Shown here: in pieces, positions 1 to 53,765 of the stretch
Layout of the letters: the number at the start of each line of letters is the position of its first letter
Position numbering within the stretch: the stretch's first letter is position 1
Assembly: GCA_018822435.1 (NCBI GenBank)
Contig: JAHJKD010000038.1
Span: 1-53,765, forward strand
Direction of reading: 5' to 3'
DNA length: 53,765 nucleotides
Source: Patescibacteria group bacterium
Lineage (GTDB): Bacteria > Patescibacteriota > Patescibacteriia > UBA9570 > JAHJKD01
The notes under the pieces: model-generated
Databases searched by the model: none
What the model saw: only the letters and a program-made list of their open reading frames with translations
What the model was told of the DNA's origin: nothing
Translations under genes and position numbers: made by a program

Positions 1-37
1 GATATAAATTAATTAAAATAATTAACGGAGACGAACT

Positions 38-553
38 ATGAGAAATAAAAAGGGTTTTACCCTGATCGAACTCCTCATCGTCATTGCCATTATCGCATTA
101 TTGGCAACTTTGGCGATCATTTCTCTGACTACAGCTCAGAGAAAAGCAAGGGACACAAAAAGACTGGCTGATGTTAAATCTATTCAGTCCAGCGTAGAAT
201 TGTTTTTCAGCGATAACGCTGATTATCCCACGACTGGCATTGCCGTTCCTCCTGCCGCTGGTTTTAGACAGGACATGAGCACTTATATGCAGGTGCCAAA
301 TCCTCCTAACAATGATTCTAATTATGTCTATGCTGTTACTAACGATGGCACGACTGGTTATGTCGTACGTGGTACATTAGAGGACACCGGACATGAAGCC
401 ATGAATAATTCCGCCACTGGAACCATTGCCTTTGGAGCTGGTGCTACTCAATACGTTGGCGTCCAATGGACAAACGAAGCTGCTTACACTGCCTTTTCTG
501 CTGATTTCACTTGCGCTGTTGCCGATTCTGGCCTCTATTGTGCGACCGACTAA
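38..553 (+). CDS. Type IV pilin / type II secretion pseudopilin-like protein
   Basis: N-terminal prepilin motif KKGFTLIELLIVIAIIALLATLAI; GGAG upstream of ATG. Confidence 0.9.
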   Translation: MRNKKGFTLIELLIVIAIIALLATLAIISLTTAQRKARDTKRLADVKSIQSSVELFFSDNADYPTTGIAVPPAAGFRQDMSTYMQVPNPPNNDSNYVYAVTNDGTTGYVVRGTLEDTGHEAMNNSATGTIAFGAGATQYVGVQWTNEAAYTAFSADFTCAVADSGLYCATD

Positions 554-566
554 ATCTTAGTCAAAA

Positions 567-605
567 CCAAAAAAAGACCCCCTTCTAAAGGGGGTCTTTT
601 TTTGG
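567..605. terminator. Rho-independent terminator, near-perfect 16-bp stem, bidirectional
   Basis: CCAAAAAAAGACCCCC ttctaaa GGGGGTCTTTTTTTGG. Confidence 0.9.
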
Positions 606-611
606 TATAAT
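606..611 (+). promoter_or_regulatory. -10 box (TATAAT) 6 nt upstream of the ATG at 618; probable leaderless start
   Basis: ggTATAATtaatctATG. Confidence 0.6.
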
Positions 612-617
612 TAATCT

Positions 618-908
618 ATGAAAAAAACAAAATTCTGGTTGATTTTTAGCATTGCCGCCCTATGTTTGGTGATGATTTTTATGGGGGCTATGAGCTATGA
701 AGCCCTGCAAAGACAAGTTGCTAATTACTACTATGATCAGGCGGAGCAAGCAATGTATGAATTTAATAACGAAAAAAGCACGGAATATATTTTAAAGGCG
801 ATTGATTGGGAGCCGGAAGCAAGTAGTCCCGAATACGCTGAATTCCAGAGAAAGCGTTCCGAGTTCTTGGCCAATGAAGAAAATAAGAAAAAATATTTAG
901 GCGAATAA
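618..908 (+). CDS. Small single-pass membrane protein, hypothetical
   Basis: ORF with N-terminal hydrophobic segment, inside the pilus gene cluster. Confidence 0.7.
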   Translation: MKKTKFWLIFSIAALCLVMIFMGAMSYEALQRQVANYYYDQAEQAMYEFNNEKSTEYILKAIDWEPEASSPEYAEFQRKRSEFLANEENKKKYLGE

Positions 909-1670
909 ATGCAGAACGAAATAATACTTTATATTTCAATCATACTTTTAGGCCTCATGATAGGCAGCTTTTTAAACGCCTTAATCTACCGCTTAAAATC
1001 AGGAGACAGCATTGTTACCGAGCGGTCCAAATGCCCAGCCTGTAATCAGAAGCTGGGACCGGTCGACCTGATTCCGGTTTTTAGTTTTATCTGGCTTAAA
1101 GGTAAGTGCCGTTTTTGCAAAGCCGGCATTTCCTGGCAGTATCCGATCATAGAAATAATCACGACTGCTTTATTTGTTATTGGCTATTATTATTTTGGTT
1201 TGACCGGTGAACTAATTGCCTTCTGGGTCCTCACTTGCTTCATGATCATAATTTTCACTTATGACCTTAAGCATTATCTTATCCTGGATAAAGTAACAAT
1301 CCCAGGCATGATCGTGGCCTTGCTCTTTGCCCTGTTTATTTATCAGCTGAGTTTCTGGCAGATATTCATTGGTGCAATTATTGGCGGAGGAATTTTCTGG
1401 TTTCAATATGCTATTTCAAAAGGTAAATGGGTAGGCGGCGGCGATATTCGCCTCGGCCTGATGATGGGAATATTTCTTGGCTGGGAAAAACTTCTGGTCG
1501 CATTATTTTTGGCTTATTTAATAGGTGCCCTTTTTGCCATTGCTTTATTGATCGGAAAGAAAAAAGGCATGAAATCTGAATTGCCCTTTGGCACTTTCCT
1601 GGCTGCCTCGGCTGTTATTACACTTTTGTTTGGCGATCAGATAATTAACTGGTACTTAAGCTTGTTATGA
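909..1670 (+). CDS. pilD: Prepilin peptidase (PilD/A24 family)
   Basis: GSFLNALIYRLKSGDS, CPACNQKLGPVDLIPVFSFIWLKGKCRFCKAGISWQYPIIE, GGGDIRLG. Confidence 0.92.
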   Translation: MQNEIILYISIILLGLMIGSFLNALIYRLKSGDSIVTERSKCPACNQKLGPVDLIPVFSFIWLKGKCRFCKAGISWQYPIIEIITTALFVIGYYYFGLTGELIAFWVLTCFMIIIFTYDLKHYLILDKVTIPGMIVALLFALFIYQLSFWQIFIGAIIGGGIFWFQYAISKGKWVGGGDIRLGLMMGIFLGWEKLLVALFLAYLIGALFAIALLIGKKKGMKSELPFGTFLAASAVITLLFGDQIINWYLSLL

Positions 1671-2269
1671 ATAAACGAGGTTTTACACTAATCGAAATTT
1701 TAGTCAGTCTGGCTGCTATTGGCATTATGATGACTGTGGTTATTCTTCGTTTTCAGGGAGTGGCTTCCGCTGAGCGCAGTCTGAATATTTCTACTGATGA
1801 AATCAGGAGCGTGATCCAACTGGCCCAGGATTATTCTCGTTCATCATATGACTGTTGTGAAGGGGAGATTATTTATGCTTATGGAATTTTTGTTGATTTG
1901 GATAACACGCCTGGGCAATATCTAATATTTGCTGATAAAAATAATAATTTTATTTACGATGGCATTGCTACTGATGCGGTTATTGATGAATTTAATTTAC
2001 CTAATGATGTCGAATTTGATGACTGGTGGTATGATTTTGGCATGACCCGGCATGTCACCGGCGACCATACGCTTGCGTTTCCTATTCCTTCCGGCAATGC
2101 TTATGACGATGGTGTAGATATTTCCAGGGACCTTCGCATCGGCCTTGTTTATCCCGGCGCCCCCAAATATAAATATTTTTTCGTGGACGGCAGCTCGTGG
2201 CAGGTAACAGTTGTGCAGGAATTTCACGATGATCCCATTGATATTCCTCCCCCTCCCGGACCAAAATAA
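1667..2269 (+). CDS. Prepilin-type N-terminal cleavage/methylation protein (GspH/minor pilin-like)
   Basis: MNKRGFTLIEILVSLAAIG. Confidence 0.85.
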   Translation: MNKRGFTLIEILVSLAAIGIMMTVVILRFQGVASAERSLNISTDEIRSVIQLAQDYSRSSYDCCEGEIIYAYGIFVDLDNTPGQYLIFADKNNNFIYDGIATDAVIDEFNLPNDVEFDDWWYDFGMTRHVTGDHTLAFPIPSGNAYDDGVDISRDLRIGLVYPGAPKYKYFFVDGSSWQVTVVQEFHDDPIDIPPPPGPK

Positions 2270-2916
2270 TGAATATTTTTAATAACAAAAAAGGGCAATC
2301 ACTAGTCGAAGCCATTGGCGCGGTCGCTATTATTTTAACCGGCATTGTCGTGGTTGTAGCCATGCTTATTTATGCTATCAATGCCGCCCAAATTGCTTCC
2401 TTAAAAAATCAGGCTCATTTCTTGGCTGTAGAAGGAATAGAGTTAACTCGCTATCTTCGTGATAATAACTTTTTAGAAATTGAAGGTGGAGAAATAACTG
2501 GTACGCCTTTTGTTGATGTGGGTGCTTATTTTGGCGAAGATAGATATAATATTCCCCGCATTCAACCTGAAGCAGCTGCTCAAGATGAAAGATATTTTAA
2601 TTCTTTTTTTCTAAATAGTCAGGAAACTTGCAGCGATCATCCCTGCCGGCAGATTATTGACACGACTCCATTTTATACTAATGAAAACGGTTTGCTTGAA
2701 TCAGGTGAATCAGGCACTCTTTTTAACCGGTGGACAATATTATACGAGATATGCGAAGGTAACGTCATTATGGACACTGTTGGCCAAGAGTGCTCTGATT
2801 TGAGCCTGTTTACAATTGGCGTAAAAGTGGAATCTCATGTTGAATTCACCAAAGGGCCGAATACTCACGACTATGTTTTAGAAGAAGAGATATATAACTG
2901 GAAATATGATTATTAA
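2269..2916 (+). CDS. Minor pilin (PilV-like)
   Basis: KKGQSLVEAIGAVAIILTGIVVVVAML; operon context. Confidence 0.7.
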   Translation: MNIFNNKKGQSLVEAIGAVAIILTGIVVVVAMLIYAINAAQIASLKNQAHFLAVEGIELTRYLRDNNFLEIEGGEITGTPFVDVGAYFGEDRYNIPRIQPEAAAQDERYFNSFFLNSQETCSDHPCRQIIDTTPFYTNENGLLESGESGTLFNRWTILYEICEGNVIMDTVGQECSDLSLFTIGVKVESHVEFTKGPNTHDYVLEEEIYNWKYDY

Positions 2917-3448
2917 GAACCAACAAGGTCTATCAATTATTGAAATGGTCGTCGCTATGGCCGTGTTTATCCTGGCCATGACTTTAGCGATTGGTTTATT
3001 AATGTTATTCCTTCAAAATCCTGCCCTAATTTCGGGCCGGTATAACATGGAGCGGAGCACGCAGATTATTTTAGACGACATTCTCCATGATTTTAAAAAC
3101 TACCAGCTAGATTACGGCCGGTATCCTCTCAAAGAGATCCCTGATTGGTCTGTAAATGAAGACATCTATTTAATTAATAGTGAAGGCGAAGAAGTTACTT
3201 ATCATTATGACGGCACGAATATATACCGGCAAATTGGCAGCGGTGGCAATGAACAGCTAAATCCTGATACTTTTCAATTTACCCAAGCTTATTTTGCCAT
3301 CAATCCCCCGACCAGCCCGTGGGAAGAGCCGACCATGGAAAACTATCAGCCCATAATCACGGTAAAATTACAGGCGGAAACATTAAAAGCTGAACCTCAA
3401 GTTTATCAATTGCAGTCCACGGCTGTTTCCCGAATTTATTTAAGGTAA
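2906..3448 (+). CDS. Minor pilin (PilW-like)
   Basis: NQQGLSIIEMVVAMAVFILAMTLAIGLLML. Confidence 0.72.
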   Translation: MIIKNQQGLSIIEMVVAMAVFILAMTLAIGLLMLFLQNPALISGRYNMERSTQIILDDILHDFKNYQLDYGRYPLKEIPDWSVNEDIYLINSEGEEVTYHYDGTNIYRQIGSGGNEQLNPDTFQFTQAYFAINPPTSPWEEPTMENYQPIITVKLQAETLKAEPQVYQLQSTAVSRIYLR

Positions 3449-3451
3449 ATT

Positions 3452-4288
3452 ATGAAAAAGAACGAACAAGGCTCAATCATTGTTATCACAGTTATTATCA
3501 TGTTTGTTATTTCTGCCATAGCTATTAGTTTGATATTTGGCGTAATAAATTCAATCCGGTCTCTTACGGTCGTTCTTGATTCTACTAAAGCTTATTATGC
3601 GGCTGAAACAGGTTTAGAGCGGTCCCTTTATGAAATTAATCAGGAACGTCTGGCCAAGGGATTGATGTCTGACGCTTTGGCAACCAGCCGGGCTTTGAAT
3701 GAAAATTTGGATAATAACAGCAGTTATGAAATCAGAAGCGTAATAGCTACCGAAGATAATGCTTTTTTTGATTTAGAAAAATTAGAAGTAGCTGAAGTCG
3801 ATTATTTTGATCCAGACAATCCGACCCAGTCAATTATTACTGATCCCGCCTCTCAAGTAGACATCAGCTGGGATGACGGCGGTGATTGCGCCAGCTCGGC
3901 TGAAGTAGAAATTAGCGTGGGCCAATGGCAGGAAGGCCAATGGGCGGAAAGTCCTGATCAAATATTTAAATTTATTTCCACCACTTCGCCTGCTTCTTAT
4001 GGCCTGCTTACTAACTGGGTTTACCGCGTGCGCGCTCGCCCCCTTAATTGCGGTGTAAAAAATCTTGAAATTCAAGCATATGTAAATGATGCTACTCCTG
4101 ATCCTCCAATTATTCCGATTTACGGCCAGATCGGCATTACGTCATTGGGCCAAGCTGGTAAATCCCAGGCTGCTTTGCAAGCCCGGACAACTTGGAATGC
4201 CCCGGTCTATTCTCTTTATGATTTCGCCTTATTTTCTGAATGCGATATTATAAAAACTGGCGCTGCTCCGAGCGTCCTTTGTCCTTAA
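3452..4288 (+). CDS. PilX-like minor pilin / pilus assembly protein
   Basis: NEQGSIIVITVIIMFVISAIAISLIFG ... YYAAETGLERSLYE. Confidence 0.7.
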   Translation: MKKNEQGSIIVITVIIMFVISAIAISLIFGVINSIRSLTVVLDSTKAYYAAETGLERSLYEINQERLAKGLMSDALATSRALNENLDNNSSYEIRSVIATEDNAFFDLEKLEVAEVDYFDPDNPTQSIITDPASQVDISWDDGGDCASSAEVEISVGQWQEGQWAESPDQIFKFISTTSPASYGLLTNWVYRVRARPLNCGVKNLEIQAYVNDATPDPPIIPIYGQIGITSLGQAGKSQAALQARTTWNAPVYSLYDFALFSECDIIKTGAAPSVLCP

Positions 4289-4300
4289 GAAATATTTACT

Positions 4301-7180
<2,880 letters not shown>

Positions 7181-7189
7181 ATAAATTGG

Positions 7190-7440
7190 ACGCCTGGATT
7201 ATAACACGAAGTTACAAACCCAGACGTCCTTATCGTTCTAACTCCCCAATGAAGGGGAAGGAGCTGTCTCAACAGCAGCGTTTGAATTGGCACTGAAGGC
7301 CAGCTGCTGTTTCTGCTCAGAAGCGGAGGGTGACGCTCTTGTGCAGACCTACCTCATCCTTCATAGATTAGGCTGGGAGGCTTGCCCGGCTGGAACTGGG
7401 GTACGGGTGAACCGAACAAGCGTTGAGGTAATTCAAGCAT
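7190..7440. other. GC-rich, structured, non-coding segment between ligA and gatC; function unknown
   Basis: Inverted repeats AACAGCAGC/GCTGCTGTT and CCCC/GGGG; no long ORF that looks genuine; locally GC-rich relative to flanks. Confidence 0.4.
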
Positions 7441-7449
7441 ATAACTAAT

Positions 7450-7478
7450 TTGAATTAAGTCAATATATCCGCTATAAT
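7450..7478 (+). promoter_or_regulatory. Promoter of gatC: TTGAAT-N17-TATAAT, ATG 6 nt downstream of the -10
   Basis: TTGAAT 7450-7455, TATAAT 7473-7478, ATG at 7485. Confidence 0.7.
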
Positions 7479-7484
7479 ACCGGC

Positions 7485-7775
7485 ATGAAAATATCTCCTG
7501 AAGAAGTTAAAAAAATAGGCAAATTAGCCAAAATTACCTTATCTGAGGATGAAGTAAAAAAAATGAGTAAAGACCTTACCGCTGTTTTAGATTATGTGGA
7601 AAAACTAGATGAAGTCAAAACAGACAAAGTCGAGCCAACTTCCCAAGTAACCGGCTTACTGAACATCCGCCGCAAGGACAAAGTTGACTATGATTTTGAG
7701 CAATCAGACATGTTAGACTCTGCTCCGGAAGCAGAAGGCAATTTAATTAAAGTTAAAAAGATTTTTGATGATTAA
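7485..7775 (+). CDS. gatC: Asp-tRNA(Asn)/Glu-tRNA(Gln) amidotransferase subunit C
   Basis: EEVKKIGKLAKITLSEDEV ... VEPTSQVTG; adjacent to gatA. Confidence 0.93.
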   Translation: MKISPEEVKKIGKLAKITLSEDEVKKMSKDLTAVLDYVEKLDEVKTDKVEPTSQVTGLLNIRRKDKVDYDFEQSDMLDSAPEAEGNLIKVKKIFDD

Positions 7776-9165
7776 AGAACTAAGAGCTAAGCTAGATAGT
7801 GGCGAAACATCTTCCCAAAAATTAGTGGAAGAATATTTTGATAATATCAAGAAGCTTGATAAAGATTTAAATGCTTTTATTTCGGCAGACAAAGAAAAAG
7901 CCTTAGAGCGAGCTGGAGTTGCCGACAAGACCATAAAAAAAGGTGAGGCCGATATGCTTACGGGTATTCCTTTTGCCACTAAAGACAATTATTGCGTCAA
8001 ACATTATAAAACTACGGCTGGGTCAAAAATACTAGAAGACTATAAACCCCCTTATTCTGCCACAGCTATTAAAAAATTAGAAGAATGTCCTCTTCTGGGC
8101 AAAACCAACTGTGATGAATTTGCCATGGGCGCTTCCGGAGAAAACTCGGCTTACGGCCCGACCAAGAATCCGCATGGCCACGACCATGTCGCGGGCGGTT
8201 CCTCTTCCGGATCAGCCGCTGCAGTGGCCGCAGGCATGGCGCCATTTGCATTGGGCACAGACACAGGCGGTTCAGTCAGGTTGCCGGCTTCTTTTTGCGG
8301 CATTGTTGGCCTGCGTCCGACTTATGGCCGGATTTCTCGTTATGGCATCATAGCTATGGCTTCTTCTCTTGATGTTGTTGGCACGCTTACTCAAACTGTT
8401 GAAGACGCCGCCATAGTTTTAGATAATCTGGCTGGCCAGGACTCACTCGACTCTACCACGCCGCCTATTAAAAAAGACGACTACTTGAAAGAGATAGAAA
8501 AAGATATTAAAGGCATGAAGATTGGCGTACCCATTGAATATATCAATGCTGAGGGGATTGACGAAAAAGTTAAAAAAGAAATTAACGAAGCAATAGCAAA
8601 ATTTAAAGACATGGGAGCGGAAGTAGAAGAGATGTCTTTGCCGCATACAGAATACGCCGTTGCGACATACTATATTATTGTCAGTTCTGAAGTGTCTTCA
8701 AACCTGGCCCGATATGATGGCGTCAAATACGGTCTGCGCATACCTGGTGAAACTTTAGAACAAATGTACACTGATACCCGCACCATTGGATTTGGCTGGG
8801 AAGTAGAACGCCGCATCCTTATGGGGACTTTTTCCCTTTCCGCTGGATACCAGGACAAGTATTATCAAAAAGCCCAAAAAGTACGCACTTTAATAAAACA
8901 GGACTTTGACAAAGCCTTTAAGAAATATGACATTCTCCTTACCCCAACCTCACCCACTCCGGCTTTCAAGCTGGGCGAAAAAACTAAAGATCCTTTAAGC
9001 ATGTATTTGATGGATGTTTTTACGGCTCCTTCATCTCTGGCTGGTGTTCCTGCCCTCTCGGTTCCGGCTGGTTCCGTGGATGGTTTGCCCATAGGTCTGC
9101 AACTTATCGGCCCGCAATTCGGGGAAAGACGCATATTAAGAGCTGGTCATAAATTATTGCCCTAA
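7765..9165 (+). CDS. gatA: Asp-tRNA(Asn)/Glu-tRNA(Gln) amidotransferase subunit A
   Basis: Amidase signature GGSSSGSAAAVAAGMAPFALGTDTGGSVRLPASFCG. Confidence 0.97.
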   Translation: MMIKELRAKLDSGETSSQKLVEEYFDNIKKLDKDLNAFISADKEKALERAGVADKTIKKGEADMLTGIPFATKDNYCVKHYKTTAGSKILEDYKPPYSATAIKKLEECPLLGKTNCDEFAMGASGENSAYGPTKNPHGHDHVAGGSSSGSAAAVAAGMAPFALGTDTGGSVRLPASFCGIVGLRPTYGRISRYGIIAMASSLDVVGTLTQTVEDAAIVLDNLAGQDSLDSTTPPIKKDDYLKEIEKDIKGMKIGVPIEYINAEGIDEKVKKEINEAIAKFKDMGAEVEEMSLPHTEYAVATYYIIVSSEVSSNLARYDGVKYGLRIPGETLEQMYTDTRTIGFGWEVERRILMGTFSLSAGYQDKYYQKAQKVRTLIKQDFDKAFKKYDILLTPTSPTPAFKLGEKTKDPLSMYLMDVFTAPSSLAGVPALSVPAGSVDGLPIGLQLIGPQFGERRILRAGHKLLP

Positions 9166-9219
9166 ATCTTAAAAAATGTTAAAATCTAGGCAACAATAAA
9201 TAACTAAAATACAAAAAAT

Positions 9220-9588
9220 ATGAAAATTCTGCTCGTGGAAGACGACGAAATGCTCCACAATATGTATACCCAGAAGTTTAAGACTAAAGGATATGAAGTT
9301 ATGTCTGCTTACAATGGATCCGAAGGCGTAAAAATGGCCGAAGCGGAAACTCCTGATTTAATCCTGATGGATATTATCATGCCGAAGATGGACGGTTTTG
9401 TGGCTTTGAAAAAGATCCGCAAATCAAAAAATATTGGTGAAACACCGGTTATTATTTTAACTAATTTAGGCCAGGAAGAAGATATCAAAAAGGGCAAAGA
9501 ACTAGGCGCTGACGATTACTTTATCAAAGCCAATCATACTCCGGCTGAAGTCGTGGAAAAAGTAGAAGCTGTCTTAAAAAAGAAATAA
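9220..9588 (+). CDS. Single-domain response regulator (CheY-like receiver)
   Basis: ILLVEDDEMLHNMY ... DLILMDIIMPKMDGF ... GADDYFIKA. Confidence 0.93.
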   Translation: MKILLVEDDEMLHNMYTQKFKTKGYEVMSAYNGSEGVKMAEAETPDLILMDIIMPKMDGFVALKKIRKSKNIGETPVIILTNLGQEEDIKKGKELGADDYFIKANHTPAEVVEKVEAVLKKK

Positions 9589-9606
9589 TTAACAAAATTC
9601 TTCGAC

Positions 9607-9722
9607 CCTTCGATACGCCTCTCACCTCGCTCCGCTCGCTTCGGGCTACTCAGGGCACTCAGAATTTTTTCGAGTGATCCTGAGTGATTTTTGGAGCGGA
9701 GCGGAAAAAATTGTATCGAAGG
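9607..9722. repeat. Long imperfect palindromic intergenic repeat upstream of ndk
   Basis: CCTTCGATAC/GTATCGAAGG, CGCTCCGCTC/GAGCGGAGCG and ACTCAGGgcACTC/GAGTGatCCTGAGT arms; related sequence at about 20805-20868 in opposite orientation. Confidence 0.7.
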
Positions 9723-9745
9723 ATTATGGATTAATAGAAAAAACT

Positions 9746-10207
9746 ATGGAAAGAACATTAGTTATCACAAAACCAGATGCATTGCAGAGAAATCTGTTGG
9801 GGGAAATCATCGGGCGCTTGGAAAAAAAAGGTTTAAAGCTTGTGGGCATGAAAATGATGTCGATTGATGACCTCAAAGTAGAAGAACATTATTCTCATCA
9901 TGTTGATAAGCCGTTTTTCGCCTCTTTAAAAAAATTCATGCAATCATCCCCGGTTGTATGCATGGTCTGGGAAGGCAATGAAGCAGTTGCGGCTGTCCGC
10001 TTGATCGCTGGTGAAACAAAGGGCAGTGAGGCTGATGCCGGCACTATCCGCGGCGATCTGTCCATGTCTGTCCAGGCCAATGTTGTCCATGTATCTGATT
10101 CCGTTGAAAATGCTAACCTGGAAGTAGCCAGATTTTTCGAAAAAGACGAAATCTTTGATTACAAAAAACTTGATATGCATTACGTCTACTTCGGTGACGA
10201 TGAATAA
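9746..10207 (+). CDS. ndk: Nucleoside diphosphate kinase
   Basis: MERTLVITKPDALQRNLLGEIIGRLEKKGLKLV; start trimmed from 9674 because the ORF extension lies in the repeat. The catalytic His region is divergent (NVVHVSDS). Confidence 0.92.
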   Translation: MERTLVITKPDALQRNLLGEIIGRLEKKGLKLVGMKMMSIDDLKVEEHYSHHVDKPFFASLKKFMQSSPVVCMVWEGNEAVAAVRLIAGETKGSEADAGTIRGDLSMSVQANVVHVSDSVENANLEVARFFEKDEIFDYKKLDMHYVYFGDDE

Positions 10208-10230
10208 ATTTTTTTCGGTAAAATAAAATT

Positions 10231-11685
10231 ATGGCCGAAAAAGCATTGAAATTATTTCATAGGTATCCTAACACTGAGAGAAAACCGATCGGTGAAATAC
10301 CGGAATTTTTTGATTTTGATCCAGATGAAAAGGAGGAAAAAACCGGTCAACGCGTCCGGGATTTTATAAAAGGATATTTCAAGACGATGATTGAAATAAA
10401 CCGTACTGCTGAAAGAGAAGGAATGAGACCTGCCAAACTAAAACTTGTCGAGAAATTTCTTAAAGACTTGGATTGGGCTACTATCGATGAGGAAGTTGAC
10501 ATGGAAGCCGCCGAGCAAAAGCTGGAATGCGCTGCAAAAAAGGCCTCTCAATTTACAGAAGAGCTGATTGATAAATTTTCCCCTCGCCGCCGCCTTATGC
10601 GCGAATTACCGAGTGTGGCTGCTGATAACAATGTCGTATCTTTGATCCAGCGGACTCGCCAGCTTATCCGAGAAATGCATGAGATGAAAAGGGAAAAAAT
10701 TTTGAAAATTGATGACTGGGCCGCCATAGAAAGGGAATATTTTGAAATCGTCCGTAAACTTCTTCTTACTAAAGATTTTTTAGAAATTGATTTTACTAAA
10801 GGTGGAGAAGGCGCCCTAGAGTCAGATAGGAAAAAAATGGAAACAGAAATCAAAAGAGAAGGAGTATTCAAAATGGAAGACGGTGAGATATTAAAAGAAG
10901 ATAAAACCATCCGGACTTTTATAGATCCGAAAACCGGAGAATGTAAATATTCTTTCTTAGAAGGATATTCTCATGATCCTGACAGCGAAGAATTAAAAAA
11001 GAAATTAGAAGGACTGGAAGAGTTAGATGTTGATGCCCAGGTCAGATACATGAAAATGCCCAGTTTGCTTCGTGATGTCTTGATTAAGAAAGGGACTTTA
11101 AAAGCCGAAGATGATGACGATGTGTATGTGCCTATTGTTTTTCAATCCCGCATAAAAAATCCCTTGTCTCAGGAATCAAAAGTTTTACGTGAACCCGGCG
11201 TTCTTAATCCCGGCGAGGTGCTAGATATACGGGGAATGAGATTTATACCCATTAGTATCGACGGGGAAGAGGATGTTCGTCTGAATCAACTAATATTAGA
11301 GAAATTACTGGATAAAATTTTTCCCGGCCCAGGCACGGCCCGCAGTGTCCGCTATGCCAAGGACAAGCGGCCGAAAAAGAGCTCACCCAGCCTGCGTATT
11401 GATGCTTTTAAAGATCGTTTTAAGGGCAAAGATTGGGAAGTTCAGGTTCAGAGCATGACTAATTATATTAGTTCCCGCACTATGGCCAGTGATAAAATAA
11501 ATCATGACTTATATCGTGCCCATCAGCATATGGACGGGACATTTCCAAATTTATTTCCAAAATTTATATATGGTATTGATTGGCAATCTCTTGATGAACA
11601 AAGAAAAGTAACGGCCCTAGTAGAGAGAAGAACCCGAAATAATCTTAGAGACGAAGGCATTAGCTTGCGTGAGAAAGAAATTTAA
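10231..11685 (+). CDS. Hypothetical 484-aa protein, possibly a divergent RelA/SpoT-synthetase-fold protein
   Basis: SRIKNPLSQESKV ... LDIRGMRFIPIS ... FPGPGTARSVRYAKDKRPKKSS ... WEVQVQSMTNY order resembles (RxKS..K)-(DxxGxR)-(VQIRT). Confidence 0.5.
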   Translation: MAEKALKLFHRYPNTERKPIGEIPEFFDFDPDEKEEKTGQRVRDFIKGYFKTMIEINRTAEREGMRPAKLKLVEKFLKDLDWATIDEEVDMEAAEQKLECAAKKASQFTEELIDKFSPRRRLMRELPSVAADNNVVSLIQRTRQLIREMHEMKREKILKIDDWAAIEREYFEIVRKLLLTKDFLEIDFTKGGEGALESDRKKMETEIKREGVFKMEDGEILKEDKTIRTFIDPKTGECKYSFLEGYSHDPDSEELKKKLEGLEELDVDAQVRYMKMPSLLRDVLIKKGTLKAEDDDDVYVPIVFQSRIKNPLSQESKVLREPGVLNPGEVLDIRGMRFIPISIDGEEDVRLNQLILEKLLDKIFPGPGTARSVRYAKDKRPKKSSPSLRIDAFKDRFKGKDWEVQVQSMTNYISSRTMASDKINHDLYRAHQHMDGTFPNLFPKFIYGIDWQSLDEQRKVTALVERRTRNNLRDEGISLREKEI

Positions 11686-11701
11686 TTTGTGGAAAATACA
11701 C

Positions 11702-11729
11702 TTGCCAAAAATAAAAAGCCTGATATAAT
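11702..11729 (+). promoter_or_regulatory. Promoter TTGCCA-N16-TATAAT, similar to the tuf promoter at 32083-32110
   Basis: CTTGCCAAAAATAAAAAGCCTGATATAATG vs CTTGCCAAAATAAAAGCCTGTGTTATAATC. Confidence 0.65.
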
Positions 11730-11738
11730 GACCCTGTT

Positions 11739-11798
11739 ATGAATTATATATCTACTAAGCTCAACTTATTTATTTTTAAGAACCACTTCAAGCGGTAG
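11739..11798 (+). CDS. Putative 19-aa leader peptide MNYISTKLNLFIFKNHFKR
   Basis: ATG 9 nt after the -10; stop codon lies in a possible antiterminator arm. Confidence 0.35.
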   Translation: MNYISTKLNLFIFKNHFKR

Positions 11799-11829
11799 AA
11801 TTTTCATATTTTAGGAAGATGATAATTAT

Positions 11830-11853
11830 ACCGCCACATAAGGCGGTTTTTTT
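11830..11853 (+). terminator. Terminator/attenuator hairpin ACCGCCacataaGGCGGTTTTTTT
   Basis: 6-bp GC-rich stem plus U tract. Confidence 0.75.
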
Positions 11854-11879
11854 AAACACAGCTCTTTTTATCAGTTTCA

Positions 11880-11939
11880 TTGTGAGCGTTCGGCCCAACT
11901 TGTCTCGAGCTTGCCGGGAGATGGTTCGGGCGCTCACAA
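11880..11939. repeat. Inverted repeat TTGTGAGCG/CGCTCACAA upstream of the GC-rich ORF pair
   Basis: 9-bp perfect arms. Confidence 0.6.
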
Positions 11940-11978
11940 GGAGCACAAACAACCAAATGAGAGGGAGGCTTATACGAA

Positions 11979-12206
11979 ATGAGCAATTCGGAAATTAAGG
12001 AGCTCTTCGAGCTTGCTCTGGGAGCGGCTCGGAACCGCAATACCCGCAGGGTCGGATCGATTCTCACGACCATCACTTCGGCTGACGAAGAACAACCCCA
12101 CCTCCGCCCTTGGGCAGAAGAGGCTCGGGCCATCTTCAGGAACTGTGAGTCCGGCCAGTGGGAAAGCGCTATTAACCAGATCATGGCAGCCCTTGTCAGG
12201 GTCTGA
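11979..12206 (+). CDS. Hypothetical 75-aa protein on a GC-rich island
   Basis: Strong SD (gagggagg) upstream of ATG; helical W-containing motif SGQWESAINQI. Confidence 0.55.
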   Translation: MSNSEIKELFELALGAARNRNTRRVGSILTTITSADEEQPHLRPWAEEARAIFRNCESGQWESAINQIMAALVRV

Positions 12207-12220
12207 ATCAAGGAGGCGAC

Positions 12221-12448
12221 ATGCCATACGTATTGCCAAATGGATTCCGGGATCGTCTGGTCATGATCCAGACAGCGCTCAAGGCCGGTCATTGGGAACA
12301 GGCCAAGCAGGAGTCAGCCCGCATTGCGATGATGGAAGCCGAAGTCGAAATCACCTGTCTGGGCAAGATCTGGCCTCAGTCCTGCAATCCGCAAGGCTCT
12401 CGCCGTCTGCTTCAGGAGATTCAATCCATCCTCATGATCAACGGATAA
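12221..12448 (+). CDS. Hypothetical 75-aa protein on a GC-rich island
   Basis: Strong SD (aaggaggcgacATG); TPR-like KAGHWEQAKQESARI motif. Confidence 0.55.
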   Translation: MPYVLPNGFRDRLVMIQTALKAGHWEQAKQESARIAMMEAEVEITCLGKIWPQSCNPQGSRRLLQEIQSILMING

Positions 12449-12631
12449 CATCTCTCTCTGGGGGCACTATTTCAGTTTCAATGGGACGCTTAATACAATC
12501 ACCGCGTCCTCTAAACACGAAATCTTTCCGCCCCCTTCCCCCATCTGTGGAAAACTTTAAATATTGCTAAAAACCATCAAATTGTTATACTTATTTTCGT
12601 TCATACGTACTTTAAATAACAAGATACTCTT

Positions 12632-12678
12632 CCTCTCATCAGTATGTTTATAAACATTATAAACATACTGATGTGAGG
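12632..12678. promoter_or_regulatory. Long near-perfect inverted repeat (21-bp arms, 1 mismatch), candidate operator or mRNA hairpin
   Basis: CCTCTCATCAGTATGTTTATA aacat TATAAACATACTGATGTGAGG; no U tract. Confidence 0.7.
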
Positions 12679-12755
12679 AGGGGCTTGTAATTAGGGGGAT
12701 CCCATAGGGGGAGAACCAGAAAGCAGCCAATTTTAATCTCGGGGAGAATCGCAAA

Positions 12756-13082
12756 GTGAAGCACAGACGCGTATTCAACATGGAAGAGCTGAGAAGGGTT
12801 GTTGATGAGGCCGCTGAAGCTGGTGATCCGCACTTCGGGTCGGACCAGTTGCGGGAGATCGCTGCCAGGTCTGATGATCCGGAAGTAATCACGAAGGCTG
12901 GAATCTTTGCCAAGCTGTTCGAAGGTGCCGCGCAGGAGTTGGATACCTGCCAGGTACTGGAATACGATCTCAAGGAAGTAGTCCAGATTGTCCGCAGAAC
13001 CGGTAAGGTGCCGACTCTCGCCATTTTCCCCTCCATTCCCCGCCTGTTTTCCGACACGGGAGCAATCAGCCTCGGCGACTAG
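12756..13082 (+). CDS. Hypothetical 108-aa protein on a GC-rich island (GTG start)
   Basis: ggggag SD before GTG; GC-rich composition; flanked by hairpins. Confidence 0.55.
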   Translation: MKHRRVFNMEELRRVVDEAAEAGDPHFGSDQLREIAARSDDPEVITKAGIFAKLFEGAAQELDTCQVLEYDLKEVVQIVRRTGKVPTLAIFPSIPRLFSDTGAISLGD

Positions 13083-13097
13083 CCACTGATTGCTCCC
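13058..13097. repeat. Inverted repeat spanning the stop codon, GGGAGCAATCAG/CTGATTGCTCCC
   Basis: 12-bp perfect arms. Confidence 0.75.
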
Positions 13098-13129
13098 AAA
13101 TTCCCACTCAAATTGAAATCACCAAAACA

Positions 13130-13153
13130 GCCCCTCAAGTGCGGGGCCTTTTC
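13130..13153 (+). terminator. Terminator GCCCCtcaagtgcGGGGCcttttc
   Basis: Stem-loop followed by T-rich run. Confidence 0.65.
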
Positions 13154-13212
13154 TTTCTATCTTTTCCCGGTCTAACTTGAAATATAATAAAATTATGTTA
13201 TTCTAAGATCTA

Positions 13213-15816
13213 ATGACTAAAATCGAAAAACAAAAATTTACCAAGCTACAACAGCATCTAAAAAAGAATTGGTCTTTTGTTGAAGACGACTACGAAGGTT
13301 GCCGTACTTTAGTTATGATTGCCAGTTTTTCTTTAGATCCTGAAGAACTTCGAAAAGTTTTTGGCATAGAGTTCTACGAGGAACGTTTATTATATTTTAT
13401 CGGCTTATTAAAGAATCCAAATACTAAAATAATATACATTAGTTCTTTAAGGATAGACCCGGTCATCGTCGACTACTATCTTACAATGTATTCCGATTCA
13501 TCATCTCAGAAAAAAGACATGAAATCCCGCCTTGTCATGCTTCAGGCCGGCGACTCCGGCTCTTATCTGGCTTTGACTCAGAAGGTATTAAAAAACAAGA
13601 AGTTAATAAAAGAAATTAAAGACGAGATTCCAAATAAAAAACAAGCCGTATTGCGTTGCTTTAATTCTACGCAAGATGAAGAAGATCTGGCCGTAAAATT
13701 AGGCGTTCCTCTCTTTGCCCCTTCATCCAAACTGGTTCCCTTGGGTTCCAAGTCTGGTTCCCGCGAAACTTTCAAAGCAGCCGGCGTAAAAGTTCCTCCT
13801 GGTGTAGAAAACATCATGAATGAAGACGGTCTTATCAAAGCTTTGCGTAGTATGAAACGCCGCAATCCAAAATTGCAAAAAGTAATTCTAAAATTTAATT
13901 ATAGTTTTTCCGGCGGGGGCAATGCCATTTTAAATGTCGCCAAATTGCCTGGAAAAAAAGAAGAGATTATTAAATATGTTCTTCGCTATTTAAGGCCGAT
14001 AGAAACTGATTTACTGACAAAAAAATATTTAGAAAAATTATTCAAATTTGGCGGTATTGTAGAAGAATGGATGATGGGCGCTAAAACAGACTCACCATCT
14101 GCCCAGTTAAATATTCTTCCCAATAAAAAGGTCGAGCTGATTTCTACTCATGAACAATTACTTGATGAAGAAACTCAGCAAACGTATTTAGGCTGTCGCT
14201 TTCCCGCTAAAAAATCAAATACTAAAGTTATTTCCCAGGCAGGGATGAAGATTGGCAATTACCTGGCAAAGAAAGGTGTGATTGGACGATTTGCGATTGA
14301 CTTTGTCGTGAATAAATCTGGCAACCGGACCGATGTCCGTGCCATTGAAATAAACTTAAGAAAAGGCGGGACTACACATCCGTATTTCATGACCAAGCTT
14401 ATAACAGGAGCTAAGCCGGATAAGAATGGCATGCTTCGTATTGATGGCCGCCGTGTTTTTTATTATGCCTTTGATAATATCAAGCACCCGGAATACGCCC
14501 ATCTTGACGCCAAGACTTTGATCGAGATTGTTCATCAATCTGGCCTAGAATACGATCCAGAAACTCAGACTGGCATAGTCCTGCATCTGCTCGGCGCTAT
14601 TAAAACATTTCATAAATTTGGTGCTGTTTGCATTGCCCGGTCACCCAAAGCCGCCGAACAATTATATTTTTTATTAATAAGAGTAGTTAATAAATACTTA
14701 GAAGAAAAACAGGAAGTCAAAGTCAAAAAAGAAGACACGATCGTCAACAAAAATCGCTTAGTCGAAACATTTGGCAAACTTGTCAGAATAGATAGCCCGC
14801 CCGGAGAAGAAAAATTATTATCAGACGCGCTTTTTGACAAATTTAAATCCCTGGGTTTTAAAACCACTCAGGATGAATTTTGGAATATTTTAGTAAAGAT
14901 CCCGGGCCGTGGTAATATCCCTTTTCTATTATCCGCCCACATGGATGTCGTTCAGCCTTGCCGGAATGTCCAGCCGGTTGTCCGGGGTGATAAAATCATG
15001 TCGGCCGGTGATACTGTTCTTGGTGCTGATGACAAGGCCGCTATCGCTTATATTCTAGAATTAGTAAATATATTAGAGGAACAAAAGATTCCTCATCGTC
15101 CTTTGGAATTACTATTCACAGTACGGGAAGAAACTTTTTTTGGGGGCGTTCTTGATATGGACACAACAAAAATTACTTCACCTATGGGCTATGTCATAGA
15201 CGGGGCCAAAATCGGAGAGATCGATATTTCCGCGCCCTGGCTCATGCATATGAAAATTGAGGTAAAAGGCAAGGCCGCTCACTCTGGCGTAAATCCGGAA
15301 GAGGGCATAAATGCTATTAAGATCGCTTCTGAAGCCATTAGTAAAATTCCTTTAGGCCGCATTGATAGTGAAACCACTGCTAACATTGGCACCATTAAAG
15401 GCGGCCACGCCTTAAATACTGTTCCTAATAAGGTAGAGATAGTGGCTGAAGCCCGCAGCCTCGATCGGAAAAAATTAGAAGAGCAAGTCGAGCGCATGAC
15501 CAAGGCATTTGAAGACGCCGCCGAAAAACACCACGGCATTGTCCAGATCGAAACCAAGATTCCTTATGACGGATATGTCTTTGATAAAGAGGATGTCTTT
15601 ATTCAAAAGACAGCCGACATTATGAAAAAAGCCGGCATCACTCCGGAAGTCAGAAAAGCCATGGGCGGCTCTGATGCCAATGAACTTATTTCCAAAGGCA
15701 TTAAGGTCCTGGACATCGGCACGGGCATGGAAAAACCCCATACTACAAAAGAGTCGATCGCTATACCGGAAATGATAAAAATGGTAAAATTCCTGCTGGA
15801 AGCAGTAAGGATTTAA
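13213..15816 (+). CDS. Fusion: N-terminal ATP-grasp ligase (PGM1/peptide-ligase-like) and C-terminal M20 peptidase (peptidase T-like)
   Basis: N-term: VILKFNYSFSGGGNA, GRFAIDFVV, AIEINLRKGGTTHPYFMTKLITG. C-term: LLSAHMDVV, VLGADDKAAIAYILE, FTVREETFFGG, AMGGSDANEL. Confidence 0.82.
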   Translation: MTKIEKQKFTKLQQHLKKNWSFVEDDYEGCRTLVMIASFSLDPEELRKVFGIEFYEERLLYFIGLLKNPNTKIIYISSLRIDPVIVDYYLTMYSDSSSQKKDMKSRLVMLQAGDSGSYLALTQKVLKNKKLIKEIKDEIPNKKQAVLRCFNSTQDEEDLAVKLGVPLFAPSSKLVPLGSKSGSRETFKAAGVKVPPGVENIMNEDGLIKALRSMKRRNPKLQKVILKFNYSFSGGGNAILNVAKLPGKKEEIIKYVLRYLRPIETDLLTKKYLEKLFKFGGIVEEWMMGAKTDSPSAQLNILPNKKVELISTHEQLLDEETQQTYLGCRFPAKKSNTKVISQAGMKIGNYLAKKGVIGRFAIDFVVNKSGNRTDVRAIEINLRKGGTTHPYFMTKLITGAKPDKNGMLRIDGRRVFYYAFDNIKHPEYAHLDAKTLIEIVHQSGLEYDPETQTGIVLHLLGAIKTFHKFGAVCIARSPKAAEQLYFLLIRVVNKYLEEKQEVKVKKEDTIVNKNRLVETFGKLVRIDSPPGEEKLLSDALFDKFKSLGFKTTQDEFWNILVKIPGRGNIPFLLSAHMDVVQPCRNVQPVVRGDKIMSAGDTVLGADDKAAIAYILELVNILEEQKIPHRPLELLFTVREETFFGGVLDMDTTKITSPMGYVIDGAKIGEIDISAPWLMHMKIEVKGKAAHSGVNPEEGINAIKIASEAISKIPLGRIDSETTANIGTIKGGHALNTVPNKVEIVAEARSLDRKKLEEQVERMTKAFEDAAEKHHGIVQIETKIPYDGYVFDKEDVFIQKTADIMKKAGITPEVRKAMGGSDANELISKGIKVLDIGTGMEKPHTTKESIAIPEMIKMVKFLLEAVRI

Positions 15817-15819
15817 TTA

Positions 15820-16248
15820 ATGGATTCTAAAAAAGTTAAAAAAGCTTTTAAAGATAGTATATTATCTTTTCAGACCAGCATGCCTATTTTAATAGGCGTT
15901 ATTTTATTGTTAGGAATTTCTGAAGTTGTCATTCCTTCTTCTTATTATCAGAACGTGTTTACCGGCAACAGCCTTCTTGATCCTATCATCGGCGCCACTT
16001 TTGGCTCCTGGTTCGCGGGCAACCCTATCACTGGCTATATCATTGGCGGAGAATTTCTGAACCAAGGCGTTTCCATCGTGGCTGTAGCTGCTTTCCTGAT
16101 GGCCTGGGTTACTGTCGGTGTGATGCAAATGCCGATCGAGATGGCTATTATGGGTCGCAAGTTCACTCTTTACCGGGCGGCCGCTGCCTACATATCTGCC
16201 ATTATAGTCGCCATATTAATTGCTTTATCAGTAAGCGCAGTCACATGA
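15820..16248 (+). CDS. Permease half-protein (DUF318/ArsP-like), N-terminal half
   Basis: Multi-TM; GATFGSWFAGNPITGYIIGGEFLNQG; overlaps next gene by 4 nt. Confidence 0.6.
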   Translation: MDSKKVKKAFKDSILSFQTSMPILIGVILLLGISEVVIPSSYYQNVFTGNSLLDPIIGATFGSWFAGNPITGYIIGGEFLNQGVSIVAVAAFLMAWVTVGVMQMPIEMAIMGRKFTLYRAAAAYISAIIVAILIALSVSAVT

Positions 16249-16790
16249 ACGGAAATACCAAACATTATATAAAAACTTATGGCGGCTGGCTTTTTCTCGG
16301 TTGCTGCGTCTTGATTTATATCGGGCTGATGGTTTTTGATACGAATCTCGGCATTCAGGTTTTGAAAAAATTCGGTGCCATCTTATGGGAAATCCTGCCG
16401 GTCATGATCATCGTTGTTCTTTTCGTCTTTTTCTTTAATCTGTTTCTCGACCCGAAAAAAATCTCTAAGTTCTTTGGCAAAAAATCTGGCGCTAAAGGCT
16501 GGACTCTGGCCATTCTCGGCGGCATCCTTTCTTCCGGCCCCGGCTATATGTGGTATCCCATGCTGGAAGACATGCGCAAACGGGGTATGCGTCCCTCCCT
16601 GGCTGTCGCATTTCTATATAATCGTGGTGTCCAGATCCCCCTTCTGCCCATGATGCTTTTCTATTTTGGATTTTGGTTTACCATTTTCATGACAATCTAT
16701 ATGACAATATTTTCTGTAATTAACGGTTTCGCTGTTGAAAAATTAATAGCTTTAAAAAAACCGAAAAAAATCTTTTCCAGAAAAAATTGA
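16245..16790 (+). CDS. Permease half-protein (DUF318/ArsP-like), C-terminal half
   Basis: Multi-TM; GGILSSGPGYMWYPMLEDMRKRGMRPSLAVAFLYNRGVQIPLLP. Confidence 0.6.
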   Translation: MNGNTKHYIKTYGGWLFLGCCVLIYIGLMVFDTNLGIQVLKKFGAILWEILPVMIIVVLFVFFFNLFLDPKKISKFFGKKSGAKGWTLAILGGILSSGPGYMWYPMLEDMRKRGMRPSLAVAFLYNRGVQIPLLPMMLFYFGFWFTIFMTIYMTIFSVINGFAVEKLIALKKPKKIFSRKN

Positions 16791-16797
16791 CCGTCAA

Positions 16798-16873
16798 CGG
16801 AGTGTGGCGCAGTTGGTAGCGCGTTCGCCTGGGGGGCGAGAGGCCGCTGGTTCAAGTCCAGTCACTCCGACCA
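16798..16873 (+). tRNA. tRNA-Pro (anticodon GGG), CCA encoded
   Basis: CGGAGTG...CACTCCG acceptor, CTGGGGG anticodon loop, TTCAAGT T-loop. Confidence 0.95.
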
Positions 16874-16933
16874 ATTTTCCACCATTTATTTTGACAATCC
16901 CATCAAAATCATTTATTCTAAAATCAGTAAGGT

Positions 16934-16961
16934 AAAACAAGGCGTCCCGTCCTTGTTTTTT
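16934..16961 (+). terminator. Terminator downstream of tRNA-Pro
   Basis: AAAACAAGG cgtcccgt CCTTGTTTT. Confidence 0.75.
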
Positions 16962-16967
16962 ATTTAA

Positions 16968-17184
16968 ATTTGGAACACGAAAACAAGAAAGGACGAAGAA
17001 CAAGAAGGTATTTACTTTACTGATATTAATAAGGATAGTGACAAATTTATTAGTAATTTTTATTAATGAAATTAGGTCGCTTGGCAAACAAATTTCGCTT
17101 TGAAACAAGTCCTGGCCTGCAGGTTAAATGAATAGTGCAACTACCTTCGAGCTTTTCAAAATTTCGTACTTTCGTGTTCCAAAT
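16968..17184. mobile_element. Possible MITE-like/non-autonomous repeat element with 15-bp terminal inverted repeats
   Basis: ATTTGGAACACGAAA 16968-16982 and TTTCGTGTTCCAAAT 17170-17184 are perfect inverse complements; no credible internal ORF. Confidence 0.5.
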
Positions 17185-17196
17185 CAACACTAATCT

Positions 17197-19308
17197 ATGC
17201 ACCAACTCCTAAAAAAACATTTCGGCTTTGATCAATTCCGGCCCTTGCAGGAAGAAATCATTGATAATGTCCTGGCTGGAAAAGACAGTCTGGTTCTGAT
17301 GCCGACCGGCGGAGGCAAGTCGCTTTGTTATCAATTGCCCGCTTTAAAATTTCCCGGTCTTACCCTGGTGGTCTCGCCTTTGATTTCCCTCATGAAAGAC
17401 CAGGTCGATGCCTTAGAAGCCAACGGCATTCCCACTGCTTTTATAAACAGTTCGCTAGACTATGCCCAAATACAAGATGTCCAGGCCCGGGCCAGCAAAG
17501 GTAAAATCAAATTATTATATATTGCTCCGGAGCGTTTAACCATGAGAAATTTTCAGGAATTTTTATGTGATGTAAAAGTCAGCCTCATTGCCATTGACGA
17601 AGCCCACTGCATTTCCGAATGGGGCCATGATTTCCGGCCTGACTACCGGAGCCTGATAATCCTTAGAAAAAGATTCCCTCAAGTTCCGGTCATGGCCCTC
17701 ACCGCCACAGCCACCCAAAAAGTCCGGGAAGACATTGTTGAGCAATTAGATTTAAAAAAAGCCGGACATTTTATTTCCAGCTTCAACCGCGCCAATCTGA
17801 ATTATCATATCCGCCCCAAACAAAATACTTTTAATAATCTTCTGGCTTTACTGAAAAAACATAAAGATCAATCTACTATTATATATTGCTTTTCCCGCAA
17901 AGACACGGAAGAGCTGGCCCGTGAACTGTCTTATGAGAATTTTAAAGCCCTGCCTTATCACGCCGGCCTGGATCCAAATGTCCGCCAACGAAATCAAGAA
18001 AAGTTCATTCATGATAAAGTTCCCATTATTGTCGCCACGATTGCATTTGGCATGGGCATAGACAAGCCTGACGTCCGCCTGATCGTGCATTATAGCCTGC
18101 CCAAGACTATAGAGGGCTATTATCAGGAGACAGGCCGGGCCGGCCGTGACGACCTGCCCGCCGACTGCGTCTTATTTTATTCCCCGGGCGACCAGTTCAA
18201 GCAGACGTTTTTTATTGACCAGATCGAAGACCTAGACGAACAGGAAAAAGCCCGGAAAAAGCTCAGCCAGATCGTCACGTTTTGCGAGTCACCCAAATGC
18301 CGCCGCCAAATATTATTGGAATATTTTGGGGAAAAATACGAAAAAAAAAATTGTAAAAGCTGTGATGCTTGCCTTACCCCACAAGAGGAATTTGAGGCCA
18401 CGGAGATCACCCAGAAAATAATTTCCGCCATCGCCAAAACCAATCAAAGATTTGGCGCCAATTATATTATCAAAGTCCTGCGCGGCTCCAGTTTAAAAAA
18501 GATCCGGGCGGACGGCAGCCATGAATTATCAGTCTTTGGTATTGTCAACGACTTCTCTGAACCAGAATTAAAATTTATTATCCGGCAGTTAATTTCCGAA
18601 AAATATTTATTCCAAACACCGGGTAAATACGCGGTCTTAAAATTAACTAAAAAGGCCCTGAATTTTATTGAGCAAAAAGAAAAATTAACCCTGTCTAAAC
18701 CGAAAAGCGGTTTTGCCACAAGCCAGGCCAAAGGCCAACAAGAACTAGAATATGATTCTACCCTTTTTGAAAAATTGCGCAGCCTTAGGAAAGAAATCGC
18801 TGACAAAAAAAAGGTCCCCCCATTTGTCATCTTTGGCGACCGGTCTCTGCAGGAGATGGCTTTTTATTTTCCCCAGACCAAAGACACCTTCATCAGGATA
18901 TCCGGCGTGGGCCAGGAAAAATTAAAAAAATTCAGTGATGCATTTTTAAAAGAAATTCGAGCGTTTGCCCAGGCAAAAAAAATAGAAGAAAAACCCATGC
19001 GTTCTCAAAAGCCTAAAAGCCTGACTTACAATGAAACTAAAAGACTGCTCTTAAAGAAAATGTCTCTGGCAGAAATTGCCAAGCAGCGGGGAATGGCGAC
19101 AGGCACAATTATTGACCATCTGGAAAAACTGATCCAGGCAGGTGAAGATATTAATATCGATCATTTAAAACCGCCGGCCAAGCGCCTGAATAAAATAAAA
19201 CAAGCCTTTTTACAGGCAGATGGCCCCCAGCTGAAACCGATCCGGGATATCCTGGGAGATGATTATTCTTATGATGAATTGAAAATGGCCCGGATGTTTT
19301 TAAATTAA
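17197..19308 (+). CDS. recQ: ATP-dependent DNA helicase RecQ
   Basis: LMPTGGGKSLCYQLPAL, IDEAHCISEWGHDFRPDY, QETGRAGRD; RQC and HRDC regions. Confidence 0.96.
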   Translation: MHQLLKKHFGFDQFRPLQEEIIDNVLAGKDSLVLMPTGGGKSLCYQLPALKFPGLTLVVSPLISLMKDQVDALEANGIPTAFINSSLDYAQIQDVQARASKGKIKLLYIAPERLTMRNFQEFLCDVKVSLIAIDEAHCISEWGHDFRPDYRSLIILRKRFPQVPVMALTATATQKVREDIVEQLDLKKAGHFISSFNRANLNYHIRPKQNTFNNLLALLKKHKDQSTIIYCFSRKDTEELARELSYENFKALPYHAGLDPNVRQRNQEKFIHDKVPIIVATIAFGMGIDKPDVRLIVHYSLPKTIEGYYQETGRAGRDDLPADCVLFYSPGDQFKQTFFIDQIEDLDEQEKARKKLSQIVTFCESPKCRRQILLEYFGEKYEKKNCKSCDACLTPQEEFEATEITQKIISAIAKTNQRFGANYIIKVLRGSSLKKIRADGSHELSVFGIVNDFSEPELKFIIRQLISEKYLFQTPGKYAVLKLTKKALNFIEQKEKLTLSKPKSGFATSQAKGQQELEYDSTLFEKLRSLRKEIADKKKVPPFVIFGDRSLQEMAFYFPQTKDTFIRISGVGQEKLKKFSDAFLKEIRAFAQAKKIEEKPMRSQKPKSLTYNETKRLLLKKMSLAEIAKQRGMATGTIIDHLEKLIQAGEDINIDHLKPPAKRLNKIKQAFLQADGPQLKPIRDILGDDYSYDELKMARMFLN

Positions 19309-19310
19309 AA

Positions 19311-19335
19311 AACCACGGTCTAAACCGCGGCTTTT
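19311..19335. terminator. Shared terminator between convergent recQ and rpmB
   Basis: aaaaCCACGGTctaaACCGCGGctttttt. Confidence 0.65.
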
Positions 19336-19499
19336 TTAGTTTGTGTCTTGATGCACTTAGTACAGGCAGTAATTTTCTTTCCATTTACAGTCGCTGGCTG
19401 CAAATTAGCTTTCTGCCTTTTGATTGTCGCAATATTGGAATGAGATCGGATATTGCTTTTGAGGTACTGCTTTCCGCAGACATCACATTGCTTTGCCAT
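19320..19499 (-). CDS. rpmB: Ribosomal protein L28 (59 aa, not in the ORF track)
   Basis: Minus-strand translation MAKQCDVCGKQYLKSNIRSHSNIATIKRQKANLQPATVNGKKITACTKCIKTQTKKAAV. Confidence 0.93.
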   Translation of the reverse strand: MAKQCDVCGKQYLKSNIRSHSNIATIKRQKANLQPATVNGKKITACTKCIKTQTKKAAV

Positions 19500-19583
19500 A
19501 TAGTTGGTTCTAATTTAATAAAAAATTGCTTTTACCAGCAATATTGACTATAATTTAACAGTTATTTTTAAATTTGTCAAAAC

Positions 19584-20213
19584 ATGCTAATTTCACTGCT
19601 TTTTGAGGACCCGACCATCTTTTTTATCTGGATCTTGGCGGTTATATTCGGTATCACAATTCATGAATTTTCCCATGTCCTGTCCGCTTACTGGCAAGGG
19701 GACAATACTGGCCAAGCCATGGGCCGGCTTACTTTAAATCCATTAAAGCACCTGGATCCCATCGGCACGGTCATGATCATGTTCATCGGCTTTGGCTGGG
19801 GCAAGCCCGCACCCTATAATCCTTATAACCTCAAATACAAAAAGTGGGGCCCGGCTTTGGTTTCAATCGCTGGTCCGGCCTCTAATGTTATATCATTGTT
19901 AGTTTTCGGAATTATTCTAAAATTAATAATTACTTATTCATCTCTGCCCGCTGACAACCTCTTAATCATCTTTTTATTCAGCCTTATTCAGATGAACTTA
20001 ATTCTTGCCCTATTTAACCTCCTGCCAATTCCGCCTCTTGATGGCTCTAAAGTTTTGTTCACGCTAATACCTGTTAAGCATTCAAACGCCATTATGTTTA
20101 TGGAAAGATATGGTATGTGGATGTTGCTAGTAGTCCTCATTTTCGGTTCATCCTATTTATTCGCATTTTATTCTGTGATATATAATTGGATAATAGATGT
20201 CTTGGTTTTATAG
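19584..20213 (+). CDS. Site-2 protease family (M50) membrane metalloprotease
   Basis: FGITIHEFSHVLSAYWQGD (HExxH) and LLPIPPLDGSKVL. Confidence 0.92.
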   Translation: MLISLLFEDPTIFFIWILAVIFGITIHEFSHVLSAYWQGDNTGQAMGRLTLNPLKHLDPIGTVMIMFIGFGWGKPAPYNPYNLKYKKWGPALVSIAGPASNVISLLVFGIILKLIITYSSLPADNLLIIFLFSLIQMNLILALFNLLPIPPLDGSKVLFTLIPVKHSNAIMFMERYGMWMLLVVLIFGSSYLFAFYSVIYNWIIDVLVL

Positions 20214-20216
20214 TTG

Positions 20217-20245
20217 TTGACATATTTTTCCCAATATATTACTAT
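20217..20245 (+). promoter_or_regulatory. str operon promoter TTGACA-N17-TACTAT
   Basis: TTGACA 20217-20222, TACTAT 20240-20245. Confidence 0.65.
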
Positions 20246-20258
20246 AGTGAAGGTTCCT

Positions 20259-20290
20259 AAAGCTTATTCGTGGTTGATTAAGCTTTTTAT
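20259..20290 (+). promoter_or_regulatory. Hairpin plus T-rich run in the rpsL leader, candidate attenuator
   Basis: AAAGCTTA ttcgtggttgat TAAGCTTTTTATT. Confidence 0.5.
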
Positions 20291-20304
20291 TATCACTTAC
20301 ATTT

Positions 20305-20784
20305 ATGCCAACAATCAGTCAATTAGTTAGAAAAGGTAGAAAGACTACCAAGAAAAAGTCCAAAGTACCGGCTTTGCAGTCTACTTTGAATACAATTAAG
20401 AGAAAAAGAGTAGAATTACCTAAAGGCAGCCCTTTTAAAAGAGGCGTTTGCACCAAGGTTACTACTGTTACTCCGAAAAAACCTAACTCTGCTCTGCGAA
20501 AAATCGCCAGAGTCAGGCTATCTAATGGAATGGAAGTTACCGCTTATATACCCGGTGAAGGCCACAACCTGCAGGAACATAGCATTGTTATGATCCGCGG
20601 AGGAAAAGTGCGCGATTTACCTGGTGTAAGATATCATGTTGTCCGCGGTGTTTATGACACCACCGGTGTTGAGGGCAGAAACCAGAGTCGATCCCTCTAT
20701 GGCGCCAAAAAGCAAAAAGGCGGAGGAGCTGCCAAAAAAGAAGCTGCCCCTGCTGAAGAAGCGCCGGCTGAGGAAGAAAAGTAA
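20305..20784 (+). CDS. rpsL: Ribosomal protein S12 with Ala/Glu/Lys-rich C-terminal extension
   Basis: [13 protein letters not shown] ... [18 protein letters not shown]; tail [21 protein letters not shown]. Confidence 0.97.
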
Positions 20785-20804
20785 ATAACTGAAAAATAAA
20801 TAGT

Positions 20805-20868
20805 CGTTCCGAAGTCCTGAGTAGCCTGAGTGAGCGAAGCGAGGGAAAGGCGTATCGAAGGACGAGGA
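20805..20868. repeat. Dispersed intergenic repeat, reverse-oriented relative to the copy at about 9600
   Basis: gtcctgagtagcctgagtgagcgaagcgagggaaaggcgtatcgaaggac. Confidence 0.7.
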
Positions 20869-20881
20869 AAAACTAATATAT

Positions 20882-21346
20882 ATGAGAGGAAAACAAGCCC
20901 CCAAACGAAGAATTTTGCCTGATCCGGAGTACAACTCCACATCCATTGCCAAATTCATCAACTATATAATGCAAGACGGTAAAAAGAGCACCGCTCAACA
21001 GATCGTTTATGATGCATTTGATATTATTGAAAAAAAGACCAAGAAACCGCCTCTAGACACTTTTGATAAGGCTATGAAAAACGTTTCTCCAGTCCTGGAG
21101 ATCAAAGCCCGCCGCATTGGTGGTGCTAATTATCAGGTCCCGATCGAAGTGCGTGGCGAACGCCGGTTTAATCTGGCTTCCCGCTGGTTGATCACTGCTG
21201 CCAAAAAGAGAAAAGGAAAGCCTATGTCAGAAAAACTTGCTCTAGAGCTCATGGATGCCGCTGAAGAACAGGGCGAAGCCATGAAAAAACGCGAAGACGT
21301 TCACAAAATGGCGGAAGCCAACCGCGCCTTTGCTCACTTTGCCTAA
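20882..21346 (+). CDS. rpsG: Ribosomal protein S7
   Basis: [19 protein letters not shown] ... [19 protein letters not shown]. Confidence 0.97.
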
Positions 21347-21364
21347 CACTAAATATCTTCATAT

Positions 21365-21394
21365 AAATCCCGCTATTACTGGCGGGATTTTTTT
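21365..21394 (+). terminator. Rho-independent terminator after rpsG
   Basis: AAATCCCGC tattactg GCGGGATTTTTTT. Confidence 0.85.
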
Positions 21395-21476
21395 GTGTAC
21401 AACCGCATTGCTCCTAAGTAAAAAATATGCTATAATATATAGAGTTCAATAACTATTAACAATTTATGGAGGTTTT

Positions 21477-21884
21477 ATGAAAAAAATTCTTCCCAAAGCA
21501 ATAGCTCTGGCTGCTGCTTTTTCTCCACTGGCTGCCATCGCGCAGACAGATCTTTATTCCTACAGCACCACCAGCAACATCGATGATGCGGCTGCTGGCG
21601 CGGCTGCTGCCGGACTAGGCATTGGCATGATCATTTTATGGATCTTAATGATGGCTGTTGGTCTGTTCTTTTTAATCTTCTGGATCATCATGCTTATCGA
21701 TTGTGTGAAGCGTGAATTCGATCAAAGAGGAACTTGGCTGGCTATCATGATCATTTCCATCTTTGTCGGTCTTTCCTGGCTGGCGGCAATTCTGTACTAC
21801 TTCTTGGTCAAGAGAAAAAATCTGGGCACAAAAGGTGGTCCTAAGAAACCGGAAGCTCCAGCTGCTCCTAAGCAAGAAGAATAA
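21477..21884 (+). CDS. Membrane protein with PLDc_N-like TM hairpin
   Basis: Signal peptide; WIIMLIDCVKREFDQRGTWLAIMIISIFVGLSWLAAILYYFLVKRK; SD ggagg. Confidence 0.7.
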   Translation: MKKILPKAIALAAAFSPLAAIAQTDLYSYSTTSNIDDAAAGAAAAGLGIGMIILWILMMAVGLFFLIFWIIMLIDCVKREFDQRGTWLAIMIISIFVGLSWLAAILYYFLVKRKNLGTKGGPKKPEAPAAPKQEE

Positions 21885-21904
21885 ATCGAATAAACTCGAT
21901 ACAT

Positions 21905-21937
21905 ATACAGACCCCTTGACGGGGTCTGTATTTTTTT
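21905..21937 (+). terminator. Rho-independent terminator
   Basis: ATACAGACCCC ttgac GGGGTCTGTATTTTTTT. Confidence 0.9.
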
Positions 21938-21989
21938 GTATAGTAATCTGTTCTGCGAATGGTTCGCAGGCGTACAAAAGGAGGGACCT

Positions 21990-22670
21990 ATGCGGTCTGT
22001 TTCATCGATTCTCTGCATTCTGGTCGCATGCGGCCTCTTCACGTCCTGCTCTGCCTACCACAAGACCACGGTCAGTGCCAGGCTCTGTGACAATGCCCTG
22101 TGCCTGAAGCAGGGCCTGCCCACAGAGGCCACGCAGTTCGGCAACTGTTTGCTCCAGGATGACCAGCAAGGTGACATGACCTGGAATGAAGTGGTCTGCG
22201 CGCCCTCACCTGACGAAGCGCCGGCTTTCGAAGGCGAAGCCTTTTCGGCCGTGGTACAGCGCGTTCACGGCGGACCAGTAGACTCGGGAACAAAGCTGGT
22301 TTGTGTTTCGTCTGGCGGTGGTTTGGTTCTGGAATGTTGGCCTTATGATGAGATCAACAAAACCGTGCCCCGGGAGCCAAATTCGTCCGTGATCTACACC
22401 GAGATCCTGGAACCAGGGAAACTTCACCGCCAAGGTGTTTCTACGGCGGTAAACGAGGTATTCGGCTGCACCTTGTTCCCCTCCGGCACTGGTACGTCCT
22501 TCGTCTCCTGCCGAGCCGAAGAAGGAGACGTGATTGTGTTCCAGGCCGAGGTCCTCAAGTTCGGACAGAACTGGACTGAGACCGAGGAAGAAATGTCCGT
22601 AGATTGCTGGGTGGTACTGCCCGGTTACATGATGCGGTGCCATGCCCAGGAAGAGACCAACCCTCCCTAG
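21990..22670 (+). CDS. GC-rich secreted/lipoprotein-like Cys-rich protein, hypothetical
   Basis: SD aaaggaggga before ATG; MRSVSSILCILVACGLFTSC signal; repeated Cys-pair modules. Confidence 0.6.
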   Translation: MRSVSSILCILVACGLFTSCSAYHKTTVSARLCDNALCLKQGLPTEATQFGNCLLQDDQQGDMTWNEVVCAPSPDEAPAFEGEAFSAVVQRVHGGPVDSGTKLVCVSSGGGLVLECWPYDEINKTVPREPNSSVIYTEILEPGKLHRQGVSTAVNEVFGCTLFPSGTGTSFVSCRAEEGDVIVFQAEVLKFGQNWTETEEEMSVDCWVVLPGYMMRCHAQEETNPP

Positions 22671-22679
22671 GAGGAACCA

Positions 22680-22715
22680 GGGAAGCAGTTCGGCTCACAC
22701 ACTGAGCTGCTTCCC
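22680..22715. repeat. Inverted repeat just after the stop codon, GGGAAGCAG/CTGCTTCCC
   Basis: 9-bp perfect arms plus inner CTCA/TGAG. Confidence 0.7.
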
Positions 22716-22736
22716 AAACCCACCCCTTGCCCGGAC

Positions 22737-22765
22737 TTGCAAAAAAAACCTATATATACTAAAAT
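22737..22765 (+). promoter_or_regulatory. fusA promoter TTGCAA-N17-TAAAAT
   Basis: Spacing and motif match to sigma-70 type. Confidence 0.55.
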
Positions 22766-22832
22766 ATTCCAAGTATCTACTCACGTAGATTTTTTTAATC
22801 GAAATAATTAATATTCAAAATTCAATAAAATT

Positions 22833-24947
22833 ATGGCACAAGCAATTGATTTAACAAACACAAGAAATATCGGCATTATCGCTCATATTGACGCCGGTAA
22901 AACCACTGTTACCGAGCGTGTTTTGTATTACACGGGTAAAAAACATAAAATTGGTGAAGTTCATGAAGGTAAAGCAGAGATGGACTGGATGGAACAAGAA
23001 CAGGAAAGAGGCATTACTATTACTTCCGCGGCAACGACTTGTTTCTGGACCCCGCCTGATAAAATCGAAAGACGCATTAATATTATTGATACACCTGGTC
23101 ACGTTGATTTTACAGCTGAAGTAGAACGCTCCCTCCGCGTATTAGACGGCGGCGTGATCGTATTTGATGGCGTGGCTGGCGTAGAACCTCAGTCAGAAAC
23201 TGTCTGGCACCAAGCCGAAAAATATAAAGTTCCAAGAATGTGCTTTATCAATAAGATGGATCGTACTGGTGCAGACTATGATTTTGATCTTGATTCTATT
23301 CATGAACGCCTGACCAAAAGGGCCCATCCGATTCAGCTCCCGATTGGTTCAGCGGAAAATTTTCAGGGCATTGTTGATCTGCTTGCCATGAAAGCCTATA
23401 TTTATAAGGATGACATGGGCAAGGATGTTGAAGAAGGTGATATTCCGGATGACATGAAAGACAAATGTGAAAAATACCGGGCTCAATTGATTGAAGCTAT
23501 CGTGGAAAACGATGAAGAGCTCATGAATCAATATCTGGAAGGAAAAGAGATTGAAGCGGACAAATTAAAAGCCACCCTAAGAAAAGCGACCATCGCTAAT
23601 CAGCTGGTACCGGTTTTAGTCGGTTCTGCTTTAAAAAACAAAGGCGTCCAGAAATTGCTTGACGCTATTTGTGAATACCTGCCTTCTCCACTGGATCTTC
23701 CTCCAGTCGTTGGTGAAGATCCGGATGATCCCGAAATTAAGATTGAAAGAAAAGCCGAAAATACCGAACCTCTTTCTGCCTTAGCTTTTAAAATTGCCAC
23801 CGACCCTTATGTGGGTAAACTTGCTTTTGTCAGGGTGTATTCCGGCGTTTTAAAAACAGGCACTTATATTTACAATGTTACTACTGGCAAAAAGGAAAGA
23901 ATTTCCCGCTTACTAAGAATGCATGCAAACTCCCGTGAAGAATTAGAAGAAATCCAGGCAGGCGATATTGGCGCTGCTGTCGGTCTGAAGGGGACTATTA
24001 CCGGTGACACTCTTTGTGATCCTGAACACAAGATCTTACTTGAAAAAATCATTTTCCCAGAACCGGTTATTTCTGTGGCGATCGAACCCAAGACCAAAGC
24101 TGATCAAGAAAAATTGGGCATGGCCCTGCAGAAACTGGCTGAAGAAGATCCGACTTTCCAGGTCAAGACTGACGAAGAGACCATGCAGACAATTATCAAA
24201 GGTATGGGCGAGCTCCATCTGGAAATTTTAGTTGACCGCATGAAAAGGGAATTCGATGTTGAAGCCAATATCGGTACGCCTCAGGTTGCCTTCAAAGAAA
24301 CTATTAAGAAAGAAGCTCAAGCTGAAGGTAAGTTTATCAAGCAGTCTGGTGGTCGCGGTCAATATGGCCATTGTTATGTGCGCATTGCCCCGCTTACCGA
24401 AGAAGACAAAGGTGAAGAAGAGGACATGAATTACAAATTTAATAATGAAGTAAAAGGTGGAAATATTCCCTCTGAATTTATCCCTTCTATTGATAAAGGT
24501 ATTAAAGAAACAATGGACACTGGCATACTCGCTGGTTATCCTATCCTCAATATTAAAGCTACAGTCTACGACGGATCCTATCATGATGTTGACTCTTCTG
24601 AACAAGCCTTTAAAGTTGCGGGTTCCATGGCTTTTAAAGCAGCTTTAAAACTGGCCAGTCCAATTATTTTAGAGCCGATCATGAAAGTAGAAGTTGTTAC
24701 CCCGGAAAAGTTCATGGGTGATGTTATTGGCGACCTCAACTCCAAAAGAGGCCAGGTCGAAGAAATGAGCGACCGCGGACAAAACAAGATCGTAAAGGCA
24801 AAGGTGCCTTTGGCATCTATGTTCGGTTATGCTACCCAGCTTCGCTCCCTTACCCAGGGCCGTGCTTCATATGCGATGGAATTCGATGAATATCAGGAAG
24901 TTCCCCGCAATGTGGCTGAAGAAATCATGGAAGGCAAACAAAAGTAA
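22833..24947 (+). CDS. fusA: Elongation factor G
   Basis: [54 protein letters not shown]. Confidence 0.98.
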
Positions 24948-24968
24948 AATATATTTATCTGATATTCT

Positions 24969-25037
24969 GAAGGCGGACATCACCACGTCCGCCTTTTAGA
25001 TACGTTTTTTCATGGCGGATTTGTGAAATCCGCTTTC
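24969..25037. repeat. Two-hairpin palindromic element (intergenic copy) downstream of fusA
   Basis: GAAGGCGGACatcaccacGTCCGCCTT ... GGCGGATTTgtgAAATCCGCTTTC. Confidence 0.75.
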
Positions 25038-25095
25038 AATTCTTTTTATTCCAATTAATTTTATGCTATAATATCTTTATAAATAAAAAAGAGGG

Positions 25096-25698
25096 ATGAA
25101 GAAATATACATGGCCAATTCTAGTTCTATTCGGCATAATCAGCCTGCCATTTTGTGCTGATGCAATCACCTGCCAAATACCGGAAAAACAGCGAAAAGCG
25201 AAAACCGCCCTGGTCACCTGGACCGCAGATGAAGAGGCGGTTTTTTATAATTTGAAATTGATGACCAAAAATGGCAAAAAAATAAAAACATTCAAACACA
25301 TCTCTGCCCTAAAAAAACAGATTCCTAAAAAATACTTAATTACCAATAAAGATTATGCTTTAAAAGCAAGAGGCATAGATGAAGAAGGCGGCAAGCTTCC
25401 CTGGTCTGATATTAAAAAATTCCGCACTAAACCGGCTAAGGTAAGGGAACTTATTGCTGATAATTATACGGCCATGAGCGTGGACCTGAAATGGAAGTAT
25501 GCCCGGGGCAAGAGCTTGACGTACAAGATAAATATTTACGACAGCCAGGGCAATTGCCGCTATAAGCTGGAGACTCTTTCCAATTATATTACTCTGCCCA
25601 TCCTTACCCGCGACAATGACTATCAAGCTAAAGTTCAGGCAAAGTACAATAAGAAAAATCTGGGCCGCTGGTCAGATAAATTATATTTTTCCTATTAA
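25096..25698 (+). CDS. Secreted FN3-domain protein
   Basis: Signal peptide; repeated FN3-like strands (DYALKARGIDEEGG..WSDIKKFRT; DYQAKVQAKY..RWSDKLYFSY). Confidence 0.7.
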   Translation: MKKYTWPILVLFGIISLPFCADAITCQIPEKQRKAKTALVTWTADEEAVFYNLKLMTKNGKKIKTFKHISALKKQIPKKYLITNKDYALKARGIDEEGGKLPWSDIKKFRTKPAKVRELIADNYTAMSVDLKWKYARGKSLTYKINIYDSQGNCRYKLETLSNYITLPILTRDNDYQAKVQAKYNKKNLGRWSDKLYFSY

Positions 25699-25711
25699 TT
25701 AATATATCGGT

Positions 25712-27664
25712 ATGAAAAAATTTTTATTGTGCTTCTCATTTTTATTGGGAGGGTGCCTGCTTTTAATTCATCCGGCCGGAGCGAATATGCTGGACGATAT
25801 TGGTATGCCTGTCAGCCGGAATCCTGAATTAAATAAGATCTATCAAACTGCAGAAATTAACGGCCAGGAAGTTTATGTCGGGCCAAAAGGGGCGAGCCAT
25901 GAATATTTGCGTAAGGACGCTCCGGAAAGGATTGTCCAGATCGCTTATAATGCCTGGAACCAGCAAATCAGTGATGGTTTTGGGGAGCCGGCCCAGATAT
26001 TTACCGTGCCATATGTGGAACACAAAGGCTGGCTTTATTTTTCCGTTTGGGATCTGGCCGGAAATGACCCGGAAATCTGGCGCGTGAAAAAAGGCCAGTG
26101 GGAACAAATTCGCCCGGCCGGTTACGGGGGCGGTTTTGTGGGCACTAGCAACATGGCTGTTATTGGCGATTATGTCTATTACAGCATTTTCGGAGGAGCC
26201 GGCGGAGCCCAAGTTTGGCGCACAAATGGTTCTACTACTGAGCAAGTTGGTGCGGACGGCTTCGGCGACGCCAATAACGATCGCGGCCGGTTTCTAGGCC
26301 GGCATGAAGGCTATACATATATTGGATTTGATAATGATGTGTCTGGTGGTGAATTATGGCGGTCGCGCAATGGCAACAATTGGACTCAGGTAAATGCTGA
26401 TGGTTTTAATGGTGCAAATAATGAAGGCATTATACATGAAATTGTCGAATATAACGGTTATTATTACGCTTCTACGCTTAATGATACGACTGGAACCGAG
26501 ATTTGGCGTTCGGCTAACGGCACTTCTTGGAGCCGCGTCAGCACAAACGGTTTTGGCGACGCTGACAATGATCGCTCAGATCTGTATGTGCATAATGGCC
26601 GGCTTTACGCATCAACCCGGAACACCACCGACGGTTTTGAAATTTGGCGCACCAAAGGCGGCACTAATTGGACAAATAAAATGACTGGCGGATTTGGCAA
26701 CCCTTTTAATTTTCAAGGCCAATTAGTGTCTGTAGATGGGCGTTTGTATGTTTCAACTTTGAATTACGTAAATAAAGCCGGCATGTGGCGCACAAAAAAA
26801 GCTAAAAGCTGGAAAGAGATAACACCTTCAGGCATGAACGCGAACGATGTCTGCACGACCGTAAATAGCGTCAATGGCCAGGCCATGTTTTCAACTATAA
26901 ATTGGATAGAAGGAACCAAAATTTGGTTCTACTCCAAAAAGAATGATGAATGGGAAAGGTACAATGAAGACGGCATGAACGGCGATCCTGATAATGACTG
27001 GGCCATCCAGATCGTGCCCCGAAAAAAATACATTTTTACCGGCCTGGAAAATTTTACGACCGCGGCCCAGGTCTGGCGCCTGAATTTTTCGCCCGGCCCG
27101 ATTACCGATCTGGAAATACTGAACAATACCAAGACAGAAGTCGTGCTTAAATGGAAAGCTCCGGGCGGCCAGGACCGCGATCATTATGTAATCAAGCGCT
27201 ACAAGGAGCCGCTCACCGAAGAAAACTGGCACCTGGCCAAGCTGGTTGATAATGAGAAAAAACCGAGAAAGCGGAATGCCAACCAGAAAAAATACATCAA
27301 AGACATGCCCACCAAAGGCACTTATTATTTCGGCATCAAGACTTTAGACAGTAATGGCATTGAGTCAGCTCTATCCAACGTTCCTGTGGCTATTCGAAAT
27401 TTAGAAGTGGATAATATTAAAGCCAAGCGCGCCACTCTGAAATGGAGCGAAGACAAAAATGCCCAGTCTTATAATGTCCAAATCAGGACGGAAGACGACC
27501 AGAAGTTAAAAACCTGGAAAGATGTGACTACTCTGGAAAAACAAACCCCGCAAGGCTGGTTAGATCCGGATACGAATTATAAATTCCGGGTCCGGTCAGT
27601 GAACTGGAATGGTGAAACAGAAGCCTGGTCGCCATATAAGACATTTGCCACTTTACCTGAATAG
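25712..27664 (+). CDS. Secreted beta-propeller-like repeat protein with C-terminal FN3 domains
   Basis: Repeats such as GFGDANNDRG..YIGFDNDVSGGELWRSRNGNNWTQV; C-terminal NYKFRVRSVNWNGETEAWSPYKTF. Confidence 0.75.
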   Translation: MKKFLLCFSFLLGGCLLLIHPAGANMLDDIGMPVSRNPELNKIYQTAEINGQEVYVGPKGASHEYLRKDAPERIVQIAYNAWNQQISDGFGEPAQIFTVPYVEHKGWLYFSVWDLAGNDPEIWRVKKGQWEQIRPAGYGGGFVGTSNMAVIGDYVYYSIFGGAGGAQVWRTNGSTTEQVGADGFGDANNDRGRFLGRHEGYTYIGFDNDVSGGELWRSRNGNNWTQVNADGFNGANNEGIIHEIVEYNGYYYASTLNDTTGTEIWRSANGTSWSRVSTNGFGDADNDRSDLYVHNGRLYASTRNTTDGFEIWRTKGGTNWTNKMTGGFGNPFNFQGQLVSVDGRLYVSTLNYVNKAGMWRTKKAKSWKEITPSGMNANDVCTTVNSVNGQAMFSTINWIEGTKIWFYSKKNDEWERYNEDGMNGDPDNDWAIQIVPRKKYIFTGLENFTTAAQVWRLNFSPGPITDLEILNNTKTEVVLKWKAPGGQDRDHYVIKRYKEPLTEENWHLAKLVDNEKKPRKRNANQKKYIKDMPTKGTYYFGIKTLDSNGIESALSNVPVAIRNLEVDNIKAKRATLKWSEDKNAQSYNVQIRTEDDQKLKTWKDVTTLEKQTPQGWLDPDTNYKFRVRSVNWNGETEAWSPYKTFATLPE

Positions 27665-27672
27665 TTTATCCT

Positions 27673-27700
27673 GCCCCCAGCCTTGTGCCGGGGGCAATTT
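27673..27700 (+). terminator. Rho-independent terminator
   Basis: GCCCCC agccttgtgcc GGGGGC aatttta. Confidence 0.75.
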
Positions 27701-27705
27701 TATGC

Positions 27706-27711
27706 TATAAT
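27706..27711 (+). promoter_or_regulatory. Extended -10 (TGCTATAAT), 7 nt upstream of the ATG at 27719
   Basis: tgcTATAATtatttatATG. Confidence 0.65.
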
Positions 27712-27718
27712 TATTTAT

Positions 27719-29851
27719 ATGAAAAAGGGGAATTCTCTTAAAATTTTTATAGCACTAATAACTATCAGTGCTTTTTTTATTCCCCAGTTTGTTTTTGCCA
27801 CTGATTTTTATGTGGATTTTACTAGTGGCGTTGATTCTGCTGATTGTACTAATCCGACGGCACCATGCCAAACATTTTTAGCTCCCGGCATAGGTGGAGT
27901 TTCTGCCGGCGATAATCTCAATTGTACTGGTATTTATGACGGCACCACCGGAACAGACATATTCGTTCCAGGGAGTGGCACACCTGGCAACCCTATTACT
28001 TTTCAGCAATGGCCTGGCCAAACTCAGCCAGTTATAGATATGACGGCCAATCCTGGTGTCTGGCAAGCTGCCGGTATCGGGTTTTTCGGAAGTTATATTA
28101 CATTTGATGGCTTTGAAGTGGCCGCCAATGCTACTTCTACAAATAGTATTGCTGTCGCAGCTATTGGATCAACAGACCTTACGATTTCCAATAATACTAT
28201 CCATGGCATGACCAATTTTGGATCAGGTTCAGGTATTTTTGCTACGGATACGGTAAATCTAACCGTGGAAAATAATATTTTATATGATAATGATCAGAAT
28301 ACTTTACTTGGAGGAGCAAACGCTTATTTGAACGCAAATCGGATTTATGATACTAATGGCAATAGTCTTTCCGCTTTTACAATAGGAAACCATTACCAGC
28401 CCTTAATCACAAATAATTATATTTATGATTTTACAGGCGGATTTGGATTATTTTTAGGTAATCCATTTGCCCCTCCAGGATCTGACCCGGCCACTGACAC
28501 TCTTGTTTTAAATAATAGCTTTTATAATAATTCAGGAGCAGTTTATGCTAGCACTGTCGCCGGCAGTAGCCATGAATTCATAGATAATATTATTTATTCG
28601 GACGGCAACAAATATATTGGTTTATCTGACTCCACTAACAGTACTTCATATTTCTCCAATCTTACTTCAAATTATAACGATTTCTATGTCGGTTCCACAG
28701 ATTATGTGGCCCGATACCAACTTAGCGGTTTTCCCCCAACAATAGTAACTTACGGAACAGTGACTGACTGGCAAGGGTCTCCTTTTAGCCAGGACGCTAA
28801 TTCATTTTCAAGTGACCCGCAATTTGTGGATTTAACCCCCGGGTCTGTTGATTTGGACCTACAAGGCACCTCACCGTGCGCCGATGCCGGGACTTCAACC
28901 GCTCCTTATGTAACCACAGACATCGACGGAACTGCGCGCCCGCAAGGCAGCGCATATGATGTTGGTGCTTTTGAAATTTTATCTATCCCTACTCCTGGGA
29001 CGCCAACAAATGTAACTGCTTCAAATATTACCCATAATACAGCTGACATTTCGTGGACGGCCGCTTCCTTGGCAACCCATTATGATATTGAATATTCTAT
29101 TAATTCTGACATGAGTGGGTCTTCCACAAAAAGTGTCAGCTCTATTAATACGACTTTAACAGGCCTGGAAAACGGCACTACTTATTATGTCCGGGTTAGG
29201 GGAAAGTATTACAGTGGCGGATGGATAACAGGAGCATGGTCAGATAAAATTAATTTTGACACCTTGATTCCTGCCCCGACAGGCTTCACTCTTGATTATG
29301 CCAAAGTGAAAAAAGCAAAATTTTCCTGGGACTTAGACGAAACCGTTGTCACTACACTTCCTGATAATTTATATATTCTTGAAATTTCCACCCGGTCTGA
29401 TTTTAAAAATACAATTATCTATGAAGATATAGAAAATAAATACTATACGGCCAAACAGCTCAAAAGCAGCAAGCATTATTATGCTCGGGTAAAGTCTGTG
29501 ACCGCTGAAGAAGAATCGTCCTGGTCTAGTGTAATAGATTTCAGAACTATACCAAGAAAAACAACTCTTAAAAGAGTGGACAGGATAGGCAATATTTCGG
29601 CCAACGTTGTTTTTAAAAAAATTCCCAGAGTGAAAAAAATGAGTGCAAAAGTATTAAAAAAGACCGCTAACGGGTGGATTGAAAAATATTCTATTACTTA
29701 TGGTAAAAATAAGTTTAAATCAGGGGAAATGCGAATAGATAATTTAACGCCAGGAATAAAATATAAAGTTAGAGTGCGTGGCACCTGGGAAACTGACTCA
29801 AAAGGCCCTTATCATGGCAAGTGGTCTATTGGAAAAACATTTAAACTATAA
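27719..29851 (+). CDS. Secreted right-handed beta-helix protein with FN3 domains (paralog A)
   Basis: Start trimmed from 27683; ATDFYVDFTSGVDSADCTN...; parallel beta-helix NNTIHG/ENNILYDN/NNSFYNNS; FN3 HNTADISWTAASLATHYDIEYS. Confidence 0.82.
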   Translation: MKKGNSLKIFIALITISAFFIPQFVFATDFYVDFTSGVDSADCTNPTAPCQTFLAPGIGGVSAGDNLNCTGIYDGTTGTDIFVPGSGTPGNPITFQQWPGQTQPVIDMTANPGVWQAAGIGFFGSYITFDGFEVAANATSTNSIAVAAIGSTDLTISNNTIHGMTNFGSGSGIFATDTVNLTVENNILYDNDQNTLLGGANAYLNANRIYDTNGNSLSAFTIGNHYQPLITNNYIYDFTGGFGLFLGNPFAPPGSDPATDTLVLNNSFYNNSGAVYASTVAGSSHEFIDNIIYSDGNKYIGLSDSTNSTSYFSNLTSNYNDFYVGSTDYVARYQLSGFPPTIVTYGTVTDWQGSPFSQDANSFSSDPQFVDLTPGSVDLDLQGTSPCADAGTSTAPYVTTDIDGTARPQGSAYDVGAFEILSIPTPGTPTNVTASNITHNTADISWTAASLATHYDIEYSINSDMSGSSTKSVSSINTTLTGLENGTTYYVRVRGKYYSGGWITGAWSDKINFDTLIPAPTGFTLDYAKVKKAKFSWDLDETVVTTLPDNLYILEISTRSDFKNTIIYEDIENKYYTAKQLKSSKHYYARVKSVTAEEESSWSSVIDFRTIPRKTTLKRVDRIGNISANVVFKKIPRVKKMSAKVLKKTANGWIEKYSITYGKNKFKSGEMRIDNLTPGIKYKVRVRGTWETDSKGPYHGKWSIGKTFKL

Positions 29852-31980
29852 TGCGAAAAAATAAAATAATAAAAATTGGTTTAACCGTAATCGGAATTAG
29901 CTGTCTTTTTGTTCCCCAGATAGTTGCGGCAACAGATTATTACGTTGATTTTAGCAGTGGAGTCAATTCAGCCGACTGTACGAATACTGGCAGTCCTTGT
30001 CGGGATTTTAATGCGCCTGGTTTAGGCGGAGTTACTGCCGGAGATAATGTAAATTGCACTGGCACTTATGGATTAAATCCGACAGATTCTCAAGTTTTAG
30101 CATCCTGGTCAGGGGTACTCGGAAATCCTGTTTCTATTCAGGCGTGGTCAGGTCAGAGCCAGCCTATTATTGATGCTAGTGCTAATCCAGCCGGCTTTCC
30201 CAATATCGCCATTGGTTTTATCGGGCAATCAGTTGTATTTGATGGCTTTGAAGTAAAAAGTGCCGCCACTTCTGCGGGCGCTACCATTTACCTATTGAAT
30301 CCAACTGATATGACGATTTCAAATAATATTATTCATAGTGAAAGCATGTTTGGAATTTATTCCACTGATAGTATTGGTTTAAATATCACTAATAATGAGA
30401 TTTATAATAATCAATTTGGAAGTATAATTCAAAATTCATCTCTGACTGATTCAAATTTAATTATCAATGCGAATGAATGGCATAACAACAGTTTTGTCGG
30501 CATAGCTATGGAGGGCATAGATTCGCCTTTATTAAAAAATAATTTTATTTACGATAATCATATAGGAATAATGTTTGGCGCGCCTGGTCCTGGTCCGTTT
30601 ATTGGCGTTGAAAACTCTTACATATTAAATAACAGTTTTTATAATAATAATAACGGCCTTTTTGTTCAGGCCACAAGCACTGATTCCACAAATACGTTTA
30701 AAAACAATATTGCCCAAACAACTAACTCAGGCCAGTATATTTTATTTGACAATACTAGCGTGACTTCAGGATTCCCGGAATACTTTTTTTCACTTGATTC
30801 TGATTACAATGATTTCTATATCGGTGCCAGTGATTATATTGCCTCTTTTCCTGGTCCTGGCGGGCCAACCAACATCACTGACATGACGCAATGGCAATCA
30901 GCCCCCATTCCAATTCCACCAGACACTAATTCTATTGCAAGCAATCCACAATATCTTGACCTTACTCCTGGATCAATCGATTTGCGTATTGAAAATACAT
31001 CTCCATGCAAAAATGCTGGCACAGACTTAGCACCACTAGTAACTCACGACATTGATGGCACTCTTCGTCCCCAGGACACAGCCTATGACATTGGCGGCTA
31101 TGAAATATTAGGCACACCCTCTCCTGGCACGCCCACTAATGTTGCTGCTTCAAATATCACTAAAACCTCAGCTAACATCTCCTGGGATGCTGCCTCACTG
31201 GCCACCAAGTATGATGTTGAGTATTCTCTTAACTCTGACATGAGTGGTTCCTCTACAAAAAGTGTTAGCTCCACCAATACGACTTTATCAGGTCTTGATG
31301 ATGGTGAGATTTATTATGTCAGAGTCAGAGGAAAATATTATAGCGGGGGATGGATAACAGGCAGTTGGTCATCTAAGATTAATTTTAGTACTTATATTTC
31401 TGCCCCGATAAATTTTGAAGTTTCCAACATTAAACCAAAGAAAGCTAAATTTTCATGGACATATTCCGGGGCAACGGCCCTAACCATTCCTGACACCCAC
31501 TATATTTTAGAAGTTTCTACTCGGTCAGACTTTAAAAATCCGATTATTGTAGAAAATATTGAAAATAAGTATTATACAGCCAAAGAATTATTATCGAGCA
31601 AGCATTATTATGCTCGTGTAAAAACAACTACCTTAGAATTTGAGTCAGATTGGTCCGAAGTAATTGATTTTCGCACAATACCAAAAAAACCTAAAATTAA
31701 AAGAGTAGAACGATACGGTGATATTGGCGCTTATGTTGTATTTAAGAAAATTCCACGCGTTAAAGAAATGACCGCCAAAGTGCTAAAAAAGACCGCCAAT
31801 GGCTGGTCTGAAAAATATGCAATTACCTATAAAAAGAAAAATTTTAAAAACAGTAAATTAAGGGTAGATAATCTCACTCCCGGTATTAAATATAAGGTAA
31901 GAGTGCGCGGAACCTGGAAAACAAGTGAAAAAGGGCCATATCACGGTAAATGGGCGATAGGAAAAACCTTCGAACTATAG
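29851..31980 (+). CDS. Secreted right-handed beta-helix protein with FN3 domains (paralog B)
   Basis: Tandem paralog of the previous CDS; stop/start overlap TAATG. Confidence 0.82.
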   Translation: MRKNKIIKIGLTVIGISCLFVPQIVAATDYYVDFSSGVNSADCTNTGSPCRDFNAPGLGGVTAGDNVNCTGTYGLNPTDSQVLASWSGVLGNPVSIQAWSGQSQPIIDASANPAGFPNIAIGFIGQSVVFDGFEVKSAATSAGATIYLLNPTDMTISNNIIHSESMFGIYSTDSIGLNITNNEIYNNQFGSIIQNSSLTDSNLIINANEWHNNSFVGIAMEGIDSPLLKNNFIYDNHIGIMFGAPGPGPFIGVENSYILNNSFYNNNNGLFVQATSTDSTNTFKNNIAQTTNSGQYILFDNTSVTSGFPEYFFSLDSDYNDFYIGASDYIASFPGPGGPTNITDMTQWQSAPIPIPPDTNSIASNPQYLDLTPGSIDLRIENTSPCKNAGTDLAPLVTHDIDGTLRPQDTAYDIGGYEILGTPSPGTPTNVAASNITKTSANISWDAASLATKYDVEYSLNSDMSGSSTKSVSSTNTTLSGLDDGEIYYVRVRGKYYSGGWITGSWSSKINFSTYISAPINFEVSNIKPKKAKFSWTYSGATALTIPDTHYILEVSTRSDFKNPIIVENIENKYYTAKELLSSKHYYARVKTTTLEFESDWSEVIDFRTIPKKPKIKRVERYGDIGAYVVFKKIPRVKEMTAKVLKKTANGWSEKYAITYKKKNFKNSKLRVDNLTPGIKYKVRVRGTWKTSEKGPYHGKWAIGKTFEL

Positions 31981-32003
31981 CATAATATTTAGTTTATGTC
32001 AAT

Positions 32004-32031
32004 AAAAAGGGGAATAAAAACCCCTTTTTTT
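32004..32031 (+). terminator. Rho-independent terminator
   Basis: AAAAAGGGG aataaaaa CCCCTTTTTTT. Confidence 0.85.
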
Positions 32032-32082
32032 AGTACTTTATTACTTATCCACAAATTAAAAACAGAGAAACCCCCATAGGTC

Positions 32083-32110
32083 TTGCCAAAATAAAAGCCT
32101 GTGTTATAAT
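32083..32110 (+). promoter_or_regulatory. tuf promoter TTGCCA-N16-TATAAT
   Basis: TTGCCA 32083-32088, TATAAT 32105-32110. Confidence 0.7.
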
Positions 32111-32157
32111 CAACTTTGTCTATTTTTTATTATTTAAACTAAATTTAACACAAATTT

Positions 32158-33348
32158 ATGGCAGAAACTTTTGATCGAAGCAAACCCCATGTTAATGTGG
32201 GTACAATTGGTCACGTTGACCATGGTAAAACTACTTTAACTGCTGCTCTGCTTAAGTATTTAGGCTCTAAAGGCAAAATAGCCCAAGACAAATCTGTTGA
32301 TCAGATTGATAATGCTCCTGAAGAAAAAGAACGCGGCATTACTATTAATACTTCTCATGTTGAATACGAGACTGACAAACGTCATTATGCTCACGTCGAT
32401 TGCCCGGGCCATGCTGATTACGTCAAAAACATGATTACTGGTGCCGCTCAGATGGATGGTGCTATTTTGGTCGTATCTGCGGCTGACGGTCCTATGCCTC
32501 AGACTCGTGAACATATCCTGCTGGCCAAACAGGTCGGTGTCCCTTCGATTGTTGTTTTCATGAATAAAGTTGACCAAGTTGACGATCCTGAACTGCTTGA
32601 TTTAGTTGAAGTGGAAATCAGAGATTTGCTCAAGAAATATGAATTCCCAGGCGATGAAATCCCTATTATTAAAGGATCTGCCTTAAAAGCCCTGGAAAAT
32701 CCTGATGATGAAGAAGCAGGAAAGCCTATTGCTGAACTTTTGGAAAGCATGGATACCTATATCCCTGAACCAAAAAGAGACGTTGATAAGGATTTCTTAA
32801 TGCCTATCGAAGATATTTTTTCCATTGAAGGCCGCGGCACAGTTGTGACCGGCCGGATTGAAAGAGGCATCTTAAAACTGAACGACGAAGTAGAGATCGT
32901 GGGCTTAAGAGACACCCAAAAGACTGTTGTCACTGGTATTGAAATGTTTAATAAGCAATTGGACGAGGGTCGCGCCGGCGACAACGCGGGCATCCTCCTA
33001 AGAGGCACAAAGAAAGAAGACGTGGAAAGAGGCCAAGTGTTAGCCAAACCAGGCAGCATTACTCCCCATACTGAATTCGATGCTGAAGTTTACATCCTGT
33101 CAAAAGAAGAAGGCGGACGCCACACTCCTTTTATGAAGGGTTATAAGCCGCAGTTCTATATGAAAACCACTGACGTTACTGGTGAAGTTACTTTACCAGA
33201 AGGCACTGAAATGGTTATGCCTGGCGACACAATTACCTTTAAGGTAAAACTGATCGCTCCTATGGCTATGGAAGAAAAACAGAAATTTGCTATCCGTGAA
33301 GGTGGTAAGACTGTTGGTGCTGGTGTTATTACAAAAATCATAAAATAG
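32158..33348 (+). CDS. tuf: Elongation factor Tu
   Basis: [47 protein letters not shown]. Confidence 0.98.
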
Positions 33349-33431
33349 TTTGATACTGTGGTCCGGAGCCCCGTCTCGGGGCGAAGGGCCATTAATTAGC
33401 CTATTTAATAAGTAAATTAATTGACAATTGA

Positions 33432-33776
33432 ATGGCTACTGCAGAAAAGAAAGTAAAAACTGATGAAGAAGTTGTGCCGCGCATTCGCGTAAAAATCAGA
33501 GCATACGATAATAAAATCATTGATAAGTCTACCAAGACCATCATCGATACTGCTATCCGTTCTGGTGCTGAAGTCCGCGGTCCGGTTCCTTTGCCCACGG
33601 AAAAAAACAAATACACTGTTCTTCGGTCCACATTTGTTCACAAGAATGCCCGCGACCAGTTTGAAATCCGCATCCACAAACGCCTGATTGATATCGTTAA
33701 GCCCACTCCCAAAACGGTTGATGAGCTTTCCCACCTGAACCTGCCGGCTGGCGTTGATGTGGAAATCAAAATGTAA
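33432..33776 (+). CDS. rpsJ: Ribosomal protein S10
   Basis: [21 protein letters not shown] ... [29 protein letters not shown]. Confidence 0.96.
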
Positions 33777-33953
33777 TTGTTATTTTAACAAAGTAAGCAT
33801 CCTCGTTTGTTCAAAGGAAAGATCCTAATATAGGAAATCGCCTCTGGGAAGCAGGGAGAAGACAAGTAAAAAATCTATCTAACCGTGAAAAGCCGTGATC
33901 TTTTTTTAACAGGCTATTGGTAAGAATGGATTACGGTCTTTTTTAATAAAAAA
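33777..33953 (+). promoter_or_regulatory. Long leader with terminator-like hairpin between rpsJ and rplC; candidate r-protein operon leader/attenuator
   Basis: gccgtgatc pairs with gattacggt followed by cttttttaat directly before rplC ATG; alternative accgt/acggt pairing. Confidence 0.5.
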
Positions 33954-34499
33954 ATGAAATTTATTTTAGGAAGAAAAATTGAAATGAGTGAAAAATTCCA
34001 GGAAGATGGTACGGTTGTTCCTTATACTTTAGTTTCTGCTGGTCCATGCAAAATCACGCAACTTAAAAATGAAGAAAAAGAGGGATATTCTGCTGTCCAG
34101 ATAAGCTACGAAGATAAAATAAAGAAAGAAGTCAAAGCCGAAAAACCTGAAGTAAAAGTCGGCGATGTCATAGATGTTACCCAATTCGCTGAAGGCGATA
34201 ATATAAAAGTAACTGGGACCACTAAAGGCCGCGGTTTTCAAGGTGTAGTTAAAAGACATGGTTTTCATGGCTCCCTGGCTACTCATGGTCATAAAGATCA
34301 GGTCCGCATGCCTGGTTCTATCGGCGCTACTGGCCCGGCTCGAGTATTCAAAGGCACAAAAATGGGCGGTCAGATGGGTAATGCTCAGAAAACTGTTAAA
34401 AATTTGGAAGTTATTGGAATAGATAAGGAAAAAAATCAATTAATGATCAAAGGCGCTATTCCTGGCTGCCGCAACGGACTGATCGCAATTTATGGCTAA
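33954..34499 (+). CDS. rplC: Ribosomal protein L3
   Basis: MKFILGRKIEMSEKFQEDGTVVPYTLV ... GHKDQVRMPGSIGATGPARVFKGTKMGGQMGN. Confidence 0.97.
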   Translation: MKFILGRKIEMSEKFQEDGTVVPYTLVSAGPCKITQLKNEEKEGYSAVQISYEDKIKKEVKAEKPEVKVGDVIDVTQFAEGDNIKVTGTTKGRGFQGVVKRHGFHGSLATHGHKDQVRMPGSIGATGPARVFKGTKMGGQMGNAQKTVKNLEVIGIDKEKNQLMIKGAIPGCRNGLIAIYG

Positions 34500-35124
34500 A
34501 GTAAAAATCTACAATTTAGAAGGAAAAGAAGTCGGCGATGTCACATTGGACGACAAGATTTTTGGTATAAAGGTTAATGAAAAAGTCGTTCATCAGGCTG
34601 TTGTTACTCAGGAAGCCAATGCCCGCGTCAGACTGGCCCAGGCCAAAACCCGTTCGGAAGTTCGTGGTGGCGGGGCTAAGCCCTGGCGCCAAAAAGGCAC
34701 GGGCCGCGCTCGCGTTGGTTCAAACCGTTCTCCTCTCTGGGTCGGCGGTGGCGTTACTTTTGGCCCAAATGCCGAACGCAACTTTTCAAAAAAAATAAAT
34801 AAAAAAGTTAAAAATAAAGCCCTGCGAATGGTGTTATCTGACAAAGCTGTTTCTGGCAGAATTATTATCATGGAAAACATGGATTTGCCTGAAATCAAAA
34901 CCAAACAATTATCAGTTGTTTTAAATAAATTACCAGCCAAAGGAAAAACAGTCCTTTTGTCTACAGGTAAGAAAAATAATAATTTAATTAAAGCATCTGC
35001 TAATCTGCCTAAGGTTTACATGGCAGCCGCCAATAGCTTGAATGTTCGCGACTTACTGCGCTCAGAATATTTCGTTATTGATCAGGCTGGGTTAGAAGAA
35101 ATTGTAAAAACATATAAAAAATAA
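34492..35124 (+). CDS. rplD: Ribosomal protein L4
   Basis: RLAQAKTRSEVRGGGAKPWRQKGTGRARVGSNRSPLWVGGGVTFGP. Confidence 0.97.
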   Translation: MAKVKIYNLEGKEVGDVTLDDKIFGIKVNEKVVHQAVVTQEANARVRLAQAKTRSEVRGGGAKPWRQKGTGRARVGSNRSPLWVGGGVTFGPNAERNFSKKINKKVKNKALRMVLSDKAVSGRIIIMENMDLPEIKTKQLSVVLNKLPAKGKTVLLSTGKKNNNLIKASANLPKVYMAAANSLNVRDLLRSEYFVIDQAGLEEIVKTYKK

Positions 35125-35126
35125 TT

Positions 35127-35573
35127 ATGGGACTTTTAGATAAATTCAAAACTAAGACAAAGAAAAAGGAACAAGCTATCGCTGAAGCTCCTCAGAAAGG
35201 CGAACAAAAGCCAAAAGCCCCTCGACAGGCTCGGGATGAAAAAGTTGATAAAAGCAAAAAACCGGTTATTAAAGCGGCTAAGAAAAAAGAAGACACCAAG
35301 AACGCTTACAAAGTTTTAATAAAACCGCTAATTACTGAAAAAGCCACTGCTACCGGAACTTACCTTTTCGCGGTCAATCCAAAAACAAATAAGCAGGAGA
35401 TTAAAAAAGCCATTAAGATCGTTTATGGCGTATCTCCAAGAAAAGTGAATGTGATTAATTCAGGTGGCCGGCAAGTTCGCTGGGGCCAGTCTAAAGGAAG
35501 CACTAAAGCATGGAAAAAAGCGATCATTTATTTAAATGAAGGAGATAAAATTGATACTTTTGAAGGAGTATAA
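35127..35573 (+). CDS. rplW: Ribosomal protein L23 with about 60-aa Lys-rich N-terminal extension
   Basis: YKVLIKPLITEKATATGTYLFAVNPKTNKQEIKKAIKIVYGV. Confidence 0.94.
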   Translation: MGLLDKFKTKTKKKEQAIAEAPQKGEQKPKAPRQARDEKVDKSKKPVIKAAKKKEDTKNAYKVLIKPLITEKATATGTYLFAVNPKTNKQEIKKAIKIVYGVSPRKVNVINSGGRQVRWGQSKGSTKAWKKAIIYLNEGDKIDTFEGV

Positions 35574-35603
35574 TCCTTCGACAGACTCAGGATAAATACA
35601 AAT

Positions 35604-36437
35604 ATGGGAATTAAGATTTACAAACCAACTACACCAGGCAGAAGAGCAACATCAGTTGACGATTTTTCTGATATTACCAAAAAGAAACCGGAAAAGAGCC
35701 TGACTAGTCCCATTAAAAGAACTGGCGGCCGCAATAACCAGGGTAAGATTACTGTCCATCACAGAGGTGGAGGCGCCAAAAGAGCTTATCGCGTTATTGA
35801 CTTCAAACAGTTAAATTTCGATAAACCAGCTGAAGTTGTAGCCATAGAATACGATCCGAACCGTACTTGCCGTATTGCTTTGGTAAAATACGAAGACGAT
35901 ACAAAATCATATATTATTGCCGCCAAAGGTTTGAAGGTTGGAGATAAAGTTGTTTCTTCCCAGAAGAGACTCGAGGCCCAACCTGGAAATCGCATGCCTG
36001 TTCGGGATATCCCAATGGGTTTGATGGTCCATAATGTTGAAATGGTCCCAGGTAAAGGCGGGGAAGTAGTCCGTTCTGCTGGCGTTGGTGCATTAGTCCA
36101 GGCTTCTGAAGGTGATTTTGTTCAGTTGAAAATGCCATCCGGTGAAATCAGATTATTCAATAAAGAATGTCTGGCTTCAATTGGCCAGGTTTCTAATCCT
36201 GATTGGCGAAATATCAGGTGGGGTTTAGCTGGCCGCATGCGCCACAGAGGCATCAGGCCGACGGTGCGCGGTAAAGTTAAGAATCCATGTGATCATCCCC
36301 ATGGTGGTGGTGAAGGTAACCAGCCAATTGGTTTGAAAAATCCAAAAACCCCTCAGGGTAAACCAGCCTTAGGCGTAAAGACCAGAAATAAAAAGAAAAA
36401 ATCAAACATTTTTATCGTTAAAAGAAGAAAGAAATAA
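35604..36437 (+). CDS. rplB: Ribosomal protein L2
   Basis: [27 protein letters not shown] ... [13 protein letters not shown]-type C-terminus; [12 protein letters not shown]. Confidence 0.98.
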
Positions 36438-36441
36438 TTAT

Positions 36442-36780
36442 ATGTCTAGAAGTTTAAAAAAAGGTCCATTTGTGGATGAAAAATTGATGAAAAAGGTTCA
36501 GAAGGCGGTTGACACTAATAATACTAAACCGATTAAAACATGGGCCCGTTCTTCCACTATTGTTCCGGAAATGGTTGGCATGACTTTTCAAGTCCATAAC
36601 GGCCGAAAATTTTTAGACGTATTAGTTGTTGAAAATATGGTTGGCCACAAACTTGGCGAATTTTCTCCAACCAGAAAATTCTCCCGTCATGGTGGTCGCA
36701 TGCAGAAAGAACAAGAAATGGCGGCTGCTGAAGCAGAAAAAGCTAAATTGGCTTCAGCTCAATCAGACGTTACTAAATAA
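36442..36780 (+). CDS. rpsS: Ribosomal protein S19
   Basis: [19 protein letters not shown] ... [14 protein letters not shown]. Confidence 0.96.
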
Positions 36781-36788
36781 TAATAACT

Positions 36789-37244
36789 ATGGAAGCAAGA
36801 GCATATTTAAAAAATTTACAGATCAGCCCGCGCAAAGTCAGATTAGTTGCTGACATGGTGCGTGGTCTTGATATCGCTGAAGCACAAAAGGTGTTAGCGT
36901 TCAATGAAAAGAAAAGCGCTCCCGCTATTCTGAAGCTAATGAATTCTGCCGCTGCTAATGCTGTAAATAATAATAACGCCGAAAAGAATAAACTGTTCAT
37001 AAAGACAATCATGGTAGATGAAGGCTTTACCCTAAAAAGATGGAAGCCAAGAGCCATGGGCCGAGCCACTCCTATTCTAAAAAGAGCATCTCGTGTTACT
37101 ATCATTGTTGCAAATCGCGAAGGTACGAAAGATCGAAAACCACAAAGCACGAAGAATGTGAAAAGCTCGAAAACTGAAAAGAAAAAAGCAGTGAAAGCGG
37201 ATTTCACCAAATCCGCCTCTAAAAAAACTAAAGAGAAAAAATAA
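36789..37244 (+). CDS. rplV: Ribosomal protein L22 with basic C-terminal extension
   Basis: AYLKNLQISPRKVRLVADMVRGLDIAEAQKVLAF ... FTLKRWKPRAMGRATPILKRASRVTIIV. Confidence 0.96.
   Translation: MEARAYLKNLQISPRKVRLVADMVRGLDIAEAQKVLAFNEKKSAPAILKLMNSAAANAVNNNNAEKNKLFIKTIMVDEGFTLKRWKPRAMGRATPILKRASRVTIIVANREGTKDRKPQSTKNVKSSKTEKKKAVKADFTKSASKKTKEKK
37197..37216. repeat. Palindromic repeat unit in frame in the rplV C-terminal extension
   Basis: GCGGATTT cacc AAATCCGC; same unit as at 51898-51917. Confidence 0.75.
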
Positions 37245-37250
37245 TTACAT

Positions 37251-38018
37251 ATGGGAAAGAAAATAAATCCAATCATTTTCAGAATGAACACGACCGTCAC
37301 ACCGGCCAGTCGTTGGTATGCTAGAAAAGATGATTTTCCGAAACTATTAGAACAAGACACAAAGATCCGCAAGTTACTCAAGGTAAAATTGAAAGAAGCT
37401 TCTGTTTCCCGTATTGAAATTAAACGTTCTGCCGGTCGCATCGACATTATCATCCACACTTCAAAACCTGGTATTATTATCGGTCGTGGCGGAGCTGGTA
37501 TCGATGAAATGAAAAAAGAGTTAAAGAAAAAATTCTTTGGCAGCGAAAAAATAAAGATTAATATTAATATCCAGGAAATTCCAAAGCCGGATCTTGATGC
37601 CGCTGTGGTTATGAACAACATGATCGCTCAGCTTGAGAAAAGAATTCCATTTCGAAGAGTAATGAAAAGAGCCATTGAACAGGTTCGCCGAGCTGGTGGA
37701 AAAGGTGTAAAAGTAATGATTGCCGGACGTCTGAACGGCGTGGAAATTGCCCGCACGGAGACATTAGTTGAAGGCAGTGTTCCCACCCAGACTCTACGGG
37801 CTGATATTGATTATTGTCGTAGTGTCGCTAATACTATTTACGGAACACTGGGAGTAAAAGTGTGGATTTACAAAGGCATTGTTTTTGATAAAGATAAAGA
37901 CAAAAAAGAGCCTGGTAAAAAAATTGTGAAAAAAATGAAAGTAGCTCCAAAAAAACCGGCTCCAAAAAAGGCTGAGACCGGAAAGACGACAGTAACTAAA
38001 GGTAAAACAAATAAATAA
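37251..38018 (+). CDS. rpsC: Ribosomal protein S3
   Basis: [12 protein letters not shown] ... [20 protein letters not shown]; Lys/Pro-rich C-terminal tail. Confidence 0.97.
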
Positions 38019-38020
38019 TT

Positions 38021-38425
38021 ATGTTACAGCCAAGAAAAGTAAAATATAGAAAATGGCACAGAGCTCGCGTACGCGGCAATTCATCTGGCAAGCTTAAAGT
38101 TAGCTTTGGCAAATACGGACTAAAAGCAACCACAGGTTCCTGGATCACTTCCCGTCAGATTGAATCTGCTCGTCGCGCTATTACCCGCTTTGTTCAAAGA
38201 GGCGGCAAGATCTGGATTCGTATTTTTCCTGACCATCCTGTTACTCTTAAAGGCGGTGAAATTCGCATGGGTGGTGGTAAAGGCGCGGTTGACCATTATA
38301 TTGCTGAAGTAAAGCCTGGTACGGTCATGTTTGAAATTGATGGCGTGACAGAAGAGCAAGCCAAAGAGGCTTTTCGTCTGGCTGGCCATAAATTGCCGGT
38401 AAAAACTAAATTTGTAGCCAAATAA
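38021..38425 (+). CDS. rplP: Ribosomal protein L16
   Basis: [16 protein letters not shown] ... [20 protein letters not shown]. Confidence 0.97.
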
Positions 38426-38429
38426 TTTT

Positions 38430-38636
38430 ATGAATAATTTAAAAGAATTAAGAGGCAAATCAAAAGAGGAGCTGGACAAGATGCTAAAGGCACAGCGTGA
38501 AGCTGTCCGCGATCTCAGGTTCAAGGATTCAAACAAACAGCTCAAGAACGTGCGCGATCTACGAGTAGCAAAAAAAGAAGTTGCCAAAATTCTAACTGTA
38601 TTAAATGAAAATAATGACAACAAAGATGGAAAATAA
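38430..38636 (+). CDS. rpmC: Ribosomal protein L29
   Basis: LKELRGKSKEELDKMLKAQREAVRDLRF. Confidence 0.9.
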   Translation: MNNLKELRGKSKEELDKMLKAQREAVRDLRFKDSNKQLKNVRDLRVAKKEVAKILTVLNENNDNKDGK

Positions 38637-38892
38637 AAAAACTGCCCCAAAAAAGGTTCAGAAGAGAACCTTTATCGGAGAAGTAACGTCTGACAAAATG
38701 GACAAGACTATTGTCGTGGCTGTAAAAAGAGTAAAGACTCATCCGATCTATAAAAAACAATATAGCGTTACCAGAAAGTACAAAGTTCACGATGACAAGA
38801 ACCAGGCTAAGATAGGCGATGTTGTAGAATTTGTAGAATGTCGACCAATGTCCAAAGAGAAAAGATGGAGATTAAAAACAATCAAAAAATAA
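38614..38892 (+). CDS. rpsQ: Ribosomal protein S17
   Basis: [31 protein letters not shown]; start uncertain (38605 or 38614). Confidence 0.93.
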
Positions 38893-38893
38893 T

Positions 38894-39265
38894 ATGTTAC
38901 AACCAGGATCAAGAATAAAATCAGCCGACAATACTGGTGCCAAAGAAATAGAATGCATCAAGGTTTTAGGTGGCTACAAAAAGCGCTATGCCAGAGTAGG
39001 GGATATTATTACTGCTTCTGTTAAACTTGCCCAACCGCACAGCATGATTAAAAAAGGTGACGTGGTTCAGGCTGTTATTGTGCGTACAAAAAAAGAAACC
39101 CGCCGCAAAGACGGAACTTACGTGCGCTTTGATGAAAATGCCGCCGTAATTATTGATAAAGAAAACAAAGAGCCAAAAGGCACTCGTATTTTCGGCCCGA
39201 TCCCAAGAGAAATAAAATTCAAAGGATATAATAAAATAGCATCTTTAGCACCAGAAGTATTATAA
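38894..39265 (+). CDS. rplN: Ribosomal protein L14
   Basis: [27 protein letters not shown]. Confidence 0.97.
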
Positions 39266-39269
39266 ATAT

Positions 39270-39578
39270 ATGAAATTACAAAAAGGCGACCAAGTTCAAA
39301 TATTAGCCGGAAAAGATAAAGGCAAAAAAGGCAAGATCATCCAGATCTTTCCAGATTCAGATCGCATTGTCGTTGAAGGTGTAAATAAAATGGTTAAGCA
39401 TTTACGGGCTAAGCGTGAAAATGAAGGCGGACAAAGAGTTGAATTCGACGGACCATTCCGAGCTGATAATGCTGCCCTGATTTGCTCTAAATGCAACAAG
39501 CCAACTAGAATAGGTTATAAATTTTTAGAAAATAAGAAAAAAACAAGAACTTGCAAAAAGTGCAAACAAACAATATGA
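39270..39578 (+). CDS. rplX: Ribosomal protein L24
   Basis: KLQKGDQVQILAGKDKGKKGKIIQIFP. Confidence 0.96.
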   Translation: MKLQKGDQVQILAGKDKGKKGKIIQIFPDSDRIVVEGVNKMVKHLRAKRENEGGQRVEFDGPFRADNAALICSKCNKPTRIGYKFLENKKKTRTCKKCKQTI

Positions 39579-40123
39579 ATAGATTAAGAGAAAAATACAA
39601 TAAAGAAATAAAGCCTGCCCTGAAGGAAAAGTTTGGTTATAAGAATGACCTGGCTGTCCCAAGATTAGAAAAGGTCACCGTTAATATTGGCCTGGGCAAG
39701 TCTTTAGAGGATGCAAATTTTACTGAAACTGCAGTTAATACCCTGACCCGTATCACCGGCCAAAAGCCAGTTCTGACACGGGCCCGTAAATCTATTTCTA
39801 ACTTTAAAATCAGAGAAGGTATGGCGGTTGGCGCCAAGGTAACTTTGCGCAACGATCGGATGTACGAATTTTTAGATAAGCTTATGAATGTGGCCTTGCC
39901 TCGCGTAAGAGATTTCCGCGGCATTTCCAAAAAAACTGTTGACCAGCAAGGCAACATGAACATCGGCTTTACTGAGCATATCGTATTTCCTGAAATTCAA
40001 TCTGATGAAGTGGAAAAAATTCATGGCCTGGAAGTTGCCATGACCACCAGTGCTCATAACAAAGAAGAAGGCCTGGCTTTATTTGAAGCCATGGGCATGC
40101 CTTTTAAACAAGATAATAAATAA
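39575..40123 (+). CDS. rplE: Ribosomal protein L5
   Basis: [24 protein letters not shown] ... [14 protein letters not shown]; start trimmed from 39551. Confidence 0.95.
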
Positions 40124-40130
40124 TTGCTAT

Positions 40131-40316
40131 ATGGCTAAAAAATCTCAGATAATCAAATCTAAAAGGAAGCCTAAATATCCCTCCCGCATTATCAGACGAT
40201 GCTGGCGCTGTGGCCGAAAGCACGGATATATGAGAGATTTCGGTCTCTGCCGTATTTGTTTCCGTGAACTGGCAGAAAAAGGCGAGATTCCTGGAATCAA
40301 ACGAGCGAGCTGGTAA
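40131..40316 (+). CDS. rpsN: Ribosomal protein S14, zinc-binding type
   Basis: [38 protein letters not shown]; start trimmed from 40050. Confidence 0.95.
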
Positions 40317-40357
40317 TTTATAAATAATAATAATCAATAAAGAATAATAACTAAAAT

Positions 40358-40747
40358 ATGACAGATCCTATTGCTGATATGTTAACGAGAATAAGAAACG
40401 CTCAAGCGGTTAAGAAGAGCGATGTTGTCGTGCCTTATTCCAAGCTAAAGATGAACCTGGCAAATATCCTGGTTAAGGAAGGTTATTTAGGAATGAGCGA
40501 AATTATTGATGAAGGCGGAAAGCCAGTTATAAAAATCACCATCAAATACGATCCTACTGGTCCAGTCATCAAGAATCTGAAAAGAATATCCAAACCAGGC
40601 CGGCGTGTTTATGTTGGTTCTAAAGAACTCCCTTATGTCTTGAATAATATCGGTATTGCTGTCATCTCCACATCTCACGGACTGTTGACTAATAAAGTTG
40701 CCCGCGAAAAGAAATTAGGCGGGGAAGTGCTTTGTGAAATATATTAA
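40358..40747 (+). CDS. rpsH: Ribosomal protein S8
   Basis: MTDPIADMLTRIRNAQAVKKSDVVVPYSKLK. Confidence 0.97.
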   Translation: MTDPIADMLTRIRNAQAVKKSDVVVPYSKLKMNLANILVKEGYLGMSEIIDEGGKPVIKITIKYDPTGPVIKNLKRISKPGRRVYVGSKELPYVLNNIGIAVISTSHGLLTNKVAREKKLGGEVLCEIY

Positions 40748-40756
40748 TAATTACAT

Positions 40757-41305
40757 ATGTCTAGAGTAGGAAAAAAACCAATTGAAATTCCGGAGAAAGT
40801 AAATGTCAGCCTGGCTGACGGTGTTTTAACGGCCAAAGGTCCGGCCGGAGAATTAAAAATGGATATTCCCAAAAGAATTAAAGTTGATATCAAAGATAAA
40901 GAAATTAATGTGAGCGTTGCCAAACCAGAAGAAAAGTTTGAAAAATCTCTCTGGGGTACATACGGCTCCCTTATTACAAATCTTGTCGCTGGAGCAAATG
41001 AACCCTTCAAAAAAGAACTGGAGATAAACGGTGTTGGGTACGGCTTTGAACTATCTGGTCAGAAACTGGTTGTTAAAGCGGGCTATTCTCATCCTATTGA
41101 AAAGGAATTGCCAAAAGAAGTTAAAGGAAAAGTTGAGAAAAATGTTCTTGTTCTCGAAAGTGCAGATAAGCAAGTTCTTGGGCAAATTGCGGCTGAAATT
41201 CGAGCAATTAGAAAACCTGAACCCTATAAAGGTAAAGGCATTAAATATATTGATGAACAAATAATCAGAAAAGTCGGCAAACAGGTATCCGGCTCAGAAG
41301 GATAA
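40757..41305 (+). CDS. rplF: Ribosomal protein L6
   Basis: MSRVGKKPIEIPEKVNV ... EPYKGKGIKY. Confidence 0.97.
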   Translation: MSRVGKKPIEIPEKVNVSLADGVLTAKGPAGELKMDIPKRIKVDIKDKEINVSVAKPEEKFEKSLWGTYGSLITNLVAGANEPFKKELEINGVGYGFELSGQKLVVKAGYSHPIEKELPKEVKGKVEKNVLVLESADKQVLGQIAAEIRAIRKPEPYKGKGIKYIDEQIIRKVGKQVSGSEG

Positions 41306-41310
41306 AAAAT

Positions 41311-41661
41311 ATGTCTAACAAAGAAATTGAAAAAAAATTAAAAAAACAAAGACGAGCCAAACGAACTCGGGCTAAGATTCATGGTACAGAAAAATTGCCT
41401 AGATTAGCTGTGTCTCGTTCTATTAAACATATTTCCTGCCAATTGATCGATGACGATACGGGAAAGACCATCGTTTCCGTATCTGACAAAGGCTTAAAAG
41501 GTAATAAAACTGAAGTGGCCAAGCAAGTTGGAACAAAGATGGCTGAATTAGCCGTAAAAAATAAGATTGGATCCATCGTTTTTGACCGTCGTGATAAAAA
41601 ATATCATGGTCGCGTCAAGGCTTTGGCGGAAGCTGTCCGTGAAGGCGGTGTAAAATTTTAA
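41311..41661 (+). CDS. rplR: Ribosomal protein L18
   Basis: RRAKRTRAKIHGTEKLPRLAVSRSIKHISCQLIDD. Confidence 0.96.
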   Translation: MSNKEIEKKLKKQRRAKRTRAKIHGTEKLPRLAVSRSIKHISCQLIDDDTGKTIVSVSDKGLKGNKTEVAKQVGTKMAELAVKNKIGSIVFDRRDKKYHGRVKALAEAVREGGVKF

Positions 41662-41680
41662 TAATATATATTAATAACAT

Positions 41681-42193
41681 ATGATAGATAGAAAACAAAG
41701 AAGAGGCAGACGCCCCAGAAAAGACGAAAAGAAAGACGAGTTTGATCAGCAAGTGATCGATCTGGCCCGCGTTACTCGTGTGATGGCTGGTGGTAAAAGA
41801 ATGAGATTCAGAGCTTGCGTTGTGGCTGGTGATAAAAAGGGCCGTGTTGGCATGGGTGTGGCCAAAGGTGCCGATGTTTCTATCGCTGTCAATAAAGCGG
41901 CTACCAAAGCCAGAAAGCAAATAATTACCGTTCCTTTAGTTAATGATACCATCCCGCATGAAATCGTAGCTAAGTTTTGTGGCGCTGAAGTTTTCCTGAA
42001 ACCGGCTCGCGTTGGTCGTGGTGTTATTGCTGGCGGCCCTGTCCGCGCCGTTGTGGAATTGGCTGGTATTAAAAATATTGTCAGTAAAATGCGCGGTTCC
42101 AAAAATAAGGTTAATAATGTAACAGCCGTAATTAATGCCTTGCAGACAATGCGCACCCAAGAAACAGCTAATAAAGAAAAAGATACTAAATAA
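41681..42193 (+). CDS. rpsE: Ribosomal protein S5
   Basis: VTRVMAGGKRMRFRACVVAGDKKGRVGMGVAKG. Confidence 0.97.
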   Translation: MIDRKQRRGRRPRKDEKKDEFDQQVIDLARVTRVMAGGKRMRFRACVVAGDKKGRVGMGVAKGADVSIAVNKAATKARKQIITVPLVNDTIPHEIVAKFCGAEVFLKPARVGRGVIAGGPVRAVVELAGIKNIVSKMRGSKNKVNNVTAVINALQTMRTQETANKEKDTK

Positions 42194-42198
42194 ATTTT

Positions 42199-42600
42199 AT
42201 GTTAAACCTCTCCAATATTAAAAAAGGCAAGACCAAGAAAAAAAGAAGAGTCGGCCGGGGCAATTCCTCCGGAGCCGGTACTTATTCTGGTCGCGGCCAA
42301 AAAGGTCAGCGTTCCCGTTCTGGCGGAAAAGGCGGCCTTAAATTAAAAGGCCTGAAAGAAACAGTTTCCAAATTACCAAAATCTCGCGGTTTTACCAGTC
42401 CTAATGAAAAATTAAACGTTATTAATTTAGCTGATTTAGAGAAAAAATACAAAGACGGAGAAAGCATATCTTTGATTGGCATAAAAGTTCTGGGTCAGGG
42501 TGAAATCAAGAAAAAACTAACTGTAAAAGCGGCCGCATTTTCTAAATCTGCAGAAGAAGCTATAATAAACGCCGGTGGAAAAATTACAAAAATAAAATAA
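42199..42600 (+). CDS. rplO: Ribosomal protein L15
   Basis: RRVGRGNSSGAGTYSGRGQKGQRSRSGG; directly after rpsE with no rpmD. Confidence 0.96.
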   Translation: MLNLSNIKKGKTKKKRRVGRGNSSGAGTYSGRGQKGQRSRSGGKGGLKLKGLKETVSKLPKSRGFTSPNEKLNVINLADLEKKYKDGESISLIGIKVLGQGEIKKKLTVKAAAFSKSAEEAIINAGGKITKIK

Positions 42601-42602
42601 GC

Positions 42603-43883
42603 ATGAAAGCTTTTGAAAAACTGACAAAAGTTTGGAAGATCAAGGAGTTAAGGAATAAAATCCTTTTCATCCTAGCACTTTTAGTAGTTTTCAGATTTGC
42701 CGCTCATATTCCGATTCCTGGCGTAGACGTAGAAAACCTCAGGAATTTTTTTGCATCTAATGAAATTCTCGGCATGTTGAATGTCTTTACTGGCGGTGCC
42801 ATGACTAATTTCTCAGTTGTCATGCTTGGCTTAGGACCATACATTACTGCTTCTATTATATTTCAGCTCCTTACCATGGTGGTGCCTCAATTAGAAGCCA
42901 TTCAGAAAGAACCGGATGGCCAGAAGAAAATCAATCAATGGACCAGATATCTTTGTGTTCCACTGGCTATTACCCAGTCCTGGGCCACTATAGGTCTACT
43001 CCAAAAAACCGGACAGGGGATAGTAGGTGACCTGACAACTTTGGAATGGGTTACTTCTATATCTTTGATTACTGGTGGCTGTATTTTCTTGATGTGGATT
43101 GGTGAACTTATTTCTGAAAAGAAAGTCGGCAATGGCGTTTCCTTATTGATTTTTGCTGGTATTATTGCCGGCATTCCAACTGCTATTCAGCAGACGTTTG
43201 CCACCTTTGATATGTCCAAACTGCCTGTAATTATTGGTTTTCTAGTTATTGCTGTTATTACGATAGTCGGCATTGTCTACATTACAGAAGCGCAAAGAAA
43301 AATTCCAATATCTTATGCTCGCCAGATCCGTGGTAACCGTGTTTATGGCGGCACTACCTCTCATCTACCTCTTAAAATTAACCAGGCCGGTGTTATCCCG
43401 ATTATCTTTGCCATTTCCTTAGTATTGATCCCGCCGATTATCGGCCAATATTTAGCCAGCAATGAAGGCTGGGTTGGAGCCATGGGTACATATGTTGTTG
43501 ATCTGTTTAACAACCAGTGGTTCTATGCCTTTATTTACTTTACATTAGTAGTCGCATTTACATATTTCTACACCGCTGTTATTTTCCATCCTGACCAGAT
43601 CGCGGAAAATCTCCAAAAACATGGCGGATTCATCCCTGGCATCAGACCAGGAAAAAACACGGCCGAATATTTACACAAAATTTCCAACCGTATTCTCCTC
43701 ACAGGCGCCCTATTCCTCGGCATCATTGCCATTCTGCCGCTTATCCTGCGTGGATTGGCTGGCGGCGGCTTTGCTTCCCTGGCTATCGGCGGCACCTCTC
43801 TTCTCATCGTTGTTTCTGTTGCCATTGAAACGGTCAAACAGATCGATTCCCAGATTACGGTTCGGGAATACGAAAACCTTTAA
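42603..43883 (+). CDS. secY: Preprotein translocase subunit SecY
   Basis: FRFAAHIPIPGVDVENL ... LPLKINQAGVIPIIFAISL. Confidence 0.98.
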   Translation: MKAFEKLTKVWKIKELRNKILFILALLVVFRFAAHIPIPGVDVENLRNFFASNEILGMLNVFTGGAMTNFSVVMLGLGPYITASIIFQLLTMVVPQLEAIQKEPDGQKKINQWTRYLCVPLAITQSWATIGLLQKTGQGIVGDLTTLEWVTSISLITGGCIFLMWIGELISEKKVGNGVSLLIFAGIIAGIPTAIQQTFATFDMSKLPVIIGFLVIAVITIVGIVYITEAQRKIPISYARQIRGNRVYGGTTSHLPLKINQAGVIPIIFAISLVLIPPIIGQYLASNEGWVGAMGTYVVDLFNNQWFYAFIYFTLVVAFTYFYTAVIFHPDQIAENLQKHGGFIPGIRPGKNTAEYLHKISNRILLTGALFLGIIAILPLILRGLAGGGFASLAIGGTSLLIVVSVAIETVKQIDSQITVREYENL

Positions 43884-43892
43884 TTTAAACTT

Positions 43893-44522
43893 ATGTATAA
43901 AATTTGCTTATTTGGCCCGCAAGGATCTGGCAAAGGCACGCAAGCTGATTTAATGATTAAGGAACTAGACATCCCGGCGGTTGTGCCAGGAAATATTTTT
44001 CGTCATAACATTTCAGAAAAAACTGAGCTTGGTCAAAAAGTCGAGGAATATACAAAAGCGGGCAAACTTGTACCCGATGAAATTACCATTGAAATGATTC
44101 AAAATAGATTATCTGAACCAGATTGTGCTAGCGGATTTGTCGTGGACGGCTTTCCCCGCAATGTCAGTCAAGCCAAATCCCTTAATGATAGACATGATAT
44201 TACTCATGCCTTGCTTATAAATATTTCTGACGAAGAAGCAATACATAGGCTTTCTCGAAGAAGAGTATGCGATTGTGGCGCCACTTATCATCTTGATTAT
44301 AATGCTCCGGAAAAAGAAGGCATTTGTAATGACTGTGGTAAAGAGCTTTATCAGCGCGATGATGACAAAGAAGATGTCATTAAAAAAAGATTAAATATTT
44401 ATCACCAAGAAACTGAGCCGATATTTGACATATATAAAGAAAAGGGTGTTTTTCATGAAGTCGATGGCAAACAAGCAATCCCTAAAGTCTGGGAAGACAT
44501 TAAAAAAATATTAGGCCCTTAA
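43893..44522 (+). CDS. adk: Adenylate kinase
   Basis: ICLFGPQGSGKGTQADLM ... GFVVDGFPRNVSQA; Cys4 lid CDCGATYH...CNDCG. Confidence 0.97.
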   Translation: MYKICLFGPQGSGKGTQADLMIKELDIPAVVPGNIFRHNISEKTELGQKVEEYTKAGKLVPDEITIEMIQNRLSEPDCASGFVVDGFPRNVSQAKSLNDRHDITHALLINISDEEAIHRLSRRRVCDCGATYHLDYNAPEKEGICNDCGKELYQRDDDKEDVIKKRLNIYHQETEPIFDIYKEKGVFHEVDGKQAIPKVWEDIKKILGP

Positions 44523-45274
44523 TGATTACCATTAAAACCAAAGAAGAAATCGAAAAATTACGCGAGGGCGGGCAAATCCTCGCTTTTGTTTTGGATGAAT
44601 TAAAAAAGATGGTTGCTCCCGGCGTTGAAATAATGGCGCTAGACCAAAAAGCCGAAGAGCTGATTGCTCAGGCCGGCGGCGTGCCTTCATTCAAGGGGTA
44701 TAAGGGCTATCCTAACGCTATTTGCGCCTCTTTGAATCAGGAAGTCGTTCATTGTCCGCCTGCGCCCCGAACTTTAAAAGAAGGTGATATTCTTAGTTTA
44801 GATTGCGGGGTCAAATATAAAGAAATGTTTACTGATTCGGCTATAACAGTTCCAGTCGGAAAGATCTCTCCAGAAGTGGAAAAATTAATTAAAGTTACAA
44901 AAGAATGCCTTGATCGTGCCATTAATATTTCTAAGCCAGGCGCCACTATTGGTGATGTCGGGGCTATTATCCAGAAACATGCTGAGGAAAACGGTTTTTC
45001 AGTAGTCAAATCATTAGTCGGCCACGGTGTTGGTCATGCTGTTCATGAAGATCCGCGTATTCCCAATTATAGCGAAGCTGGCACCGGCGAAGTAATGAAA
45101 GAGGGCATGGTCTTTGCTTACGAACCCATGGTCAATGTCGGTGGTTCCCAGGTCGATTTCCTGCCTGACGGCTGGCGCGTTAAAACAAAAGACGATTCGC
45201 TCAGTGCCCATTTTGAACATACTGTTCTTATCACAAAAAACGGCTGTAATATAATTACAAAATTAAATTCATAA
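44522..45274 (+). CDS. map: Methionine aminopeptidase type I
   Basis: SLDCGVKYKEMFTDSAIT ... GHGVGHAVHEDP. Confidence 0.97.
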   Translation: MITIKTKEEIEKLREGGQILAFVLDELKKMVAPGVEIMALDQKAEELIAQAGGVPSFKGYKGYPNAICASLNQEVVHCPPAPRTLKEGDILSLDCGVKYKEMFTDSAITVPVGKISPEVEKLIKVTKECLDRAINISKPGATIGDVGAIIQKHAEENGFSVVKSLVGHGVGHAVHEDPRIPNYSEAGTGEVMKEGMVFAYEPMVNVGGSQVDFLPDGWRVKTKDDSLSAHFEHTVLITKNGCNIITKLNS

Positions 45275-45275
45275 T

Positions 45276-45677
45276 ATGAAATATTTAGGGCTTGATTACG
45301 GACAATCAAAGGTGGGCATGGCCGTCGGAGATGACGAAACTAGCGTGGCTGTTTCTAAGGGCACACTAAAGGGTTTGTCTCAGCCTAAATTAGTTGAAAA
45401 AATCACAGCTATAGTGAATCTCGAAGACATTGACCGCATTGTTATTGGCCTGCCATTAAATTTAGATGGTGAAGAAACTGAAATAACCAAAGAAGTAAAA
45501 TTATTCGTTGAAAAATTAAGATCCAGGACTGATACCCCGGTTCAGACAATGGATGAAAGATATACCAGTCAAATGGCCGACAATCTCCTAAAAGAAGTTA
45601 AAGACAAAAATCAAAAACAGGACCAGGTAGCCGCCCAAATTATTTTGCAAAATTATTTCGACAAAATTAAACAATGA
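45276..45677 (+). CDS. ruvX: Holliday junction resolvase-like YqgF/RuvX
   Basis: YLGLDYGQSKVGMAVGDDE ... DRIVIGLPLNLDGEETE ... MDERYTSQMA. Confidence 0.94.
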   Translation: MKYLGLDYGQSKVGMAVGDDETSVAVSKGTLKGLSQPKLVEKITAIVNLEDIDRIVIGLPLNLDGEETEITKEVKLFVEKLRSRTDTPVQTMDERYTSQMADNLLKEVKDKNQKQDQVAAQIILQNYFDKIKQ

Positions 45678-46765
45678 GTTGGAATTTGCTTTACACATTT
45701 ATAGGTGCTTTTATTATTGCCGCGGTCATTACCCCGCTGATTGCTAAGATTGCCCGTAAATTTAATCTGCTTGATCGGCCTGAAGCTGATCCATCCAGAA
45801 AAATTCAAAAAAAACCAGTCCCTCTGCTCGGAGGATTGGCCATTTTTTTAAGTTTTAATTTAGTCGTGGCTATCATGTATCCGGAGTTGACCCAGGGCTA
45901 TATGTTGCCTAAGTATTTATGGGCCATTTTCCTAGCTGGCTCAATCCTCATGATCGGAGGCATTTTAGACGATCGCATGAACCTGAGGCCAAAGACTCAG
46001 ATCGTTTTTCCCTTGATTGCCTGCTTGATAATTATCGCTTCAGGTATTGGTATAGACTACCTCACCAATCCTATGGGAGGAGAATTCAGGCTGGATACAT
46101 TTCGGCTGACTTTGTTTGAATACGGCGGCCTGCCTTACCAGGTAGTTTTAGTGGCCGACTTATTCACTTTTGTTTGGCTCATGGGCATGATGTACACCAC
46201 TAAGATTTTAGATGGCCTTGATGGCCTGGTTTCCGGCATTACCACCATTGGTGCTTTTATTTTATTTTTCTTGAGCATGACCCAGCAAGTCTACCAACCG
46301 GAGACAGCCGCCCTGGCATTAATATTAGCCGGTGCTGCCTTAGGTTTTTTTATATACAACTTTCACCCGGCCAAGATATATTTAGGCGAGGGTGGTTCGC
46401 TTTTTTGCGGCTTCATGCTTGGCGTACTGGCAATTATTTCCGGAGGAAAGATAGCCACCGCTTTATTGATAATGGGTATTCCCATTCTGGATGTTATTTG
46501 GGTAATTATCCGCCGCGTATTTTTCGATAAAAAATCTTGGGCCCATGCGGACAATAAGCATCTGCATTATCGGTTGCTTGATATTGGTCTGACCCACCGT
46601 CAGGCAGTATTGTTATTACTAACCCTGGCCGCTGTCTTCGGCGCTTCTTCATTATACTTAGAAAGCTTTGGAAAATTATGGGCTTTAGCCATCGTCGGCA
46701 TTACCATGCTTCTTTTGGCAGGAATTATTTATTTCAAATATAAAAAACATGAAAAGCAAACTTAG
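45674..46765 (+). CDS. Glycosyltransferase family 4, WecA/TagO-like undecaprenyl-phosphate sugar-1-phosphate transferase
   Basis: RKIQKKPVPLLGGLAIF, GGILDDRMNLRPKTQ, KILDGLDGLVSGIT, HADNKHLHYRLLDIGLTHRQAV. Confidence 0.92.
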   Translation: MSWNLLYTFIGAFIIAAVITPLIAKIARKFNLLDRPEADPSRKIQKKPVPLLGGLAIFLSFNLVVAIMYPELTQGYMLPKYLWAIFLAGSILMIGGILDDRMNLRPKTQIVFPLIACLIIIASGIGIDYLTNPMGGEFRLDTFRLTLFEYGGLPYQVVLVADLFTFVWLMGMMYTTKILDGLDGLVSGITTIGAFILFFLSMTQQVYQPETAALALILAGAALGFFIYNFHPAKIYLGEGGSLFCGFMLGVLAIISGGKIATALLIMGIPILDVIWVIIRRVFFDKKSWAHADNKHLHYRLLDIGLTHRQAVLLLLTLAAVFGASSLYLESFGKLWALAIVGITMLLLAGIIYFKYKKHEKQT

Positions 46766-47228
46766 TGTTTTAATATTATTTTTATTTTTAATTGTATTCT
46801 CGGCTTGTAATAGTGCAGAAAACAAGCAAGATAATATAATCAGGAACAAGAATAAAGTTCATGTGGAAGTAGGGGATAATTATCAGGTCGAAGCAGAAAT
46901 AGCCAAAACCATGTTGGAGCGAGCCGCTGGTCTCAGCCACCGCGAATCTCTGGCCACAGACGAGGCCATGCTATTCATCTTTGATAAGCCTGATTATTAT
47001 CAGTTCTGGATGAAAGACATGAAGTTTCCCATAGACATCATTTTTATTAACGAGGATAAAATAGTTGATATCAAGAAAAGCGTGCCCCCAGCGTTAGATG
47101 ATGGCAATATCGAGCATTATCCGCCCGTAAACCCGGCTATTTACGTTTTAGAGACCCCAGCCGGCATATCAGAAGAATACGGCTTTGAGGTTGGCACACC
47201 TGTTGAAATGGAGTTGACATATAATTAG
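46749..47228 (+). CDS. DUF192 family lipoprotein
   Basis: Lipobox FSAC; ERAAGLSHRESLATDEAMLFIFDKPDYYQFWMKDMKFPIDIIFI. Confidence 0.9.
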   Translation: MKSKLSVLILFLFLIVFSACNSAENKQDNIIRNKNKVHVEVGDNYQVEAEIAKTMLERAAGLSHRESLATDEAMLFIFDKPDYYQFWMKDMKFPIDIIFINEDKIVDIKKSVPPALDDGNIEHYPPVNPAIYVLETPAGISEEYGFEVGTPVEMELTYN

Positions 47229-47242
47229 ATTTCCCTTAAAAT
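47214..47242 (+). promoter_or_regulatory. rplU promoter TTGACA-N17-TAAAAT overlapping the end of the DUF192 gene
   Basis: Exact 17-nt spacing. Confidence 0.7.
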
Positions 47243-47271
47243 AAGCAAAGTATAAAATTTAACCTATAAAT

Positions 47272-47586
47272 ATGATCGCAGTAATCAAGACCGGAGGCAA
47301 ACAGTACAAAGTCTCTGAAAAAGACAAAATCAAGGTAGAAAAAATTGATGGCGACGAAGGCAAGGAAGTCGTTTTTGACCAGATTCTCATGGTATCAGAC
47401 GACAAGGGCAAAGACGTAAAAGTTGGCACCCCGATCGTTTCCAGCGCCAAAGTTAAAGCAAAAGTCTTAAGACAAGCCCGGGACAAAAAAGTAGAAGTCG
47501 TCAAATACAAGAACAAGACCAGATATAAAAGAAAAGCCGGCCATCGCCAGCATTTTACGGAAGTAGAAATTTTAGAAATCAAATAA
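47272..47586 (+). CDS. rplU: Ribosomal protein L21
   Basis: MIAVIKTGGKQYKVSEKDKIKVEKIDGDEGKEV ... YKRKAGHRQHFTEVEI. Confidence 0.96.
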   Translation: MIAVIKTGGKQYKVSEKDKIKVEKIDGDEGKEVVFDQILMVSDDKGKDVKVGTPIVSSAKVKAKVLRQARDKKVEVVKYKNKTRYKRKAGHRQHFTEVEILEIK

Positions 47587-48186
47587 CTAGACTTCCCGCC
47601 TTCCTTTTAACGCGTCAGTTAAAGTCATTTCATCAGCATATTCTAGGTCTGCCCCTGTGGGCAGGCCTCTTGCTAATCTGGTTACTTTTACCTCGGCTGA
47701 TTCAAGTTGCTTCGCAATATAGATAGCCGTGGTTTCGCCTTCCATATCCGGGTTGGTCGCCAATATCACTTCTTTAATTCCATTAGCCGCTATTCTGCCT
47801 ATTAATTCTTTTATTTTAAGTTGTTCCGGGCCCACTCCTTCAATTTGGTTTATGGCCCCACCTAGGATGTGGTAAAGCCCGGTGAATTGGCCAGTTTTTT
47901 CTATGGCAGCCTGGTCTCCACTTTCAGAGACAACGCATAAAACAGTCTTATCTCTCTTTGGGTCGCCACAGATAACGCACGGAGTTTTTTCAGAAAAATT
48001 ATAACAAGTCGTACAGACTTGTATTTGTTCTTTCAGATCATTTAAGGCACGCACAAAATTATCTATTTCTTCCCTGGGCTGGTTCAGTAAAAAATAAACA
48101 AACTTCTCTGAGGTTTTTGGTCCGATCCCGGGAAGCTTGTTGAATTCGTAAATCATGTTGCGGATTGTGTCTGGAAGCTGTGCCAT
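47587..48186 (-). CDS. recR: Recombination protein RecR
   Basis: LPGIGPKTSEKFVYFLL, CTTCYNFSEKTPCVIC, LARGLPTGADLEYADEMTL. Confidence 0.97.
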   Translation of the reverse strand: MAQLPDTIRNMIYEFNKLPGIGPKTSEKFVYFLLNQPREEIDNFVRALNDLKEQIQVCTTCYNFSEKTPCVICGDPKRDKTVLCVVSESGDQAAIEKTGQFTGLYHILGGAINQIEGVGPEQLKIKELIGRIAANGIKEVILATNPDMEGETTAIYIAKQLESAEVKVTRLARGLPTGADLEYADEMTLTDALKGRREV

Positions 48187-48187
48187 A

Positions 48188-48490
48188 TTACATCATACCG
48201 CCCATGTCAGGCATATTTAATTCCCCGGAACGCATTTTTGTGATCAGCATCTGTTTTACTTTAGTCTGTGCCCGCTCTAGGCACTCAATAATATCTTTTT
48301 GTAATTGCTCTTTCTTTTCCGGAGTCATGTATTCGTCGTCAATTTCCATGGTAACAATTTTTTGATTGCCATCCATGACAATACTAACTTTGCCGTGTAC
48401 ATCAGCATGCACGGTTTCTTCCGATAATGCATTCTGCATGTCTTTAGCATCGGAACGCATGTCTTTGTACTGTTTGAGTTTGTTGAACAT
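48188..48490 (-). CDS. ybaB: YbaB/EbfC nucleoid-associated protein
   Basis: VSIVMDGNQKIVTMEIDDEYM; classic adjacency to recR. Confidence 0.85.
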   Translation of the reverse strand: MFNKLKQYKDMRSDAKDMQNALSEETVHADVHGKVSIVMDGNQKIVTMEIDDEYMTPEKKEQLQKDIIECLERAQTKVKQMLITKMRSGELNMPDMGGMM

Positions 48491-48510
48491 TATTTTATTT
48501 TAATAATTTA

Positions 48511-49932
48511 TTAAAAAGGGGTTGCTTCTGGCGGGGGACCTTCAGCCATATCCGGGACTCCTTCCAGATGTTTTTCCAGATTTCTGAACGAGGCCTTTTC
48601 CATATCAAAGAACATTTCTATTTGCCCGGTCGGACCGTTTCTGTGTTTGGCAATAATAATATCAGCAATGCCTTTTCTTTCCGTATTTCGGTCATAATAG
48701 TCTTCTCTGTAAATGAACATGACCACATCTGCATCCTGCTCAATAGAACCGGACTCTCTCAAATGAGACAGTTTTGGAATTGGTACATTTTGCGCTTCCA
48801 CGGCACGGGAAAGCTGGGAAAGGGCCAGAACCGGAATGCTCAGTTCGCGCGCAATGCCTTTTAGAGCACGGGAAATTTCCGCGATTTCCTGAACACGGTT
48901 TTCTGTTGATGCCCGGCCTTCCATGAGCTGAAGGTAATCAATTACCAGTAGCCCTAAGCCATGTTCCATTTGCAGCCTTCTCGCCTTAGTTCTTATTTCC
49001 ATTACTCCCAAATTGGCAGTGTCATCAATAAATATGGGCGCTTCAGATAAAATACCCATGGCCTGGCCAATACGAGGAAAGTCATCCTGTTCTGGTGAAT
49101 CAGATAATTTTCCTGTCCTCATTTTCCATAAGTCCACTTTCGCTTCCGCACAAAGCAACCTATCCACTAATTGGTCTTTACTCATTTCCAGAGAAAATAA
49201 ACCGACTGGTATTTTTTCCCTAACCGCTACATGTCTGGCAATGTCCAATGCCAGGGATGTTTTACCAAGAGAAGGCCTGGCTGCTAGAATAACCAAGTCA
49301 GATTTCTGTAATCCACCCAGCTTGTTATCAAGATCCTTGAATCCAGTAGGCACACCGCGAAGTTTGCCAGCTTCTTTATGAATTTCGTCAATTCTATCAA
49401 AAGCTTCCGTCAAAACCGTATTCAAAGGTACAAAGTTTTGGCGTAAATATTTCTGGGAAACTTTGAATAATTCCTGTTCCGCATTATCTAATAAGGTTTC
49501 CACTTCATCTGTTTCCTCATATCCTAAGGCTAAAATACCATGCGCCGCCTGGATTAAGCGCCTTAAAGTCGCTTTTTTCTGGACAATAGAAGCATAGTTT
49601 TCGATATTTGAAGCCGTTGGCACGACATTGGTCAGTGATATCAAATAGGCCCGGCCACCAATAATATCCAGCTGTTCTTTGTCTGTTAGCCGGTTGGCCA
49701 TAGCAATTACATCAATCGGCTCTCTTTTTGCGTAAATATCCTGGATAGTCTCATAAATCATGCGATGCTTATCCGAATAAAAGTCGTCTGCACTCAGGGA
49801 GTCAGCGATTTTGATGATAGAATCTTTATCAATTAGTAAAGAACCTAAAACCGCCTTTTCCGCTTCCATATTGTGCGGAGGCACCTTGACTATTTCATCT
49901 TGGGTTGATTTTAGGGGTTTTTTATTATACAT
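48511..49932 (-). CDS. dnaB: Replicative DNA helicase
   Basis: PPHNMEAEKAVLGSLLID, ARPSLGKTSLALDIARH, GLLVIDYLQLM, LSHLRESGSIEQDADVVMFIYR. Confidence 0.98.
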   Translation of the reverse strand: MYNKKPLKSTQDEIVKVPPHNMEAEKAVLGSLLIDKDSIIKIADSLSADDFYSDKHRMIYETIQDIYAKREPIDVIAMANRLTDKEQLDIIGGRAYLISLTNVVPTASNIENYASIVQKKATLRRLIQAAHGILALGYEETDEVETLLDNAEQELFKVSQKYLRQNFVPLNTVLTEAFDRIDEIHKEAGKLRGVPTGFKDLDNKLGGLQKSDLVILAARPSLGKTSLALDIARHVAVREKIPVGLFSLEMSKDQLVDRLLCAEAKVDLWKMRTGKLSDSPEQDDFPRIGQAMGILSEAPIFIDDTANLGVMEIRTKARRLQMEHGLGLLVIDYLQLMEGRASTENRVQEIAEISRALKGIARELSIPVLALSQLSRAVEAQNVPIPKLSHLRESGSIEQDADVVMFIYREDYYDRNTERKGIADIIIAKHRNGPTGQIEMFFDMEKASFRNLEKHLEGVPDMAEGPPPEATPF

Positions 49933-50015
49933 AAGGATATATATCTTACCCTATATTTTCCGATTTGCCAAACCCTGTATTTTCCCCAAAATTGTGGAAT
50001 ATTAAGTGGATAACA

Positions 50016-50044
50016 TTGACGTTTTTAACCCTTATTGCTATTAT
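50016..50044 (+). promoter_or_regulatory. tRNA-Lys promoter TTGACG-N17-TATTAT
   Basis: TTGACG 50016-50021, TATTAT 50039-50044. Confidence 0.5.
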
Positions 50045-50078
50045 AATTTCATTGCATTTTAGCAATTTTTCAATTTTT

Positions 50079-50151
50079 GGGGCGTTAGCTCAGTTGGTAG
50101 AGCAGCTGCCTTTTAAGCAGAAGGTCACAGGTTCGAATCCTGTACGCCCCA
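50079..50151 (+). tRNA. tRNA-Lys (anticodon TTT), CCA not encoded
   Basis: GGGGCGT...ACGCCCC acceptor, CTTTTAA anticodon loop, GGTTCGAATCC T arm. Confidence 0.96.
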
Positions 50152-50492
50152 CACGCCTTCGCTTCGCTACGGCGATGCGAGCCGATCTCCAACAATATCA
50201 AATTTCATCAACAATGCATTACGTTTATATTCTCAAAGAAAAAAGCAAAAATCATTTTTATATTGGCTCTACAAATGATTTAGAAAGAAGGATTAAAGAA
50301 CATAAGAAGGGAACCACAAGAACAACTAAAGGAAGAGAATGGGAATTATATTGCTATTTTGCATTTAGCAATAAAATAGTGAGTCAAAATTTTGAAAAAT
50401 ATCTTAAAGGCGGTTCTGGCCGGTCTTTTTCTAAAAAACATTTCGAATTCAAGGTCGACGAAGCGTAGCGAAGTTGCCCCTGTACGCCCCAC
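50139..50492. mobile_element. Candidate tRNA-associated GIY-YIG cassette bounded by a duplicated tRNA-Lys 3' end
   Basis: Direct repeat CCTGTACGCCCCAC at 50139-50152 and 50479-50492; inner inverted repeat CTTCGCTACG 50162-50171 / CGTAGCGAAG 50464-50473. Confidence 0.65.
50214..50468 (+). CDS. Small GIY-YIG endonuclease domain protein (84 aa)
   Basis: MHYVYILKEKSKNHFYIGSTNDLERRIKEHKKG; ORF-track start at 49965 is artefactual read-through of the tRNA. Confidence 0.9.
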   Translation: MHYVYILKEKSKNHFYIGSTNDLERRIKEHKKGTTRTTKGREWELYCYFAFSNKIVSQNFEKYLKGGSGRSFSKKHFEFKVDEA

Positions 50493-50507
50493 TTAAAATA
50501 CGCATCC

Positions 50508-51362
50508 ATGGGAGAACAAAAATCTGAATCTATTGCAGAAAAAAATCCCCCCCAAGAAGCCTGGGAGCTCATTCACGCTGTCCGCAAAAGCGAAACCAGA
50601 ATTTGGTCCCTAATGAGTGAAGTTGGTGCAGCCATGGTTAATGACAGGACGGAAGAGGTCGATAAGCATCTCCAAACCATGCTGGATGAGTATCAGTCAA
50701 TTGATGGCCTGCTTAAAAAGATCGAGGCAAATAAATTGATTCCACCAGGGGAGCTGGCCAGTCTGCAGGAACATTATTTCATTTCCATATTAAGCTTGGA
50801 GAAACTTATCAAAGACATTGATAGGAAAAATTTTCACCGCTCCGATCGCCCCGCACCTTCTTGGCTGCGGGATTTCGGTATTGAAATTGATCGATCTATC
50901 TACCGGGCCGGAGCCAGGCCGTCTGCCCATCAGATCAGGGAAACGATCATGCGGGGAAACAGGGAGATGGTCACTGAAAACAAGTTATTGGCCCCGGTCG
51001 CCTGTTACAGTGTCCGCGCTGAACTAGCCGGTATTCCCGAGAATGAAGTCGGCAAATTCGATTTTGAACTGACAGCCGCCGACAACCCCGATCCCTTCAT
51101 AAATTATAACGGCTATGACCGCCTGTTCCACATATATATGGGTTGGGCCGCCCGCAAGGCATCCGAAGATTATCCTGACGTGGACGACGTGGAAACTGAC
51201 CTGCACTCTGCCAATATCGCCCTTGAAAATATAACTGAAACATGGGAGCAAAGATACCCGCCGGTGGCCGGATATTATCAGTATCTGCGCGACAATAGCG
51301 GTCTGATTTTTGAAATGGCCAAGAAATATTATGAAGTGAAAAAATTGGAATCAGCCCGATAA
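50508..51362 (+). CDS. Hypothetical protein
   Basis: Intact 284-aa ORF, mostly helical character, no recognised family. Confidence 0.65.
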   Translation: MGEQKSESIAEKNPPQEAWELIHAVRKSETRIWSLMSEVGAAMVNDRTEEVDKHLQTMLDEYQSIDGLLKKIEANKLIPPGELASLQEHYFISILSLEKLIKDIDRKNFHRSDRPAPSWLRDFGIEIDRSIYRAGARPSAHQIRETIMRGNREMVTENKLLAPVACYSVRAELAGIPENEVGKFDFELTAADNPDPFINYNGYDRLFHIYMGWAARKASEDYPDVDDVETDLHSANIALENITETWEQRYPPVAGYYQYLRDNSGLIFEMAKKYYEVKKLESAR

Positions 51363-51365
51363 TTT

Positions 51366-52595
51366 ATGAATGTCCTCTTTAAAACATTAGGTTGTCGCCT
51401 GAACCAAGCCGAAGAATACGAATATAAAAAAGCCCTCGCCTATGAGGGATTTTTAATTGTGAGCAAAGATGATGATTTTGATATAGCCGTGGTAAATACC
51501 TGCTCTGTTACGCATAAGGCCGACCGCGAATCCCGCCAGGCCATTCGCCAATTAAAAAAGAAAAATCCGGATGTCAAAGTCGTCATGACTGGATGCTGCG
51601 ACTTTAATATTCCGGAAGTAGAATATTATATAGAAGATAAAGAAAACTTTGTAGAGAGATTTCTAGACATTTTCCCTTCACCAAAAAGCAAGAAGGAATT
51701 CACGATAAACAAAAATCGCATCAATGTAAAAATTCAGACCGGTTGTGACAATTACTGCACTTATTGCATCACTACCCATCGCCGCGGCCCTTCCCGTTCT
51801 ATTGATCCGGAAAAAATTATTTCTCAAATTCAAGACATTGGAAAAAACGGCTTTAAAGAAATAGTTATTACTGGAGTAAATATTGGACAGTATGAAAGCG
51901 GATTTCACCAAATCCGCCTTGATGGCGGACATAGTGATGTCCGCTTTCAACTTCTAGATTTATTAAAATTAATATTAGAAAAAACAAAAATTGAGAGAGT
52001 GAGGTTATCTTCAATCAATCCTGAATATATTTTTAAGAATCAAGAGTTCATTGGATTGTTTAAAGACCCGCGCATGTGCCAACACCTTCATCTCTCTTTG
52101 CAATCCGGCAGCGATAAGATATTAAAATCCATGAACCGGCATTATGACTCAGCTCAATATTTAAAAGTAGTAAAATCTTTTTACCAGCTCTATCCTGACT
52201 TTGGCTTTACCACTGATGTCATCGTCGGCTTTCCCGGAGAGACGACCGCAGATTACGCAGATTCAACAGATTTAGTAAAGAAGTGTAAATTTTTAAAATT
52301 GCATATTTTCAGATACTCACCCCGCCCGGGCACACCTGCCGCAGAAATGGATGATCAAATCGACGAACCAACCAAGGCGGAGAGAGCCACTGAATTAGAA
52401 CAAGTAAATCAAGAATTAAAACAAGAATTTCAGAAAAGAATGATTGGTAAGAATTTAGATGTTTTATTTGAAGGGGAGCGGGACGGTTACCTGCTTGGTA
52501 CAGCCGGCAATTTTCTTAAGGTAAAAATAAAGTCAAAAAAAGATATAAAAAATCAGGTCATAAACCTGAAGATTAAAAAAGAAAATATTATTTGA
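51366..52595 (+). CDS. mtaB: MiaB-like radical SAM methylthiotransferase (MtaB type)
   Basis: TLGCRLNQAE, VNTCSVTHKADRESRQAIR, QTGCDNYCTYCITTHRRGPSRS, LSLQSGSDKILKSMNRHY, TDVIVGFPGET. Confidence 0.94.
   Translation: MNVLFKTLGCRLNQAEEYEYKKALAYEGFLIVSKDDDFDIAVVNTCSVTHKADRESRQAIRQLKKKNPDVKVVMTGCCDFNIPEVEYYIEDKENFVERFLDIFPSPKSKKEFTINKNRINVKIQTGCDNYCTYCITTHRRGPSRSIDPEKIISQIQDIGKNGFKEIVITGVNIGQYESGFHQIRLDGGHSDVRFQLLDLLKLILEKTKIERVRLSSINPEYIFKNQEFIGLFKDPRMCQHLHLSLQSGSDKILKSMNRHYDSAQYLKVVKSFYQLYPDFGFTTDVIVGFPGETTADYADSTDLVKKCKFLKLHIFRYSPRPGTPAAEMDDQIDEPTKAERATELEQVNQELKQEFQKRMIGKNLDVLFEGERDGYLLGTAGNFLKVKIKSKKDIKNQVINLKIKKENII
51894..51948. repeat. Two-hairpin palindromic element in frame inside the mtaB-like CDS
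   Basis: GAAAGCGGATTTcaccAAATCCGCC ttgat GGCGGACATagtgATGTCCGCTTTC; encodes ESGFHQIRLDGGHSDVRF. Confidence 0.8.
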
Positions 52596-52614
52596 ACGTA
52601 CTTCATTTAGATAT

Positions 52615-52645
52615 TAGCAACAATTCATCAAGGGTTGCTTTATTT
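52615..52645 (+). terminator. Weak terminator-like hairpin
   Basis: AGCAAC aattcatcaagg GTTGCTTTATTT. Confidence 0.5.
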
Positions 52646-52690
52646 AGGCCGGCATTCTATTATTAATATATTAATTATGATTATATTTCA

Positions 52691-53230
52691 ATGAATATCG
52701 AAAGAAAATCAGAACAAAGAACCGAACGACCTGAATATTCCTTTGACGAAGGTTTAGAAGAGGCTTTTAACCGTGCCAAAGAACTTCTCGAAGGGCAGGA
52801 TAACGTAGTAATTGCAATAAATGTGCCAAGCATAGAGGATCAGGCCGTAGGAAAAACCACCTTATCCCAACAACTTACATTAAAATGCAAACAAGAAGGA
52901 ATTCCGGCCTTCTCTGTGTCCCAGCCTGACGCCATGTCAAGTTATGTAGGAGGTTTCAAAGATGCGGCCAAGGCTTTTGGTAAAAAAGGAGGGGTAATAA
53001 TATTCAGCGAAATGGGATCTATCGACGTCATTCCACCCGCAAAAATAAAACTCTATAAAAAAGGAATGAATAAAAGAGTTAATTCAGGAGGAGAGAAGTC
53101 AGGCCTACAATTATCAGGTGTTGATATTTGGATTTCTTTATATCGGCCGGATCGTCCTCATGGAAAGGAAAATGGGAAAAAGTTAATCGGAGATGTTGTT
53201 ATCTGCAATGAAAAGGCAGAGGATAAATAG
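52691..53230 (+). CDS. Hypothetical P-loop-like protein
   Basis: NVVIAINVPSIEDQAVGKTTLSQQLTLKCKQEGIPAFSVSQPD; degenerate Walker A. Confidence 0.6.
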   Translation: MNIERKSEQRTERPEYSFDEGLEEAFNRAKELLEGQDNVVIAINVPSIEDQAVGKTTLSQQLTLKCKQEGIPAFSVSQPDAMSSYVGGFKDAAKAFGKKGGVIIFSEMGSIDVIPPAKIKLYKKGMNKRVNSGGEKSGLQLSGVDIWISLYRPDRPHGKENGKKLIGDVVICNEKAEDK

Positions 53231-53282
53231 TAAGGCTTGACTAAAAGGTGAATCTTTTTTAATTTGAATATAGGAAATGAGG

Positions 53283-53307
53283 CACCCAAAGTATGGGTGT
53301 TTTATTT
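53283..53307 (+). terminator. Terminator hairpin CACCCaaagtatGGGTGttttattt
   Basis: 5-bp stem with T-rich run. Confidence 0.55.
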
Positions 53308-53334
53308 ATTAATAAGTTGCTATACAATACATAT

Positions 53335-53765
53335 ATGAAATTTTTAACGCAATTTTTACTAATTTTTGGATTTCTTGTTGAATTTAGTTTAGGTCTTTTC
53401 GTTTACTTAAAAGACAAAAAGAAGCAAATCAATATTTTTTTCTTTTTGATGATGGCAAGTGGCTCCATGTGGAGCCTTTTTTTATTTTTATCAATGTTCT
53501 TCACTGATAATATTGCGAGAAAGCTGAGTATTTTTTGGGGCCCTCTCGCTAGCGCATTTTTCTTATTGTTTACAATCGCTTTTAAAAGGAATGGGAAATT
53601 AAAAAGTTGGGAAATTGCCTTGCCTATAATTGGGTCATTATTTTTCTCTTTAATAATAGTTTTCACAGACATGATTCTCGAGGAGATTACATTGTTTTCT
53701 GATGGCTCTTTTATTTATAGTGACGGGCCATATGTAATATTCTTCTATTTATTTTATTTATTTTA
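53335..53765 (+). CDS. Membrane protein, truncated by window end; resembles N-terminal 7TM region of sensor kinases
   Basis: MKFLTQFLLIFGFLVEFSLGLFVYLKDKKKQINIFFFLMMASGSMWSLFLFLSMFFT; -10 TACAAT 6 nt upstream of ATG. Confidence 0.55.
   Translation, partial: MKFLTQFLLIFGFLVEFSLGLFVYLKDKKKQINIFFFLMMASGSMWSLFLFLSMFFTDNIARKLSIFWGPLASAFFLLFTIAFKRNGKLKSWEIALPIIGSLFFSLIIVFTDMILEEITLFSDGSFIYSDGPYVIFFYLFYLF

Follow-up and report, generated by a model that had tools for sequence, protein, structure and literature searches.

A 57-bp palindromic insert in the mtaB gene of a Patescibacteria group bacterium is very likely a copy of a dispersed, non-autonomous element, namely an inverted pair of REP hairpins with BIME/REPIN architecture that inserted into the gene. 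We observed a genome-wide family of these hairpins and their pairing, an mtaB frame that stays open across the insert, extra residues that orthologs do not have, and in-frame copies in other genes. All coordinates below refer to the window, the whole stretch of 53,765 nucleotides that was analysed (assembly GCA_018822435.1, contig JAHJKD010000038.1).

An inverted hairpin pair lies in frame within mtaB

The mtaB gene and the parts of its insert are as follows.

51366–52595, + strand: mtaB, tRNA t6A37 methylthiotransferase, 409 aa, carrying the in-frame insert (NCBIfam TIGR01579; flanks aligned to orthologs)
51893–51918, + strand: U:A-type REP hairpin arm, TGAAA GCGGATTT CACC AAATCCGC C (covariance model, 46.2 bits; copy alignment)
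51919–51923: spacer TTGAT, 5 nt, separating the two arms (sequence)
51924–51949, − strand: C:G-type REP hairpin arm, inverted, so that the TGAAA ends face outward, TGAAA GCGGACAT CACT ATGTCCGC C (covariance model, 45.1 bits)
51894–51950, + strand: element-encoded peptide ESGFHQIRLDGGHSDVRFQ, 19 residues between QY and LLDLL (5–6 residues in the closest orthologs)

The initial annotation had described an in-frame insert in an MtaB-like enzyme, consisting of two adjacent hairpins at 51894–51948. The insertion is borne out: the protein passes the MtaB equivalog test (NCBIfam TIGR01579, 389.9 bits against a cut-off of 357.05), the reading frame is open across the element, and on either side of it the sequence aligns in frame with MtaB orthologs. 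Both hairpins are likewise present, although they extend slightly further than described, the insert being an inverted pair of a 25/26-nt hairpin that spans 57 bp (51893–51949). Each arm folds alone as single-stranded DNA (z about −6), but the pair is most stable when its arms fold onto each other as a single long hairpin rather than as two.

As the annotation had anticipated, the extra residues are missing from the closest MtaB orthologs (L100–L104, 43–44% identity), which have 5–6 residues where the window protein has 19. In these orthologs the loop that joins the GxN-xxxY strand to the following helix reads, for example, QYKYQNYNFTQLV. The orthologs compared are at most 44% identical to the window protein, and none among them comes from a close relative in which the site is cleanly empty. 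Longer natural loops do occur at this position in more distant MiaB proteins, so the site tolerates changes in length. The window protein keeps the six expected cysteines (C10, C46, C78 or C77, C127, C131, and C134), which we take to be the ligands of its two clusters. Deleting the 57 bp from mtaB leaves a TAA in frame; the insertion was therefore not a simple, clean cut-and-paste of a 57-bp unit, or the flanks have since changed. The target sites showed no consistent duplication.

The hairpin belongs to a dispersed repeat family

A DNA search of the bacterium's own genome (1.32 Mb, 63 contigs) returned tens of matches to the element. Using a covariance model built from 50 copies, we found 53 copies (E <= 1.2e-4), far beyond the window, at 36 sites that comprise 17 inverted pairs and 19 single copies. 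The copies were studied through searches and the stretches around them, and the list of sites was partly assembled by eye. The pattern AGCGGAN6-12TCCGCY matched this genome 45 times, compared to once for a reversed control pattern. The count of coding and intergenic copies that had been suggested places 27 of the 36 sites neither in gene bodies nor at gene ends, with in-frame copies in at least five genes.

Besides the mtaB insert, the window contains these copies.

24968–24993, + strand: C:G-type REP copy, first arm of an intergenic pair (covariance model, 38.5 bits)
25014–25038, − strand: U:A-type REP copy, second arm of the same pair (covariance model, 44.5 bits)
37192–37217, + strand: single REP copy coding the end of uL22 (VKADFTKSAS...), about 33 nt before an rpsC-like start codon (covariance model)

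A relative reported between genes at 24969–25037 is thus an inverted pair at 24968–25038 between two genes, while the third site, at 37192–37217, had been missed. Two further near-perfect inverted repeats in the window, at 12631–12679 and 566–606 (23- and 19-nt arms), are unrelated to the REP family. At 50250–50468 we noted by eye a GIY-YIG-like frame (MHYVYILKEKSKNHFYIGSTNDLERR) directly after what appears to be a tRNA gene read through as protein.

The hairpin unit can be written as TGAAAGCGGA-nn-TCRC-nn-TCCGCC, or as TGAAA-GCGGAnnT-loop-AnnTCCGC-C. At the base of the hairpin, in the position of the guide tetranucleotide, stands a near-invariant 5′ tag, (T)GAAA, which is neither GTAG, the commonest such tag of REPs, nor CGTC. 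The aligned copies were chosen for the motif, so the conservation of the outer stem partly reflects this selection, but no such constraint was placed on the inner pairs. There, column pairs 10-21, 11-20, and 12-19 change on both sides and stay paired, as A-U/G-C, U-A/C-G, and U-A/A-U/G-C, respectively. Overall, 98.3% of stem cells are paired compared to 36–43% with slid partners, and stem columns 10–12 contain 38 double-change cells compared to 14 in shuffles.

Outside this genome the family was absent from the 383 other genomes of the class, the present one being the only match to a tight pattern among 384. The hairpin pattern had no match in viral contigs, and among 85,462 species scanned there was one isolated match, in a Microbacteriaceae record, which looks like chance. 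Because the nearest genomes compared share only the order, the family may be common to unsampled close relatives.

Pairs always join two hairpin subtypes

All 17 pairs are heterotypic, each consisting of one C:G-type and one U:A-type (T:A) arm as defined at stem pair 11-20. When arms were shuffled, this outcome was reached in 6 of 100,000 trials (permutation p = 6e-5). The linkers within the pairs measure 5–29 nt, and the TGAAA ends point outward in 14 of the 17. An alternative reading of the heterotypic pairing is selection against perfect long palindromes. The three intragenic pairs, measured from TGAAA to TTTCA, are 57, 57, and 66 bp long, all multiples of three, compared to 4 of 14 pairs elsewhere; the chance that all three would be divisible by three is about 4%. 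These lengths back a filter imposed by the reading frame, as supporting rather than decisive evidence.

Copies occur in frame in unrelated genes and at gene ends

At least four genes besides mtaB carry in-frame copies: those for a family-B DNA polymerase, PolA, a membrane protein, and a zinc-ribbon protein. The family-B polymerase, which resembles archaeal PolB (L002:2-2302) and was possibly acquired from a mobile element, has a pair just after its motif-C hairpin in an alignment with archaeal PolB. This insert was judged against archaeal PolB structures alone, as a search of 24 genomes of the class yielded no PolB ortholog. A pair also lies in the 609-aa membrane protein (L003) and a single copy in PolA, within the length-variable linker that joins the 5′-nuclease and 3′-5′ exonuclease domains; the zinc-ribbon protein has two copies. 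The copies in these four proteins are read in the same register, giving ESGxxxIR and/or GGxxDVRFQ. Another open register appears at gene ends, as KADFTKSA in uL22, where the copy at 37192–37217 codes the C-terminal tail VKADFTKSASKKTKEKK, and as ADLVKSAF in an MFS protein. Our best reading is that copies have been retained in loops where orthologs vary.

Single copies cluster upstream of start codons

Nine single U:A-type copies lie in the sense of the gene, 8–23 nt ahead of its start codon (L011, L013, L014, L015, L017, L022, L039, L064, and L066), as does one arm of the L027 pair. Such copies often fill a 45–65-bp gap between co-directional genes, and one antisense case was seen (L144). Genes downstream of the sense single copies include msrAB, rplK, a dnaJ-like gene, and an epimerase gene. 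All gene calls were made from open reading frames and not by a trained gene finder, which leaves start sites that adjoin elements uncertain. The sense copies may have a 5′-leader role or may reflect an orientation bias of insertion. It is conceivable, though rather doubtful, that U:A-type singles have been co-opted as 5′-leader hairpins for adjusting translation or the processing of mRNA, with the heterotypic pairs as the form that moves; the family would then be both a coding filler and an RNA device.

These copies bear on the strongest alternative for the mtaB insert itself, that it is a structured RNA element selected for a function in the mRNA (processing, pausing, or translational control) instead of a tolerated insertion. 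Some of the sense copies before start codons may indeed act in mRNA, and the 76-nt RNA of the mtaB element folds very stably, its minimum free energy (−37.8 kcal/mol) being well below the mean for shuffled sequences (−15.4; z = −7.3). The compensatory changes in the stem would also be expected of such an RNA, but they fit recognition of a single-stranded DNA hairpin by a transposase too. The host genes are unrelated, the positions within them differ, and the majority of copies are intergenic. We rejected a terminator, as the mtaB copy has no terminator-like site, and a known RNA family, as every Rfam family scored below its gathering score, with nothing near it. We therefore regard a selected RNA element in mtaB as improbable.

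Two Y1 transposases are linked to other palindromes

The genome contains two Y1 (IS200-like) transposase genes, on contigs C49 and C6.

L060:1423-1875 and L061:1261-1818 (G000 C49 and C6): Y1 transposases

Their matches to the REP-associated transposase model score under its cut-off. A separate palindrome flanks each gene (AAATGTCCTACCCCTTAAGGGG... and GAATTTAAGCCCCGAATTCATTCGGGG...), and both palindromes are dispersed at many places. Since each Y1 gene adjoins its own dispersed palindrome family, Y1-linked palindrome families exist in this genome, and we take these two to be further REP-like families. The REPtron pattern is thus seen twice, neither time for the TGAAAGCGGA hairpin, and we rejected both enzymes as its cognate by adjacency, given that they carry other palindromes. 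No transposase adjoining the TGAAAGCGGA hairpin was found in the assembly, which is 93.7% complete, so the gene could be missing from it.

Comparison with known palindromic elements

The closest counterparts are the intragenic REP dimers of Di Nocera et al. 2013 (PMC3733652), which are likewise short hairpins, often inverted dimers, found in frame in unrelated genes while most copies are intergenic. More than half of those intragenic REPs (GTAG and CGTC) are dimers or groups, and they code 20–30 residues, so the paired hairpins that the initial annotation had regarded as distinctive do not set the present element apart. They often occur in genes of DNA synthesis and repair, DNA polymerase I included, a host that the two sets share. 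The present family differs in its (T)GAAA tag, in place of GTAG or CGTC, and in its CPR-like host, which is outside the host groups of that study (Proteobacteria, Cyanobacteria, Chloroflexi, and the PVC group for GTAG repeats, with Rickettsia among the CGTC hosts). No reports of REPs or RAYTs in CPR surfaced among the open-access papers searched.

The E. coli BIMEs and TnpA-REP/RAYT REPtrons (PMC8266576) similarly have a tetranucleotide 5′ to the hairpin, inverted pairs, and variable linkers. E. coli BIMEs combine y with z1 or z2 REPs (PMC8266576), and the present pairs also join two different subtypes. In contrast to E. coli, the stems here are without the bulge, the genome has 53 copies where K12 has about 600, and no transposase gene was found flanked by the present REP. 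REPINs (Bertels and Rainey 2011, PMC3116915) share the inverted doublet that folds as one long hairpin, whereas here the two arms are always of different subtypes and single copies are frequent.

The annotation had likened the insert to Rickettsia palindromic elements (RPEs). In-frame palindromic insertion is the right class of event, but the tag is not that of RPEs and a REP pair fits better. Actual membership in the RPE-4/RPE-6 families or the CGTC-type REPs would account for a short palindrome placed in frame in unrelated housekeeping genes without a dedicated transposase (PMC3733652), and RPEs also reside in a small genome (PMC10969869, PMC3733652). The CGTC group includes RPE-4 and RPE-6 and has no known transposase (PMC3733652). 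RPEs are described as about 150 bp long, with CGTC in RPE-4/6 (PMC10969869, PMC3733652), and the TGAAA-tagged unit differs from these descriptions. Copies here carry TGAAA, not CGTC, at the base of the hairpin, and are numerous in this genome alone with none in the other 383 of the class, which makes such membership very improbable.

That the palindrome is a codon coincidence in a conserved MtaB peptide selected at the protein level is barely credible: loop length does vary here among MiaB-family proteins, some having longer ones, but an insertion common to orthologs is refuted for this element by the closest orthologs, which lack the residues, and the same DNA recurs between genes, inside other genes, and in different frames.

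A proposed mobile unit with two ends and a reading-frame filter

Taken as an inserted REP pair, the mtaB element would have arisen when an inverted hairpin pair landed in the gene. It could have survived there by virtue of a length divisible by three, of one open register that codes a stop-free, polar peptide rich in Gly, His, and Arg, and of a site, the radical-SAM domain loop that follows the GVN strand, that would be tolerant of length change. The insert would probably be neutral for MtaB. Copies would have spread in the form of single-stranded DNA hairpins through the action of a RAYT/IS200-type (Y1) transposase that presumably reads the hairpin together with the TGAAA 5′ to it. The mobilising enzyme may lie outside the assembly or have been lost, or either of the two Y1 enzymes may do the work in trans.

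On our best reading the family is new and of REP/BIME type (REPIN-like) with in-frame intragenic copies, a kind that has itself already been described. The strict heterotypic pairing in 17 of 17 pairs, together with the multiple-of-three lengths of the intragenic ones, points to a mobile unit that has two ends and is filtered by the reading frame. In-frame palindrome insertion, best known from Rickettsia and some Proteobacteria, is now seen in a small CPR-like genome, where its hosts include core enzymes such as MtaB and DNA polymerases.
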